NCBI RefSeq assembly: GCF_016654015.1
Contig: NZ_JAEPWM010000007.1
Span: 1-64,000, forward strand
Length of the DNA: 64,000 nt
DNA from: Ramlibacter ginsenosidimutans
Lineage (GTDB): Bacteria; Pseudomonadota; Gammaproteobacteria; Burkholderiales; Burkholderiaceae_C
Direction: 5' to 3'
A model generated the notes under the pieces. That model was given only the letters and a program-made list of their open reading frames with translations. It searched no databases and was not told where the DNA came from. Both the position numbers and the translations under genes were made by a program. Every line of letters starts with the position of its first letter. Position 1 is the first letter of the stretch. Below are positions 1 to 64,000 of this stretch, piece after piece.

Positions 1-123
1 GAAGCCGCTTTGCAGCCCTTCATTGACCGCTACAACTGGCTGCGACCACACTCCGCTCTTAATCACAGGCCGCCCATGTCTCGGATCCGCGCTGTGAACA
101 ACCTCCTGAGATTCGACAGCTAG
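1..123 (+). CDS. IS481-type transposase, C-terminal end (cut by window edge)
   Basis: The first 40 codons are open and end at the TAG at 121-123. The residues FIDRYNWLRPHSALNHRPP followed by NNLL near the end match the C-terminus of IS481/IS3-like DDE transposases, where an RYN..RPH..L block follows the catalytic glutamate. Only the tail is visible, so completeness cannot be judged. No TGT/ACA-type terminal inverted repeat is obvious between the stop and the next gene 29 bases on, so this may be an eroded insertion sequence. Family assignment rests on this short motif alone. Confidence 0.7.
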   Translation, partial: EAALQPFIDRYNWLRPHSALNHRPPMSRIRAVNNLLRFDS

Positions 124-152
124 GGCGGCGGGAAGCGGCCGGGGGCAGGCCC

Positions 153-2123
153 TCAGGCGGTGCTCTTCGCCTGCGCCGCTGCGCGCAGCAGTTCTTCGAC
201 CGCCGGCAATTCCGCCGGCTTGGTGAGGTGCCGGTCGAAGCCGGCCTCCCGCGTGCGCTCGCGGTCGTCCTGCGTGCCCCAGCCGGTGAGCGCCACCAGC
301 AGGGTCTTCTGCATGCTGGGCAGCAGTCGCATTCGGCGGGCCACGTCGTAGCCGGTCATGTCGGGCAGCCCGATGTCCAGGAACACGACGTCGAGCGGCT
401 GCGACTGCGCGAGCTGCAGCGCCTCGGCGCCGGTGTGGGCGATGTGCGCCGCATGGCCTTCGATGTCGAGCAGTACGCCGAGGCTTTCGGCGGCGTCGGT
501 GTTGTCATCGACGACCAGCACCTGCAGCTGGCCGGGATGGGAGGAGCCGGGTGAGGTGTCCATGCGTGAGCTTGCCTCCGAAGTGGATGGGAGCAGCGGC
601 AGGCGCACGGTGAACGTGCTGCCCTGACCGCTGCCGGGACTGGCGGCCGAGACGCTGCCGCCGTGCAGCGCCACGAGGCTCTGCACGAGCGACAGCCCGA
701 TGCCGAGGCCGCCCTGCGGCTTGCCGGCACTGCTGGGAACCTGCGCGAACATCTCGAAGACCTTGTCGATCGCGTCCGGTGCGATGCCGATGCCCGTGTC
801 GCTGACCGACAGCACGGCCTGCCCGGCTTCGACGCGGACCTTCAGCCCGATGCGACCGCCCTCGGGCGTGTACTTGGCGGCGTTGTTCAACAGGTTGCTG
901 ACCACCTGCGCGATCCGCGTGGGGTCCGCGTCGAGCGGCAAGGGCTGCTGCGGGACGTCCACGTCCAGCTTGTGGCCGGCGGCCTCGATGAGCGATGCGC
1001 TCGTCTCCACCGCGGTCGCGATCACCTCGCGCAGGTCGACGTGGCGCCGCCGCAGTTCCACCTTTCCGGTGCTGATGCGGGCCACGTCCAGCAGGTCGTC
1101 GACCAGGTGCACCATGTGCTGGATCTGGCGCTCCATCATCTGGCGGGTCTTCTCCAGCAGCTCCGGCTTGGTGCTGGCCATCCGCATCAGGTGCAGGCCG
1201 TTGGACAGGGGCGCGAGCGGGTTGCGCAGTTCGTGCGCGAGGGTGGCGAGGAACTCGGTCTTGCGGCGGTTGGCCTGCGCGAGCTCCTCGTTCAGCCGGC
1301 GCATGTCCTGCTCGGCGAGCAGGCGCTGCGTGATGTCCGCGAACAGCACCGCGACGAGGTCGCTGCCGGGGCCGCCCAGCCGCGAGGCGTAGATGTCGAA
1401 CCAGCGGTTGATCGTCTTCTGTTCCTGCACGAAGCGCGTCGCCTCGCCGGTGCGGACCACGCGGTCGAAGACCGCGAAGCCCTCGTTCTGGAAGGCGGGC
1501 GACAGCTCGCGCGCCGTCTTGCCCACCGGGTCGCGCACGCCGGTGTGCATGGTGAAGGCCTCGTTGGCCTCCTCGTAGCGGAAGTCGCGCACCTGGCCGT
1601 CCGGGCCGCGCAGCAGCTTGAGCACGCAGAAGCCTTCGTCGATGGACTCGAACAGCGCCCGATAGCGCTCTTCCTTCGCCTCCAGGCGCTGCTCGAAGTC
1701 GCGCCGCTCGCGCAGGCGCAGTTCTTCCTTGCTGCGATAGAGCTCGACGAACACCCCGACCTTGGCCTTCAGCACCTCGCTGCGCAGCGGCTTCGCGAGG
1801 AAGTCGACGGCTCCCAGCGCATACGCGGAGAGCATCGCTTCGTCGGGATCGTCGCCCGCGGTGACGAACAGGATCGGCGTGAAGCGCGAACGGGCGCGCG
1901 AACGGATCTCCCGCGCCACTTCGAAGCCGTCCATGCCGGGCATGCGCACGTCCAGGAGCACTGCCGCGAAGTCCTGCTTCAGCAGCGCGGCGAGGGCCTG
2001 CTCGCCCGACATCGCGCGCACCATGTTCACGCCCAGCGAGTGGAGCGCGGCTTCGAGGGCCAACAGGTTTGCAGGTTGGTCGTCGACGAGAAGGACGTGG
2101 GCAGGGATGGTGTTGTGTGGCAC
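153..2123 (-). CDS. Hybrid histidine kinase (REC-PAS-HisKA-HATPase-REC)
   Basis: A 656-residue soluble sensor kinase with no membrane segment. The N-terminal receiver (about 8-125) carries the DD pair, phospho-acceptor D58 and K111. A short coiled coil and a PAS-like domain (about 150-265) follow. The HisKA domain has the H-box FLATLAHELRNP with H297. The ATPase domain shows the N-box around N410, DTGIGI and GGLGIGLSL. A C-terminal receiver (about 534-650) has D583. Receiver domains at both ends suggest the kinase is itself controlled by an upstream phosphodonor and acts in a phosphorelay; its partners are not adjacent. Architecture resembles the hybrid kinase at 56110-58179. Signal unknown. 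Confidence 0.93.
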   Translation of the reverse strand: MPHNTIPAHVLLVDDQPANLLALEAALHSLGVNMVRAMSGEQALAALLKQDFAAVLLDVRMPGMDGFEVAREIRSRARSRFTPILFVTAGDDPDEAMLSAYALGAVDFLAKPLRSEVLKAKVGVFVELYRSKEELRLRERRDFEQRLEAKEERYRALFESIDEGFCVLKLLRGPDGQVRDFRYEEANEAFTMHTGVRDPVGKTARELSPAFQNEGFAVFDRVVRTGEATRFVQEQKTINRWFDIYASRLGGPGSDLVAVLFADITQRLLAEQDMRRLNEELAQANRRKTEFLATLAHELRNPLAPLSNGLHLMRMASTKPELLEKTRQMMERQIQHMVHLVDDLLDVARISTGKVELRRRHVDLREVIATAVETSASLIEAAGHKLDVDVPQQPLPLDADPTRIAQVVSNLLNNAAKYTPEGGRIGLKVRVEAGQAVLSVSDTGIGIAPDAIDKVFEMFAQVPSSAGKPQGGLGIGLSLVQSLVALHGGSVSAASPGSGQGSTFTVRLPLLPSTSEASSRMDTSPGSSHPGQLQVLVVDDNTDAAESLGVLLDIEGHAAHIAHTGAEALQLAQSQPLDVVFLDIGLPDMTGYDVARRMRLLPSMQKTLLVALTGWGTQDDRERTREAGFDRHLTKPAELPAVEELLRAAAQAKSTA

Positions 2124-2440
2124 GGCAAGGCGTTCCGGAACGGTGTCCGGTGGGGCAAGAGTCTAAGCGCCTTCACGTGCCTCAGGCGGCGCCTTGATCA
2201 GTTGCCGGCTTTGTCCTGCGCGCCTGCCAGACGACGGCTCGCGCGGCGCACGACAGCCTCCTACACGCCGGCCGTGGCGGGATCCCTTCATCGCCCCCGC
2301 CATTGACACTCGCGCGACGGCGGGTCCCGTAGGCTGGGGTGACGCAGGAACCCCGGCGCTGCGCGAAAGCGCTGGGGTTCGCTGTCGCTCACCGCCTGCC
2401 TACGGCTCCGGCCAGCCTACGACCCACCCCAGCCTGCGGC
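2124..2440. other. Intergenic stretch with REP-like palindrome, no gene
   Basis: About 317 bases separate the start of the upstream kinase from the end of the YedK gene. I see no convincing coding sequence. The right half holds a palindromic element described separately at 2329-2420. The left half should carry the kinase promoter (minus strand), but no confident -35/-10 pair was recognised. Confidence 0.5.
2329..2420. repeat. REP-like palindromic intergenic element
   Basis: The outer arms GTAGGCTGG (2329-2337) and CCAGCCTAC (2412-2420) are inverted copies. Inside, AACCCC-G-GCGCT (2349-2360) pairs with AGCGC-T-GGGGTT (2368-2379) around a seven-base loop. Such GTAGG...CCTAC elements with a GGGTTCGC-like arm are common dispersed intergenic repeats in proteobacteria. 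It lies just downstream of the yedK stop on the minus strand and could stabilise or end that transcript. No second copy of this exact type was found in the window. Confidence 0.6.
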
Positions 2441-3136
2441 TCACCAGGAGAGTTCCAGCGCGACCTGCTGCGCCGGATCGGCCGGGCCATGCGAGAACAG
2501 CTCCGGGGGCGGCAGCCGCACGAGTTCCAGCGCCTGCTGGCTGCTGCCATGAAGCCACTGGTCCCAGTGCTCGCGCTCGATCGGCACCACGCTGCGCTTG
2601 TCCTGGGCGTGCGGGGGCAAGGCCGGATCGGGCTTGTGCATGCGCGAGAGCAGCGGATGGGCGTCGCAGTTCTGCGTGAGCATCGTGTAGCTCGGGACGA
2701 CTTCGCCGGTCGCCGGGTCCGTCCACTCCGTCCATAGGCCTGCCAGCGCCCACGGCAGGCCGTCGCTGCGGGCGAAGCGCCACCACACGTTGCGTCCGGT
2801 CCCCCAGTACGGCTCGTCGTAATCGAGCGCGGGAATCAGGCAGCGCTGCGCGCGCGCCCACGGCGCCTTGAAGCTCGGCGCGGTGGCCGCCGTCTCGATC
2901 CGGCAGTTGTTCGTGCTGATCGGCCGTCCGCCGCGCCCGGTGGGCCGGCGCGTCGTGCTGAACCAGGGGATCAGGCCCCACTGGCCGACCGCGGCCGAAC
3001 CCGCGCGAATGAAGGGGCCGGGCTGCCACGGACCGGTTCCATGCGTGGCATAGAGCGGTTGCGGCTCCTCCAGCAGCGTGAAGCCGAACACGTCGCGCAC
3101 GACGGTCACGCTGACGGCACGGTAGCGATTGCACAT
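2441..3136 (-). CDS. yedK: SRAP-family abasic-site processing protein (YedK/HMCES)
   Basis: A 231-residue protein beginning MCNRY, the hallmark of the SRAP family. After methionine removal, Cys2 forms a stable thiazolidine crosslink with abasic sites in single-stranded DNA and so shields them. Other family features are WGLIPWF, NNCRIETAATAPSFK and the late TMLTQNCDAHPLLSRMHK block with the conserved histidine. Length matches bacterial YedK. The start is fixed because Cys2 must follow Met1. A GACAAT hexamer sits only six bases upstream of the ATG with no Shine-Dalgarno sequence, suggesting a leaderless or near-leaderless mRNA. Confidence 0.95.
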   Translation of the reverse strand: MCNRYRAVSVTVVRDVFGFTLLEEPQPLYATHGTGPWQPGPFIRAGSAAVGQWGLIPWFSTTRRPTGRGGRPISTNNCRIETAATAPSFKAPWARAQRCLIPALDYDEPYWGTGRNVWWRFARSDGLPWALAGLWTEWTDPATGEVVPSYTMLTQNCDAHPLLSRMHKPDPALPPHAQDKRSVVPIEREHWDQWLHGSSQQALELVRLPPPELFSHGPADPAQQVALELSW

Positions 3137-3159
3137 GCCGCCATTGTCCCGCAGGCACG

Positions 3160-3181
3160 AAAAAGGCCGGCAGGGCCGGCC
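3160..3181 (-). terminator. Rho-independent terminator after the lipoprotein gene
   Basis: Read on the minus strand, a 7-bp stem GGCCGGC/GCCGGCC with a three-base loop is followed directly by five T residues. It lies 26 bases past the stop of the small lipoprotein gene and before yedK, so it ends the lipoprotein transcript. It also overlaps the likely yedK promoter region. Confidence 0.8.
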
Positions 3182-3206
3182 GCGGGAACCCGTGCGGGCG
3201 TGTGCC

Positions 3207-3506
3207 TTACTTCTTGTCTTCGCGATCCTTGGCCGGGGTGACTTCCACCTTCGGCAAGGTCACCGTTTCCTTCTTGGACGTGACGTCCACCTTGGGCACG
3301 GTCACTTCCTTTTGCGTGGACGACACGTCCACCTTCGGCGCAGTCACGTCGTACTTGGGCAGCTTCACGTCGCCGTCCTGCGTCTTGGAAACGTCGTACT
3401 TGGGCATCTGGACGTGCCCTTCCTGCGTCTTCTGCACGTCGCAGCCCACCAGGGCGATGGAGGCGGCGGACACCAGGCCGGCGAGGACGAAAACGGTTTT
3501 GCGCAT
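3207..3506 (-). CDS. Small repeat-containing lipoprotein
   Basis: A 99-residue protein with a lipoprotein signal: MRKT, a hydrophobic stretch and a lipobox-like ALVGC, giving a mature N-terminal cysteine at about residue 22. The mature part is a run of imperfect 12-15-residue repeats of the form (L/V/A)PK(Y/V)(D/E)V separated by Thr/Lys/Gln-rich spacers, and ends in a charged tail. I chose the start at 3506 over an in-frame ATG at 3536 because GGGAG lies just upstream and the signal peptide then begins correctly. A strong terminator follows. Function unknown; the periodic pattern suggests an extended beta-type structure at the cell envelope. Confidence 0.8.
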   Translation of the reverse strand: MRKTVFVLAGLVSAASIALVGCDVQKTQEGHVQMPKYDVSKTQDGDVKLPKYDVTAPKVDVSSTQKEVTVPKVDVTSKKETVTLPKVEVTPAKDREDKK

Positions 3507-3625
3507 GGCTAGACTCCCTTTGATGATTAGGTACACGGATTGTGGGAGCCCGCCAGCAAGCCCGGCTGTAAGACCCGGACGGCAAGCTCCGTGCGACGGC
3601 CGTCCCGGCTGGGCTTCGCGCCCGC

Positions 3626-5581
3626 CTACGGGGACGTATCCGCGCGACCGAGCACCTGGCTCAGCTTCGCGTGCACTTCCGCCGGATCCGCGGGTTTCAC
3701 GAGGTGGGCAGCGAAGCCGGCCTCGGCCGAGCGCTGGCGGTCCTGCTCGCGCCCGTAGCCGCTGAGCGCGAGCACCGGCAGCTCGCCGGCCAGCGCGCGG
3801 CCGACCTCGATGCCGCTGCCGTCGGGCAGGCCCAGGTCGGTGAGGACCGCATCGAAGGGCTGCGAGCGCGCGGTCCGCAAGGCGTCAGCGCAGGTGGCGA
3901 CGTGGTGCACCACGTACCCGTACTCCTCCAGGCACATCGCGAGCGCGACCGCCGCATCCTGGTTGTCTTCGACCAGCAGCACGCGCCTGCGGCCGCCGCC
4001 CGCCGTCTCGGCAGCATCCGCCTGCGCCAGCTTCGGAGCCATGCCGTGCGCGCAGGGCAGGGTGATGGTGAAGGTCGCGCCACCGCCGCGGCCGGAGCTG
4101 CTGGCGGCGATCTGGCCGCCGTGCTGGTGCATGAGCCCTTGCGCGATGGCGAGGCCCAGGCCGAGGCCGCCGTAGCTGCGGGACACTTCCGCGTCCGCCT
4201 GCTCGAACGGCCGGAAGATGCGCGGCAGCGCCTCCTGCGCGATGCCGATCCCGGAGTCCGAGCAGGACAAGTGGAACGCGCCGTCCACGTTGGCCGTGCG
4301 CACGGTCACGCGGCCGCCGGGCGGTGTGAACTTCGCTGCATTGCGCACGATGTTCCACAGGACCTGCTGCATGCGCGCCTGGTCCGCTTCGACCCACGGA
4401 TGCTGCGCGTCGAGGTGCAGGTCCAGCGTGATCTGCTTCTCGTCCAGCGGCTCCTGCACCATCGCGATCACCGCGCGCGCGAGCTGGTGCATGTCCACGC
4501 GTTCGCGGCGCAGGCTGACCTTGCCCGCGCCGATCGCGGTGAGGTCCAGCAGGTCGTCGATTAGCCGCGCCTCCAGGGCGACGTTGCGGCGGATCATGGG
4601 CAGCAGGTCGCGGTGACGCTCGTCCAGCTGCGCGACGCGCTCGAGGATGTGCACGGCCGTGGTGATCGGCGCGAGCGGTGTGCGCAACTCGTGCGACAGG
4701 ACGGCGAGGAAGCGGTCCTTGGCCCGGTTCGCGCGGTCGGCCTCGTCCTTCGCGGCGTGCAGGGCTTCCGCTGCGAGATGCCGCTCGGTCGAGTCGTGCA
4801 CCAGCTTGCAGAAGCCGCCGGCCCGGCCTTCTTCGGTGTCCAGCACGGTCACCACGCCGTCGGCCCACAGCCGGCGGCCGTCGCGCGCGACCAGCCAGCC
4901 GTTGTCGGTGGCCTTGCCGCGCACGCGCGCCTGCTCGAGTTCGGCCGCGAGCGCGGCCTGCGGCCTGGCGTCCGGCGGAAACAGCAGCGCCGCGGACTGC
5001 CCGAGCACCTCCTCGGCGCTGTAGCCGAAGATCGTGCGCGCCGCCTGGCTCCAGAACTGGATGCGGCCCACCTCGTCCAGCAGGATCACCGCGTAGTCGC
5101 GCAAGCCATCCACGACGCGCGCGAAGATGATGTCGGCGTGCCGCAGCTGTCGCTCGGCCTGCTCGCGCGCGCGCTGCTGGTCCACCTCGCGCAAGGCGCG
5201 TTGCAGGACCGGGCCGAGCCGCGCCAGCCGCGACTTGCTCACGTAGTCCGTGGCGCCGCGCTTGAGCAGTTCCACGGCGTTGTCGTCGCCGATCACGCCG
5301 GAGACGAAGATGAAGGGCACCTGCGGTGCGATGCGGTTGCGGTGCTCCAGCAGGTCGGCGCCGGTGAAGCCGGGCAGCTCGTAGTCGGACAGCACGACGT
5401 CCCAGCCTCCGGCGCCCAGCGCCTCGACGAAGCCGGCCTCGTCGCGCAGCACTTCCAGCCGCACATTCGGCCAGGCGCGTCCCAGCTGCACGCGCAGCAG
5501 TTCCACGTCGAGGCGCGAGTCTTCCACGAGCAGGGCGCGCAAGGCCCGCTGCGAGGCTTCCTGGACTTCGGCGACGTTCAC
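3626..5581 (-). CDS. Hybrid histidine kinase of the light operon (REC-PAS-HisKA-HATPase-REC)
   Basis: A 651-residue soluble kinase, last gene of the phytochrome operon. The N-terminal receiver (about 14-130) has D66 in the DYELPGF motif. A PAS domain (about 148-270), a short helix, then HisKA with H297 in FLAVLSHELRTP, the ATPase domain (DSGIGI, GGLGLGLAI) and a C-terminal receiver (about 533-645) with D582. Its start overlaps the stop of the preceding response-regulator gene by four bases (ATGA), so the two are probably translationally coupled. By position it should act downstream of the bacteriophytochrome; the N-terminal receiver could accept phosphate from that pathway. This is inference from gene order. 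Confidence 0.92.
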   Translation of the reverse strand: MNVAEVQEASQRALRALLVEDSRLDVELLRVQLGRAWPNVRLEVLRDEAGFVEALGAGGWDVVLSDYELPGFTGADLLEHRNRIAPQVPFIFVSGVIGDDNAVELLKRGATDYVSKSRLARLGPVLQRALREVDQQRAREQAERQLRHADIIFARVVDGLRDYAVILLDEVGRIQFWSQAARTIFGYSAEEVLGQSAALLFPPDARPQAALAAELEQARVRGKATDNGWLVARDGRRLWADGVVTVLDTEEGRAGGFCKLVHDSTERHLAAEALHAAKDEADRANRAKDRFLAVLSHELRTPLAPITTAVHILERVAQLDERHRDLLPMIRRNVALEARLIDDLLDLTAIGAGKVSLRRERVDMHQLARAVIAMVQEPLDEKQITLDLHLDAQHPWVEADQARMQQVLWNIVRNAAKFTPPGGRVTVRTANVDGAFHLSCSDSGIGIAQEALPRIFRPFEQADAEVSRSYGGLGLGLAIAQGLMHQHGGQIAASSSGRGGGATFTITLPCAHGMAPKLAQADAAETAGGGRRRVLLVEDNQDAAVALAMCLEEYGYVVHHVATCADALRTARSQPFDAVLTDLGLPDGSGIEVGRALAGELPVLALSGYGREQDRQRSAEAGFAAHLVKPADPAEVHAKLSQVLGRADTSP

Positions 5582-6039
5582 TCGTGCCTGCGCCTCGTCG
5601 AACGCAGGGATCCCGGCGGCGGCTCGTTGAGCACGGCCCAGAAGATGCCCAGGTCGGCGATCGCCTCGACGAACTGCTTGAACTCGACCGGCTTCACCAC
5701 GTAGGCGTTCACGCCCAGCTGGTAGCTGCGCAGCACGTCGGACTCCTCGTGGGAGGACGTCAGCATCACCACCGGAACGCTGCGCAGCGGGTCGGTGGTG
5801 CGCACGGTCTGCAGCACTTCCAGGCCGTTGACCTTCGGCAGCTTCAGGTCCAGCAGGACGACCGCCGGATTGCCTTCCGCCCGGTCCGAGTAGGCGCCGG
5901 CGCGCGTGAGGTAATCGAGCGCGGCTTCGCCGTCGCGCACGATGATCACTTCGTTGGCGAGCTGGCTTCGTTCGAGCGCGACCAGCGTCAGTTCGAGGTC
6001 GCGCGGGTCATCCTCGACCAGCAGGATGGGCTTGAGCAT
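5578..6039 (-). CDS. Single-domain response regulator (Rcp1/CheY-like)
   Basis: A 153-residue stand-alone receiver: acidic pair E9/D10/D11, phospho-acceptor D64 in VVLLDLKLPKVNG, the switch residue in MLTSSHEE and K116 in VVKPVEF. The long loop after the second helix and the VVLLDLKLPK motif are typical of the Rcp1 class that pairs with phytochrome kinases. There is no output domain, so it passes phosphate or binds a partner. It overlaps the bphP stop by one base and the hybrid kinase start by four, placing it between sensor and second kinase as a likely relay component. Confidence 0.93.
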   Translation of the reverse strand: MLKPILLVEDDPRDLELTLVALERSQLANEVIIVRDGEAALDYLTRAGAYSDRAEGNPAVVLLDLKLPKVNGLEVLQTVRTTDPLRSVPVVMLTSSHEESDVLRSYQLGVNAYVVKPVEFKQFVEAIADLGIFWAVLNEPPPGSLRSTRRRHE

Positions 6040-8261
6040 CAGGAAGGCTCCTCGGTGCGGGTGGGGCCGCCGGGGGCGGCTTCGTTGTTGTTGGGGCGCG
6101 GTGGGAGCACGAAGCCGAAGGTCGCGCCGCGGTCGGGTTCACCGCGCGCCCACACCCTGCCTTCGTGCCGTTCGACGATGCGCTTGACGTTCGCCAGCCC
6201 GATGCCGGTGCCGTCGAAATCCTCGGTGCGGTGCAGTCGCTGGAACACGCCGAACAGCTTGTTGACGTATTTCATGGGAAAGCCGACGCCGTTGTCGCTG
6301 ATCTCCAGGCCGGATCCCTCGGGCAAGGAGATGGCTGCGATCGCCACCCGCGCAGGGGTTCGCCCGCGCGTGTACTTCACGGCGTTGGCGAGCAGGTTGC
6401 GTACGGCCACCTGCAGCAGCAACGGGTCGGCCCACAGGCGCGGCAGCCTCGGCGCCACGTCCCACTCGATCGTGCGGCCGCGCTCCTGCTGGCGCAGTTC
6501 CTCGACCAGGTCCTCCACGAGGACCTGCGTGTCCACCAGGGAAGGCTTCAGGCCCGATCGGCCCAGGCGCGAGAAGTCGAGCAGCGCATCCACGAGCTGG
6601 CCGGCATACGACGCTGCGTCCTTGACGTGCTGCAGGTAACGCTGCGAGCGCGCATCCAGCTTGCTCGCGTTGTCCTCCATCACCAGGTCGACGTAGCCTG
6701 CGATGTGGCGCATCGGCGCGCGCAGGTCGTGCGAAACCGTATAGCTGAAGGCTTCCAGCTCCTTGTTGACGCGTCCGAGCTCCACGGCGTGACCGGCCAT
6801 TTCCTCGGCGCGCCGCAGCACCAGGGCCAGCAGGGCGAGGCGCAACTCCGCGACGGCGGCGTGCTGCGCGGCAGCCCAGGGCGCCGAGCGGCCACGCACG
6901 TGTTCCTGCCAGCTGTCGAAGCTCTGGCGCGGATGGATGCGGCCGGCCGACGGCAGGGTCTTGCGCGGGTCGCCCGCCCACCGGATCGTCTGCACGATCT
7001 CGGGCCGGAACCACAGGACCACGTGCCGGTGCACCTGCGAGATCGAGACGGCGAGCACGCCCGCGCATCCGGGCAGCAGCGCCTCGCCGGGCGCCCACAC
7101 TTCCGGCAGCCGGTCGGTGCTGAACAGGTCCTCGTTGCGTCCCACGATCCAGTGCGCCAGCTGGCGAATCGCATCCACGGGCGGCACTTCGCCGATCGTC
7201 CAGCAACTGTCGTTCAGGACGACGGCGGCGCCGCTGGCGGCGGCAAGCTGTGGCAAGCCGAGTTCCGGTTCGACCAGGCGCTGCAGCGTGCCATCGGATT
7301 CGGCCATGAGCGCCACCATCGTCAGCACGCGCTGGTGCAACGCGAGCCGCTGCGCCACTTCCGCGTTGTCTTCCTGCGCCTGGATCTGCAGCGACAGCAG
7401 CCGCCCCACGTGCTCGCACGCGACCCGCGTCTGGAACGGCAGGTGCCGCGGTGCATGGTCATGGCAGGAGATCAGGCCCCAGAGCCGCCCGCCCACCACG
7501 AGCGACACGGACATGGACGCCAGGGTCCCCATGTTCCGCATGTATTCCAGGTGCACGGGCGAGACGCTGCGCAGCGCGGTGAAACTCAGGTCGGTGCCGG
7601 CGGGATCGGGTGCGCCCTGGGCCGCCAGCAGCGGCACCGGGTCGTAGTTGGCGTCCGGGATCAGCCGGATATGGTTGACGCGATAGAGCTCGCGCGCCTG
7701 CGCCGGGATGTCGCTGGCCGGAAACCGGTGCCCGAGATACGAGTGATAGCCGCGGTCCAGGCGCTCGGCCAGCACCTCGCCATGTCCGTCCGAGTCGAAG
7801 CGGTAGATCAGGCAGCGGCCGAAGCCGGTGAGCCGCTTCATCTCGCGCGCCACGGTCTCGCACAACGCGGGCACCGAGTCGGCGAGCTGCAGCATCGGCA
7901 GCAGGTCGCGGGCGACCGCGTAGATCGGCGCGACCATGCTCGCCGCGGGACCGGCGGGCTCGTACTCCACGATCACGCGCTCGCCTTGCCAGTGCGCCGC
8001 CGCGTCCCAGGTGCGGCCGGCAAAGGGCAGGCTGCCGATCCACGCCGGGCCGTTGCCGGTCCGCAGCCGGCCACTGTCCACCGGCAGGATGGCGAGCGCC
8101 TCCTGCGCCTGCTGTTCCGACTCCCAGTTCGCGCTGTACGCAAGCAGGCGGCCGGTGTGGGGCGCGAGGACCACCACGCGTCCGTGCGGCTGGATGGCGC
8201 CAGGAACCCGGATGGGCTCACTGGCGCACTGCGACAGGTCAGGCAGTGGAAGTGCGCTCAT
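6039..8261 (-). CDS. bphP: Bacteriophytochrome histidine kinase
   Basis: A 740-residue red/far-red photoreceptor. The N-terminal PAS domain has C12 in SQCASEPIRVPGAIQPHG, the thioether site for biliverdin in bacteriophytochromes. The GAF domain (about 125-300) contains the DIP motif (D184-P186) that surrounds the chromophore. The PHY domain (about 310-480) carries the tongue motif PRQSF at 444-448. The kinase core follows: H511 in YTVSHDLRAPMRH, then N-box, DNGVGF and GTGIGL. There is no fused receiver, consistent with the separate regulator next door. The start at 8261 places C12 correctly; longer in-frame extensions run through the heme oxygenase gene. The first 23 bases overlap that gene. 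Confidence 0.97.
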   Translation of the reverse strand: MSALPLPDLSQCASEPIRVPGAIQPHGRVVVLAPHTGRLLAYSANWESEQQAQEALAILPVDSGRLRTGNGPAWIGSLPFAGRTWDAAAHWQGERVIVEYEPAGPAASMVAPIYAVARDLLPMLQLADSVPALCETVAREMKRLTGFGRCLIYRFDSDGHGEVLAERLDRGYHSYLGHRFPASDIPAQARELYRVNHIRLIPDANYDPVPLLAAQGAPDPAGTDLSFTALRSVSPVHLEYMRNMGTLASMSVSLVVGGRLWGLISCHDHAPRHLPFQTRVACEHVGRLLSLQIQAQEDNAEVAQRLALHQRVLTMVALMAESDGTLQRLVEPELGLPQLAAASGAAVVLNDSCWTIGEVPPVDAIRQLAHWIVGRNEDLFSTDRLPEVWAPGEALLPGCAGVLAVSISQVHRHVVLWFRPEIVQTIRWAGDPRKTLPSAGRIHPRQSFDSWQEHVRGRSAPWAAAQHAAVAELRLALLALVLRRAEEMAGHAVELGRVNKELEAFSYTVSHDLRAPMRHIAGYVDLVMEDNASKLDARSQRYLQHVKDAASYAGQLVDALLDFSRLGRSGLKPSLVDTQVLVEDLVEELRQQERGRTIEWDVAPRLPRLWADPLLLQVAVRNLLANAVKYTRGRTPARVAIAAISLPEGSGLEISDNGVGFPMKYVNKLFGVFQRLHRTEDFDGTGIGLANVKRIVERHEGRVWARGEPDRGATFGFVLPPRPNNNEAAPGGPTRTEEPS

Positions 8262-8850
8262 GCGGGCAGGTTTCCAGGAGCAGGGAAAGGCCGTCGAAGG
8301 TCTGGCGCGCGGCGCCGCACGCTTCGGCCAGCGCCGCGGGCGCCTGCAACTCGGACGCGAGCAGCTGGCGCACCTCGCGCCACATGGCGCCGGTGGCGTC
8401 GCCCCAGCCGTGGAAATAGGCGGCGCCGTGCGATGCATCGAGGCCGGCCTGCGCGAGCCTGCGCGCGATCAGCTGGCCGCCGAGGGCGCTCCCCTCCATC
8501 ACGTAGACGGAGCCCCAGCCCGCGGCGGCGCCGCGCAAGGGCCCGAACTGCGCGGGCGGGGCCGGGACGACGCCCAGCTGGTGCAGGTCGTGGCGCAGGA
8601 AGGCGCGTCGCGAGCGCGCGCGCAGCCAGGGCTGCCAGCGCGCGGGCAGCACGGCGAAGACGGCGGGCTCCCAGCCGGCCAGGAAGGCATCGAGCACCCG
8701 CAGCACGCGCACGTAGTGGCTGCGCTCATGCAGGCGGGAGAGGTCCATGAGGGCGTCGACGCGTTGGTGGTGGTCGTGCGTCGCGGTGCGCAGTGCCGCC
8801 ACCGGATCGGTGGCTTCAGGCGGGGAAAACGGGGGTACGGCGGAATTCAA
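8239..8850 (-). CDS. bphO: Heme oxygenase for phytochrome chromophore synthesis
   Basis: A 203-residue heme oxygenase of the bacterial BphO type, which opens heme to biliverdin, the chromophore of the adjacent photoreceptor. The pattern LR..T...H...D near the N-terminus gives H28 as the probable proximal heme ligand, and GSVYVMEGSALGGQLIARR is the conserved distal-helix block. It is the first gene of the operon and its 3' end overlaps bphP by 23 bases, which favours stoichiometric coupling of chromophore and apoprotein. The annotated start is a TTG at 8850 without a clear Shine-Dalgarno sequence; GTG at codon 17 is an alternative. Confidence 0.95.
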   Translation of the reverse strand: MNSAVPPFSPPEATDPVAALRTATHDHHQRVDALMDLSRLHERSHYVRVLRVLDAFLAGWEPAVFAVLPARWQPWLRARSRRAFLRHDLHQLGVVPAPPAQFGPLRGAAAGWGSVYVMEGSALGGQLIARRLAQAGLDASHGAAYFHGWGDATGAMWREVRQLLASELQAPAALAEACGAARQTFDGLSLLLETCPHERTSTA

Positions 8851-9054
8851 GTCGGCAGGTACACAGTCGAGAAACCCACTTGGGGGCAGGACGCGGGGAT
8901 GCTGTCATCGTTCGACTCCCGGGTATGTAGGACAACACCGCAGGGCGACACAAAAGTGCAAACCACATGTGCATCCGCGTGCAATGGGAGATGCGGGTCG
9001 GACATGCCGGGCGCCCGCGCGCGGCGCGCTACCATGCGGCCAAGGAGCGGGCCC

Positions 9055-9798
9055 ATGAAGAACGAGCTTCCCCTGCAGGCGCAGGAACTATTCCACGACC
9101 CGGCGGTGCGCGCACTGCGCAGCGATCTCGCACTCGCCCTGCGCGCAGCGGCGCACCACGGCCTGGGCGAAGGCGTCTGCAATCATTTCAGCATCGCGAT
9201 GCCGCAGCACCCCGAATGGTTCCTGCTCAATCCGCGCGGGCTGCACTGGAGCGAGGTGCAGGGCCACGACATCGTGCTGGTGGATGCGCAGGGCCAGCGC
9301 CTCGCCGGCGCGCATCCGGTCGAGCCGACGGCGCTGTTCATCCACGCGGCCGTGCATCGCATCGCGGGCAAGTCCTGCGTCCTGCACACGCACATGCCGT
9401 ATGCGACGGCGCTGACGCTCACCGACCTGCGGGCACTCGACACGACCTTGTCGCAGAACGCGATGCGCTTCCACGGGCGGGTCGCGGTCGATGCCCAGTA
9501 CAACGGGCTGGCGCTGGACGGCGCGGAAGGGGAACGCATCGCACGCGCCATGCAGGGCGCGGACGTCGTCTTCCTGGGCAACCATGGGGTGATCGTCTGC
9601 GGCGAGCGCATCGCCTGGGCCTACGACGACCTGTACTACCTGGAGCGCGCCTGCATGCACCAGGTGCTGGCGCAGTCCACCGGGCGCCCCCTGCAGCCGG
9701 TTCAGCCCGAACTGGCGGCGCGCGTGGCGGCCCAGACGATGGGCGAACGGCTGCAGTCGGACCTGTTCTTCGCCAGCTTGCGCCGCATGGTCGGCTGA
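9055..9798 (+). CDS. Class II aldolase/adducin-family protein
   Basis: A 247-residue protein of the zinc-dependent class II aldolase/adducin fold (L-fuculose-phosphate aldolase relatives). Visible family features are the glycine-rich start GLGEGVCNHFS, NPRGLHWSEV, the metal-binding HTH in VLHTHMPYATAL, and GNHGVIVCG with the third histidine. The substrate cannot be read from sequence; this branch includes many uncharacterised proteins. AAGGAG lies eight bases before the ATG at 9055, preferred over an in-frame ATG at 9034. Its 3' end overlaps the convergent DUF2917 gene by 97 bases. Confidence 0.9.
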   Translation: MKNELPLQAQELFHDPAVRALRSDLALALRAAAHHGLGEGVCNHFSIAMPQHPEWFLLNPRGLHWSEVQGHDIVLVDAQGQRLAGAHPVEPTALFIHAAVHRIAGKSCVLHTHMPYATALTLTDLRALDTTLSQNAMRFHGRVAVDAQYNGLALDGAEGERIARAMQGADVVFLGNHGVIVCGERIAWAYDDLYYLERACMHQVLAQSTGRPLQPVQPELAARVAAQTMGERLQSDLFFASLRRMVG

Positions 9799-10022
9799 GG
9801 CCGCGGGTCGAGCACGAAGGCCGCGCCCTGCAGCGCGTAGAGCAGGGCGCGCCGTGGCTGGTCGGTCTCGAAGCTGTCGCCGGGCTCGAGCACGACGTCG
9901 CGCGGGTCGTCGTCCAGCGTGAGCCACAGGCTGCCGCGCGTGCACAGGATGCGCGCCGAGGATGCGTCGGACAGTTCGAACAGCTGGCGCGCCGGCAGGC
10001 AGACGGTCGGTCCGGTTTCCAT
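9702..10022 (-). CDS. DUF2917 family protein
   Basis: A 106-residue protein whose first 70 residues match the DUF2917 pattern: an N-terminal L..GQL..L segment, ARILCTRGSLWLTLDDDPRD and LEPGDSF, a short all-beta cupin-like module of unknown role. AAGGAG precedes the ATG at 10022. The gene is divergent from a GcvA-like LysR regulator with a 73-base gap, an arrangement that recurs in Burkholderiales and suggests the regulator controls it. The basic C-terminal tail runs 97 bases into the convergent aldolase gene; that extension may be poorly conserved. Confidence 0.82.
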   Translation of the reverse strand: METGPTVCLPARQLFELSDASSARILCTRGSLWLTLDDDPRDVVLEPGDSFETDQPRRALLYALQGAAFVLDPRPQPTMRRKLAKNRSDCSRSPIVWAATRAASSG

Positions 10023-10032
10023 CGATGGCTCC

Positions 10033-10061
10033 TTGGCATGCACGATGCGAATGACTATAGT
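10033..10061 (+). promoter_or_regulatory. Sigma70-like promoter for the LysR gene
   Basis: TTGGCA (10033-10038), a 17-base spacer and TATAGT (10056-10061) form a near-consensus promoter pointing to the LysR gene, whose ATG is 34 bases beyond the -10. It lies in the gap shared with the divergent DUF2917 gene, and its -35 overlaps that gene's Shine-Dalgarno region, so LysR autoregulation could affect both. Confidence 0.7.
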
Positions 10062-10095
10062 GGCCGCGTCCCCTCCAGAAAAACGACATATCGGC

Positions 10096-11049
10096 ATGCG
10101 TCCCATGCAGCCAGGGAATGCGAAAACCGCTGAACCGCGGTCCCGCCAGCTGCGCCTGGACCTGCTGCACACGTTCGACGCCGCCGCGCGCCACCTGAGC
10201 TTCACGCGCGCGGCCGAGGAACTGTTCCTCACCCAGTCTGCGGTGAGCCGCCAGGTGCAGCAGCTGGAGGACAGTCTCGGCGCGGCCCTGTTCGAGCGTC
10301 GCCACCGCTCGCTCGTGCTGACCGAGCCGGGCCGCATCATGCGCCGGGCCGTCGAGGACAGCCTCGAGCGCCTGCGCGATGCCGCCGCCCGCGTGCGCAG
10401 CGCCGCTGCGCGCCGGCATGCGACCATCACCTGCACCCCCGGGTTCGCGTCGTTCTGGCTGATCCCGCGGCTGGCGGGCTTCACGGCAGCGCACCCCGAG
10501 GTGGACGTGCGGATCTCTGCGACGCTGGACCTCGTGGACCTCGAGCGCGCCGGCGTGGACCTCGCAGTGCGCTTCGTTCCGAGCGCGGAGGGCGAAGGAC
10601 CGCTGCTGTTCGAGGAGGAGGTGCAGCCGATGTGCGCGCCGCAACTGCTGCGCGATGCCGCCCGCCCGCTCAAGCGGGCCACCGACCTCGAGCAACACAC
10701 TCTGCTCACCGTGGAGACGCGCGACGCCACGGTCATGGCCGACTGGGATCCCTGGCTGCGGCTGATGCAGCTGGAGCACGTGCACATGGCGCACACGCTG
10801 CGCTTCACCCAGTATGCGGACGCGGTGGCCGCGGCGGTCGCGGGGCAGGGGATCGTGATCGGGCGGCTGCCCCTGCTGGCGGAGCTCGTGCGGCAGAAGA
10901 AGCTCGTCGCGCCTTTCCGCAGCCCGGCGGCATCCCGCCGCGGCTACTTCGTGACGCTGGCGCCGCAGGCAGCGCACAACCCGAGCGCGCTGGCCTTTGC
11001 CCAATGGCTGCAGGCCGAGGCGCGCGCATCGACCAGGAGGAACCCGTGA
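10096..11049 (+). CDS. LysR-family transcriptional regulator (GcvA-like)
   Basis: A 317-residue LysR regulator. The winged helix-turn-helix spans about residues 17-75 (TFDAAARHLSFTRAAEELFLTQSAVSRQVQQLE), followed by the linker helix and the two-lobed effector domain. SFTRAAEELFLTQSAVSRQ and LFERRHRSL are typical of the GcvA/AmpR branch. I start at ATG 10096; another in-frame ATG is at 10105. Longer upstream extensions would run back through the promoter. Likely targets are the divergent DUF2917 gene and the overlapping downstream SRPBCC gene. Effector unknown. Confidence 0.92.
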   Translation: MRPMQPGNAKTAEPRSRQLRLDLLHTFDAAARHLSFTRAAEELFLTQSAVSRQVQQLEDSLGAALFERRHRSLVLTEPGRIMRRAVEDSLERLRDAAARVRSAAARRHATITCTPGFASFWLIPRLAGFTAAHPEVDVRISATLDLVDLERAGVDLAVRFVPSAEGEGPLLFEEEVQPMCAPQLLRDAARPLKRATDLEQHTLLTVETRDATVMADWDPWLRLMQLEHVHMAHTLRFTQYADAVAAAVAGQGIVIGRLPLLAELVRQKKLVAPFRSPAASRRGYFVTLAPQAAHNPSALAFAQWLQAEARASTRRNP

Positions 11050-11453
11050 TGGCGACGATCCAGAGAGAGTTCGACGTTCCGGCCGCGGCCGACGCGGTCT
11101 GGGCCGCGCTGCGCGACTTCGGCGCGGTGCAGGCGCTGGCCCCCGGTTTCGTGACCGGCTGTTCGCTCGAGGAGTCGGGCACCGTCCGTGTGGTGAGCTT
11201 CTTCAACGGGCTGCAGGTGCGTGAGCGTCTCGTGACTCTTGACGAAGCGGCGCGGCGGATCGTCTACACCGCATCCGGCGGACGCACGACCCACCACAAC
11301 GCCAGCGTCGTGGTGCTGCCGCTGGCTGCCGACAGTTGCCGCTTCGTCTGGACGACCGACTTCCTGCCCGACGCGCTGGCGCCCGCTATGGCGCAGATGA
11401 TGGACCTTGGGGCGCAGGCGATGCGCTCGGCGCTGACGCCACCGCCTCGGTAG
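11049..11453 (+). CDS. SRPBCC-family protein
   Basis: A 134-residue START/Bet v1-like (SRPBCC) protein, starting with the typical V..PA..VW..LRDFG motif and carrying the alternating strands and long C-terminal helix of this ligand-binding fold. These proteins bind hydrophobic ligands or catalyse cyclisations; nothing here identifies the ligand. The ATG shares a base with the LysR stop codon (TGATG), so the two are co-translated. Its 3' end overlaps the convergent lipoprotein gene by 68 bases. Confidence 0.85.
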   Translation: MATIQREFDVPAAADAVWAALRDFGAVQALAPGFVTGCSLEESGTVRVVSFFNGLQVRERLVTLDEAARRIVYTASGGRTTHHNASVVVLPLAADSCRFVWTTDFLPDALAPAMAQMMDLGAQAMRSALTPPPR

Positions 11454-12084
11454 TGGCGCGCGTCCAGCCTGCACCGGGCGTGTAGCGCGCGGACTGCATC
11501 GCATTGGCCTGGAAGCCGCTGGCCCACCGCGCGACGACCTGGCCTTGCGTGTCCATCTGCAGCTGCGGCGCGCCCTGGTCCGGCGGCGTGCCGGCCACGT
11601 CGGGACGCGGCAGGGCACCGGGAACGACGTCGGGCAGGCTCCAGCCGTCAGGGCCATAGCGGCTGAAGCGCAGGCTATGGATGTTGCCCACGCGGTGCTG
11701 CCAGACCGCCATGGCCTGCCCCTGCCCATTGCTGGCGAGCTGCACGTCGCTCGATTCGCCGTAGATGCGTTCCAGCGGCTGCGGCAGCGTCCAGCCCGCC
11801 GCACGGGTCCAGGTGGACGCCATCACATGCATCCCGGCGATCCACACCGCGAGCGCGGCGTCGCCCGCTGTGCGCACCATCCGGGCCCGCGCACCGGCCG
11901 GTGCGGGGGGTGCCGGAATGGGTTCGCCTCGTGCGTCGGTGAGCGTGGCGCCGGGGGGTGCGGCGTCCGCCTGGCCGGTGCCACCGAGCACGGCAGTATT
12001 GTCGTGATCGAGGCTGGCGTCGCGGCAGCCCCCCAGCGCTGCGCCCAGCAGCACCAGGGCCGCGACCCACGTGGCCTGCCTCAT
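11386..12084 (-). CDS. Putative lipoprotein of unknown function
   Basis: A 232-residue protein with a lipoprotein signal (MRQATWVAALVLLGAALGGC, lipidated Cys at 20), then a low-complexity Pro/Ala linker and a region with repeated AVW and W....P segments (AVWIAGMHVMAS, AMAVWQHRVGN, VVARWASGFQ). These look like blades of a beta-propeller or sialidase-like repeat, each about 55 residues apart, with only three present. No enzyme motif was recognised. Convergent overlap of 68 bases with the SRPBCC gene. The gene lies 16 bases past the ku stop on the same strand order, so it is read upstream-independent of ku. Confidence 0.75.
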   Translation of the reverse strand: MRQATWVAALVLLGAALGGCRDASLDHDNTAVLGGTGQADAAPPGATLTDARGEPIPAPPAPAGARARMVRTAGDAALAVWIAGMHVMASTWTRAAGWTLPQPLERIYGESSDVQLASNGQGQAMAVWQHRVGNIHSLRFSRYGPDGWSLPDVVPGALPRPDVAGTPPDQGAPQLQMDTQGQVVARWASGFQANAMQSARYTPGAGWTRATTEAVASAPSASPAPQGPSSAP

Positions 12085-12100
12085 GGGAATCCGGCCGGGA

Positions 12101-13057
12101 TCAACCGCTCTTGCGGCGCGTGGCCGGCTTCGCGGTCGCGCGCGCCGTGCTGCTGCTCTTGCGCGCGGCCGCCTTGCGCACAGGTGCCGCTTCGTCGTTG
12201 GCCGCGGTCTCTCGCGCTGGCGGCGACTTCTTCGCAGCGGGCGCTGCCGCGGCGCCGTTGCCCTTGAGGCTGCGGCGCAGCAGTTCGGTGAGGTCGATGA
12301 CTTCGGCGCTCGCCGGCTCTTCCTCTCCCGGCAGCGGTGCGACGCTGCGCAGGCCGCCTTCCTCGGCCTTCTGTTCCACCAGCGCCATGAGCTTCTCGCG
12401 GAACTCGTCGTGGAACAGGTCGGGCTGCCAGTCGCCCGCCATGGCGGCCACGAGTTGCTCCGCCATCTTCAGTTCGGCGGCGCTCACCTTGACGTCGTCG
12501 CCGGGCCAGGCCAGGCCCGCAGTGTCGCGGACCTCGTCGGCCCAGCGCAGCAGGTTCAACACCAGTCCCTTGCCCTGCGGCACCAGCATGGCCAGGTGCT
12601 GCTTGGTCGAGATGACGACCTTCGCGATGCCGACCTTGCCCGTGCGCTCCAGCGTCTCGCGCAGCAGCGCGAACGGCTTCTGTCCGCCCTTGCCGCCGGG
12701 ACTCACGTAGTACGGCTTGTTGAAGTAGACGCTCGGGATCTGCTCGCGGTCCACGAAGGCTTCGATGTCGATCGTCTGGGTGGAGTGCGGCATGGCCGCC
12801 TTGATCTCGTCGGGCGTGAGGACCACGAACTGGTCCTTCTCCACCTCGAAGCCCTTGACGATCTCCTCGCGCTGCATGGCCTCGCCGGTGGACTTGTTGA
12901 CCTGGCGGTTGCCGACGGGCGTCATGCTGGACTTGTCCAGCAGGTTGAACTTCATGCGGCTCTCGGCCGTGGCGGAATGCAGCGTCACCGGAATGTGCAC
13001 CAGGCCGAAGCTGATGGCGCCCTTCCAGAGCGTGCGGGAACTGGTGGGTGCGGGCAT
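12101..13057 (-). CDS. ku: Non-homologous end-joining protein Ku
   Basis: A 318-residue bacterial Ku homolog. The core beta-barrel (about 8-255) begins WKGAISFGLVHIPVTL and contains the conserved KFNLLDK, EEIVKGFEVEKDQFV and FHDEFREKL blocks. The homodimer threads onto DNA ends and recruits the ligase LigD. The C-terminus (about 270-318) is rich in Ala, Lys and Arg, the basic extension that tunes DNA binding and ligase recruitment. No ligD lies in the window, so it must be elsewhere or missing. Exonuclease III is 1.2 kb away on the other strand. Confidence 0.97.
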   Translation of the reverse strand: MPAPTSSRTLWKGAISFGLVHIPVTLHSATAESRMKFNLLDKSSMTPVGNRQVNKSTGEAMQREEIVKGFEVEKDQFVVLTPDEIKAAMPHSTQTIDIEAFVDREQIPSVYFNKPYYVSPGGKGGQKPFALLRETLERTGKVGIAKVVISTKQHLAMLVPQGKGLVLNLLRWADEVRDTAGLAWPGDDVKVSAAELKMAEQLVAAMAGDWQPDLFHDEFREKLMALVEQKAEEGGLRSVAPLPGEEEPASAEVIDLTELLRRSLKGNGAAAAPAAKKSPPARETAANDEAAPVRKAAARKSSSTARATAKPATRRKSG

Positions 13058-13166
13058 GCGTGATCCTTTGGCAGCCCATCCACGTTAGGCAATGCGTCGC
13101 GGCGCACCTGTAGGACACCGCAGGTGATGCGTGCAGGGCGCGGCGCGGGAGGCTCCGCCGGCGAGC

Positions 13167-13634
13167 TCAGGGGCAGTACAGCTGGCCGCCGAGATTCGAA
13201 CACAGCCCGCCCGGCCCGCGCAGGTCCGGCGGCACCCGGCGCAGGTGCGTGCCGTCGTCGACCCAGCATCCGCCCCCGTCGCACACCGCAGGCGAGGCGG
13301 GCCGGTCGATGGCAACCGGCGGAGGCGGCGGGGTCGGTGCGGCGATCGGCACCGGTTGCGACGGCGGCGCGATCCGCGGCGGCGGCACCGCGACCGGTGC
13401 CTGCACGGACCGCGCCGGACGCGCGGGCGGGTCGGGTTGGCCCAGGCAGGTGGTGGCCGCGGCGCTGCGCAGCGCTTCGACGTGCGCCGGGGCGGCATGT
13501 TTGTCGCGGGCGGCCTGCAGCTGCGCGAGCGCGGCGCCGCACGCCGGCGACTTGAGCGGGTCGGCTGGCTGTGCGCGCGCGTGCGCTGTCGCTGCGAGCA
13601 GCAGCGAAGCGAAGAGGAGAGGGACGGCATGCAT
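13167..13634 (-). CDS. Secreted proline-rich protein of unknown function
   Basis: A 155-residue protein with a cleavable signal peptide (MHAVPLLFASLLLAATAHARA), a short helical region with two cysteines (SPACGAALAQLQAARDK...TTCLG), a proline-rich linker (about 70-110), and a C-terminal cysteine-containing module (CDGGGCWVDDGTHLRRV ... LCSNLGGQLYCP). The last part resembles small secreted domains seen in several betaproteobacterial hypothetical proteins. The start at 13634 gives the signal peptide; there is no strong Shine-Dalgarno sequence. Periplasmic location is likely. Function unknown. Confidence 0.75.
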   Translation of the reverse strand: MHAVPLLFASLLLAATAHARAQPADPLKSPACGAALAQLQAARDKHAAPAHVEALRSAAATTCLGQPDPPARPARSVQAPVAVPPPRIAPPSQPVPIAAPTPPPPPVAIDRPASPAVCDGGGCWVDDGTHLRRVPPDLRGPGGLCSNLGGQLYCP

Positions 13635-13685
13635 CGCGGGCTTGTCCGACAGCGCCGCAACGCGCCGGGGATTTAAGTTTGCGCC

Positions 13686-13904
13686 ATGAAGTCCCGCGAT
13701 ACCCGAACGAGCCGTGCCCGCCTGGGCGAGCGGCCGACCTCCTCGACCCCCGCGAAGCCGGACCACGGCGAGAACTCGGCCAGCACCATCGTCGAAGCGC
13801 CGCAGGGCGCCAGGACGAAGAAGAAACTGGACGCGCACGATTTTCCCGACGGCGGCGGCAGCGGCGGCGCGGAAGCGTTCCGCCGCAGCCGGGCCAAGCC
13901 GTGA
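13686..13904 (+). CDS. Small basic hypothetical protein
   Basis: A 72-residue, highly charged, probably disordered protein rich in Arg, Lys, Ser and Pro (KSRDTRTSRARLG at the start, TKKKLDAHDFPDGGG in the middle). No domain is recognised. It is divergent from the secreted protein and convergent with the acidic small protein that follows directly. A competing 87-residue ORF exists on the minus strand at 13673-13936 but has a poorer composition. Moderate confidence that it is a gene. Confidence 0.5.
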   Translation: MKSRDTRTSRARLGERPTSSTPAKPDHGENSASTIVEAPQGARTKKKLDAHDFPDGGGSGGAEAFRRSRAKP

Positions 13905-14138
13905 TCAGGGCTTGTCGCTGCCGAGGCCGGGCGCATCCTTGTCCTTGAGGATGCCGGCTTCCTCGACGCGCTTGCCGACGCGGCCCTGGCCGTGCACGTC
14001 GCGGCTGAACTCGGCGTCCGGCGGGCCTCCTTCGGCGCCTTCGGCGACCGGCTTTCCGGCCGGGCTTCCGACCTCGTCCTCGATTTCGGGCAAATGGACG
14101 TCTCCGCTGGCTTTCGCGTTGTCCTTGGCGTTCGGCAT
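13905..14138 (-). CDS. Small acidic hypothetical protein
   Basis: A 77-residue hydrophilic protein without hydrophobic core (MPNAKDNAKASGDVHLPEI, then EDEVG...EGAEGGPPD), probably disordered, resembling small stress-type proteins. AGGAG lies at a good distance before the ATG at 14138. Its stop abuts the end of the convergent small basic gene with no gap. Function unknown. Confidence 0.6.
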   Translation of the reverse strand: MPNAKDNAKASGDVHLPEIEDEVGSPAGKPVAEGAEGGPPDAEFSRDVHGQGRVGKRVEEAGILKDKDAPGLGSDKP

Positions 14139-14212
14139 GGGTGTGCTCCTGGGGTGTTGCTGCGGGCAATCTAAGCCCGCGCGCGGCGGTGTTCTGTAGG
14201 ATCGGGTCGCCC

Positions 14213-15022
14213 ATGAAAATCGCGACCTTCAATGTCAACGGCGTCAAGACGCGGCTGCCGCACCTGCTGCGGTGGCTCGAGCGCGAACAGCCCGACGTCG
14301 CGTGCCTGCAGGAACTGAAGGCACTGCAGGAAGGCTTTCCGGAACGCGAGATCCTCGACGCCGGCTATCACCCCTTGTGGAAGGGGCAGCGTTCGTGGAA
14401 TGGCGTGGCGATCCTCGCGCGCGGCGTGCAGCCGGTGGAGGTCCGCCGGGAACTCCCAGGCGATGCATCGGACGACCAGAGCCGCTATCTCGAAGCCGCG
14501 GTCAACGGCGTGATCGTCGCCTGCCTGTACCTGCCCAATGGCAATCCGCAGCCGGGCCCCAAGTTCGACTACAAGCTCGCGTGGTTCGAGCGGCTGATCG
14601 TGCATGCGCGTTCGCTGGTCGACGCTGCGCATCCCGTGATCCTCTGCGGCGATTTCAACGTCGTACCCACCGACTTCGACATCTACAACCCGCGCTCCTG
14701 GCGCAAGGACGCGCTGCTGCAGCCCGAGAGCCGTGCGTGCTGGGAGCGCCTGCTGGCCCAGGGCTGGACCGATGCGATCCGGCACCTGCATCCGGAGGAG
14801 CCGATCTACACGTTCTGGGACTACTTCCGGCAGCACTGGCAGCACAACTCGGGACTGCGCATCGACCACCTGCTGCTCAATCGCAAGCTCGCTCCCGCGT
14901 TGCGCGCGGCGGGCGTGGACCGCTGGGTGCGTGGCGAGGAGAAGGCCAGCGACCACGCGCCGGCCTGGGTGGAACTGGAGCTTGCTGCCAAGCCGGCCCG
15001 CCGTTCCGCGGGCGGAAGCTAA
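14213..15022 (+). CDS. xth: Exodeoxyribonuclease III
   Basis: A 269-residue exonuclease III/AP endonuclease of the endonuclease-exonuclease-phosphatase fold. It cleaves at abasic sites and trims 3' ends in base-excision repair. Visible motifs are MKIATFNVNGVKTRLPH, CLQELKA (metal-binding Glu), WNGVAIL, GDFNVVPTDFDIYNP (catalytic Asp/Asn) and SDHAPAWV (catalytic Asp-His). Length fits the family. A TAGGAT hexamer ten bases before the ATG may be the -10, giving a very short leader. Its nearness to ku suggests a loose repair neighbourhood. Confidence 0.96.
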   Translation: MKIATFNVNGVKTRLPHLLRWLEREQPDVACLQELKALQEGFPEREILDAGYHPLWKGQRSWNGVAILARGVQPVEVRRELPGDASDDQSRYLEAAVNGVIVACLYLPNGNPQPGPKFDYKLAWFERLIVHARSLVDAAHPVILCGDFNVVPTDFDIYNPRSWRKDALLQPESRACWERLLAQGWTDAIRHLHPEEPIYTFWDYFRQHWQHNSGLRIDHLLLNRKLAPALRAAGVDRWVRGEEKASDHAPAWVELELAAKPARRSAGGS

Positions 15023-15107
15023 GTAAATTTCCTAGAACCTCGGCAGTTTTTCTTACTGCCGCGCGGCTGAGTACGTGGTTTCATCTCGTTACCGGAGATG
15101 GAGCGAG

Positions 15108-15734
15108 ATGGAATCGAACGAGGAGCGCGCGCTGTGGCTGGAAGCGCTGTCCGACAAGGTGCTGCACCAGCTGCCCGCCGTGGTGTGGAAGAACCTCTTC
15201 CTCGGGCCCGAGCGGGACACCATCCGCTTCGAGCAGCGCCACCTGACGCTGGTCCACGCAGACCTGAGCGCGGGCTCCGCCGAGGCGAGCGACGCCATGG
15301 CGCGTTTCCACACCCAGTTGCAGGAGCTCAATGCGCGCCACCACGGCCGCCTGGATCCGTACCAGCAGGACGCGGCGCTGGCCACCTTCGAGAACCCGGG
15401 CGCCGCGGTGCGCATGACCATCGAGCTGCAGCGGGCCGCGGAGGGCCTGGCGCTGCGCATCGGTGTGGTGAGCGGAGTCTGCACGCTGGCCTATTTCCGG
15501 GCGCAGGGCCGGCTGTGGTGCACGCCGCTGGGCCGGCAGACGGAACGCGCGGCCTACGTCGCCGCCGGCGCATCCGTGGGTGGCATCGTGATCTCGCCCG
15601 AGGCTTACGGGCCCGACGCCGGCCGGGTGCGGCTGCACGTCGACAGCGATGCGCCCGACTTCGAGGATTCGGAGCTGGATCTCTCCACGCTCGCCCTGGA
15701 ATCCGAGCCGGACGCCATCGACATCCCCTGCTGA
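15108..15734 (+). CDS. Class III nucleotide cyclase-like single-domain protein
   Basis: A 208-residue protein resembling the catalytic fold of class III adenylate/guanylate cyclases. LVHADLSAG matches the first metal-binding segment, with its Asp kept, and QDAALATFENPGAAVRMTIELQRA matches the second Asp segment and helix. LRIGVVSGVC and the ERAAYVAAGASVGGIVIS block match the later strands. The usual substrate-specifying Lys/Asp and transition-state Asn/Arg are not clearly present, so it may be inactive or a non-cyclase binding module. There is no sensor or output domain. The N-terminus (ALWLEALSDKVLHQLP) is helical. Confidence 0.72.
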   Translation: MESNEERALWLEALSDKVLHQLPAVVWKNLFLGPERDTIRFEQRHLTLVHADLSAGSAEASDAMARFHTQLQELNARHHGRLDPYQQDAALATFENPGAAVRMTIELQRAAEGLALRIGVVSGVCTLAYFRAQGRLWCTPLGRQTERAAYVAAGASVGGIVISPEAYGPDAGRVRLHVDSDAPDFEDSELDLSTLALESEPDAIDIPC

Positions 15735-15746
15735 CCGCGGCTGCGC

Positions 15747-16292
15747 TCAGGCGCGAAAACCGCCTTCGGCGAGAAAGCGCTCTTCCTCCGGCGTGCTCTC
15801 GCGCCCCAGCACCGCGTTGCGGTGCGGGAAACGGCCGAAGCGCGCCACGATGTCGCGATGGTGGCGCGCGTAGCGCAGGTTCTCGCCTCCCAGCGGCTCC
15901 ATCAGCGCGCAGCAGCGATCCAGGTCGGCCAGGTCCTCCGAGTGCATGAACGGCAGGTAGAAGAACTGCCGCAGCTGCGCCTCCACGCGCAGGTCGTGTC
16001 CCGCCGCGATCGCCGTGCCGGCCGCGGCGCGGGCCAGTGCGTCGGTCGCATACATCCGGGGCGTGCCGCGGAAGGCGTTGCGCGGAAACTGGTCCAGCAG
16101 CAGGACCAGCGCGAGTGCTCCTTCGGGCGAATCCGCCCAGGACGGAAGCCGGCCGGCGGCGGCTTCCTCGTGTGCATCGAGGAAGCGCGAGCGGAAGAGG
16201 GCGTCGAACGCAGTGTCCTGCCGGAACCAGCGGCGGGGCCCGGCCTCGCGCCAGAACTGGACGACTGCGGCGGGCGTAGCGTCGCGCAGCAT
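15747..16292 (-). CDS. DUF924 family protein
   Basis: A 181-residue all-helical protein matching DUF924: VQFWREAGPRRWFRQDTAFD, RFLDAHEEAAAGRL, LVLLLDQFPRNAFRGTPRMYATDALA, RQFFYLPFMHSEDLADQ-like and FGRFPHRNAVLGRESTPEE are the family's conserved blocks. The fold resembles TPR-like bundles; biochemical role unknown. It is convergent with the cyclase-like gene 12 bases away. Confidence 0.92.
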   Translation of the reverse strand: MLRDATPAAVVQFWREAGPRRWFRQDTAFDALFRSRFLDAHEEAAAGRLPSWADSPEGALALVLLLDQFPRNAFRGTPRMYATDALARAAAGTAIAAGHDLRVEAQLRQFFYLPFMHSEDLADLDRCCALMEPLGGENLRYARHHRDIVARFGRFPHRNAVLGRESTPEEERFLAEGGFRA

Positions 16293-16421
16293 GGAGCAAG
16301 CATACGGCAGCGGCGTTCACGCGAGCGCTGCAGGTGGCGGTCCGCCGCAGCAGCCGCCTCCTACAGGCCCCCGGCCACCCTGCTTGCAGAACCGTCGCCG
16401 GCCCGCGCCTAGATTGGTTGC

Positions 16422-16727
16422 ATGAGCACTGAAACCAGCATCGGCCCGGAAGACGACCTCGGCGGCAACGAGAACCACGGCAACGCCGACGGCTGCGGCA
16501 ACAAGACGCTGGGCGACAAGGTCCAGCAAGCGCGCGAGCCGGCGGCCGGCGCCGGCGGCGTGCTGGACGACGCGGGTGCGCAGGTGCCCGCCGGCGTCCC
16601 CGGGGCCCGGCCGCGTCCGGGCATCGCTAAGGGACCCGCCTCCTACCCCGACGGCCCGAACGTCGAGGACAGCCCGTGGGAGCTCGAGGCCGCACGCGGT
16701 CACCTGCCGAAAGACCCGAACCGCTGA
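16422..16727 (+). CDS. Small hydrophilic hypothetical protein
   Basis: A 101-residue Gly/Ala/Pro-rich, probably disordered protein (MSTETSIGPEDDLGGNENHG at the start, SYPDGPNVEDSPWELE near the end). No domain recognised. TAGATT ends six bases before the ATG, resembling a -10 box and suggesting leaderless expression; there is no Shine-Dalgarno sequence. Function unknown. Confidence 0.6.
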   Translation: MSTETSIGPEDDLGGNENHGNADGCGNKTLGDKVQQAREPAAGAGGVLDDAGAQVPAGVPGARPRPGIAKGPASYPDGPNVEDSPWELEAARGHLPKDPNR

Positions 16728-16754
16728 CGGGCCGGTACCCGCCTCCGCCGGTTG

Positions 16755-16796
16755 GTTGCGCGCGCAACGATCCGGCGCTATAGTTGCGCCCGCAAC
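16755..16796 (+). promoter_or_regulatory. Promoter with twin palindromic operators for the FAD monooxygenase operon
   Basis: TTGCGC (16756-16761), a 17-base spacer and TATAGT (16779-16784) form a sigma70-like promoter. A perfect 14-bp palindrome GTTGCGCGCGCAAC (16755-16768) covers the -35, and a second, GTTGCG-CC-CGCAAC (16783-16796), begins inside the -10. Their centres are 28 bp apart. The layout fits repression by a dimeric winged-helix protein; the MarR-type regulator encoded at the end of this operon is the obvious candidate. Confidence 0.75.
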
Positions 16797-16810
16797 CAAA
16801 AGGAGCAGGC

Positions 16811-18394
16811 GTGGCGACATCCTTGCCGCAGGAAATTCCGGTGCTCGTGGCCGGCGGCGGGCCGGTGGGCCTGTCGGTCGCGGCGCTGCTGGCGCGCCAC
16901 GGCGTGCGCAGCCTGGTCGTCGAGGCGGACGAGGGCTATTGCACCGGCAGCCGCGCGATCTGCATCTCGCGGCGCTCCCAGGAGATTCTCTGGACCGCGG
17001 GCGCCGGCGAGGCGCTGGCGCGCAAGGCCTTGCCCTGGACCGGCGGGCGCAGCTACTGGCGGGACCGCGAGGTGCTCCACTTCCGCATGCCCAGCGAGCC
17101 GACCGAGCGCTTCGCGCCCATGGTCAACATCCAGCAGTACCACGTCGAGGCCTTCGTGCACGACGCGCTGCAGCGCGTGCCGGAGCTCACGCAGGTCGCA
17201 TGGAGCACGCGCGTCACGCGCGTCCTTCCCGCGGCGGAGGGGGTCGAGGTCGAGGTCGAGGGGCCGGACGGGCCGCAGCGCATCCGCGCCGGCTGGCTCG
17301 TGGCGTGCGACGGCGGCCGCAGCACCGTGCGCGACCAGCTCGGGCTCGCGCTGGAGGGCACGCAGTACGAGGGCCGCTACGTGATCGTCGACATCGTGCA
17401 GAAGTCGAAGCGGCCGGTCGAACGCCTCGCGTGGTTCGACCCGCCATCCAACCCCGGATCGACCCTGCTGATGCACCGGCAACCCGACGACGTGTGGCGC
17501 ATCGATTACCAGCTGCGCGACGGCGACGATGCGCAGGAGGCGCTCGCGCCGCAGAACATCATGCCGCGGGTGCAGAGCCATCTCACCATGATCGGCGAGG
17601 ATGCGCCCTGGGAAATGCTGTGGGCGTCGATGTACAACGCGAAGTGCCTGACGCTGGGCTCGTACCGCCATGGCCGCGTGCTGTTCGCGGGAGACGCCGC
17701 GCACCTGGTGCCGATCTTCGGTGTGCGGGGCCTGAATTCGGGGCTGGACGACGCTGCCAATCTCGCATGGAAGCTCGCGCTGGTGCTGCAGGGCGGGGCA
17801 CCGGAGGCGCTGCTGGACTCGTACTCGCAGGAGCGCGTGCACGCGACGCGCGAGAACCTGGCGTACGGCGCCAAGAGCACGGAGTTCATGGCGCCACCGG
17901 ATTTCGCTTTCCGCCTCATGCGCGAAGCCACGCTGCGGCTCGCGCTGGATGAACCGGGCGTGCGCTCCCTGATCAACCCGCGGCAATCGGCGCCGATCGC
18001 GTACACCGGGTCGGTGCTGAACGGAACCGAAGAGGGCGCCTGGCGCGATGGCCAGGCGGCGCCGGGCCAGCCAGCGCCCGAGGCGCTGCTGCAGGGGCCG
18101 CAGGGCGACTTCCACCTCACCCAGTGCTTCGGCACGGACTTCGTCTGCCTCGTCTTCGGCGACGGCGCCATGCCCCATGCTGTCGCCGAGCTCGCGACCC
18201 ACGGCGTCGGCGTGCTGGACATCGCGCCGGAGGCGGATGCCCAGGGCCAGGCGCGCTCGCGCTATGGCTTGCCCGATGCCGCGGCCACGGGCCTGGTGCT
18301 GGTGCGCCCGGACGGCTATGTGATGGGCCGCTGGCGCGGGCTGGATCCCGCGCCGCTGCTGGCCTGCTTGCGCGAAAAGGGAATCCGTCCATGA
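16811..18394 (+). CDS. FAD-dependent aromatic hydroxylase (PheA/TfdB/MhpA-like)
   Basis: A 527-residue group A flavoprotein monooxygenase. The N-terminal Rossmann motif is VAGGGPVGLSVAALLARHG, the DG motif is ACDGGRSTVRDQLG, and the GD motif is RVLFAGDAAHLVPIFGVRGLNSGLDDAANLAWK. A thioredoxin-like C-terminal domain (about 400-527) is typical of phenol and 3-hydroxyphenylpropionate hydroxylases. The substrate is probably an aromatic compound but cannot be named. GTG start at 16811 with AGGAG upstream. It overlaps the next small gene by four bases and heads an operon ending in a MarR regulator. Confidence 0.9.
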   Translation: MATSLPQEIPVLVAGGGPVGLSVAALLARHGVRSLVVEADEGYCTGSRAICISRRSQEILWTAGAGEALARKALPWTGGRSYWRDREVLHFRMPSEPTERFAPMVNIQQYHVEAFVHDALQRVPELTQVAWSTRVTRVLPAAEGVEVEVEGPDGPQRIRAGWLVACDGGRSTVRDQLGLALEGTQYEGRYVIVDIVQKSKRPVERLAWFDPPSNPGSTLLMHRQPDDVWRIDYQLRDGDDAQEALAPQNIMPRVQSHLTMIGEDAPWEMLWASMYNAKCLTLGSYRHGRVLFAGDAAHLVPIFGVRGLNSGLDDAANLAWKLALVLQGGAPEALLDSYSQERVHATRENLAYGAKSTEFMAPPDFAFRLMREATLRLALDEPGVRSLINPRQSAPIAYTGSVLNGTEEGAWRDGQAAPGQPAPEALLQGPQGDFHLTQCFGTDFVCLVFGDGAMPHAVAELATHGVGVLDIAPEADAQGQARSRYGLPDAAATGLVLVRPDGYVMGRWRGLDPAPLLACLREKGIRP

Positions 18395-18573
18395 ACGAAT
18401 CCGATCTCGATCGCAGCTACAGCGCCCTGTGCCACGCGCTCGGCGACGTCGGCCAGGATCGCAGCGAGTTGCTGCTCGGCATGGTCGTCCTGGCGCTCAT
18501 GGCGCGGGCGCCCGATGCCGACGAGGTGCTGGCCCTCATCGCCCGCTCGCGCGATCGCTGCCTGGAGGATTGA
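18391..18573 (+). CDS. DUF2783-like small protein
   Basis: A 60-residue helical protein (LDRSYSALCHALGDVGQDRSE...ALIARSRDRCLED) whose size, composition and position match DUF2783, a family typically found just after FAD monooxygenase genes. The ATG overlaps the monooxygenase stop (ATGA), implying translational coupling. It may assist or regulate the monooxygenase; function is not established. The MarR gene starts four bases after its stop. Confidence 0.75.
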   Translation: MNESDLDRSYSALCHALGDVGQDRSELLLGMVVLALMARAPDADEVLALIARSRDRCLED

Positions 18574-18576
18574 GCG

Positions 18577-19023
18577 GTGGCGGCGCGAAGCGGCGGCGTG
18601 CCGCTGGACGAGTTCCTGACCTACCGGCTGCACCAGGTCAACAAGATCACCGACAAGGCGAGCACCGATGCCTATGCCGGCGAACTCGGGCTGGGCGTCG
18701 GCGAAGCGCGCTGCCTGGCGGCGATCGGCAACTTCGCGCCGCTGTCGGTGAACCAGCTCGCCGCGCGCGCCAACCTGGACAAGGCCCATGCGAGCCGGGC
18801 GGCGCAGTCGCTGGTCGAGCGCGGCTGGGTGCGCAAGGAGGCGAGCGACGCCGATGCGCGCGGCGTGGTCCTGAGCCTCACGCCCGAAGGCCGCCGCTGG
18901 TGGCAGAAGGTGATGCGGCTGATCGCACGACGCAACGAGGAGATCTTCGGCTGCCTCGACCGCAGCGAGCAGGAGGCGCTGGCGGCCTTGCTCGATCGCG
19001 TCGTGCAGCACGCGCGCGGCTGA
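18577..19023 (+). CDS. MarR-family transcriptional regulator
   Basis: A 148-residue winged-helix repressor. The DNA-binding core is [52 protein letters not shown], flanked by the N- and C-terminal dimer helices. GTG start at 18577 preceded by GGAGG. As last gene of the operon it most likely represses the operon promoter through the two palindromes at 16755-16796 and responds to an aromatic ligand, as MarR/HpaR relatives do. Confidence 0.93.
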
Positions 19024-19105
19024 GGCGCGGCGCCCGCTGGGGCCCGGCGGAATACCCCTGCCCGCGTGGCAAGGCCGGGAACTCCCTAGAATGCCCGGTC
19101 CCCCC

Positions 19106-21325
<2,220 letters not shown>

Positions 21326-21328
21326 GCC

Positions 21329-22225
21329 TCAGCCGGCCATGGTGTGCAGGGGCAGGTCCTGCTCCGACGCCAGTCGGTCCAGCTCGGCGCGCGTGCGCTG
21401 CGCGAAGAAGCGCGAGATCGCCTCGCGCGTGCCGGGCGCCAGCATCGTTTCCATGTCGCTCGCCGCCACGCCGGCGGCGGCGCACAGGCGGGCCGCGAAG
21501 TGCGGCTCCAGCGCGGCCACGGCCACCCGGCCATCGGCACACGCATAGACCCGGTAGCCCGCGTGCGCGCCGCCCACGGCACCCGAGGGCTGCGTCAGTC
21601 CCCAGCGGCGCGGCAAGCCGAGCCAGGCCGCCGCATCGGAGAGTGCCACTTCCTGGTACAAGCCTTCGGGGTGCGGATCGCCGCCGCCCGCGTAGCGCTC
21701 GTGCTTGCGCAGTGCCGCCTGCAGCACGGCCTCGGCGGCCATGAGCGAGCCGCCCATGTCGGCATAGAGCGTGGCCGGCAGCTCCAGGCCGGGCACGAGT
21801 CCGTTGTCGGCGAGGTAGGTGAGGTCGTGCCCCGGCTCCTCGGCCCGCGCACCAGGCGCGCCGACGATCGCGACGTGGCTCAATGACGGATGCCGCGAGT
21901 GCAGGGCCTTCCACCCGAGCCCGAGTTTCTCGAGCGCCGAGGGACGGAAGGACGTGAGCAGGATGTCCGTGCGCTGCAACTCGCGCTCGAGCAGCTCCTG
22001 GCCTTGCGGCGTTTTCAGGTCCGCCTGCACGACCTTCACGCCTTCGTGCAGCTGCGTGTACGCGGCGGCGTTGTAGTGGCGCATGGGATCGCCCGCGGGC
22101 GGCTCCAGCTTCGTGCAGCTCGCGCCCATGCGGCGGCAGCGCATGAGCGCCGCCGGCCCGGGCAGGTTGAGCGCGAGGCTCAGGATGCGGATGCCGTGCA
22201 GGGACGATGCGGCGCGTGTGCTCAT
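21329..22225 (-). CDS. Family III CoA-transferase (CaiB/BaiF), short form
   Basis: A 298-residue protein of the family III CoA-transferase/alpha-methylacyl-CoA racemase group. Visible blocks are LHGIRILSLALNLPGPAALM at the N-terminus, ADLKTPQGQELL, TDILLTSFRPSALEKLGLG and YADMGGSLMAAEAVLQAAL, in which the Asp aligns with the catalytic aspartate. Typical members have 380-400 residues, so this is a shortened version, or one more like racemase-type members. It may move CoA between acyl groups or epimerise an acyl-CoA. It ends four bases from ygiQ (convergent). Confidence 0.85.
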   Translation of the reverse strand: MSTRAASSLHGIRILSLALNLPGPAALMRCRRMGASCTKLEPPAGDPMRHYNAAAYTQLHEGVKVVQADLKTPQGQELLERELQRTDILLTSFRPSALEKLGLGWKALHSRHPSLSHVAIVGAPGARAEEPGHDLTYLADNGLVPGLELPATLYADMGGSLMAAEAVLQAALRKHERYAGGGDPHPEGLYQEVALSDAAAWLGLPRRWGLTQPSGAVGGAHAGYRVYACADGRVAVAALEPHFAARLCAAAGVAASDMETMLAPGTREAISRFFAQRTRAELDRLASEQDLPLHTMAG

Positions 22226-22306
22226 CCCGCCAAGGCTAGCAGAGGCCGCGGAGCGTTCCCGCGGGAGGCCGGCTCGCCGATCGCAAGCTTCCAGGCGGGC
22301 CAGGGC

Positions 22307-24356
<2,050 letters not shown>

Positions 24357-24368
24357 ACCTGCCCGGCC

Positions 24369-24420
24369 ATAAACAAACAAGAAGATATTCGTTGTTTATC
24401 GAACGCGCGGTCCGCACAAT
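24369..24420 (+). promoter_or_regulatory. Promoter and inverted repeat of the peroxiredoxin-sulfate transport operon
   Basis: TTGTTT (24392-24397), a 17-base spacer and CACAAT (24415-24420) resemble a sigma70 promoter. An inverted repeat ATAAACAA (24369-24376)/TTGTTTAT (24392-24399) encloses AGATATTCG and overlaps the -35. AT-rich dyads just upstream of the -35 are where CysB-type activators bind in sulfur-starvation promoters; assignment to CysB is inference. Confidence 0.6.
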
Positions 24421-24450
24421 CCTTTCCTCCTCGCTAGAAAAGGGACCGCC

Positions 24451-25089
24451 ATGACTCTGCGACTCGGCGACACCGCGCCCGATTTCGTCCAGGACTCCAC
24501 CGAAGGCACGATCCATTTCCACGAATGGGCCGGCAACTCCTGGGTGGTCCTGTTCTCGCATCCCGCGGACTTCACGCCCGTGTGCACCACCGAGCTGGGC
24601 AAGACCGCCGCCCTGGGCGGCGAGTTCCGCAAGCGCAACGTGAAGCCGATCGCGGTCAGCGTCGATCCGGTGGACCAGCACCGCGCCTGGGTCAACGACA
24701 TCAACGAGACGCAGAACTGCTCGGTGGACTTTCCCATCCTCGCGGACGCGGACAGGAAGGTCGCCACGCTGTACGACATGATCCACCCGAACTCGCTGGC
24801 GAACGCCACGGTCCGCAGCGTGTTCATCATCGACCCGAAGAAGGTGATCCGCACGACGCTGACGTACCCGGCATCCACCGGCCGCAACTTCGACGAGATC
24901 CTGCGCGTCATCGATTCCCTGCAGCTCACCGACAGCCACAAGGTGGCGACGCCCGCAAACTGGAAGCAGGGTGACGACGTGGTGATCGCCCCGAGCGTCA
25001 CGGACCCCAAGGAGCTGGCCGAGCGCTTCCCCAAGGGCTTCAAGACCGTGAAGTCGTACCTGCGCCTCACGCCGCAACCTAACAAATAA
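24451..25089 (+). CDS. 1-Cys peroxiredoxin
   Basis: A 212-residue peroxiredoxin of the Prx6/1-Cys type. The peroxidatic cysteine is C45 in HPADFTPVCTTE, with the catalytic Thr and a downstream Arg in the usual positions; the other cysteine (C90) is not placed as a resolving cysteine. The long C-terminal domain with KQGDDVVIAPSV and FPKGFKTVKSYLR is typical of this class, which reduces hydroperoxides. It is the first gene of what looks like a sulfate-uptake operon, and the protein itself demands sulfur, so co-regulation by sulfur supply makes sense. Confidence 0.95.
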   Translation: MTLRLGDTAPDFVQDSTEGTIHFHEWAGNSWVVLFSHPADFTPVCTTELGKTAALGGEFRKRNVKPIAVSVDPVDQHRAWVNDINETQNCSVDFPILADADRKVATLYDMIHPNSLANATVRSVFIIDPKKVIRTTLTYPASTGRNFDEILRVIDSLQLTDSHKVATPANWKQGDDVVIAPSVTDPKELAERFPKGFKTVKSYLRLTPQPNK

Positions 25090-25157
25090 GGACGGAACGC
25101 ATGCCGCGCAACCTGCGCCTCGGCGCAGGCTGGCCGGCGGCTTCCCGTCGATTCCCG

Positions 25158-26162
25158 ATGAACACCTCCAAGATCAAGCTCCTCCTCGCCTCGTTCGCCC
25201 TCGCTGCCAGCGGCATCGCATCGGCGCAGCCGGCCCAGACCCTGCTGAACGCCTCGTACGACGTCGCGCGGGAGTTCTACAAGGACATCGACGCCGCCTT
25301 CGTGCCCTGGTACAAGAAGTCCACCGGCAAGGACGTGAAGATCGAGCAGTCCCATGGCGGCTCCAGCGCACAGGCGCGGGCCGTGGCCGAAGGCCTGGAC
25401 GCCGACGTCGTCACGATGAACACCACCACGGACATCGAGTTCCTGGCGGACCGGGGCGTCGTTGCAAAGGACTGGCAGAAGCGCTTCCCCGACAACGCCG
25501 CGCCCACCACGTCCACCATGCTGTTCCTGGTGCGCAAGGGCAATCCCAAGGGCATCAAGGACTGGGACGACCTCACCAAGCCGGGCGTGCAGGTCGTGGT
25601 GGTGAACCCCAAGACCGGCGGCAACGGCCGCTACTCGTACCTGGCGGCCTGGGGCTACGTGAAGAAGAAGGGCGGCACCGATGCGCAGGCCGCCGACTTC
25701 GTCTCCAAGTTGTACAAGAACGTGCCCGTGCTCGCGCGCGGCGGCCGCGACGCGACCACGGCCTTCCTGCAGCGGAACATCGGCGACGTGCTGGTGACCT
25801 TCGAGTCGGAGGTGGAGTCCGTCAACCAGGAGTTCGGCGCCAACAAGGTGGACGTGGTCTACCCGTCCATCAGCATCATCGCGGAGAACCCGGTGGCGGT
25901 GGTCGAACGCACCGTGGCCAAGAAGGGCACCGCGGAGCTCGCCCGCACCTACCTGAACTTCCTCTACTCGGAAGAGGGGCAGGAGATCGCCGCGAAGCAC
26001 CACATCCGGCCGCGCAGCCAGGCGGTGCTGAAGAAGTACGCCAGCACCTTCAAGCCGATCAAGCTGTTCACCGTGCAGGAGCTGTTCGGGTCGCTGGCGC
26101 AAGCGCAGAAGGTGCACTTCCAGGACGGCGGCGAGTTCGACAAGATCTACACGGTCCGGTAA
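25158..26162 (+). CDS. sbp: Sulfate ABC transporter substrate-binding protein
   Basis: A 334-residue periplasmic sulfate/thiosulfate-binding protein with a signal peptide (MNTSKIKLLLASFALAASGIASA). Family blocks include LLNASYDVAREFYKDIDAAF, QSHGGSSAQARAVAEGLDADVVTMN and NPKTGGNGRYSYLAAWGY, which surround the sulfate. I start at ATG 25158, where the signal peptide begins; an in-frame ATG at 25101 has a better AAGGA sequence and would add 19 residues, so the start is uncertain. It delivers sulfate to the CysT/CysW/CysA complex encoded directly downstream. Confidence 0.94.
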   Translation: MNTSKIKLLLASFALAASGIASAQPAQTLLNASYDVAREFYKDIDAAFVPWYKKSTGKDVKIEQSHGGSSAQARAVAEGLDADVVTMNTTTDIEFLADRGVVAKDWQKRFPDNAAPTTSTMLFLVRKGNPKGIKDWDDLTKPGVQVVVVNPKTGGNGRYSYLAAWGYVKKKGGTDAQAADFVSKLYKNVPVLARGGRDATTAFLQRNIGDVLVTFESEVESVNQEFGANKVDVVYPSISIIAENPVAVVERTVAKKGTAELARTYLNFLYSEEGQEIAAKHHIRPRSQAVLKKYASTFKPIKLFTVQELFGSLAQAQKVHFQDGGEFDKIYTVR

Positions 26163-26169
26163 GCACCCC

Positions 26170-27054
26170 ATGAGTGGCGCCCTCGTGGCGCCGCTGCCCG
26201 CAGGGGCGGCGGCGCCTTCTTCGTCGCGCGGCGGCAGCCGCAAGGTCCTGCCCGGCTTCCACCTGAGCCTGGGTTACGCCTTGCTGTACCTGTGCCTGAT
26301 CGTGCTGATCCCGCTGGCTGCGCTGGTGCTCAAGAGCTTTTCGCTCAGCTGGGACCAGTTCTGGGCCGCGGTCAGTTCCCCGCGCGTCCTGGCCTCCTAC
26401 CGGCTCACCTTTGGCGCCTCGTTGATCGCGGCGCTGGTCAACGTGGTGTTCGGGCTGCTGGTGGCGTGGGTGCTGGTGCGCTATTCCTTCCCCGGCAAGC
26501 GCATCGTCGACGCACTGGTGGACCTGCCCTTCGCCTTGCCCACCGCCGTGGCGGGCATCTCGCTCACGGCGCTGCTCGCAGGCAACGGCTGGATCGGCCA
26601 GTTCCTGGAGCCGCTCGGCATCAAGCTCGCGTTCCAGCCGCAAGGCGTGGTGATCGCGCTGATCTTCATCGGGCTGCCATTCGTGGTCCGGACGGTGCAG
26701 CCCGTGCTGGAGGAGTCCGAGAAGGAGCTGGAAGAAGCCGCGATGTGCCTGGGCGCCACCCGCTGGCAGACCTTCACCAAGGTGATCTTCCCCGCGATCG
26801 CTCCGGCGCTGCTCACCGGCTTCGCCATGGCCTTCGCGCGCGCCATCGGCGAATACGGGTCCGTCATCTTCATCGCCGGCAACGTGCCCATGGTCTCCGA
26901 GATCACGCCGCTGGTGATCATCGGCAAGCTCGAACAGTACGACTACGCCGGCGCCACGGCGGTCGCGACGGTCATGCTGCTGTTCTCGTTCGTGCTGCTG
27001 CTGGTGATCAATGGCTTGCAAGGCTGGCAGCGCCGGCGCTCGGGAGGACAATGA
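26170..27054 (+). CDS. cysT: Sulfate ABC transporter permease CysT
   Basis: A 294-residue inner-membrane permease with six predicted transmembrane helices and the cytoplasmic EAA loop ([23 protein letters not shown]) that contacts the ATPase Cys[18 protein letters not shown] and [17 protein letters not shown] are characteristic of the CysT subunit. It starts seven bases after the binding-protein gene. The N-terminal 25 residues form a Ser/Gly/Ala-rich extension. Confidence 0.96.
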
Positions 27055-27074
27055 TGATGCGTGCGAAGCCTGTT

Positions 27075-27117
27075 CTCACCCTCTCCCGCCTGCGGGAGAG
27101 GGCCGGGGTGAGGGCGT
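27075..27117. repeat. REP-like hairpin between cysT and cysW
   Basis: CTCTCCCGC (27081-27089) pairs perfectly with GCGGGAGAG (27092-27100), and flanking CTCACC pairs with GGTGAG further out. This is the dispersed element whose translation reads [11 protein letters not shown]. It fills most of the 64-base gap inside the operon and ends just before the cysW start codon, so it could affect relative expression of the permeases. Confidence 0.75.
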
Positions 27118-27118
27118 G

Positions 27119-28015
27119 ATGGCCACCGACCTCGCGCGCAAGCGCATCTCCACCACGGAAGCGCCCTGGGTGCGCTTCACGCTGATCGGCGTGGCCCTGC
27201 TGTTCCTGGTGCTGTTCCTGCTGCTGCCGCTGGCGGCCGTGTTCACCGAGGCGCTGCGCAAGGGCGTGCAGGGCTACCTCGACGCGCTGAAGGAGCCGGA
27301 CGCCTGGTCTGCCATCCGCCTGACGCTGGTCACCGCGGCGATCGCCGTGCCGCTGAACCTGGTGTTCGGCGTCGCCGCCGCGTGGGCCATCGCCAAGTTC
27401 GAGTTCCGCGGCAAGGCCATCCTCACGACGCTGGTGGACCTGCCGTTCTCCGTGTCGCCCGTCGTCGCCGGCCTGATGTACGTGCTGGTGTTCGGTGCGC
27501 AGGGCTGGTTCGGCCCGTGGCTCGCCGCGCACGACATCAAGATCATCTTCGCCGTGCCGGGCATCGTGCTGGCCACCGTGTTCGTCACCTTTCCCTTCAT
27601 CGCGCGGGAGCTGATCCCGCTGATGCAGGCCCAGGGCACCGACGAGGAGCAGGCCGCCATCGTGCTGGGCGCCACGGGCTGGCAGACCTTTCGCCGCGTG
27701 ACGCTGCCGAACATCAAGTGGGGCCTCATCTACGGGGTGATCCTGTGCAATGCGCGGGCCATGGGCGAGTTCGGCGCCGTGTCCGTGGTCTCGGGCCATA
27801 TCCGCGGGCAGACCAACACCATCCCGCTGCACGTCGAGATCCTCTACAACGAATACCAGTCGGTCGCAGCCTTCTCCGTCGCATCGCTGCTGGCACTGCT
27901 GGCCCTGGTCACCCTGGTGATCAAGTCGATCGCCGAGTGGCGACAGCAACGCGAACGCGGCGCGGCCGCCCTGCCGCCCGAGCGCCCCCTGGCGCTGCAA
28001 GGAAAGAATCCATGA
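27119..28015 (+). CDS. cysW: Sulfate ABC transporter permease CysW
   Basis: A 298-residue inner-membrane permease, partner of CysT. Six hydrophobic segments and the EAA loop ([24 protein letters not shown]) are present; [19 protein letters not shown] and [22 protein letters not shown] are CysW signatures. The ATG at 27119 lies immediately after a REP-like hairpin; extensions further upstream would translate the repeat. The last bases overlap cysA (ATGA). Confidence 0.96.
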
Positions 28016-29112
28016 GCATCGAGATCCGCCAGGTCAGCAAGAACTTCGGCGCCTTCCAGGCGCTGCGCGACGTCTCCCTGGACATCGCGTCCGGCGAACT
28101 GGTGGCGCTGCTGGGACCGTCCGGCTGCGGCAAGACCACGTTGCTGCGCATCATCGCGGGCCTGGAGACGGCCGACGCCGGCAGCATCCTGTTCGCGGGC
28201 GAAGACACCACCGACGTGCATGTGCGTGAGCGCCAGGTCGGCTTCGTGTTCCAGCACTACGCGCTGTTTCGCCACATGACCGTGTTCGAGAACGTGGCTT
28301 TCGGCCTGCGGGTGAAGCCGCGCTCGCAGCGTCCGAGCGAAGCGCAGATCCGCCAGAAGGTGCACGAGCTGCTCGGGCTGGTGCAGCTGGATTGGCTGGC
28401 CGAACGCTTCCCCTCGCAGCTCTCGGGCGGGCAGCGCCAGCGGATCGCGCTCGCCCGCGCGCTCGCGGTGGAGCCCAAGGTCCTGCTGCTCGACGAACCC
28501 TTCGGTGCGCTGGACGCGAAGGTGCGCAAGGAGCTGCGCCGCTGGCTGCGCCGGCTGCACGACGACCTGCACGTCACTTCCATCTTCGTCACGCACGACC
28601 AGGAGGAGGCGCTGGAGGTCGCGGACCGCGTCGTGCTGATGAACGCCGGCCAGGTCGAGCAGGTGGGCACGCCGCAGCAGGTGTGGGACCATCCGGCGAG
28701 CCCGTTCGTGTACGGCTTCCTGGGCGACGTGAACCTGTTCCGCGGGCGCGCGCACCAGGGCGAGCTTCACTTCCACGGTGGGCAGATCGACTCTCCCGAG
28801 CTGGCCGACGCGCAGGACGCGGCGGCTTCCGCGTACGTGCGTCCGCACGACCTGGACGTGCAGCGCTACACACCGGGGGCGAGCGGCATCGTCGTGAAGC
28901 TGGCGCGTGCGATCGTCGTCGGGCCGGTGGCGCGGCTGGAACTTCTGCCGGTGGACGGGTCCAAGACGGCAGAGAATGCCGGCTCCGACCCCGTGATCGA
29001 GGCGCAGATCCCGGCGCAGCAGTTCAGGGAGATGGGCTTGCGCGAAGGCGAGACGCTGGTGGCGACAGCGCGCCAGGCCCGCGTGTTCCTGGAGACCGGC
29101 GCCGGCATCTGA
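28012..29112 (+). CDS. cysA: Sulfate ABC transporter ATP-binding protein
   Basis: A 366-residue ABC ATPase energising sulfate/thiosulfate import. Walker A is GPSGCGKTT (residues 35-43), the Q-loop lies in [11 protein letters not shown], the signature is [15 protein letters not shown], Walker B is [12 protein letters not shown], and the switch histidine is in [11 protein letters not shown]. The C-terminal third is the TOBE-type regulatory domain seen in CysA. Translationally coupled to cysW through ATGA. Last gene of the transporter operon; dsbB follows 31 bases later and may be co-transcribed. Confidence 0.97.
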
Positions 29113-29143
29113 CCGCCGGGCGCCGGGACGAGAAGAGGGCAGA

Positions 29144-29692
29144 ATGAGCGGCATGATCCTGGATTGGTTCGACAAGGCGCCCCGGCGCATCCTCGGCCTG
29201 GTGGCGCTGGCCTGCGTGGCCATGCTGGCCTTCGGCCTGTACCTGCAGCATGTAGTCGGCCTCGAGCCCTGCCCGATGTGCATCGTGCAGCGTTACGCGC
29301 TGGTGCTGGTCGCCATTGCCGCGGGTGTCGCCGCGGCGCTGAAGCCGCGTGGCGCCCACCTGGCCGGCGCGGGCCTCATGGTCCTGTTCTCCGGCTTCGG
29401 CGGCTTCGTCGCGGCGCGCCAGAGCTGGCTGCAGTGGTTTCCGCCCGAGACGGCGTCCTGCGGACGCGACTTCTACGGGATGATCGAGACCTTTCCGCTG
29501 CGGCGTGCCATCCCGATGATCTTCCGCGGCAGCGGCGACTGCACGAAGGTCGACTGGACTTTCCTGGGCGGCTCCATCGCGAACTGGTCGTTCCTGTGCT
29601 TCGCCGCCTTGCTCGTGATCGGCCTGGTGCTGTTCGCGCGGCAGCTGCGGCGCCCGGTCCGGCGCAGCGTCAGCGCGCCGATGGCGGCTTAG
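29144..29692 (+). CDS. dsbB: Disulfide bond formation protein B
   Basis: A 182-residue inner-membrane protein with four transmembrane helices that reoxidises DsbA and passes electrons to quinone. The first redox pair is in EPCPMCIVQRYAL and the second in TASCGRDF and SGDCTKVDW. The length is typical for Burkholderiales DsbB. ATG 29144 follows an AGAGGGCAG ribosome site; an in-frame ATG nine bases later is possible. Its place just after the sulfate operon may be coincidental. Confidence 0.95.
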   Translation: MSGMILDWFDKAPRRILGLVALACVAMLAFGLYLQHVVGLEPCPMCIVQRYALVLVAIAAGVAAALKPRGAHLAGAGLMVLFSGFGGFVAARQSWLQWFPPETASCGRDFYGMIETFPLRRAIPMIFRGSGDCTKVDWTFLGGSIANWSFLCFAALLVIGLVLFARQLRRPVRRSVSAPMAA

Positions 29693-29725
29693 CGCCTGTC
29701 ACGCGAAGGCGAAAGCGGGCCCGGG

Positions 29726-31075
29726 TCAGAGGCCTGACGGATAGGTCTCGGCGGGTTCGCCGGCGTGCCAGATCGGTTCCTTCACCAGCGGTTCGAGTGC
29801 GCGCGTGTGGTCGATGTGGATCAACTCGTCGAACTGAGTCGGCAGGTGCGCGTGGAAGTAGTGGCTGGTCCGCTCGCTGCGCGGCTGGTAGATGACCCCG
29901 ATCGCGCGCTCCAGCCTTTGCTCGCGCAGCACCTCGGCGAGCGCCGGGTTGCCCTGCAGCGGCAACCAGAAGCGCTCCACGCCAAGCTGGCGGAACAGGT
30001 CCTCGAAGCTGCCCGGCAGGCCGGGGCGCACGCGCTTGCGTTCGGCAACCGCGTCCCATTCGGAAGCGGCGGTCACCGTGCCGTTGTGGGTGGTGAAGCC
30101 CACCAGCACGGCCTGGTCGCTCCAGCGGTCACGCGCCAGCTGGCCGACGTTCCACTCGCCCAGCTCGCCCATCTGCGTGGCGCTGGCGTCGCCCAGGTGC
30201 GAGTTGTGCGCCCAGACCGCGATGCGCACCCGGCCGGTCAGGCCGTCGAGATGCTTCTCCAGCGCCTGCAGCGTCTCCACCATGTGGCTGTCCCGCAGGT
30301 TCCACGACGAGACGCGGCCGTGGAACATCGTCCGGTAGTACTCCTCCGCGTTGCGGACCAGGCGGGCGTTCTGCTGCGCGTAGAACAGGTCGGCGCGGTC
30401 CACGCTGGCGGCGGTCATCAGGTCCGCGGCCCGCCGGTTCATATCGCGCAGCTGCTGGATCACCTCGTCTTCGCAACTGGGCTTCATGCCGAAGCTCGCG
30501 GCGTAGCCGTAGGCCTGGCTGTCCTCGCCGTAGTGCTCGAAGCAGGCGTACCGGCTGCGCGCGCGCTGCGCTGCTTCGGGGTCCGCGCGGTCCAGGTAGT
30601 CGAGCACGGCGCGCACGGAGCTGTAGAGGCTGTACAGGTCCATTCCGTAGAAGCCGACCTGCTGCGAGGGCGGCCGGCCGTGGTTGTGCTCCCGCAGCCA
30701 CTCGACGAAGTCGCGCACGACCGTGTTGCACCACATCCAGGTGGGGAAGCGCTGGAATCCGGAGAGCGCCGCTTCGGCGCTGGTGTCGTCGGAAACGCCG
30801 CGGATGTAGCGGTTCACGCGCCAGGCGTCAGGCCAGTCGGCCTCGACCACGACGGCGTTGAAGCCGTGGTCCCGGATCAGCCTCTGCGTGAGCCACGCGC
30901 GCTCGGCGTAGAACTCGTGGGTCCCGTGGGTGGCTTCGCCCAGCAAGGCCAGCTTCGCGCGTGCGAGGCGGGCGACCAGCTCTTCGTCTTCGGCGGCTGC
31001 GGAGGGCAGGGCGCGCAGGTGCGGCCGCAGGCGCTCGACGAGCTGGTGGTCGCGGGTAGGAGACGAGGGGGCCAT
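29726..31075 (-). CDS. Erythromycin esterase-like protein
   Basis: A 449-residue protein of the erythromycin esterase/succinoglycan biosynthesis family. Visible blocks are ALLGEATHGTHEFYAERAWLTQRLIRDHGF (the catalytic His and Glu lie here), VVVEADWPDAWRVNRY, FYGMDLYSLYSSVRAVLDYL and WAHNSHLGDASATQMGELGEWNVGQL. In genuine macrolide esterases these residues open the lactone ring; for chromosomal relatives like this the substrate is unknown. The ATG at 31075 follows AGGAG. It lies 20 bases downstream of an alpha/beta hydrolase gene on the same strand, a pairing seen widely, so the two probably act together. Confidence 0.92.
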   Translation of the reverse strand: MAPSSPTRDHQLVERLRPHLRALPSAAAEDEELVARLARAKLALLGEATHGTHEFYAERAWLTQRLIRDHGFNAVVVEADWPDAWRVNRYIRGVSDDTSAEAALSGFQRFPTWMWCNTVVRDFVEWLREHNHGRPPSQQVGFYGMDLYSLYSSVRAVLDYLDRADPEAAQRARSRYACFEHYGEDSQAYGYAASFGMKPSCEDEVIQQLRDMNRRAADLMTAASVDRADLFYAQQNARLVRNAEEYYRTMFHGRVSSWNLRDSHMVETLQALEKHLDGLTGRVRIAVWAHNSHLGDASATQMGELGEWNVGQLARDRWSDQAVLVGFTTHNGTVTAASEWDAVAERKRVRPGLPGSFEDLFRQLGVERFWLPLQGNPALAEVLREQRLERAIGVIYQPRSERTSHYFHAHLPTQFDELIHIDHTRALEPLVKEPIWHAGEPAETYPSGL

Positions 31076-31095
31076 GGCGATCTCCTGCGGACGAC

Positions 31096-31794
31096 TCAGG
31101 CGGGATCCCGGGCGGAGTGCGCCACGCTCGCGAGGTGGCGTGTGAACCAGTCGCTGGCGAGCTCCGCCACTCTTTCCAGCGCGCCGGCTTCCTCGAACAG
31201 GTGGGAGGCGCCGGGCACGATCTCCAGGTCGCTGGCGCAGCGCAGGTGGCGCAGCGCTTCTTCGTTTTCTTCCAGCACGCCCTGGTCGGCACCGCCGACG
31301 ATCAGCAGCGTCGGCGCGGTGACCGCGGCCAGCGCCGCGGGTCCGGCCAGCCCGGGCCGGCCGCCGCGCGAGACGACTGCAGACACCCGCCGACCCAGCT
31401 GCGCCGCGGCGATCAGGGCCGCTGCGCTGCCGGTGCTCGCGCCGAAGAAGCCCAGCGGCAGCTCGTGCAGGCGCGGGTCGCTGCGCGTCCATTCCGCGGC
31501 CGATTCCAGCCGCCGCGTGAGCAGTGCGATGTCGAAACGGTGTTCGCGGGTGCGCAGGTCCACCTGTTCCTCCTGCGGCGTGAGCAGGTCGAACAGCAGG
31601 GTCGCGACGCCCGCCTGCTGCAGCCGCGCGGCGACCTGCCGGTTGCGCGCGCTGTGCCTGCCACTGCCGCTGCCGTGCGCGAACAGCACGAGGCCGCGCG
31701 GGTGCTGGGGCAGGCCGAGGTCGCCGGCGAGCGAGCCGGCGGCGAGGGGAATCCGGACTTCCTGGAGAACGGGGGTCGTGGACACGCTGTTCAT
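31096..31794 (-). CDS. Alpha/beta hydrolase (dienelactone hydrolase-like)
   Basis: A 232-residue alpha/beta hydrolase. LVLFAHGSGSGRHSARNRQVAARL forms the oxyanion region, GFFGASTGSAAAL holds the nucleophile Ser in a G-x-S-x-G motif, and the late Asp/His appear in IVGGADQGV and GASHLFEE. These proteins recur next to erythromycin-esterase-like genes and phosphoribosyltransferases in stress clusters. AGGAG precedes ATG 31794. Substrate unknown. Confidence 0.9.
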   Translation of the reverse strand: MNSVSTTPVLQEVRIPLAAGSLAGDLGLPQHPRGLVLFAHGSGSGRHSARNRQVAARLQQAGVATLLFDLLTPQEEQVDLRTREHRFDIALLTRRLESAAEWTRSDPRLHELPLGFFGASTGSAAALIAAAQLGRRVSAVVSRGGRPGLAGPAALAAVTAPTLLIVGGADQGVLEENEEALRHLRCASDLEIVPGASHLFEEAGALERVAELASDWFTRHLASVAHSARDPA

Positions 31795-31976
31795 CGCAAG
31801 CTCCTGCCGAAGGTAGAGCGGCTGCGGGATCCCGGGTGTCGGCGCTGGGCGCCGGCACGGTAGGACGGGCGTCCTGCGCCGCGCGAGGGGCCCACGATAG
31901 GCCTCGCGCGCGGCTTTGTCACGCCTGGGCGCCTGCGCCTGGTGAAACAGACTGCGCAGGCTGCCAGCGCAAACTC

Positions 31977-33326
31977 CTAGGTGAGCTTCTTCACGAACAC
32001 CATGCTCTTGCGGTCCCAGCTGTACTTGCGCTTGCGCGCCTCGGGCAGCCAGTCCGGGTCCACCTGCACGAAGCCGCGCTTGAGGAACCAGTGCATGGTG
32101 CGGGTGGTGAGCACGAAGATGCTCTCCAGCCCCATGGCGCGCGCGCGTTGCTCCACGCGCCGCAGGATCTTCTCGCCGTCGCCCTGGCCCTGGCTCTGCG
32201 GTGACACCGTGAGGGCCGCCATCTCGCCGGTGCGGGCCTCCGGATACGGATACAGCGCGGCGCAGGCGAAGATCACGCCGTCGTGGTCCAGGATGGTGTA
32301 GTTGGCGATGTCCCGCTCGATCTCGGTGCGGTCCCGCTTCACCAGCGTGCCGTCCTTCTCGAAGGGTTCGATCAGCTGCAGGATGCCGCCCACGTCGTCG
32401 GCGGTGGCCTCGCGCAACTCCTCGAGCTTTTCGTCCACCACCATCGTGCCGATGCCGTCGTGCACGTAGATCTCCAGCAGCAGCGAGCCGTCCACCGCGA
32501 ACGGAATGATGTGGCTGCGTTCCACGCCGGCCTTGCAGGCCTTGACGCAGTGCTGCAGGTAGAACGAGGTGTCCGTCGGCTGGCTGGCCGGGGGCAGTTG
32601 CTGCAGCAGCCGTTCGGCCGCCGCGAGCGGCAGTTCCGTGTCGATGGGGTTGTCTTCGCCATCGGCTTCCAGCGGCTTCACGCGCACGCCCGGCACCTCG
32701 GTGAGGAAGATCAGCTTGTCCGCCTGCAGCGCGATGGCCACGCTGGTCGCGACTTCTTCCATGGTGAGGTTGAACGCCTCGCCGGTCGGCGAGAAGCCGA
32801 AGGGCGACAGCAGCACCAGCGCGCCGAGGTCGATGGTGCGCTTGATGCCGGCGACGTCCAGCTTGCGGACCAGGCCGGAATGCTGGAAGTCGATGCCATC
32901 CAGGATGCCGACCGGACGCGCCGTGATGAAGTTGCCCGAGATCACCCGCACCGTGGCACCCGCCATGGGGGTGTTGGGCAGCCCCTGGCTGAAGGCCGCC
33001 TCGATCTCGTAGCGCAGCTGGCCCGCGGCCTCCTGCGCGCAATCGAGCGCCACTTCGTCGGTGATGCGCATCCCGTGCGAGTAGCGGGCCGCATGGCCCT
33101 TGGCCTTGAGCTGCTCGTTGACCTGCGGGCGGAAGCCGTGCACCAGCACGATCTTCACGCCCATGCTCTGGATCAGCGCGATGTCCTGGACGATGGTGGC
33201 CAGCTTGCCCGCGGCGATCGCCTCGCCTGCCATGGCGACCACGAAGGTCTTGCCGCGGTGCATGTGGATGTAGGGCGCCACCGAGCGGAACCAGGGCACG
33301 AAGGTGAAATTGAAGATCGCGGACAT
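31977..33326 (-). CDS. argA: N-acetylglutamate synthase (amino-acid kinase plus GNAT)
   Basis: A 449-residue classical ArgA catalysing the first step of arginine synthesis, acetyl-CoA plus glutamate. The N-terminal amino-acid-kinase domain (about 20-295) senses arginine (FVVAMAGEAIAAGKL, VLVHGFRPQVN, SGNFITARPVG, LSPFGFSPTGEAFNL). The C-terminal GNAT domain (about 300-449) binds acetyl-CoA near LTVSPQSQGQGDGEKILRR. Start ATG at 33326 matches the family N-terminus. Monocistronic. Confidence 0.97.
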   Translation of the reverse strand: MSAIFNFTFVPWFRSVAPYIHMHRGKTFVVAMAGEAIAAGKLATIVQDIALIQSMGVKIVLVHGFRPQVNEQLKAKGHAARYSHGMRITDEVALDCAQEAAGQLRYEIEAAFSQGLPNTPMAGATVRVISGNFITARPVGILDGIDFQHSGLVRKLDVAGIKRTIDLGALVLLSPFGFSPTGEAFNLTMEEVATSVAIALQADKLIFLTEVPGVRVKPLEADGEDNPIDTELPLAAAERLLQQLPPASQPTDTSFYLQHCVKACKAGVERSHIIPFAVDGSLLLEIYVHDGIGTMVVDEKLEELREATADDVGGILQLIEPFEKDGTLVKRDRTEIERDIANYTILDHDGVIFACAALYPYPEARTGEMAALTVSPQSQGQGDGEKILRRVEQRARAMGLESIFVLTTRTMHWFLKRGFVQVDPDWLPEARKRKYSWDRKSMVFVKKLT

Positions 33327-33413
33327 CGACGGCGGCTGGCGCGGTGAGGACTTGGCGCGACAGTGTAAGGGAACGACCTTAGCGACGTCGCCCGTTTGCG
33401 CTATCGTCGCGCG

Positions 33414-34640
33414 ATGGATCCTGTCTCTGCCGGGTGCTGGGGCGCGTTCTTCGGGACCGCCGCCCTCATGGCCGGCATCGCGCTGGTGGCCTGGGTGCGG
33501 CTGCACCGGCGCGTGGCCCTGACGGCGGGCCTGTCTGCGCTCGTCTCGGCGCTGTTCGCCGCGGCCTATCTCGGCGCCATGCCGCTGGCTGGCGCCGCCG
33601 AAGCGCGCGTGCTCGCGCACCTCGGGATGGCGGTCGCGAGCACGCTGGCGCTCATGCTGCTGGCCCTGCTCGGACTGCTGCGCCAGCAGGGCGCGGCCAG
33701 GCGCGCCGTCGCGACGCTGGCCATCGTCGACGTCCTGGTGCTGGGCACCGGCTGGGCGATGCCGGCGGAGCGCGCGCTGTTCCTGAGCGTCGCCGCCGCC
33801 TTCCTCATGGCCTGCTGCATGCTCGCGATCGCGATGCGCCGCGCCCGGCGGGGTGACCGCCTCGCATGGAGCACGGTGGCCGCGATGGCCTTCCTGTTGC
33901 CGGCCCTCGGCGGCCTGGGCTGGATCGCCCTCGACCGCGACGCCGGCTGGGCCGTGCACGCCGTCAGCGCCCTGGCGGGGATGGCCTACCTGTCGGTGAT
34001 GGCGGCGGCGCTCTGGGCGCGCTACTCGTACCTGCTGGAGCTCTCCGAGGTGATGGCGCACGGCCCCAGCTACGACCCGGTCACCCGCATGCGCTCGCAC
34101 AACGAGACCGGCCAGATGGTCGGCGACCTGTTCTTCCAGCGCGATGCCGAGGCGCGGCCCGTCGGCGTGCTGGCCGTGTGCATCGCCAACCTGTACGCGC
34201 TGGAGAACCTGCACGGGCGCGCCGCGTTCAATCACGCGCTGTTCATCTGCGCGGGCCGCCTTCGCCGTTGCGTGCCGCAGACGATCGAGATGGGGCGCCT
34301 GGGCGAGGATGGATTCCTGCTGCTCACCCGCAGCATGGAGGACCTGCGCGCGCTGGAGCGGCTCGCGCGCCAGTTGCGCGACCGCCTGAGCCGACCGGTG
34401 TCCCTGAGCATCAGCCGCGAACCCGGACTGATCGACGCGCGCGGCACGAGCTGGGCGGCGGACGTCGGCATCGGCGTGTTGTCGACCAGCACCAAGGTCC
34501 GGCCGGCGCAAGCGGTCGCGACCGCGCGGGCGATGGCGCGCACGGCCTGGAGCTACGGCACGCGCATCGCGGTGTTCGACCCGCAGGCCGGGCAGATCGC
34601 CGAAATGTCTGTGCACCCGGCCGCCGTCGCCGCCGCCTAA
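33414..34640 (+). CDS. Membrane protein with degenerate GGDEF domain (copy 1)
   Basis: A 408-residue protein. Residues 1-205 form about seven hydrophobic helices. The cytoplasmic part (about 220-400) has the diguanylate-cyclase fold signature YDPVTRMRSHNETGQMV but reads RLGEDGFLLL where active enzymes have R-GGDEF. The loss of both glycine-glycine and the catalytic Glu pattern predicts no c-di-GMP synthesis; it may bind nucleotide or act as an interaction module. The next gene is a clear paralog. TATCGT ends six bases before the ATG, suggesting a leaderless transcript. Confidence 0.82.
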   Translation: MDPVSAGCWGAFFGTAALMAGIALVAWVRLHRRVALTAGLSALVSALFAAAYLGAMPLAGAAEARVLAHLGMAVASTLALMLLALLGLLRQQGAARRAVATLAIVDVLVLGTGWAMPAERALFLSVAAAFLMACCMLAIAMRRARRGDRLAWSTVAAMAFLLPALGGLGWIALDRDAGWAVHAVSALAGMAYLSVMAAALWARYSYLLELSEVMAHGPSYDPVTRMRSHNETGQMVGDLFFQRDAEARPVGVLAVCIANLYALENLHGRAAFNHALFICAGRLRRCVPQTIEMGRLGEDGFLLLTRSMEDLRALERLARQLRDRLSRPVSLSISREPGLIDARGTSWAADVGIGVLSTSTKVRPAQAVATARAMARTAWSYGTRIAVFDPQAGQIAEMSVHPAAVAAA

Positions 34641-34701
34641 AGTCTGCTCTTAGGCAAGCGGCGTCTGGCGGACGTTGCCGCGCTTTGCTATCGTGGTCCG
34701 C

Positions 34702-35937
34702 ATGGACAACGTCGCCGCCGGTGCCTGGGGCGCTTTCTTCTGCACGGCGACGCTGATGCTGGTGGTCTCGCTGGCCGCGTTCCGCCGTTCGCACCGGCGG
34801 GTCGCGCTGATGGCGGGCCTCACCGCGCTGTTTTCCGCCCTGTTCGTGGCCGCGTTCCTCGGCTGGCTGCCCGTGCAGGGCGCGGCCGAGGCGCGTGTCC
34901 TGTCGCACGTCGCGGTGATCGTCGCTGTCACCATGGCGCTGATGCTGCTGTCGACACTGGGCGTGCTGCGCCAGGACGTCGGCGGCCGCAAGCCGGTGGC
35001 CCTGCTCGTGGGCCTGGGCGCCGCGGTGCTAGCCGCCAGCTGGCTGCTGGAGCCGCCGCAGGCCCTGGCGCTCGGCTCGCTGTGCGCGTTCGGTGTCGGT
35101 GCGGCCATGCTCGTGATCGCGGCGCGCGGGGCGCTGCGAGGCGACAACCAGGGCTGGGCCGCGGTGGCGGCCATCGCCTGCATGCTGGTGGCGGTCGCGG
35201 GCCTCGGCTGGATCGCGCTGACCCGCACGACGGCGTGGCCGGTGCACGCGCTGAGCGCCTTCGCGGGCGTGGCTTTCCTGTGCGTGATCGGGTCCGTCCT
35301 GTGGGCGCGCTACTCCTACCTGCTGGAGCTGTCGCACGTGCTGGCGCACGGTCCCAGCTACGACCCCGTCACGCGCATGCGCTCGCACGTCGAGACCGGG
35401 CAGATGGTGGGCGACGTGTTCTTCCATCGCGACGCCGAGGCCAGGCCGATCGGCGTGCTGGCGATCTGTCTCGCCAATCTCTACGCGCTGGAGAATTTGC
35501 ACGGGCGCGCGGCGTCCAATCATGCGCTGTTCGTCTGCGCCGCGCGCCTGCGGCGCTGCGTGCCGCAGAACGTGGAGATGGGCCGGCTGGGAGAGGACGG
35601 CTTCCTGCTGCTGCTCCCCAACATGGGCGACGTGGAGACGCTCGCCCAGCTCGCCCGGCAGATCCGCGACCGGCTGGTGCGCCCCGTTTCGCTCAGCACC
35701 ACCCGGGACCCGGACGCGCTGGTGCATCCAGAGACGGCGTGGCTGGCCGAGGTGGGCATCGGCGTGCTCGCCACCAGCACCAAGCTGCGTCCTTCGCACG
35801 CGATTTCCACCGCGCGCGCCATGGCCCGCACGGCCTGGAGCTACCGCACCCGCATGGCCTTCTTCGACCAGCAGCTCGGGCAGATCGCGGAGCTCGGCCG
35901 CGATACGCCGGACGGGTCCGACCCCGTCGCGGCCTGA
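34702..35937 (+). CDS. Membrane protein with degenerate GGDEF domain (copy 2)
   Basis: A 411-residue paralog of the preceding protein with the same layout: about seven transmembrane helices, then YDPVTRMRSHVETGQMV and RLGEDGFLLL. The cytoplasmic halves are nearly identical over long stretches (ARYSYLLELS..LAHGPSYDP, NLYALENLHGRAA), whereas the membrane halves have diverged, so the two may sense different signals through a shared output. It begins 61 bases after copy 1, and the upstream bases mirror those of copy 1, including TATCGT seven bases before the ATG. Confidence 0.82.
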   Translation: MDNVAAGAWGAFFCTATLMLVVSLAAFRRSHRRVALMAGLTALFSALFVAAFLGWLPVQGAAEARVLSHVAVIVAVTMALMLLSTLGVLRQDVGGRKPVALLVGLGAAVLAASWLLEPPQALALGSLCAFGVGAAMLVIAARGALRGDNQGWAAVAAIACMLVAVAGLGWIALTRTTAWPVHALSAFAGVAFLCVIGSVLWARYSYLLELSHVLAHGPSYDPVTRMRSHVETGQMVGDVFFHRDAEARPIGVLAICLANLYALENLHGRAASNHALFVCAARLRRCVPQNVEMGRLGEDGFLLLLPNMGDVETLAQLARQIRDRLVRPVSLSTTRDPDALVHPETAWLAEVGIGVLATSTKLRPSHAISTARAMARTAWSYRTRMAFFDQQLGQIAELGRDTPDGSDPVAA

Positions 35938-36007
35938 GGGCAGCACGGCGCCGGCCTGCGCGCGGCGCGCCCGCATCGGATAATCACGGGCTTTCCCCCG
36001 TGCCGTC

Positions 36008-39000
36008 TTGCCCGCCTCGCTGAACATCACCTTTCCCGACAACCTGCCGGTCTCCGCCAAGCGCGAGGAGATCACGGCCGCGATCGCCGCGCACCAGGTG
36101 GTGATCGTCTGCGGCGAAACCGGTTCGGGCAAGACCACGCAATTGCCCAAGATCGCGCTGGCGATGGGCCGCGGCAAGCTCGGGGCGCCGCCCGGCAAGG
36201 GCAAGCTGATCGGCCACACCCAGCCGCGGCGCATCGCGGCGTCCAGCGTCGCCAAGCGCATCGCGCAGGAGCTGGACACGCCGCTCGGGGAGGTCGTCGG
36301 GTTCAAGGTGCGGTTCCAGGACCGCCTCGCGCGCGATGCGTCGGTCAAGCTGATGACCGACGGCATCCTGCTTGCGGAGACGCAGTCCGACCCGATGCTG
36401 TCGGCCTACGACACCATCATCATCGACGAGGCGCACGAGCGCAGCCTCAACATCGACTTCCTGCTCGGGTACCTGCGGCAGCTGTTGCCGCGCCGCCCGG
36501 ACCTGAAGGTGGTGGTGACCTCCGCGACCATCGACGCGGAGCGCTTCGCCGAGCACTTTGCGTCGGCGCAGGGACCGGCGCCGGTGATCTACGTGTCCGG
36601 CCGCACCTTCCCGGTCGAACAGCGCTGGCAGCCCTTCGAGGAGTCGCGCGACCACGACCTGAACGACGCCATCGCTGACGCGGTGGACGAACTTTGGCGA
36701 GGCCGCCCCGACGCGGGCGACATTCTCGTGTTCCTGCCCGGAGAGCGCGAGATCCGCGAGGCTGCCGACCACCTGCGCAAGCACCTGGCGCACGATGCAC
36801 TCACGCGCAACGCCGAAGTGCTGCCGCTGTTCGCGCGGCTGTCGCAGGCGGAGCAGGACCGCATCTTCGACGCGCACGCGGGCCGGCGCATCGTGCTCGC
36901 GACCAACGTGGCCGAGACCTCGCTCACGGTTCCCGGCATCCGCTACGTGATCGACACCGGCACGGCGCGCGTGAAGCGCTACAGCTTCCGCAGCAAGGTG
37001 GAACAGCTGCTGGTCGAGCCCATCAGCCAGGCCGCGGCCAACCAGCGCGCCGGCCGCTGCGGGCGGGTGGCGAACGGCATCTGCATCCGCCTGTACGACC
37101 AGCAGGATTTCGCCGGCCGGCCCCGCTTCACCGACCCGGAGATCCTGCGCTCGTCCCTGGCCGGCGTGATCCTGCGCATGAAGTCGCTGCACCTCGGTGT
37201 GGTGGAGGACTTCCCCTTCATCGACCCGCCTTCGCGGCGCGCCATCGCCGACGGCTACCAGCTGCTCAACGAGCTCGGCGCGGTGGACGACGACAACGCC
37301 CTCACGACGATGGGCGCGGAGCTGGCGCGCCTGCCGCTGGACCCGCGGGTGGGCCGCATGATCCTGGAGGCGCGCCAGCGCGGCGCCCTGCACGAGGTGC
37401 TCGTGATCGCGTCGGCCCTGTCGCTGCAGGACGTGCGCGACCGGCCGATGGAGCTGCAGGCCCAGGCGGACCAGCAGCACGCCAAGTTCGACGACGAGAA
37501 GAGCGAGTTCTCCGGCTACCTGCGGCTGTGGCAGTGGCTGGACGAATCGCGCGGCGGGCACGGCACACACTCCCGCGCCTTGCGCGGGAGTTCTCCTGAT
37601 GCTCCACCCGTGGTGGGGGCCGAAGGCCCTCACCACCGGCTCTCGAACCGCCAGTACGAACAACTCCTGCGGCAGAACTTCATCAACGTGCGGCGCGTGC
37701 GCGAATGGCGCGACGTCCACAGCCAGTTGCTCACGGTCGTCACCGAGCACAAGTGGCGCATGAACGAGCAGCCCGCGAGCTACGAGCAACTGCACAAGGC
37801 CATGCTGTCGGGCCTGCTGGGCAACATCGGCTTCAAGCTGGAAGACGACGAGGCGTATCTCGGCGCGAGGGGCATCAAGTTCTACCGCCATCCGGGTGCG
37901 CACCTGAAGAAGCGGCCGGGGCGCTGGGTCGTTTGCGCGGAACTGGTCGAAACGACGCGCCTGTTCGGCCGCGGCATGGCCAACATCGAGCCGCAGTGGG
38001 TGGAGGAGGTCGCCGGCCACCTGCTGAAGAAGCAACTGCTGGACCCGCACTGGGAAAAGAAGGCGGCCGAGGTCGTGGCGCTCGAGCGCGCCACGCTGTA
38101 CGGACTCGTGATCTACAGCGGCCGGCGCGTGCCGTTCGCGCGCGCGGACCTGCAGGGCGCGCGCGAGATCTTCATCCGCGAGGGCCTGGTCACGGGCGAG
38201 TGGGAGACGCGCCTGCCTTTCCTTGCCGCCAACCAGAAGCTGGTCCGGCAAGTGGAGGAGCTCGAACACAAGTCGCGGCGCCAGGACGTGCTCGTGGACG
38301 AGGAGCTGATCTACGCGTTCTACGACCAGCAGCTGCCCAAGGACGTGTACAGCGGCACGACCTTCGAGAGCTGGTACCGGGAGGCGAGCCGCGGCCGGCC
38401 CGACCTGCTGAAGCTCACGCGCGACGAGCTGATGCGCCACGAGGCGGCCGGCATCACCAGCAGCGCGTTCCCGAAGACGGTGAAGCTCGGGGGCGTGGAT
38501 TGCGCGGCGAGCTACCTGCACGAACCGGGGGACCCGCGCGACGGGCTGACCGTGAGCCTGCCGCTGTTCGTCCTCAACCAGGTGAACGAGGACCGGGTCG
38601 AGTGGCTGGTGCCCGGCATGCTGAAGGACAAGGTGCAGGCCTTGCTGAAAAGCCTGCCGCAGAAACCGCGCTCCCGGTTCGTCCCGCTGCCGGAGTCGGC
38701 CGCGCGCGTCGCGGGCCTGCTCACGGCGCCGGAGCGCTTCGGGCACGGCAGCCTGACGGACGTCCTGCTCAAGCTGGTGCGCGACGAGACCAGCCTCGAC
38801 GTGAAGCGCACGGACTTCAAGCCGGACATGGTGCCGCAGCACCTGTTCATGAACATCCGCGTGATCGACGAGCACGGACGCCAGCTGGGCATGGGGCGCA
38901 ATCTCGGCGCGCTGAAGGCGGAACTGGGCGCGAAGGCACGCGGTGCGTTCCAGGCGCTGGCAGGCCTGAAGGTGTCTGCCGCTCCCGCGCCCTCCGCGCA

Positions 39001-39952
39001 AGGGCAGGGCGGGAACGCTGCTGCCGGCCGGAGCGCGATGCCGGCAGGCGCCGCGAGCCCTGCGGCCGGCGTTTCCGCCAAGCAGGGAGGAGCCACGCCC
39101 GCGGAGCAACGCTACACGGCCTGGACCTTCGGGGAGTTGCCCGAGCTGATGGAGATCCGCAAGGGCGGGACCAGCCTCGTCGGCTTCCCCGCGTTGATCG
39201 ACCAGAAGGATGCGGTGAGCATCGAGGTGTTCGACGAGCCCGAGGTCGCGGCAGCGCGCCACCGCGCCGGCCTGCGGCGGCTGTTCGCGCTGCAGTTGCG
39301 CGATGCGCTGAAGTACCTCGAGAAGAACATTCCCGACCTGCAGAAAATGGCCGTGGCCTACATGCCGCTCGGGACGCACGAAGAACTGCGCGACCAGATC
39401 GTGGAGGTCGCGCTGGATCGCGCCTTCCTGATGGACCCGCTGCCGGCCACCGCCGCCGACTTCCAGCGCCGCCTGGACGAAGGCCGCGGCCGCCTGACCC
39501 TCATCGCCAACGAGGTGGCGCGACTCGCCGCGACCATCCTGGGCGACTACGCGGCGGCCGCCCGGAAGATCAAGGAGACCCGGATCCAGCCGGAGGCAAC
39601 CGCCGATGCCGCGCAGCAACTGCAGCGGCTCGTGCCCCGGCGCTTCCTGGCGGCCACGCCCTGGGCGCGGCTGCAGCACCTGCCTCGCTACCTGAAAGCG
39701 ATCGTGCTGCGCCTGGACAAGCTGCGCGCCGACCCCGCCCGGGATGCGGCGAGGACGGCGGAGCTGAAACCGCAGGAGCAGCGGTACTGGCGTCTCCTGG
39801 CCGAGCGCAAGGGCGTGGTCGATGAGCGAATGGAAGACTTCCGCTGGCTGCTCGAGGAGCTGCGCGTGAGCTTCTTCGCGCAGGAATTGCGCACGCCCCA
39901 GCCGGTCAGCCTCAAGCGGCTGGAGAAGCTGTGGGGCCAGATCAACAGCTGA
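36008..39952 (+). CDS. hrpA: ATP-dependent RNA helicase HrpA
   Basis: A 1314-residue DEAH-box helicase. Walker A is GETGSGKT (36-43), the DEAH motif is at 140-143, the SAT motif is VVVTSATIDAERF, and motif VI is QRAGRCGRV. The winged-helix and helicase-associated domains follow, then a long C-terminal region (DUF3418) characteristic of HrpA. HrpA resolves stalled ribosomes on mRNA in E. coli. The start is a TTG at 36008, the first start codon in frame; the family's usual N-terminus (SLNITFPDNLPVS) lies directly after it. Residues 518-547 are an in-frame palindromic insertion. Confidence 0.95.
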   Translation: MPASLNITFPDNLPVSAKREEITAAIAAHQVVIVCGETGSGKTTQLPKIALAMGRGKLGAPPGKGKLIGHTQPRRIAASSVAKRIAQELDTPLGEVVGFKVRFQDRLARDASVKLMTDGILLAETQSDPMLSAYDTIIIDEAHERSLNIDFLLGYLRQLLPRRPDLKVVVTSATIDAERFAEHFASAQGPAPVIYVSGRTFPVEQRWQPFEESRDHDLNDAIADAVDELWRGRPDAGDILVFLPGEREIREAADHLRKHLAHDALTRNAEVLPLFARLSQAEQDRIFDAHAGRRIVLATNVAETSLTVPGIRYVIDTGTARVKRYSFRSKVEQLLVEPISQAAANQRAGRCGRVANGICIRLYDQQDFAGRPRFTDPEILRSSLAGVILRMKSLHLGVVEDFPFIDPPSRRAIADGYQLLNELGAVDDDNALTTMGAELARLPLDPRVGRMILEARQRGALHEVLVIASALSLQDVRDRPMELQAQADQQHAKFDDEKSEFSGYLRLWQWLDESRGGHGTHSRALRGSSPDAPPVVGAEGPHHRLSNRQYEQLLRQNFINVRRVREWRDVHSQLLTVVTEHKWRMNEQPASYEQLHKAMLSGLLGNIGFKLEDDEAYLGARGIKFYRHPGAHLKKRPGRWVVCAELVETTRLFGRGMANIEPQWVEEVAGHLLKKQLLDPHWEKKAAEVVALERATLYGLVIYSGRRVPFARADLQGAREIFIREGLVTGEWETRLPFLAANQKLVRQVEELEHKSRRQDVLVDEELIYAFYDQQLPKDVYSGTTFESWYREASRGRPDLLKLTRDELMRHEAAGITSSAFPKTVKLGGVDCAASYLHEPGDPRDGLTVSLPLFVLNQVNEDRVEWLVPGMLKDKVQALLKSLPQKPRSRFVPLPESAARVAGLLTAPERFGHGSLTDVLLKLVRDETSLDVKRTDFKPDMVPQHLFMNIRVIDEHGRQLGMGRNLGALKAELGAKARGAFQALAGLKVSAAPAPSAQGQGGNAAAGRSAMPAGAASPAAGVSAKQGGATPAEQRYTAWTFGELPELMEIRKGGTSLVGFPALIDQKDAVSIEVFDEPEVAAARHRAGLRRLFALQLRDALKYLEKNIPDLQKMAVAYMPLGTHEELRDQIVEVALDRAFLMDPLPATAADFQRRLDEGRGRLTLIANEVARLAATILGDYAAAARKIKETRIQPEATADAAQQLQRLVPRRFLAATPWARLQHLPRYLKAIVLRLDKLRADPARDAARTAELKPQEQRYWRLLAERKGVVDERMEDFRWLLEELRVSFFAQELRTPQPVSLKRLEKLWGQINS
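37569..37636. repeat. Paired hairpins inside the hrpA coding sequence
   Basis: ACTCCCGCG (37569-37577) and CGCGGGAGT (37583-37591) form a perfect 9-bp stem around CCTTG. A second hairpin pairs GTGGTG (37610-37615) and GGGCC with GGCCC and CACCAC (37631-37636) across GAA. Together they encode a Gly/Pro/Ser-rich loop (THSRALRGSSPDAPPVVG) between conserved helicase segments. The reading frame is kept. Confidence 0.7.
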
Positions 39953-40069
39953 GGCGCCACAGCCCGTGGAGAATTCACCCAGTTCACCGGGAACCTGCGT
40001 TCGCGGTAGAAGCCCCCTTGCATCCGGCTGGCGCTCTGTTACGTTAGCTTGCAATTGCGGAGGGATGCC

Positions 40070-40780
40070 ATGGACAGACGCAGCTTCCTCGAGTCCTGCA
40101 GCGCCAGTGCGGCGTGTCTCTCCGCCGCCGTCGCCGTGTCAGGCGCCTCCTGGGCGTCCAATGCACGTCCCAAGGAGTACGCGCGCGCCGTCCTGGTGGA
40201 CGAGCGCGGCGACCCGCTGAAGGCCGCGGCGCTCCAGCCGCAGGCGAACTACGTCTTCAACTATCCCTTCGAGGCCACGCCCGTGTTCCTGCTGGACCTG
40301 GGCAAGCCGGTGGCGCCGAACACGTTGACGACGGAGGACCGGCAGGCCTACGTGTGGCCGGGCGGGGTCGGGAGCCGGCGCAGCATCGTCGCGTACTGCG
40401 CGATCTGCGCGCACGAACTGGTGTATCCGACGCGCGAGGTGAGCTTCATCAGCTTCCGCAAGACGCGCGCACAACGCGGAGTACAGGACGGCCTGATCCA
40501 CTGCTGCGCGGAACACAGCCAGTACGACCCGGCCCGCGGCGCCGAAGTGCTCGCCGGGCCGGCCCGCCAGCCCTTGTGCGCGGTGCTGCTGGAGTACGAC
40601 CCCGCGACCGACGGGCTCGCCGCGCACGGCACGCTCGGGGGCGAGCTCTTCGACCGCTTCTTCGAGAAGTACGCCCTGAAACTGAGCCTCGACGTCGGTC
40701 CCAACGCGCACCGGCCGGTGGCCAGACAGGCCGTGGTCCGGACACTGGAGCGGTACTCCAGGAACCCGATCCAGTGCTAG
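40070..40780 (+). CDS. Rieske-type [2Fe-2S] protein
   Basis: A 236-residue protein with a twin-arginine-like leader (MDRRSFLESC...AVAVSGASWAS), indicating export of a folded cofactor protein. The cluster ligands read C113-A-H115 and C146-A-E-H149, the C-x-H...C-x-x-H Rieske pattern, 30 residues apart. The surroundings (CAICAHELVYP, CCAEHSQYDP) resemble the iron-sulfur subunits of sulfur- or quinol-oxidising complexes, but no other subunit lies nearby. GGAGGG precedes ATG 40070. Its redox partner is unknown. Confidence 0.85.
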   Translation: MDRRSFLESCSASAACLSAAVAVSGASWASNARPKEYARAVLVDERGDPLKAAALQPQANYVFNYPFEATPVFLLDLGKPVAPNTLTTEDRQAYVWPGGVGSRRSIVAYCAICAHELVYPTREVSFISFRKTRAQRGVQDGLIHCCAEHSQYDPARGAEVLAGPARQPLCAVLLEYDPATDGLAAHGTLGGELFDRFFEKYALKLSLDVGPNAHRPVARQAVVRTLERYSRNPIQC

Positions 40781-40846
40781 TGGTTCACCCGGCCCGCGCG
40801 TCAGCGCGCGGAGTCGTCGCCTGATGCGGAGCGAGCAGCGGGCGAC

Positions 40847-42010
40847 TCAGAGCTTCGCGAGGCGATCGAGCGCGCTGCGCAGCGTCTCGTCCTTCTTGGC
40901 GAAGCAGAAGCGCACGACGCGCTGGTCGAAGCCGCTGCCGTAGAACGCGGACAGCGGAATCGCCGCAACCCCGATCTCCCGGGTGAGCCACTGGCAGAAC
41001 TCGGCTTCCTGCAGGTCGCTGACCTGCGAGATGTCCACGCACTGGAAGTAGGTGCCTTCGCTGGGCAGCAGCTTGAAGCGCGTTTGCGCGAGTCCGGCCC
41101 GGAAGAGGTCGCGCTTGCGCTGGTAGAAGGCCGGCAGCTCCAGGTAGGGCCGGGGCGAGGCCATGTAGCTCGCGAGTCCGTACTGCATGGGCGTGTTCAC
41201 GGTGAACACGTTGAACTGGTGCACCTTGCGGAATTCCGCCGTGAGCGCCGCCGGCGCGGCGACGTAGCCGACCTTCCAGCCCGTCACGTGGCAGGTCTTG
41301 CCGAAGCTCGAGACGATCAGTGCGCGCGCGGCCAGGCCGGGAAACGAAGCAGCGCTCTGGTGCCTCTGCCCGTCGAACACCATGTGCTCGTAGACCTCGT
41401 CGCTGACGACGAACACGTCGGTGGGCGCGAGCAGGTCCTGCAGTTGCAGCATCTCGTCGCGCGTCCAGACCGTGCCGCTCGGGTTGTGCGGTGAATTGAT
41501 GATGATCGCCCGCGTGCGGGGCGTCAGTGCCGCGGCGATGCGCGCGAAGTCCGGGCGGAAGCTGCCCGGCGTGAGCGGGACGCGCACCACCGTGCCGCCG
41601 GCGAGCTCGATGTTCGGGACGTAGCTGTCGTAGCACGGCTCCAGCACGATCGCCTCGTCGCCCGGCTTCACCAGTGCGAGCACGGCGGTGATGATGGCCT
41701 GCGTCGCACCCGCCGTGACGGTGACCTCCGCGGCCGGGTCGTACCTGCGGCCGTAGAGGGCTTCCACCTTGGCGGAGATGGCCTCGCGCAGCGGTGCGAC
41801 GCCGGTCATGGGCGGGTACTGGTTGAAGCCCTTGCGCATGGCTTCGGTGACCGCGTCCACCAGCTTCGGGTCGCAGTCGAAGTCCGGGAAGCCCTGTCCC
41901 AGGTTGACAGCGCCGGTCTCGGCCGCCAGCGACGACATGACGGTGAAGATGTTCGTCCCCATCGCGGGGAACTTGCTGATGATTGGCGGCGTGCGGGCGG
42001 CGGTCGTCAT
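40847..42010 (-). CDS. PLP-dependent aminotransferase (methionine aminotransferase-like)
   Basis: A 387-residue class I aminotransferase of the YbdL/KAT type. Blocks include NLGQGFPDFDCDPKLVDAV, NQYPPMTGVAPLREAI, VTAGATQAIITAVLALV, INSPHNPSGTVW, VVSDEVYEHMVFDG, and SSFGKTCHVTGWKVGY with the PLP lysine in FGKT. YbdL prefers methionine; members also use aromatic substrates. Overlap with the cysB stop by four bases (ATGA) links it to sulfur control, which fits methionine or keto-methylthiobutyrate metabolism. Confidence 0.92.
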   Translation of the reverse strand: MTTAARTPPIISKFPAMGTNIFTVMSSLAAETGAVNLGQGFPDFDCDPKLVDAVTEAMRKGFNQYPPMTGVAPLREAISAKVEALYGRRYDPAAEVTVTAGATQAIITAVLALVKPGDEAIVLEPCYDSYVPNIELAGGTVVRVPLTPGSFRPDFARIAAALTPRTRAIIINSPHNPSGTVWTRDEMLQLQDLLAPTDVFVVSDEVYEHMVFDGQRHQSAASFPGLAARALIVSSFGKTCHVTGWKVGYVAAPAALTAEFRKVHQFNVFTVNTPMQYGLASYMASPRPYLELPAFYQRKRDLFRAGLAQTRFKLLPSEGTYFQCVDISQVSDLQEAEFCQWLTREIGVAAIPLSAFYGSGFDQRVVRFCFAKKDETLRSALDRLAKL

Positions 42011-42957
42011 AGTTCGTAGTCGGTTCCTTGCCCGGCCATCGCCTTCGCGATCAGGTTGCGGTCGAGGCGGTCGGACAGCAGTTCGGCAAAACGATAGACG
42101 AAGTTGCGCAGGTAAGCGCCCCGCTTGAACGCCACGCGCGCCAGGTTCTGGCCGAACAGGTGGCCGAGCGGACGCACGGCCAGGTCCGAGTTGCCGTTGC
42201 CTGCGTCGTCGCGCACGGCCATCTCCGCGACGATGCCGATGCCGAGGCCCAGGCGCACGTAGGTCTTGATCACGTCGGAATCGATGGCCTCCAGCGCGAT
42301 TCGCGGCTTCAGCTTCTTCTGCGCGAAGGCGGCGTCGATGCGCGTGCGGCCCGTGAACGAGGGGTGATAGGTGACGAGGGACTCGCCGGCGATGTCCTCC
42401 AGGGTGATGCGGTCCTTGGTGGCCAGCGGGTGGGCCAGGGGCATCACCAGCACATGCTGCCATTCGTAGCACGGCAGCGTGACCAGCTCGGGGTAATCCG
42501 AGAGCGACTCGGTGGCGATGCCGATCTCGGCCACTTCGTCCAGCACCATGCGGGCGACCTGGTCGGGCGATCCCTGGTGCAGGCTCACGCTGACCTTCGG
42601 ATACGCCTCGCGCAGTTTCGCCACCGGAATGGGCAGCACGTAGCGCGCCTGCGTATGCGTGGTGGCGATGGAGAGGGTGCCGCTGTCCTGCGCGCTGAAC
42701 TGTTCGCCGATGCGCTTGAGGTTGCCCACCTCGCGCATGATCAGCTCGATGCTCTTGAGGACGTGTTGTCCCGGCTCCGTCACCCGCTTCAGCCGCTTGC
42801 CATGCCGGGCGAAGATCTCGACGCCCAGCTCCTCCTCGAGCTCGATGATGGCCTTGGAGACGCCGGGTTGCGACGTGTGCAGCGCCTTGGCTGCTTCCGT
42901 GAGGTTGAGGTTGCGCCGCACCGCTTCCTGGACGAAGCGAAACTGATGCAGATTCAT
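42007..42957 (-). CDS. cysB: CysB-family LysR regulator of sulfur assimilation
   Basis: A 316-residue LysR regulator of the CysB/Cbl type: MNLHQFRFVQEAVRRNLNLTEAAKALHTSQPGVSKAI is the DNA-binding domain, and TTHTQARYVLPIPV, LHQGSPDQVARMV and LGIGIVAEMA form the effector domain that binds O-acetylserine or sulfate-like ligands. It likely controls the sulfate transport operon at 24.4 kb and the genes around it. A dyad symmetry just upstream of the ATG may be an autoregulatory site. Confidence 0.95.
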   Translation of the reverse strand: MNLHQFRFVQEAVRRNLNLTEAAKALHTSQPGVSKAIIELEEELGVEIFARHGKRLKRVTEPGQHVLKSIELIMREVGNLKRIGEQFSAQDSGTLSIATTHTQARYVLPIPVAKLREAYPKVSVSLHQGSPDQVARMVLDEVAEIGIATESLSDYPELVTLPCYEWQHVLVMPLAHPLATKDRITLEDIAGESLVTYHPSFTGRTRIDAAFAQKKLKPRIALEAIDSDVIKTYVRLGLGIGIVAEMAVRDDAGNGNSDLAVRPLGHLFGQNLARVAFKRGAYLRNFVYRFAELLSDRLDRNLIAKAMAGQGTDYEL

Positions 42958-42960
42958 ACC

Positions 42961-42990
42961 GAATTTCTTCTAAGGGAGAAATTCATTATG
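42961..42990 (-). promoter_or_regulatory. Dyad and -10-like box upstream of cysB
   Basis: GAATTTC (42961-42967) and GAAATTC (42978-42984) are 7-bp inverted arms separated by ten bases and lie directly before the cysB ATG. On the minus strand CATAAT (42985-42990) just upstream could be a -10 box, although no clear -35 was seen. This is an AT-rich island in GC-rich DNA and could be a CysB autoregulation site or mRNA hairpin. Confidence 0.5.
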
Positions 42991-42998
42991 CCTGCGCT

Positions 42999-43364
42999 TT
43001 ACTCCAGCGCGATGTGCGCAATGAGGTCCAGCACCCGTGCATCCTCCCCGACGGGCTTCTGCAAAACGAACTCCACGGCCGGATGCGCGGCGCGCAGGCT
43101 GTCGACGATCGCGGGCAGGTCCTCGCGCGCGTGCCGGCCGGTGCCGAGGAACATCGGGACGATCGTGACCTGGGTGGCCCCGCCGCCGACCACGTCCGCG
43201 GTCGCTTCGGGCAGGCCCGGGGATTCGAGCTCCAGGTAGGCGCAGCGCACGGGCGTGCCCGGACGCAGCGTGCGCAGGCGCGCGGCGACGGTTTCCATCG
43301 GCAGCCGCCAGAGCGGGTCGCGCGAGCCGTGGCCGAACAGGACGATGGCACGCGCGCTCGTCAT
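42999..43364 (-). CDS. cbiX: CbiX-type sirohydrochlorin chelatase-like protein
   Basis: A 121-residue single-domain chelatase of the CbiX-small/SirB kind. AIVLFGHGSRDPLWRLPME has the metal-binding histidine and VTIVPMFLGTGRHAREDLP the second one. Such proteins insert Fe or Co into sirohydrochlorin; siroheme is the cofactor of sulfite and nitrite reductase. Its place between lptG (ATGA overlap) and cysB (41-base gap) agrees with a role in sulfite reduction. Confidence 0.9.
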   Translation of the reverse strand: MTSARAIVLFGHGSRDPLWRLPMETVAARLRTLRPGTPVRCAYLELESPGLPEATADVVGGGATQVTIVPMFLGTGRHAREDLPAIVDSLRAAHPAVEFVLQKPVGEDARVLDLIAHIALE

Positions 43365-44458
43365 CGCCGCAGCACGAGCCAGCCGAACGCGCCCAGCGAG
43401 AGCACGGTGTACAGGAAGCCCGGCGCGCCGGCGGCCACCCAGGGCCGCCAGTTCTGCAGGTTGCCGATGTAGCCGAACACGTTGTTCAGGAGGAAGAAGC
43501 TGATCCCGATCAGCACGCCGCCGAACACGTAGCTGGTGATGCCGCCGGAGCGGAAGTGCAGGTACGCGAAGGGCAGGGCCAGCACCACCATCACCAGGCA
43601 GGACAGCGGATAGAACACCTTGCGCCAGAACTCGATCTCGTAGCGCTGCGAGGTCTGGGCGTTGGCGGCGAGATGCTGGATGTACTGGAACAGCGCGATG
43701 GTGCTCATGCGGTCCGGTTTGAGCAGGGCCACCGAAACCATTTCCTGGGTGATGTCAGTGGGCCAGCGCAGCGTCGGCATGCGCTGCCGCTCCACGTGGG
43801 TGGCACCCTTGTCGTCCTGGAATTCGGTGCGCTGCACGTCGCGCAGGATCCAGGCGCCGTCGGTGAAGCTGGCCTTGGGCGCCTGGGTGATGGACACGAG
43901 GAAGCCGCGCGAATCGGCCTCGAAGATGCGCACGCGTTCCATCTCCCCCTCCGGCGTGAGCCGGTACACGTTCACGTTGTACGAGGAGTAGCGCTGGCGC
44001 TCCTTCAGCCAGGCTCCGGTGGTGCCGACGGACACCCCGCCGTTCATGCGGGCCTTGAGCAGCTGCGCCGTGCGGTCACTGAGGGGCGCCAGGTAGTCGC
44101 CCGTCGCGAACGTCAGCACGGTGAAGGCCAGACCGAGCAGCAGCAGCGTGCGCAAGGCGCGCCACGGCCCCAGCCCGCTGGTACGAAGAATGGTGTACTC
44201 GGAGCTCTGGGCGAAGCGCGCCATCACGAAGATGGTGCCGATCAGCACCGCGATCGGCAGCAGTTCGTACAGGTGCGCCGGCATGCCCAGCGTGACGTAC
44301 ACCAGCGCCTGCGTGAGCTGGTAGGGCTGCACCCCGCGGCCCACGCTGCCCAGCTCGTCGACGAAATCGAAGAAGAAGAAGAGGGCGAGGAAGCCGAGGC
44401 AGACGAAGGCCACGGCCTGCACGACCTCGACGTAGATCAGGCGCCGGATCGTCTTCAC
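43361..44458 (-). CDS. lptG: LPS export permease LptG
   Basis: A 365-residue LptG permease of the LptB2FGC machine that extracts lipopolysaccharide from the inner membrane. Six hydrophobic segments flank a periplasmic beta-jellyroll domain. MPAHLYELLPIAVLIGTIFVMARFAQSSEYTILRTSGLGPWRALR is the conserved cytoplasmic coupling region. The start is GTG 44458, overlapping the lptF stop by four bases. The 3' end overlaps cbiX. Confidence 0.96.
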   Translation of the reverse strand: MKTIRRLIYVEVVQAVAFVCLGFLALFFFFDFVDELGSVGRGVQPYQLTQALVYVTLGMPAHLYELLPIAVLIGTIFVMARFAQSSEYTILRTSGLGPWRALRTLLLLGLAFTVLTFATGDYLAPLSDRTAQLLKARMNGGVSVGTTGAWLKERQRYSSYNVNVYRLTPEGEMERVRIFEADSRGFLVSITQAPKASFTDGAWILRDVQRTEFQDDKGATHVERQRMPTLRWPTDITQEMVSVALLKPDRMSTIALFQYIQHLAANAQTSQRYEIEFWRKVFYPLSCLVMVVLALPFAYLHFRSGGITSYVFGGVLIGISFFLLNNVFGYIGNLQNWRPWVAAGAPGFLYTVLSLGAFGWLVLRR

Positions 44459-45555
44459 GCGCGCTCCCTGCGCAGGCGCAGCAGCAGCGGCCTGAAGCCC
44501 CAGTTGTTGTGCTGCTTCGCGAGCCACAGGGACGTGAGGCAGAAGGTGCCTCCGTGGACCGCGAGCAGGAAGCTGAGGAAGGGGATGCGCTGGTTGCTGA
44601 TCCAGTTCTGTCCCAGGTTCAGCAGGTTGTAGTACACGACGAACGCGAACAGCGCGAACACCAGGTTGCCGCTGCGGCCCACGCGCGGGTTCACGCTGGA
44701 GACCGTCACCGCCAGCAGCACGAAGTTCACGCCGGCGAGCGCCACGCCCAGGCGCCACGCGAGCTCGCCGAGGTTCACGGGGGTGGGGTTCGTCATGAGC
44801 GACACGGTGGTGCGCGCCTTCGCGGGCGTGTTCTCACCGGGGATCAGGCTGTTGTTGGTCACGCGGGTGCCATGCACCTCGAACTCGCTGATGCGCAGGC
44901 CCTCGCCCTTGAGCGAGTTCTCCAGCCGCTGGCCGTCGGAAAGCAGCAGGAACTGGTCGTCGCCGATGGTCTCCACGTGCCCGCTGCGCGCCGACGTGAC
45001 GGTCTCCTTGTCCCGCTCGACCGACGAGATGAAGATGTTCTTGCCCGACTTGTTGTCCGGCGTGTCCTTGTCCAGGAAGAACACCCGACGGCCATTGGCG
45101 GACTCCTGGAACTGGCCGGGAGCGACGCGCTCCAGGTCGCCGCGGCGGCCATAGCGGTCCTTCAGTTCCTGCGTCTGCTGGTTCGCCCAAGGCCAGATCA
45201 CCAGCCCGAGCAGCGCGGTGACCATCAGGATGGGCCACGCAAAACTGAAGAGGGGGCGCACGAGCGAGGCCAGGCCGCGGCCGGCGCTGAACCAGATCAC
45301 CATCTCGCTGTCCCGGTACATGCGCGAGAGCGTGCCCACGATGGCGATGAAGAGCGACAGCGTGAGCACGGTGGGCAGGTAGCCCAGGACCGTGTAGCCC
45401 ATGACCATCATCACTTCCTCGGGATTGACGCTGCCGCGCGAGGCCAGGCTCAACGTGCGGATCAGGGTCATGGTCACGATGATGGTGACCAGCACCACGA
45501 GCGACGCGCCGAAACTGCGGGCCAGCTCCTTGCGAACGGTTGAATGGAATAACAT
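44455..45555 (-). CDS. lptF: LPS export permease LptF
   Basis: A 366-residue LptF permease, partner of LptG: MLFHSTVRKELARSFGASLVVL at the N-terminus, YLPTVLTLSLFIAIVGTLSRMYRDSEMVIWFSAGRGLASL as coupling region, periplasmic jellyroll domain and a final pair of helices. First gene of the lptF-lptG-cbiX-cysB-aminotransferase series. It is divergent from pepA, with only 42 bases between the start codons, so their promoters must overlap. Confidence 0.96.
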   Translation of the reverse strand: MLFHSTVRKELARSFGASLVVLVTIIVTMTLIRTLSLASRGSVNPEEVMMVMGYTVLGYLPTVLTLSLFIAIVGTLSRMYRDSEMVIWFSAGRGLASLVRPLFSFAWPILMVTALLGLVIWPWANQQTQELKDRYGRRGDLERVAPGQFQESANGRRVFFLDKDTPDNKSGKNIFISSVERDKETVTSARSGHVETIGDDQFLLLSDGQRLENSLKGEGLRISEFEVHGTRVTNNSLIPGENTPAKARTTVSLMTNPTPVNLGELAWRLGVALAGVNFVLLAVTVSSVNPRVGRSGNLVFALFAFVVYYNLLNLGQNWISNQRIPFLSFLLAVHGGTFCLTSLWLAKQHNNWGFRPLLLRLRRERA

Positions 45556-45597
45556 CTGCGGCTTGCGGCGCGTGCCGCGGCGTGAACAACAAGGATT

Positions 45598-47121
45598 ATG
45601 GACTTCGAACTCAAGACCCTCGACCTGGCAGGTGCGTCCAGCGAGAAGACCGACGTGCTGCTGGTCCTGGTTCCCGAGGGCTTCCAGGCGGGCAAGGACC
45701 CGGTCTCGCGCCTGGCTGCCGCGGCCCTGCAAGCCAAGGATCTCGAACCGAAACCGGGCAAGCTGCTGCACGCCTACCGGCCCGAGGGCATTGCTGCGTC
45801 GCGCGTGATCTTCGCGGGCGCCGGCGACGGATCGGGCCGCCGCGTCCATGCCGCGGTGCAGGCCGCGACCAGCGCGCTGCGCTCGTCGACGGCGAAGAAG
45901 CTCACCATCGTCCTGCCGCCGGAGAGTGGTGACGACGCCGTGCGCGCTGCGGTCTGCGGGACGGCCGAGAGCAGCTATGTCTATGTGGCCACGAAGTCCA
46001 AGCCCGAGGCACGCGAGCTGAAGAAGGTCGTCGTCGGAGTGGCCGACGCGGGCGCGCGCAAGCAGGCCTTCGCGCGGGCCAAGGCCGCGGCGATCGGGAT
46101 CGAATTCGCCCGCGAACTGGGCAACCTGCCGCCGAACTACGCCACGCCCACGCGGCTCGGCGAAGAGGCGACCAAGCTCGCCAAGTCGCACGGCCTGCAG
46201 GTCGAGGTGTTCGGCCCCAAGGAGGTCGCGCGCATCGGCATGGGCGCGTTCCTGGGCGTCGCCAAGGGTTCGGCGGAGCCGCTGCGCTTCATCACGCTGC
46301 GCTACGAAGGCGCCGGCAAGGGCCAGGCACCGGTCGTGCTGGTGGGCAAGGGCATCACCTTCGACACCGGCGGCATCTCCATCAAGCCTTCGGCGGAGAT
46401 GGACGAGATGAAATACGACATGGGAGGCGCCGCCAGCGTGCTGGGGACCTTCCGCGCCCTGGCGGAACTCAAGCCCCGGATCAACGTGATCGGGCTGATC
46501 CCCAGCTGCGAGAACATGCCCGATGGCGCCTCGTACAAGCCCGGCGACATCCTCACCAGCCTGAGTGGGCAGACCATCGAGGTGCTGAACACCGACGCCG
46601 AGGGCCGCCTGATCCTGTGCGACGCCCTCACGTACGCGGAACGCTTCAAGCCCCGCGCCGTGATCGACATCGCGACGCTGACGGGCGCCTGTGTCGTCGC
46701 CCTGGGCGGCGTACGCAGCGGGCTCTTCGCGACCGACGACGAACTCGCGCAGCAACTGATGGCCGCCGGCGACGCCGCGCTGGATCCCTGCTGGCGCCTG
46801 CCGCTGGACGACGAGTACGCCGAGGGCCTGAAGACCAATTTCGCGGACGTGGCGAACGTCGCCGGGCGCGCGGCCGGTGCCGTGGTCGCGGCCAAGTTCC
46901 TCCATCGCTTCACCCAGAACTATCCCTGGGCCCACCTGGACATCGCCGGCACTGCCTGGAAGGGCGGGGCAGCGAAGGGCTCGACCGGCCGGCCCGTGGG
47001 CCTGCTGCTCGAATACCTGATGGCACAGGAAGGCGCCGGGTCCGGCGCTGCAGCGAAGGCCGCGCCCGCCGGCAAGACCAAGCCGAAATCCGCCAAGGGC
47101 CGGTCGCGCGCCGCCGCCTGA
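45598..47121 (+). CDS. pepA: Leucyl aminopeptidase
   Basis: A 507-residue M17 leucine aminopeptidase. The zinc/catalytic blocks are VGKGITFDTGGISIKPS, MKYDMGGAASVLG, NTDAEGRLILCDAL (signature) and DIATLTGACVVALG. It trims N-terminal residues from peptides; in some bacteria PepA also binds DNA. ATG 45598 follows AAGGA. A short Ala/Lys-rich tail extends the C-terminus. Followed nine bases later by holC, the standard gamma/betaproteobacterial order. Confidence 0.97.
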   Translation: MDFELKTLDLAGASSEKTDVLLVLVPEGFQAGKDPVSRLAAAALQAKDLEPKPGKLLHAYRPEGIAASRVIFAGAGDGSGRRVHAAVQAATSALRSSTAKKLTIVLPPESGDDAVRAAVCGTAESSYVYVATKSKPEARELKKVVVGVADAGARKQAFARAKAAAIGIEFARELGNLPPNYATPTRLGEEATKLAKSHGLQVEVFGPKEVARIGMGAFLGVAKGSAEPLRFITLRYEGAGKGQAPVVLVGKGITFDTGGISIKPSAEMDEMKYDMGGAASVLGTFRALAELKPRINVIGLIPSCENMPDGASYKPGDILTSLSGQTIEVLNTDAEGRLILCDALTYAERFKPRAVIDIATLTGACVVALGGVRSGLFATDDELAQQLMAAGDAALDPCWRLPLDDEYAEGLKTNFADVANVAGRAAGAVVAAKFLHRFTQNYPWAHLDIAGTAWKGGAAKGSTGRPVGLLLEYLMAQEGAGSGAAAKAAPAGKTKPKSAKGRSRAAA

Positions 47122-47130
47122 CCGCTCGCG

Positions 47131-47565
47131 ATGACGGAGGTCGCGTTCCACTTCAACGTCCCGGACAAGCTGGGATACGCATGCCGCCTGCTGCGCAAGG
47201 CGACGGGCTCGGGGGCGCGGGTCGTTGTGACCGGGGACGCCGCGCTGCTGCGCAGCCTGGACGTGGAGCTGTGGAGCTTTTCGCCCCTGGAGTTCATCCC
47301 GCATTGCCACGCGGCATCGGCGGAGGCGCCGGTGCTCGCCGCGTCGCCGGTCATCCTTGCCGACTCCCCGCGCGGAACGCCGCACCATGAGGTGCTGGTG
47401 AACGTGGGCGGCCCGGTGCCCGACGGATTCGAGCGCTTCGAGCGGCTGATCGAACTCGTCTCGGTGGACGACGGTGACCGGCAGCAGGCACGCGCGCGCT
47501 GGAAGCATTACGCCGACCGCGGCTACGCGATCCGCCGCCACGACCTCGCAGGGGAGGCCGCCTGA
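47131..47565 (+). CDS. holC: DNA polymerase III chi subunit
   Basis: A 144-residue HolC protein (VAFHFNVPDKLGYACRLLRKATGSGARVVV, LDVELWSFSPLEFIPHC, SPRGTPHHEVLVNVG, HYADRGYAIRRHDL). It bridges the clamp loader to single-strand binding protein at the replication fork. Its last base is the first base of the next gene's ATG (TGATG). Position after pepA supports the call. Confidence 0.95.
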   Translation: MTEVAFHFNVPDKLGYACRLLRKATGSGARVVVTGDAALLRSLDVELWSFSPLEFIPHCHAASAEAPVLAASPVILADSPRGTPHHEVLVNVGGPVPDGFERFERLIELVSVDDGDRQQARARWKHYADRGYAIRRHDLAGEAA

Positions 47566-47876
47566 TGGCCAATCGACCGCCGCCACGCTTCGTGCCCACG
47601 CTGACCGAAGTGGTGCACTCCGGACCGGCGCCGCTCACGGGCAGCACGGCCGCCAGCCTGTCCCAGGAGCAACTCGCGCAGCGCGTCTTGCAGCGCGTGG
47701 ACCTGGTGCTCGATCGCAGGGTGCGCGAAGAGATCGCCACCGTCGTCCTGGAGCAGACCAGCGCGATCGTCCCCTTGCTGCGGGAGCGCATCGAGACCGT
47801 GGTGCGGGAAGTCGTCGCCGAGGCTGTCGCCGAGGAGATCCAGGCGCGTCAACGCGCCGGCGCCGGCGGCGTTTGA
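47565..47876 (+). CDS. Conserved small protein coupled to holC (DUF2486-like)
   Basis: A 103-residue protein with a proline-rich start (FVPTLTEVVHSGP) and a long amphipathic helix (LAQRVLQRVDLVLDRRVREEIATVVLEQT and on). The P-x-LT-E/D-V-V start and position after holC resemble DUF2486 proteins of Burkholderiales, which have no known function. Overlap TGATG with holC indicates co-translation, so a replication- or peptidase-linked role is possible but unproven. Confidence 0.7.
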   Translation: MANRPPPRFVPTLTEVVHSGPAPLTGSTAASLSQEQLAQRVLQRVDLVLDRRVREEIATVVLEQTSAIVPLLRERIETVVREVVAEAVAEEIQARQRAGAGGV

Positions 47877-48034
47877 GCAGCAACGGCGCGCGTGATTGCG
47901 AGTCGTTGCGCGGCTCCGCGATTCGCTCGCGACCTAGACCTTTCCCTATGGATCGGGCCCGGAAATTGCGATAGCCTCGCGCCCGTTGAGTAAGTAAACG
48001 GACCTCAACCCCATCCAACCCGGAGGTTTCCCCT

Positions 48035-49162
48035 ATGCAATTCAAACTGAAATTGACGGCCGCCATGGCGATCGCCGCGGTGTGCGGCCTGTCCGCTGCC
48101 CAGGACATGGTCGTCAAGATCGGACACGTCGCCCCGCTCTCGGGCCCGCAGGCCCACTACGGCAAGGACAACGAGAACGGCGTCCGCATGGCCATCGAGG
48201 ACCTCAACGCGCAGGGCGTCACCATCGGCGGCAAGAAGGCCAAGTTCGAGATCGAGGCCGAAGACGACGCCGCCGATCCGAAGCAGGGCACGGCCGCTGC
48301 CCAGAAACTGTGCGACGCCAAGGTCGCCGGCGTGGTGGGCCACCTGAACTCCGGGACCACGATCCCCGCCTCCAAGGTCTACCACGACTGCGGCATCCCG
48401 CACGTCACCGGCGCGGCCACCAACCCCGCGCTGACCAAGCCCGCCTACGACACCACGTACCGGATCATCGCCAACGACAACGCGCTCGGCTCCGCCCTGG
48501 CGCTGTACGCCGCCGACCAGCTGCACCTGAAGAAGGTCGCCATCATCGACGACCGCACCGCCTACGGGCAGGGCGTCGCCGAGGTGTTCGCGAAGACGGC
48601 CAAGTCGAAGGGCATGCAGGTCGTCGACGAGCAGTTCACGAACGACAAGGCAACGGACTTCATGGCGATCCTGACCGCCATCAAGGCCAAGAATCCCGAC
48701 GCCATCTTCTACGGCGGCATGGACCCGCAAGCCGGCCCGATGCTGCGCCAGATGGAGCAGCTGGGCATGGACAAGGTGAAGTACTTCGGCGGCGACGGCA
48801 TCTGCACGGCTGAAATCGCGAAGCTGTCCGCCGGCGCCAAGACGCTGTCGAACGTGATCTGCGCCGAAGGCGGCGCGGCCATCGCGAAGATGCCTGGCGG
48901 CACCGCGTGGAAGGCCAAGTACGACGCCAAGTACCCCGGCCAGTTCCAGGTGTACAGCCCGTACACCTATGACGCGACCTTCGTGCTGGTGGACGCGATG
49001 AAGCGCGCCGGTTCGACCGACCCGAAGAAGTACATCCCCTTCCTGAAGAAGACCAACTACAAGGGCGTGACCTCCGTCATCCAGTTCGAGCCGAACGGCG
49101 AACTGAAGAACGCAGCGACGACGCTCTACCACTACGTCGACGGCAAGAAGACGCCGCTCTGA
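48035..49162 (+). CDS. Branched-chain amino-acid ABC transporter substrate-binding protein
   Basis: A 375-residue periplasmic binding protein of the LivJ/LivK family: signal peptide MQFKLKLTAAMAIAAVCGLSAAQ, then KIGHVAPLSGPQAHYGKDNENGVRMAIEDLNAQG, GVVGHLNSGTTIPASKVYHD, DRTAYGQGVAEVF and YSPYTYDATFVLVDAMK. GGAGG precedes the ATG. No permease or ATPase genes follow; a terminator lies 35 bases downstream, so it is a stand-alone gene serving a transporter encoded elsewhere. The ligand may be a branched amino acid or another compound. Confidence 0.95.
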   Translation: MQFKLKLTAAMAIAAVCGLSAAQDMVVKIGHVAPLSGPQAHYGKDNENGVRMAIEDLNAQGVTIGGKKAKFEIEAEDDAADPKQGTAAAQKLCDAKVAGVVGHLNSGTTIPASKVYHDCGIPHVTGAATNPALTKPAYDTTYRIIANDNALGSALALYAADQLHLKKVAIIDDRTAYGQGVAEVFAKTAKSKGMQVVDEQFTNDKATDFMAILTAIKAKNPDAIFYGGMDPQAGPMLRQMEQLGMDKVKYFGGDGICTAEIAKLSAGAKTLSNVICAEGGAAIAKMPGGTAWKAKYDAKYPGQFQVYSPYTYDATFVLVDAMKRAGSTDPKKYIPFLKKTNYKGVTSVIQFEPNGELKNAATTLYHYVDGKKTPL

Positions 49163-49196
49163 AGCAGCTGATCCGGGGTAACTCCCTGTTTCGCGA

Positions 49197-49224
49197 AGGC
49201 CGCCCCCGGGCGGCCTTTTCGTTT
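49197..49224 (+). terminator. Rho-independent terminator of the binding-protein gene
   Basis: GGCCGCC and GGGCGGCC form a strong GC stem, followed by TTTTCGTTT. It lies 35 bases past the stop and before the long kinase gene. Confidence 0.85.
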
Positions 49225-49430
49225 CCGCGTTATTGATGCGCGTGCGTCGCATGCGCGCCTCGGGCCTGTAGTCTCGCTGGACGTTTTCTTGTCGGCGCGG
49301 TCCTACAACCCGCGCCAGCACTGGCTTTCCGCGCGATTGAGTTTCCTGTCGCGTTGAAAGCTTGTTGGGAACTCAGTACCCTCCAAGGCGCTGTTGGCGT
49401 GCCAACAGATGCTTACCTATGGGGGATCAC

Positions 49431-56048
<6,618 letters not shown>

Positions 56049-56109
56049 TTGGACCTGGGGACGGATCGCGGGGCAGCCTGCACCGTCCCCGACTGAGCAA
56101 GGATATCTG

Positions 56110-58179
56110 GTGACCAGTACTGCGGCTCCGCAGGAATCGGGAGACAAGGTCAACATCCTGGTGGTGGACGACTTGCCGGAAAAGCACGTCGTGTTCCGGA
56201 CCATCCTCGACGAGCTTGGGCAGAACATCGTCAGTGCCCGGTCCGGGCAGGAGGCGCTGAAGTACATCCTCGAGATGGAGTTCGCGGTGATCCTGCTGGA
56301 CGTCAACATGCCCGACATCGACGGGCTGGAGACCGCGAGCCTGATCCGGAACTACAAGAAATCGGCGCAGACGCCGATCGTCTTCATCACCGCCTATGTC
56401 GACGAGTTGCAGGCGCGCCGCGGCTACGCGCTGGGCGCCGTCGACTACATCCCGTCGCCGGTGGTGCCGGAGGTGCTGCGCTCCAAGGTGCGGGTGTTCG
56501 TCGAGCTGTTCCGCATGAACCGCCAGCTGCAGAAGCAGGCGGCGCAACGCGAGGAACTCGCGCGATCGGAAGCGGCACGCGCCGCGGCCGAGGAGGCGAT
56601 CCAGCGCGCGGACTTCCTGGCCGAGGCGAGCCGCACGCTCTCGCGGTCGCTGAACCTGGACGACACGACTGCGGCCGTCCTGGATCTCTGCGTGCCCGTG
56701 CTCGCCGAGCGGGCGATCCTGGGCATTCCGGACAAGGAAGGCGGCGTCCGCCGCCTCGACATGCATCCGGCGCCGAGCGTGGACGACGCGGAGGCGTTCA
56801 CGCCGGAGCTTCGGGCGGCCGCGGACCAGGTGATCCGCACGCGCCAGTTCTACCTGTGGCGCCGCGACGAGCGCGCCGCGGCGATCTTCCCGCTGACGGC
56901 GGGGGACGAGATCCGGGGCGCGCTGGCGCTGCTGGGGCCGGCGGCGCAGTTCGATTCGGCGCGCATCGCGCTGATGCGGGAATTCGCCAGCCGCGCGTCC
57001 ATCGCGATGGAGAACGCACGCCTGTACTCCGCCGTGCAGGAAGCGGACCGCCGCAAGAACGAGTTCCTGGCGATGCTCGCGCACGAACTGCGCAACCCGC
57101 TCGCGCCGATCCGCAATGCCGTGCACATCCTTGCCAGCGCGCAGGAGCTGCCGCCCAAGCTCGCCTGGGCGCGCGACGTCATCGGTCGGCAGGCCGACCA
57201 CATGGCCCGGCTGATCGACGACCTGCTGGACGTGTCGCGCATCGTGCAAGGCAAGGTGGCCGTCAAGCTGGAGAAGCTGCAGCTCGCGTCGCTCATCGAG
57301 CGTTCCGTCGAGGCGAGCTCGCCGCGCCTCGGGGCCCGCGAACAGGTGCTGGACGTGGTCCTGCCCAAGCAGAGCATCGAGCTCGAGGGCGATTCGGTGC
57401 GGCTGTCCCAGGTGCTCTCCAACCTGATCAACAACGCCAGCAAGTTCTCGCCGCCGCGCAGCCGCATCCGGCTGGAAGCGAGCTACGAGGAAGGCGAACT
57501 GCGCCTGTCGGTCAAGGACGAAGGCGCGGGCATCGCGGCGGAATTCCTCCCCCACATGTTCGACCTGTTCGCCCAGGCCGACCAGTCCCTGGACCGTTCG
57601 CAAGGTGGCCTGGGCATCGGCCTGACGCTGGTGAAGCATCTCGTCGAACTCCACGGTGGCCGCGTGTGGGCCGCCAGCGAGGGGCTGGGCAAGGGCGCTG
57701 AAGTCAGCATCGCGCTGCCGGCGCAGGTGGGCGGCGAGGCCGAGCCCGCCTTGCCGGGGGTGCTGCACCAACCGGTGGACGTGCCCAGCGGCGGGTCGCG
57801 CATCCTTGTCGTCGACGACCTGCAGGCCTCCGCGGAAACGCTCAGCACGCTGCTGCAGATGGAAGGCTTCCAGGTTCGGGTGGCGCACGACGGCCAGGAG
57901 GCATTGAGCATCGCGCGGGAGTTCCAGCCGAACGTGGTCCTGCTGGACATCGGCCTGCCGGGCATGAACGGGTTCGAAGTGGCCTACGGCCTGCGCAAGC
58001 AGCCCGAGTCGCGCGACGCCTTGCTGATCGCGTTGACCGGGTACGGTGAAGCGGAGAGCCGCAGCCGCTCGGCCCAGGCCGGGTTCGACTTCCACATGGT
58101 CAAGCCGGCCGACGTGAACCTGCTGCTGTCCATGTTGGCAAATCCTCAGGAAGCGCGGAAGGCCGTCGCAAGCGCGTAA
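56110..58179 (+). CDS. Hybrid histidine kinase (REC-GAF-HisKA-HATPase-REC)
   Basis: A 689-residue soluble kinase. The N-terminal receiver (about 14-130) has the acceptor Asp in VILLDVNMPDIDG, followed by a coiled coil, a GAF-like domain (about 170-305), HisKA with FLAMLAHELRNPLAPI, the ATPase domain (DEGAGI, GGLGIGLTLVKHL) and a C-terminal receiver with VVLLDIGLPGMNG. Start is GTG 56110, 61 bases after the multi-HAMP kinase stop, so it may share its transcript and receive phosphate from it. Layout matches the kinase at 153-2123 apart from the sensor module. Its end lies 20 bases before tRNA-Ser. Confidence 0.92.
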   Translation: MTSTAAPQESGDKVNILVVDDLPEKHVVFRTILDELGQNIVSARSGQEALKYILEMEFAVILLDVNMPDIDGLETASLIRNYKKSAQTPIVFITAYVDELQARRGYALGAVDYIPSPVVPEVLRSKVRVFVELFRMNRQLQKQAAQREELARSEAARAAAEEAIQRADFLAEASRTLSRSLNLDDTTAAVLDLCVPVLAERAILGIPDKEGGVRRLDMHPAPSVDDAEAFTPELRAAADQVIRTRQFYLWRRDERAAAIFPLTAGDEIRGALALLGPAAQFDSARIALMREFASRASIAMENARLYSAVQEADRRKNEFLAMLAHELRNPLAPIRNAVHILASAQELPPKLAWARDVIGRQADHMARLIDDLLDVSRIVQGKVAVKLEKLQLASLIERSVEASSPRLGAREQVLDVVLPKQSIELEGDSVRLSQVLSNLINNASKFSPPRSRIRLEASYEEGELRLSVKDEGAGIAAEFLPHMFDLFAQADQSLDRSQGGLGIGLTLVKHLVELHGGRVWAASEGLGKGAEVSIALPAQVGGEAEPALPGVLHQPVDVPSGGSRILVVDDLQASAETLSTLLQMEGFQVRVAHDGQEALSIAREFQPNVVLLDIGLPGMNGFEVAYGLRKQPESRDALLIALTGYGEAESRSRSAQAGFDFHMVKPADVNLLLSMLANPQEARKAVASA

Positions 58180-58199
58180 GCTACAATCTCGGGCTCGCC

Positions 58200-58290
58200 G
58201 GAGGGGTGGATGAGCGGTTTAAGTCGCACGCCTGGAAAGCGTGTGTGGGTTAATAGCCCACCGCGGGTTCGAATCCCGCCCCCTCCGCCA
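58200..58290 (+). tRNA. serT-type tRNA: tRNA-Ser(GGA)
   Basis: A 91-base tRNA with encoded CCA. The acceptor stem GGAGGGG (58200-58206) pairs with CCCCTCC, the anticodon arm CACGC-CTGGAAA-GCGTG shows GGA (reads UCC/UCU), a long variable arm (GTGGGTTAATAGCCCAC) marks it as class II serine, and GGGTTCGAATCCC is the T arm. TACAAT at 58182-58187 is a likely -10 box. tRNA-Ser genes are common integration points, relevant for the recombinase that follows. Confidence 0.96.
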
Positions 58291-58300
58291 GGACAGACAG

Positions 58301-58325
58301 GGCCCGCATCGCGGGCCTTGTGCAT
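58301..58325 (+). terminator. Terminator after tRNA-Ser
   Basis: GGCCCGC (58301-58307), loop ATC, GCGGGCC (58311-58317), then TTGTGCATTT. A perfect 7-bp stem ten bases after the tRNA 3' end; the T-run is interrupted but adequate. Confidence 0.75.
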
Positions 58326-58399
58326 TTGGGGCCGTGCCTTTTCGCGTGGCTCGCCTTCAAACATCCCACGACGCCCGACTTCGCCGACGCCGGTTTCCC

Positions 58400-58448
58400 T
58401 TGGCGGTCTGACTACACACGAACTACACTTCGGAGTGTAGTCAGGAGG
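58400..58448 (+). promoter_or_regulatory. Recombinase promoter with nested inverted repeats
   Basis: TTGGCG (58400-58405), an 18-base spacer and TACACT (58424-58429) could be the promoter. CTGACTACAC (58408-58417) and GTGTAGTCAG (58435-58444) are a perfect 10-bp inverted pair, and ACTACACT (58422-58429)/AGTGTAGT (58434-58441) form a second, overlapping 8-bp stem with TCGG loop. The right arm runs into the GGAGG ribosome site. So both transcription and translation of the recombinase could be controlled here. Confidence 0.65.
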
Positions 58449-58453
58449 CCGCC

Positions 58454-59140
58454 ATGCAGGAGTTCGTCGCATACCGTCGGGTGACCGCGTCCGAGCAGGG
58501 ACGGGCCGGGCTCGACCTCGAGGCGCAGGCCGCGGCCATCCTGCGATTCGTGCAATCGCGGCACGGGGTGCTGCTGCAGGACTTCGTGGAGCATGAGGCC
58601 GGCAAGGGCAGCGACGGCATGGACCGCCGGCCGCAGTTGCGCGAAGCGATCGCGACCGCGCGCAGGCGCGCTGCGGTCCTGGTCGTCTCCCGGCTGGACC
58701 GCCTCTCGCGCAACGCGGCGCTCATCGCCGACCTGATCGCCTCGGGCGTGGCTTTCGTCGCGGCCGACACGCCGGAGGCGGACGCGGCGATGCTGCACGC
58801 TTATGCAGCGGTCGCGCAGCGGGAACGCGAGCACGCGGCCGGCAGGATCTCCGCCGCGCTGCAGGCAAAGAAGAGGGCGGCCCTCGCCCGCGGCTTGCCC
58901 AATCCGCTCGGCAACTCCCGCACCCTCCAGCCGGGCAACAGCGGCCGCAGCGAATCAGCGCAGGCCTTCGCGGCGCGCCTGGCGCCCATCCTCGAGGCGT
59001 ACCGTGCCGCGGGCCTCACCCAGCGGCGGATGGTGGAAGCCCTGAATCACGACGGCATTCCCACCGCGGCCGGCGGGACGTGGTCGCTCCTGCAAGTCCA
59101 GCGCGTGCTCGCGCGCCTGGCCGGCCCACACCAACGCTGA
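58454..59140 (+). CDS. Serine recombinase-family protein with Thr at the catalytic position
   Basis: A 228-residue resolvase/invertase-type recombinase. The N-terminal catalytic domain is recognisable from YRRVTASEQGRAGLDLEAQ, EAGKGSDGMDRRPQL, VVSRLDRLSRN and AQREREHAAGRISAAL. At the position where the family has the nucleophile in Y-x-R-V-S-T, this protein has T11 (S13 is two residues on). A C-terminal helical domain (about 170-228, LTQRRMVEALNHDGIPT) probably binds DNA. It lies 163 bases from tRNA-Ser, suggesting a small integrated element, but no direct repeat of the tRNA end was seen. It may be inactive, or act as a DNA-binding regulator. Confidence 0.85.
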   Translation: MQEFVAYRRVTASEQGRAGLDLEAQAAAILRFVQSRHGVLLQDFVEHEAGKGSDGMDRRPQLREAIATARRRAAVLVVSRLDRLSRNAALIADLIASGVAFVAADTPEADAAMLHAYAAVAQREREHAAGRISAALQAKKRAALARGLPNPLGNSRTLQPGNSGRSESAQAFAARLAPILEAYRAAGLTQRRMVEALNHDGIPTAAGGTWSLLQVQRVLARLAGPHQR

Positions 59141-59466
59141 GTCGCCGCGGGACGCGACGCCATCGGCCGCTCGACAGTGTGTCGGGGCAGCCACACGACG
59201 ACAGCCTGACTAAGACTGTCTAATCAACATCAGACAGTCAATTAGACACATAGACATCGACGCATAGACAGTCGCTGCGCCGCGCGTAGACTGCTTAGGA
59301 CTGTCTCCATCATTCTTTTGTCTGTCCAGACCCTGTAAAATCAACGGCGTAGACGTGTCTAGGGGTTTTCCTGTGTGACATTGTCTAGGCAGACTACGCA
59401 ACTTTACTTGACGGTCTAATTGCTCAGTTATACAGTCGGCCTGAACAGTCCACAGATGAGGCGCTC
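59141..59466. other. AT-richer intergenic region packed with AGAC/GTCT half-sites
   Basis: This 326-base region is much lower in GC than its surroundings. Between 59213 and 59417, AGAC occurs nine times (59213, 59232, 59244, 59252, 59266, 59288, 59328, 59351, 59391) and GTCT six times (59218, 59303, 59320, 59357, 59383, 59414); chance would give one or two. The extended motif AGACAGTC occurs at 59232 and 59266, and as its complement GACTGTCT at 59214 and 59299. TAGAC-GT-GTCTA (59350-59361) is a full dyad. No ORF of note. Likely an operator array for the HTH protein downstream. Confidence 0.75.
59408..59436 (+). promoter_or_regulatory. Promoter of the HTH-pseudocyclase gene
   Basis: TTGACG (59408-59413), a 17-base spacer and TACAGT (59431-59436) form a good -35 with a weak -10; TATACA at 59429-59434 with a 15-base spacer is an alternative. 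GTCTAA lies in the spacer, so the last half-site of the array sits on the promoter. The TTG start codon is 30 bases downstream with GAGG before it. Confidence 0.65.
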
Positions 59467-60978
59467 TTGCTCACCAGCAAAGAGATTCTGGAGAGAACAG
59501 GCATCTCGCGTGCCACTCTCAACAACTACATTGCCAGCGGTTTGGTGCCGCGGCCCCAGGTGTTGCCGCCGGGGCCGGAGCATGGCGCAGCGCCTCGCAT
59601 CGGTTACTTCCCGGACGACACGGTGGCGCGCGTCCAGGAGATCCAGCGGCTGAAAGGCCAGGGCTGGAGCATCGCGCGGATCTCGGAGCACCTGGCTGCT
59701 CATCCCCCCGGCCAGGCGCCCGGTGCGCAGCCCGCGGGTGCGGCGCCTGCGCCCGTGACCGCCGTGGCCACGGCCGTCGTCGCGGCGACGCGGCCCGAGA
59801 ACGGTCGCGACGCGACGCTTTCCCTGACGGTGCGTGCAGGCCAGGTCGGTCACGCGGCCTACCTGCTGAACGACGCATTCCGCATCACCTGGGCGAACGA
59901 GCAGACCCGCTCGGACGCCTTGTCGCCGCTGGCCAGCCGCGCCGGCGTGCAGGGCACCAGCATCTTCAGCCAGTTGCTCTCGGTGGACCCCGCCAAGGGG
60001 GGCGACGCGATCCTGCGCTTTCACCTCCAGGTTGCGCAGGCGCGCGGCGCCACCACCGGGGCCTTGTTCCGCGACCTGCCGCCGGACGAGGCCGCCCGCC
60101 TGCAGCGGATGTTCGACGAGCCACGGCGCGGCGAATCGGGCCTCCTGATGCAAGCCGGCATCCCCGCCGGTGCCGGGCTGCCGGCGCGCATCGTGTATGC
60201 CGTGCAGTTCCGCGAGGGCGTCCTGATCGCCTATGCGAAGCAGGACGAACTCGGCTCCGTGGCGGTGCCGGTGCCGGCGCAACGTCCCGCGGCGGCGCCG
60301 GCCGTGACCCCCGTGGCCGTGCTGGTGAGCACGCTGCAGGACGCCAGCGGCCTCTGGGTGCGGCTGACCGCACAGGAATATTTCGAACTGCTCAACGAGA
60401 TCTGGGCCGAACTCGATCGCGTCTTCCGTCGCCATGGCGGGCGCGCCGGGCCCCAGGGCGGCGAGGTGCTCGTCTGCTACTTCGTGCCGCAGCAGGACAG
60501 CAGCCATCTCTGGAACGCGCTGGCCGCCGCGCAGCAGACGCGCGAACTGATGCGCGAGATCTCGCAGCGCTGGCAGGCGCGCAAGGGCTGGGACGTCGAG
60601 CTCGCGATGAACATCGGCATCGACGAAGGACAAGAGTGGATGGGCGTCGTGGGAGCGACGGGGGAGGGGGCTCTCCGCGTGGTCGGCGATACGGCCGACC
60701 ACGCGGAGCAGCTTTCCCGCGTGAGCCGCATGGGCGCCATCCTGGTGACCCGCAGCCTGCTGGGCAAGTTGCCGAACGAGCAACGCCAGCGCCTGCGCTT
60801 CGGCGTCCCGCGCCTGGACGGCACGCGCGCCGAGCCACCGCTTCTCTCCACGTTTGCACGACTCGCCGACATCGCCGCCCCCGAGGCCGTGCCGGCCCGG
60901 GTGGCGGGCCTTGCAGCCGCCGAACTCTTCGACTTGCTTCCCCCCAACAACAGCAACCCTCGCCCCCAAGAAGGCTGA
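59467..60978 (+). CDS. MerR-type HTH protein fused to a degenerate class III cyclase domain
   Basis: A 503-residue fusion. Residues 1-75 form a MerR-like helix-turn-helix (SKEILERTGISRATLNNYIASGLVP...YFPDDTVARVQEIQRLKGQGWSIARISEHL). A Pro/Ala linker and a PAS-like part (about 120-270) follow. The C-terminal part (about 280-460) aligns with class III cyclases (VAVLVSTLQDASGLWVRLT, YFELLNEIWAELDRVFRRHGG, VVGDTADHAEQLSRVSRMGAILVT). The first metal Asp is replaced in VLVSTLQ and the second is Glu in GGEVLVCYF, so catalysis is unlikely. Start is TTG 59467, the only one that fits. It may sense a nucleotide and control its own promoter through the half-site array. Rare architecture. Confidence 0.8.
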   Translation: MLTSKEILERTGISRATLNNYIASGLVPRPQVLPPGPEHGAAPRIGYFPDDTVARVQEIQRLKGQGWSIARISEHLAAHPPGQAPGAQPAGAAPAPVTAVATAVVAATRPENGRDATLSLTVRAGQVGHAAYLLNDAFRITWANEQTRSDALSPLASRAGVQGTSIFSQLLSVDPAKGGDAILRFHLQVAQARGATTGALFRDLPPDEAARLQRMFDEPRRGESGLLMQAGIPAGAGLPARIVYAVQFREGVLIAYAKQDELGSVAVPVPAQRPAAAPAVTPVAVLVSTLQDASGLWVRLTAQEYFELLNEIWAELDRVFRRHGGRAGPQGGEVLVCYFVPQQDSSHLWNALAAAQQTRELMREISQRWQARKGWDVELAMNIGIDEGQEWMGVVGATGEGALRVVGDTADHAEQLSRVSRMGAILVTRSLLGKLPNEQRQRLRFGVPRLDGTRAEPPLLSTFARLADIAAPEAVPARVAGLAAAELFDLLPPNNSNPRPQEG

Positions 60979-60995
60979 TTCGGAAAGGATTCCCC

Positions 60996-61409
60996 ATGCG
61001 CTGGTTCAAGACCAAAGACCTGAGGAGCAGCATTTACGCCCTGTTCAGCGTCAGCGCGAGCTCGTCGCGGATCGACGACGCAGCCACCATGGACCACATC
61101 CGCGAAGCGATGCTGGAGATGACCGGCGACGACCCCCGCGAGCGCACCGCGGGCCTCGCGCGGCGGATCCGCTATGCGACCGACCTGCAGGCCCTGTGGT
61201 TCATGCGCGGCGAGCTGATGCAGCTGCTGGCGCGCAACGAGGGCGAACTGGCGGCCCGGGAGAAGGTGGACGAACTCACGTCCCTCTTCACCGACCTGCT
61301 GCCCAGGGGGCTGCGTTCGCGCCCGAGCCCGCTGGATACTTCCTACCGCAACTCGCGCCCGCCCTCCGACGACTACCGCGCGTCCCGCCCCCACTCGGAC
61401 GACACCTGA
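60996..61409 (+). CDS. Small hypothetical protein in operon with the HTH-pseudocyclase
   Basis: A 137-residue protein: helical N-terminal two-thirds (AATMDHIREAMLEMTGD, GLARRIRYATDLQALWFMRGELMQLLARNEGE, LTSLFTDLLP) and a Ser/Arg/Asp-rich disordered tail with repeated SRP(P/H)SDD. GGAAAGGAT precedes ATG 60996; only 17 bases separate it from the fusion gene, so they are one operon. The tail overlaps the convergent qmcA gene by 37 bases. No known domain; possible partner of the pseudocyclase. Confidence 0.75.
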   Translation: MRWFKTKDLRSSIYALFSVSASSSRIDDAATMDHIREAMLEMTGDDPRERTAGLARRIRYATDLQALWFMRGELMQLLARNEGELAAREKVDELTSLFTDLLPRGLRSRPSPLDTSYRNSRPPSDDYRASRPHSDDT

Positions 61410-62359
61410 GGCGCCGCGGCCCCGGACGGGGCTGCCGCCGCAACGGCGCCCGCCCGGCCGGTGGCGATCATCTTCATCGCGGAGGCGATCAGGCCGGACA
61501 CCTCGGTCATGTTGGCGGGAATCACCAGCGTGGTGTTTGCGTCCTCCGCGACTTTTCCAAACGCATCCACGGCCCGCTCGGCCACCTTCAGCTGCACCGC
61601 CTGCTCGCCGCCCGGCTGCCGGATCGCGTCGGCCACCTTGCGGATCGCGTCCGCCGTCGCGTCGGCCACCGCCACGATCGCCGCCGCCTCACCCTGCGCC
61701 TTGTTGATCTCTGCCTGCTTCGCGCCTTCGGAACGGGCGATGAAGGCTTCCCGCTCGCCGGTCGCGATGTTGATCTGCTCCTGGCGCCGGCCCTCGGAGG
61801 CGGCGATCAGCGCGCGCTTCTCCCGTTCCGCCGTGATCTGCGCCTGCATGGCATGCAGGATCTCCTTGGGCGGCGTGAGGTCCTTGATCTCGTAGCGCAG
61901 GACCTTCACGCCCCAGTTGAGGGCAGCTTCGTCGATCGCCTGCACGACCTGCGCGTTGATGATGTCGCGCTCCTCGAAGGTCTTGTCCAGTTCCAGCTTG
62001 CCGATCACGCTGCGCAGCGAGGTCTGCGCGAGCTGCGTGACCGCCATGATGTAGTTGGAGGAGCCGTAGCTCGCCCGCGTCGGGTCCGTCACCTGGAAAT
62101 AGAGGATGCCGTCCACCTGCAGTTGCGTGTTGTCGCGCGTGATGCAGACCTGGCTGGGGACGTCCAGCGGGATCTCCTTCAGACTGTGCTTGTAGGCGAC
62201 GTTGTCCACGAAGGGGACGAGCAGGTTCAGGCCCGGGGTCAGCGTGGCGTGGTACTTGCCCAGGCGCTCCACCACCCAGGCGCTCTGTTGCGGGACGACC
62301 TTGATGGACCGCACCACGAAGATGACGGCGATCACGAACAGGATGACGGCGACTTCCAT
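61373..62359 (-). CDS. qmcA: SPFH/stomatin-like membrane protein
   Basis: A 328-residue band-7 protein: one N-terminal transmembrane helix (VAVILFVIAVIFVV), the SPFH domain (VVPQQSAWVVERLGKYHATLTPGLNLLVPFVD, ITRDNTQLQVDGILYFQV), a long Ala/Glu-rich coiled coil (EREKRALIAASEGRRQEQINIATGEREAF) and a variable tail. Such proteins oligomerise into cages at membrane microdomains and bind proteases or NfeD. It follows nfeD by 12 bases, the usual partnership. Confidence 0.94.
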   Translation of the reverse strand: MEVAVILFVIAVIFVVRSIKVVPQQSAWVVERLGKYHATLTPGLNLLVPFVDNVAYKHSLKEIPLDVPSQVCITRDNTQLQVDGILYFQVTDPTRASYGSSNYIMAVTQLAQTSLRSVIGKLELDKTFEERDIINAQVVQAIDEAALNWGVKVLRYEIKDLTPPKEILHAMQAQITAEREKRALIAASEGRRQEQINIATGEREAFIARSEGAKQAEINKAQGEAAAIVAVADATADAIRKVADAIRQPGGEQAVQLKVAERAVDAFGKVAEDANTTLVIPANMTEVSGLIASAMKMIATGRAGAVAAAAPSGAAAPQVSSEWGRDAR

Positions 62360-62371
62360 TTCTTCTTCTCC

Positions 62372-62794
62372 TCAGATTTTTTCGACGATCAGCCGGCTGC
62401 CATCCACGCGGCGGACGCGGTGCGCACCGGTGCCCTGCGGAACCCCGCCGGCCGGGACGGCGGTCCACACCGTGCCGCGGTAGCGGACGATGGAGGTGTT
62501 GTCGGGGGTCCAGGCATCCACGTGCACCGCCTCGCCGGCGTCGAAATCGATGTTGGTGCTGGTGCCGGGCGTCGCGGCGAAGTGCCGCCGGCGCACGGTG
62601 TGCCAGGCAGCCACCGCGCCGCCGCCCACGAAGGCCGCGATCACGAGTTGCACCGGGGTGGAGCCCCCGGCATGGGCAGCGATCGCGCCGGCCGCCATGC
62701 CGATGCCGAGCATCAGGAGGTAGAACGTGCCCGTCAGCAGTTCGACAGCCACGGCCGCGCCGGCCAGCAGCCACCACAGAGTCGAGTCGGCCAT
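62372..62794 (-). CDS. nfeD: NfeD-family membrane protein
   Basis: A 140-residue protein with three or four hydrophobic helices (WWLLAGAAVAVELLTGTFYLLMLGIGMAAGAIAAH) and a C-terminal OB-fold (INFDAGEAVHVDAWTPDNTS-like, WTAVPAGGVPQGTGAHRVRRVDGSRLIVEKI). NfeD OB-folds bind the stomatin-like partner encoded next. AGGGGA lies before ATG 62794; longer in-frame extensions run through the decarboxylase upstream region and were rejected. Confidence 0.93.
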   Translation of the reverse strand: MADSTLWWLLAGAAVAVELLTGTFYLLMLGIGMAAGAIAAHAGGSTPVQLVIAAFVGGGAVAAWHTVRRRHFAATPGTSTNIDFDAGEAVHVDAWTPDNTSIVRYRGTVWTAVPAGGVPQGTGAHRVRRVDGSRLIVEKI

Positions 62795-62905
62795 AAGTCC
62801 CCTTTCGCCGGATTGTGGGCGATTTCCCCGGGCGTGCAACTTTCCGGTGCCACGGATTTCATACACTTCGCCGCTCGTTCGCCTTTTTGCCCCTGGACCG
62901 CCCGC

Positions 62906-64000
62906 ATGAAATTCCGTTTCCCCATCGTCATCATCGACGAAGACTACCGCTCGGAGAACACCTCGGGCCTGGGCATCCGTGCCCTGGCCGAGGCGATCGT
63001 GGCCGAGGGGTTCGAGGTCCTGGGCGTCACCAGTTATGGCGACCTGTCCCAGTTCGCGCAGCAACAGAGCCGCGCCAGTGCGTTCATCCTGTCGATCGAC
63101 GACGAGGAGTTCACGCCCGGGCCCGATCTCGACCCGGCGGTGCTGAACCTGAGCAACTTCATCTCCGAAGTGCGCCGCAAGAACCCGGACGTGCCGATCT
63201 ACGTGTATGGCGAGACCAAGACCTCGCAGCACCTGCCCAACGCGATCCTGCGCGAGTTGCACGGCTTCATCCACATGTACGAGGACACGCCGGAATTCAT
63301 GGCGCGCCACATCATCCGGGAAGCCAAGTCGTACCTGGAAGGCATCCAGCCGCCGTTCTTCAAGGCCCTGCTCGATTACGCGGAGGATGGCTCGTACTCC
63401 TGGCACTGTCCCGGGCACTCGGGCGGCGTCGCCTTCCTCAAGAGCCCGGTGGGCCAGATGTTCCACCAGTTCTTCGGCGAGAACATGCTGCGCGCGGACG
63501 TCTGCAATGCGGTCGACGAGCTGGGTCAATTGCTGGACCACACCGGCCCCATCGCGGCGAGCGAGCGCAACGCGGCCCGGATCTTCAACGCCGACCACTG
63601 CTTCTTCGTCACCAACGGCACCAGCACCTCCAACAAGATGGTGTGGTCGCACGAGGTCGCGCCCGGCGACGTGGTGGTGGTGGACCGCAACTGCCACAAG
63701 TCGATCCTGCACTCGATCATCATGACCGGGGCCATCCCCGTGTTCCTGAAGCCGACCCGCAACCACTTCGGCATCATCGGGCCCATCCCGCAAAGCGAGT
63801 TCAGCCCGGAGGCGATCAAGGCGAAGATCAAGGCCCACCCCTTGCTGCAGGGTGTGGATCCCGAAACGGTCAAGCCGCGCATCCTGACGCTCACGCAGTC
63901 CACGTACGACGGTGTCCTGTACAACACGGAAACCATCAAGGGCCTGCTCGATGGCTACGTCGAGGCGCTGCACTTCGACGAGGCCTGGATCCCGCACGCC
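62906..64000 (+). CDS. Arg/Lys/Orn decarboxylase, fold III (cut by window edge)
   Basis: The reading frame is open from ATG 62906 to the window end (365 codons). The N-terminal wing domain (about 1-135, FRFPIVIIDEDYRSENTSGLGIRALAEAI) resembles a receiver fold as in biodegradative decarboxylases. The PLP domain begins with SWHCPGHSGGVAFLKSPVG, continues with TNGTSTSNKMVWSHEVAPGD and VDRNCHKS, and includes the PLP-contacting HFDEAW at the edge. The PLP lysine and specificity residues lie outside the window, so the amino acid cannot be stated. Full enzymes have about 750 residues. Confidence 0.94.
   Translation, partial: MKFRFPIVIIDEDYRSENTSGLGIRALAEAIVAEGFEVLGVTSYGDLSQFAQQQSRASAFILSIDDEEFTPGPDLDPAVLNLSNFISEVRRKNPDVPIYVYGETKTSQHLPNAILRELHGFIHMYEDTPEFMARHIIREAKSYLEGIQPPFFKALLDYAEDGSYSWHCPGHSGGVAFLKSPVGQMFHQFFGENMLRADVCNAVDELGQLLDHTGPIAASERNAARIFNADHCFFVTNGTSTSNKMVWSHEVAPGDVVVVDRNCHKSILHSIIMTGAIPVFLKPTRNHFGIIGPIPQSEFSPEAIKAKIKAHPLLQGVDPETVKPRILTLTQSTYDGVLYNTETIKGLLDGYVEALHFDEAWIPHA

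Follow-up and report, generated by a model that had tools for sequence, protein, structure and literature searches.

Several MerR-type winged helix-turn-helix (HTH) proteins are known to assemble on repeated half-sites at promoters. CarH and CarA (LitR) are light- and B12-responsive MerR-type repressors whose operators place several boxes with the repeat consensus TnnACA over the -35 and -10 elements, where a multimer binds cooperatively, and the design of these operators varies between species (PMC9304148). BldC, whose HTH is MerR-like, multimerises on repeated half-sites whose number varies (PMC5859096). Fusions of a class III cyclase with an HTH are known as well: the mycobacterial cyclase/LuxR proteins (Mclx; Rv0386, Rv1358 and Rv2488c) include members that lack catalytic residues and have been proposed as regulators (PMC4452763). 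Neither degenerate cyclase-HTH fusions nor the operator logic of CarH and BldC is thus new in itself.

The locus described here lies in a 64-kb stretch of DNA (the window) and pairs a MerR-type HTH, a PAS fold and a class III cyclase fold in one protein with an array of boxes in front of its own gene. Like CarH/CarA it has a MerR-type winged HTH, and the box core TRGACA is an instance of TnnACA (PMC9304148). It differs in carrying PAS and cyclase folds where CarH/CarA has a cobalamin domain, in having 4-17 boxes in both orientations at a phase of about 10.9 bp where CarH/CarA has three or four regular tandem 11-bp repeats, and in that CarH/CarA controls carotenoid genes whereas we found no other target here. 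BldC shares the MerR-like winged HTH and the variable repeat number (PMC5859096), but it is a pleiotropic protein of 68 residues with no sensor domain, repeats of the AATTnnnnC type and many targets. In Mclx the order of domains is reversed, with an N-terminal cyclase, an AAA/NB-ARC middle and a C-terminal LuxR HTH, in contrast to the N-terminal MerR HTH of the window protein, and no self-directed operator array appears in the text consulted (PMC4452763). CyaC and CyaB have the same cyclase fold at about 17% identity and are catalysts, whereas the window protein keeps none of the five catalytic residues. We found no description of a MerR-PAS-cyclase family with a self-directed array in the open literature, outside which most subscription papers lie. 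Class III cyclases with DNA-binding heads have been little studied, and in this case the DNA target can be read from the genome.

Domains of the HTH-pseudocyclase protein

Most orthologues share the TTG start of the gene (Table 1), others begin with GTG or ATG, and the GAGG right ahead of the start is kept in many. Pfam MerR_1 matches residues 3-77 at 26.5 bits against a curated cut-off of 21.6 and is found in all 33 aligned members, Guanylate_cyc matches residues 280-436, also above its curated cut-off, and no LuxR or AAA match was found in the protein by profile search. An AlphaFold2 model of the whole protein, built on the family alignment, has a confident HTH, a disordered linker, an alpha/beta middle domain and a cyclase fold that Foldseek matches to CyaC/CyaB (E about 1e-12). 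The original prediction, which joined a MerR-like HTH to a class III cyclase fold that has degenerated, is supported, but it had missed the domain between them. Modelled alone with 25 relatives, this middle region gives a pLDDT of 88 and a pTM of 0.85, and its 50 best PDB matches in Foldseek are nearly all PAS domains or PAS-bearing proteins, at modest E values (best 0.0046); at the sequence level, no solved PAS gave a significant match. After the HTH, a helix at residues 69-78 runs into a linker predicted to be disordered at 83-121, where classical MerR proteins have an antiparallel coiled-coil dimerisation helix. Because no long confident helix is predicted there, we regard the protein as MerR-like, in the manner of CarH and BldC, and not as a classical MerR.

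At the five catalytic positions of class III cyclases (D, K, D, N, R) the window protein has T289, P329, E333, D411 and Q415. The loss of the metal-binding aspartates had been predicted and is evident at T289 and E333; the K, N and R positions are lost too (P329, D411 and Q415). The ratio dN/dS is 0.08-0.09 in the HTH (0.09 to the nearest orthologue) and 0.18-0.21 in the cyclase fold, and because of the latter values we regard the dead cyclase domain as maintained, not decaying. In Ramlibacter montanisoli (L005, L050) the pseudocyclase and partner genes are both frameshifted relative to their relatives, reflecting either decay or sequencing error. We also considered a mobile or phage origin and rejected it, as a relative had no plasmid match and the window protein had no phage match.

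Table 1. Features of the locus, with positions counted from the first base of the window.
Feature	Position	Strand	Remarks
Distal box cluster	59209-59273		Six TRGACAG-type 12-mers: 59209+, 59214-, 59228+, 59233-, 59240+, 59262+ (matrix score at least 8 bits)
Middle part	59320-59361		Strong box 59320-; dyad TAGACGTGTCTA at 59350-59361
Proximal box cluster over promoter	59379-59450		Boxes 59379-, 59383+, 59410-, 59426+, 59439+
Promoter-like TTGACG-17-TACAGT	59408-59436	+	
GAGG, ribosome-binding-like	59458-59461	+	5 bases ahead of TTG start
MerR-PAS-pseudocyclase gene	59467-60978	+	503 aa; TTG start
MerR-type winged HTH	59467-59700	+	Residues 1-78; Pfam MerR_1, AlphaFold2
Pro/Ala-rich linker	59701-59841	+	Residues 79-125; predicted disordered (pLDDT < 50 at 83-121)
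PAS-fold domain	59842-60252	+	Residues 126-262; missing from some members
Class III cyclase fold	60298-60936	+	Residues 278-490; Pfam Guanylate_cyc, Foldseek
Partner gene	60996-61409	+	137 aa; conserved, directly downstream of the pseudocyclase gene

A phased array of boxes over the promoter

The array lies within the intergenic stretch 59141-59466, upstream of the gene. Fifteen AGAC/GTCT tetramers start here at 59213-59414 and span exactly 205 bp, whereas the rest of the window never holds more than 4 per 205 bp (mean 0.68). AGACAGTC occurs exactly four times in 64 kb, always within 59214-59306 and twice on each strand, where whole-window shuffles average 1.3 occurrences anywhere in 64 kb, and the local GC content is 0.49 versus 0.69 for the window. 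The description first given of this region, with fifteen tetramers in about 205 bp, four copies of AGACAGTC in both orientations, and a full dyad and a TTGACG-17-TACAGT promoter in an AT-richer patch, thus holds in each of its parts, and the case for it is stronger than first given. Its motif holds only in part: the AGAC/GTCT repeats are real, but comparison of 33 orthologous upstream regions identifies AGAC as merely the core of the true box, (T)T-R-G-A-C-A-G-W, or TRGACAGW.

A contig scan for orthologues yielded 14 loci, nearly all named Ramlibacter, and among 60 genomes from the same genus as the window, 41 carry the gene. With a position-weight matrix built from 33 non-redundant Ramlibacter upstream regions and a score cut of at least 8 bits, 303 boxes were found in 9,900 bp of upstream sequence versus 17 in the remaining 160,217 bp of the same loci, a 288-fold enrichment; at a looser cut, 344 sites were seen versus 19 expected from shuffles. 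A matrix scan of the window places 12 of its 17 TRGACAG-type sites in the array, and other 300-bp stretches hold at most one. The motif was expected to recur upstream of orthologues, and every Ramlibacter orthologue region examined does have the array, the 300 bp upstream of each Ramlibacter-type orthologue being full of boxes while the upstream neighbours vary by locus and individual box positions turn over. The clade L017/L018/L020 has weak or absent boxes and a diverged HTH region, which counts in favour of the HTH as the reader of the boxes. At L003 and L008 a tRNA-Ser-like sequence separates the kinase gene from the boxes, and the upstream boundary of the array locus therefore varies.

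Same-strand spacings between boxes peak at 12-13, 19-22, 30-34 and 42-44 bp and fit a period of 10.9 bp best (R 0.41). None of 1000 jittered controls fitted as well, and a diversity-thinned subset gives 10.8 bp; because same-strand spacings share this period, the boxes face one side of the helix. Opposite-strand boxes are as common as the same-strand repeats, which are themselves abundant. Box density peaks at -80 to -40, over the promoter, and a second, more variable cluster lies upstream. TTGAC is found upstream in 30 of 33 orthologues, mostly at about -54 to -62, with a spacer that is usually 16-18 bp and most often 17 bp; the promoter lies at about -59 and has boxes inside it. In the window, the boxes that start at 59410 and 59426 share bases with the spacer between -35 and -10 and with the -10 hexamer. 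A two-cluster layout, of the kind a loop would use, is no more than suggested by a gap of at least 50 bp with at least two boxes on each side, which 23 of the 33 loci have, few of them individually significant.

A probable private operator and what it may do

A box-pair pattern searched in 59 genomes of the genus gave, by our tally, 62 matches, and 41 of these lie directly upstream of the HTH-pseudocyclase gene, if we include one on a contig whose start falls within the gene. The remaining 21, mostly GC-rich and coding-like, do not reach the 47 obtained with a reversed control pattern. These genome-wide counts rest on pattern searches; such searches found no second array in the window's own genome, in direct or inverted arrangement, and a regulon search found no array excess elsewhere among the 59 genomes. 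The array is essentially private to the HTH-pseudocyclase gene in the genus, an extreme self-only architecture of one regulator, one array and one operon. As relatives keep the boxes at this gene only, the protein very probably switches its own gene and the small neighbour gene. A regulator with its own operon as sole target is unusual, which is a point against an autoregulator.

We think it probable, going by the sequence, that the protein is a one-component autorepressor that binds cooperatively to many boxes at its own promoter and derives from a self-regulating cyclase. Each winged HTH would read one TRGACAG box, while the flexible linker would tie it to a body formed by the PAS and cyclase folds that presumably dimerises; with such a linker and body, subunits could settle cooperatively on boxes on the same face in either orientation. 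Protein on the boxes would mask the start region as well as the -35/-10 spacer and so shut the promoter, and the upstream cluster would add cooperativity, possibly by looping. A signal would loosen binding, likeliest via the PAS domain or via the small partner encoded in the same operon. In this scheme we infer the protein-DNA binding, the dimerisation, the signal and the looping, and we prefer repression to activation purely from where the boxes sit. An autoregulator with many cooperative sites had been proposed at the outset, and the conserved array, the helically phased spacing and the privacy of the array to this gene all support it.

It is also conceivable that a separate regulator binds them and controls the gene, given that we infer the link between HTH and box from sequence. 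Such a regulator would normally have further targets, whereas across 59 genomes the arrays lie at this gene only, and where the gene is missing there is no box excess; moreover, the box fits the MerR/CarH half-site (PMC9304148), and gene and boxes stay linked through different neighbourhoods and families. We consider this reading very unlikely. Slightly less so, though still improbable, is that the boxes recruit the protein to activate its own promoter as a classical MerR would. MerR proteins can also activate, the HTH is of MerR type, and boxes lie in the classical MerR position between -35 and -10. Activated MerR promoters, however, have a dyad and stretched spacers of 19-20 bp, whereas the spacer here is mostly 17 bp, near optimal, and many half-sites in both directions extend over the start region and far upstream. 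The premise behind the original prediction, that MerR HTHs bind dyads, does not fit this operator for the same reason; a field of half-sites in both orientations is nearer to CarH and BldC.

A further model changes only the sensor of the autorepressor, with the degenerate cyclase fold binding a nucleotide that controls DNA binding. Nucleotide binding is known for some degenerate cyclase folds, and the fold here is predicted to be intact and is under purifying selection. But the window clade has replaced every metal, base-selecting and ribose/transition-state residue, and a PAS fold is the more usual sensor, so the nucleotide sensing proposed initially is not supported and we consider it unlikely, if the least so of these alternatives. 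One might finally read the array as a res- or att-like recombination site, because a short serine recombinase gene (58454-59140; 228 aa, with a resolvase N-domain and a weak HTH_62 match) lies between the kinase gene and the array and ends immediately before it. Resolvase sites also hold repeated TGTCY half-sites, which TGTCYA resembles. This recombinase has no match in any other locus examined, whereas all Ramlibacter loci have the array, and the box spacing and promoter overlap go with the HTH gene. Its absence from all other loci leads us to reject this reading, to which we give next to no weight.

Loss of catalysis and the downstream partner

All five catalytic residues are kept in 12 relatives. 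Two Ramlibacter-type homologues (L065, L066) and homologues in other Burkholderiales families keep them, and so, as read directly from the sequence, do three homologues (L143-L145) from a family outside Burkholderiales. A tree built without the five catalytic columns places the losses inside the Ramlibacter group; each position takes at least 2-4 changes, and none of the five residues survives in the window clade. Boxes lie upstream of L065, L066, L113-L115, L121, L123 and L124 and are dense (8-10) at L143-L145. Relatives with an intact cyclase vary from 2 to 10 boxes, so not every member of the family has a dense array, which is a point against the autorepressor scheme. Most homologues with all five residues carry the same boxes, so the pairing of HTH and box predates the loss of catalysis, and array and pseudocyclase are not bound to each other. 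We dropped the idea that array density tracks loss of catalysis when 8-10 boxes were found at catalytically intact relatives of another family.

The best reading of this distribution, as far as sequence can suggest it, is a regulator derived from a self-regulating cyclase. The lineage would start from a DNA-binding cyclase that regulated its own gene, and in Ramlibacter the cyclase would have become a scaffold. Both ends of the transition are found in close relatives under the same operator code, with five of five residues in two Ramlibacter-type genomes and none in the window clade. The family thus allows a test of whether an enzyme becomes a regulator by losing catalysis or had been one before. 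We speculate, more tentatively and without wishing to bet on it, that these DNA-binding class III cyclases, a family in Pseudomonadota, may be "trigger enzymes" that join cyclic nucleotide synthesis to a private multi-box operator on their own promoter, with occupancy coupled to catalysis, and that in Ramlibacter they were reduced stepwise to a pure regulator, the operator being kept and the partner gained. If this were true, it would be a traceable conversion of an enzyme into a transcription factor within one genus.

The original prediction also missed the conserved partner gene downstream. The partner has no Pfam or NCBIfam family match, measures 114-142 aa and comes immediately after the gene wherever a Ramlibacter locus has enough flanking sequence; the homologues examined in other families lack it. 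Relatives of the partner are more widespread in the family, and in four examined loci (L134, L135, L136 and L138) they lie near a cyclase-FHA gene; it is possible that partner and cyclase-FHA gene form a functional pair. These four loci have no box cluster, so the partner goes with cyclases and not with boxes. We likewise rejected the idea that the boxes follow the partner gene instead of the HTH gene, because partner paralogues elsewhere lack box clusters. In the four loci, which belong to other genera, the nearby class III cyclase, where whole, appears to have an FHA-like C-terminus. One genome has a second copy of the partner some 34 kb farther downstream (L133:4719-5060; G000:C24:94700-95059), and neither boxes nor a nearby cyclase were found there.

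Upstream of the recombinase, a very large hybrid histidine kinase (49362-56048; an ORF of 2228 aa) carries a tandem series of about a dozen repeats that resemble HAMP modules and are nearly identical to one another. It is followed by a second response-regulator/kinase gene (56110-58179), and several Ramlibacter loci have a homologue of this second gene ahead of the array gene.
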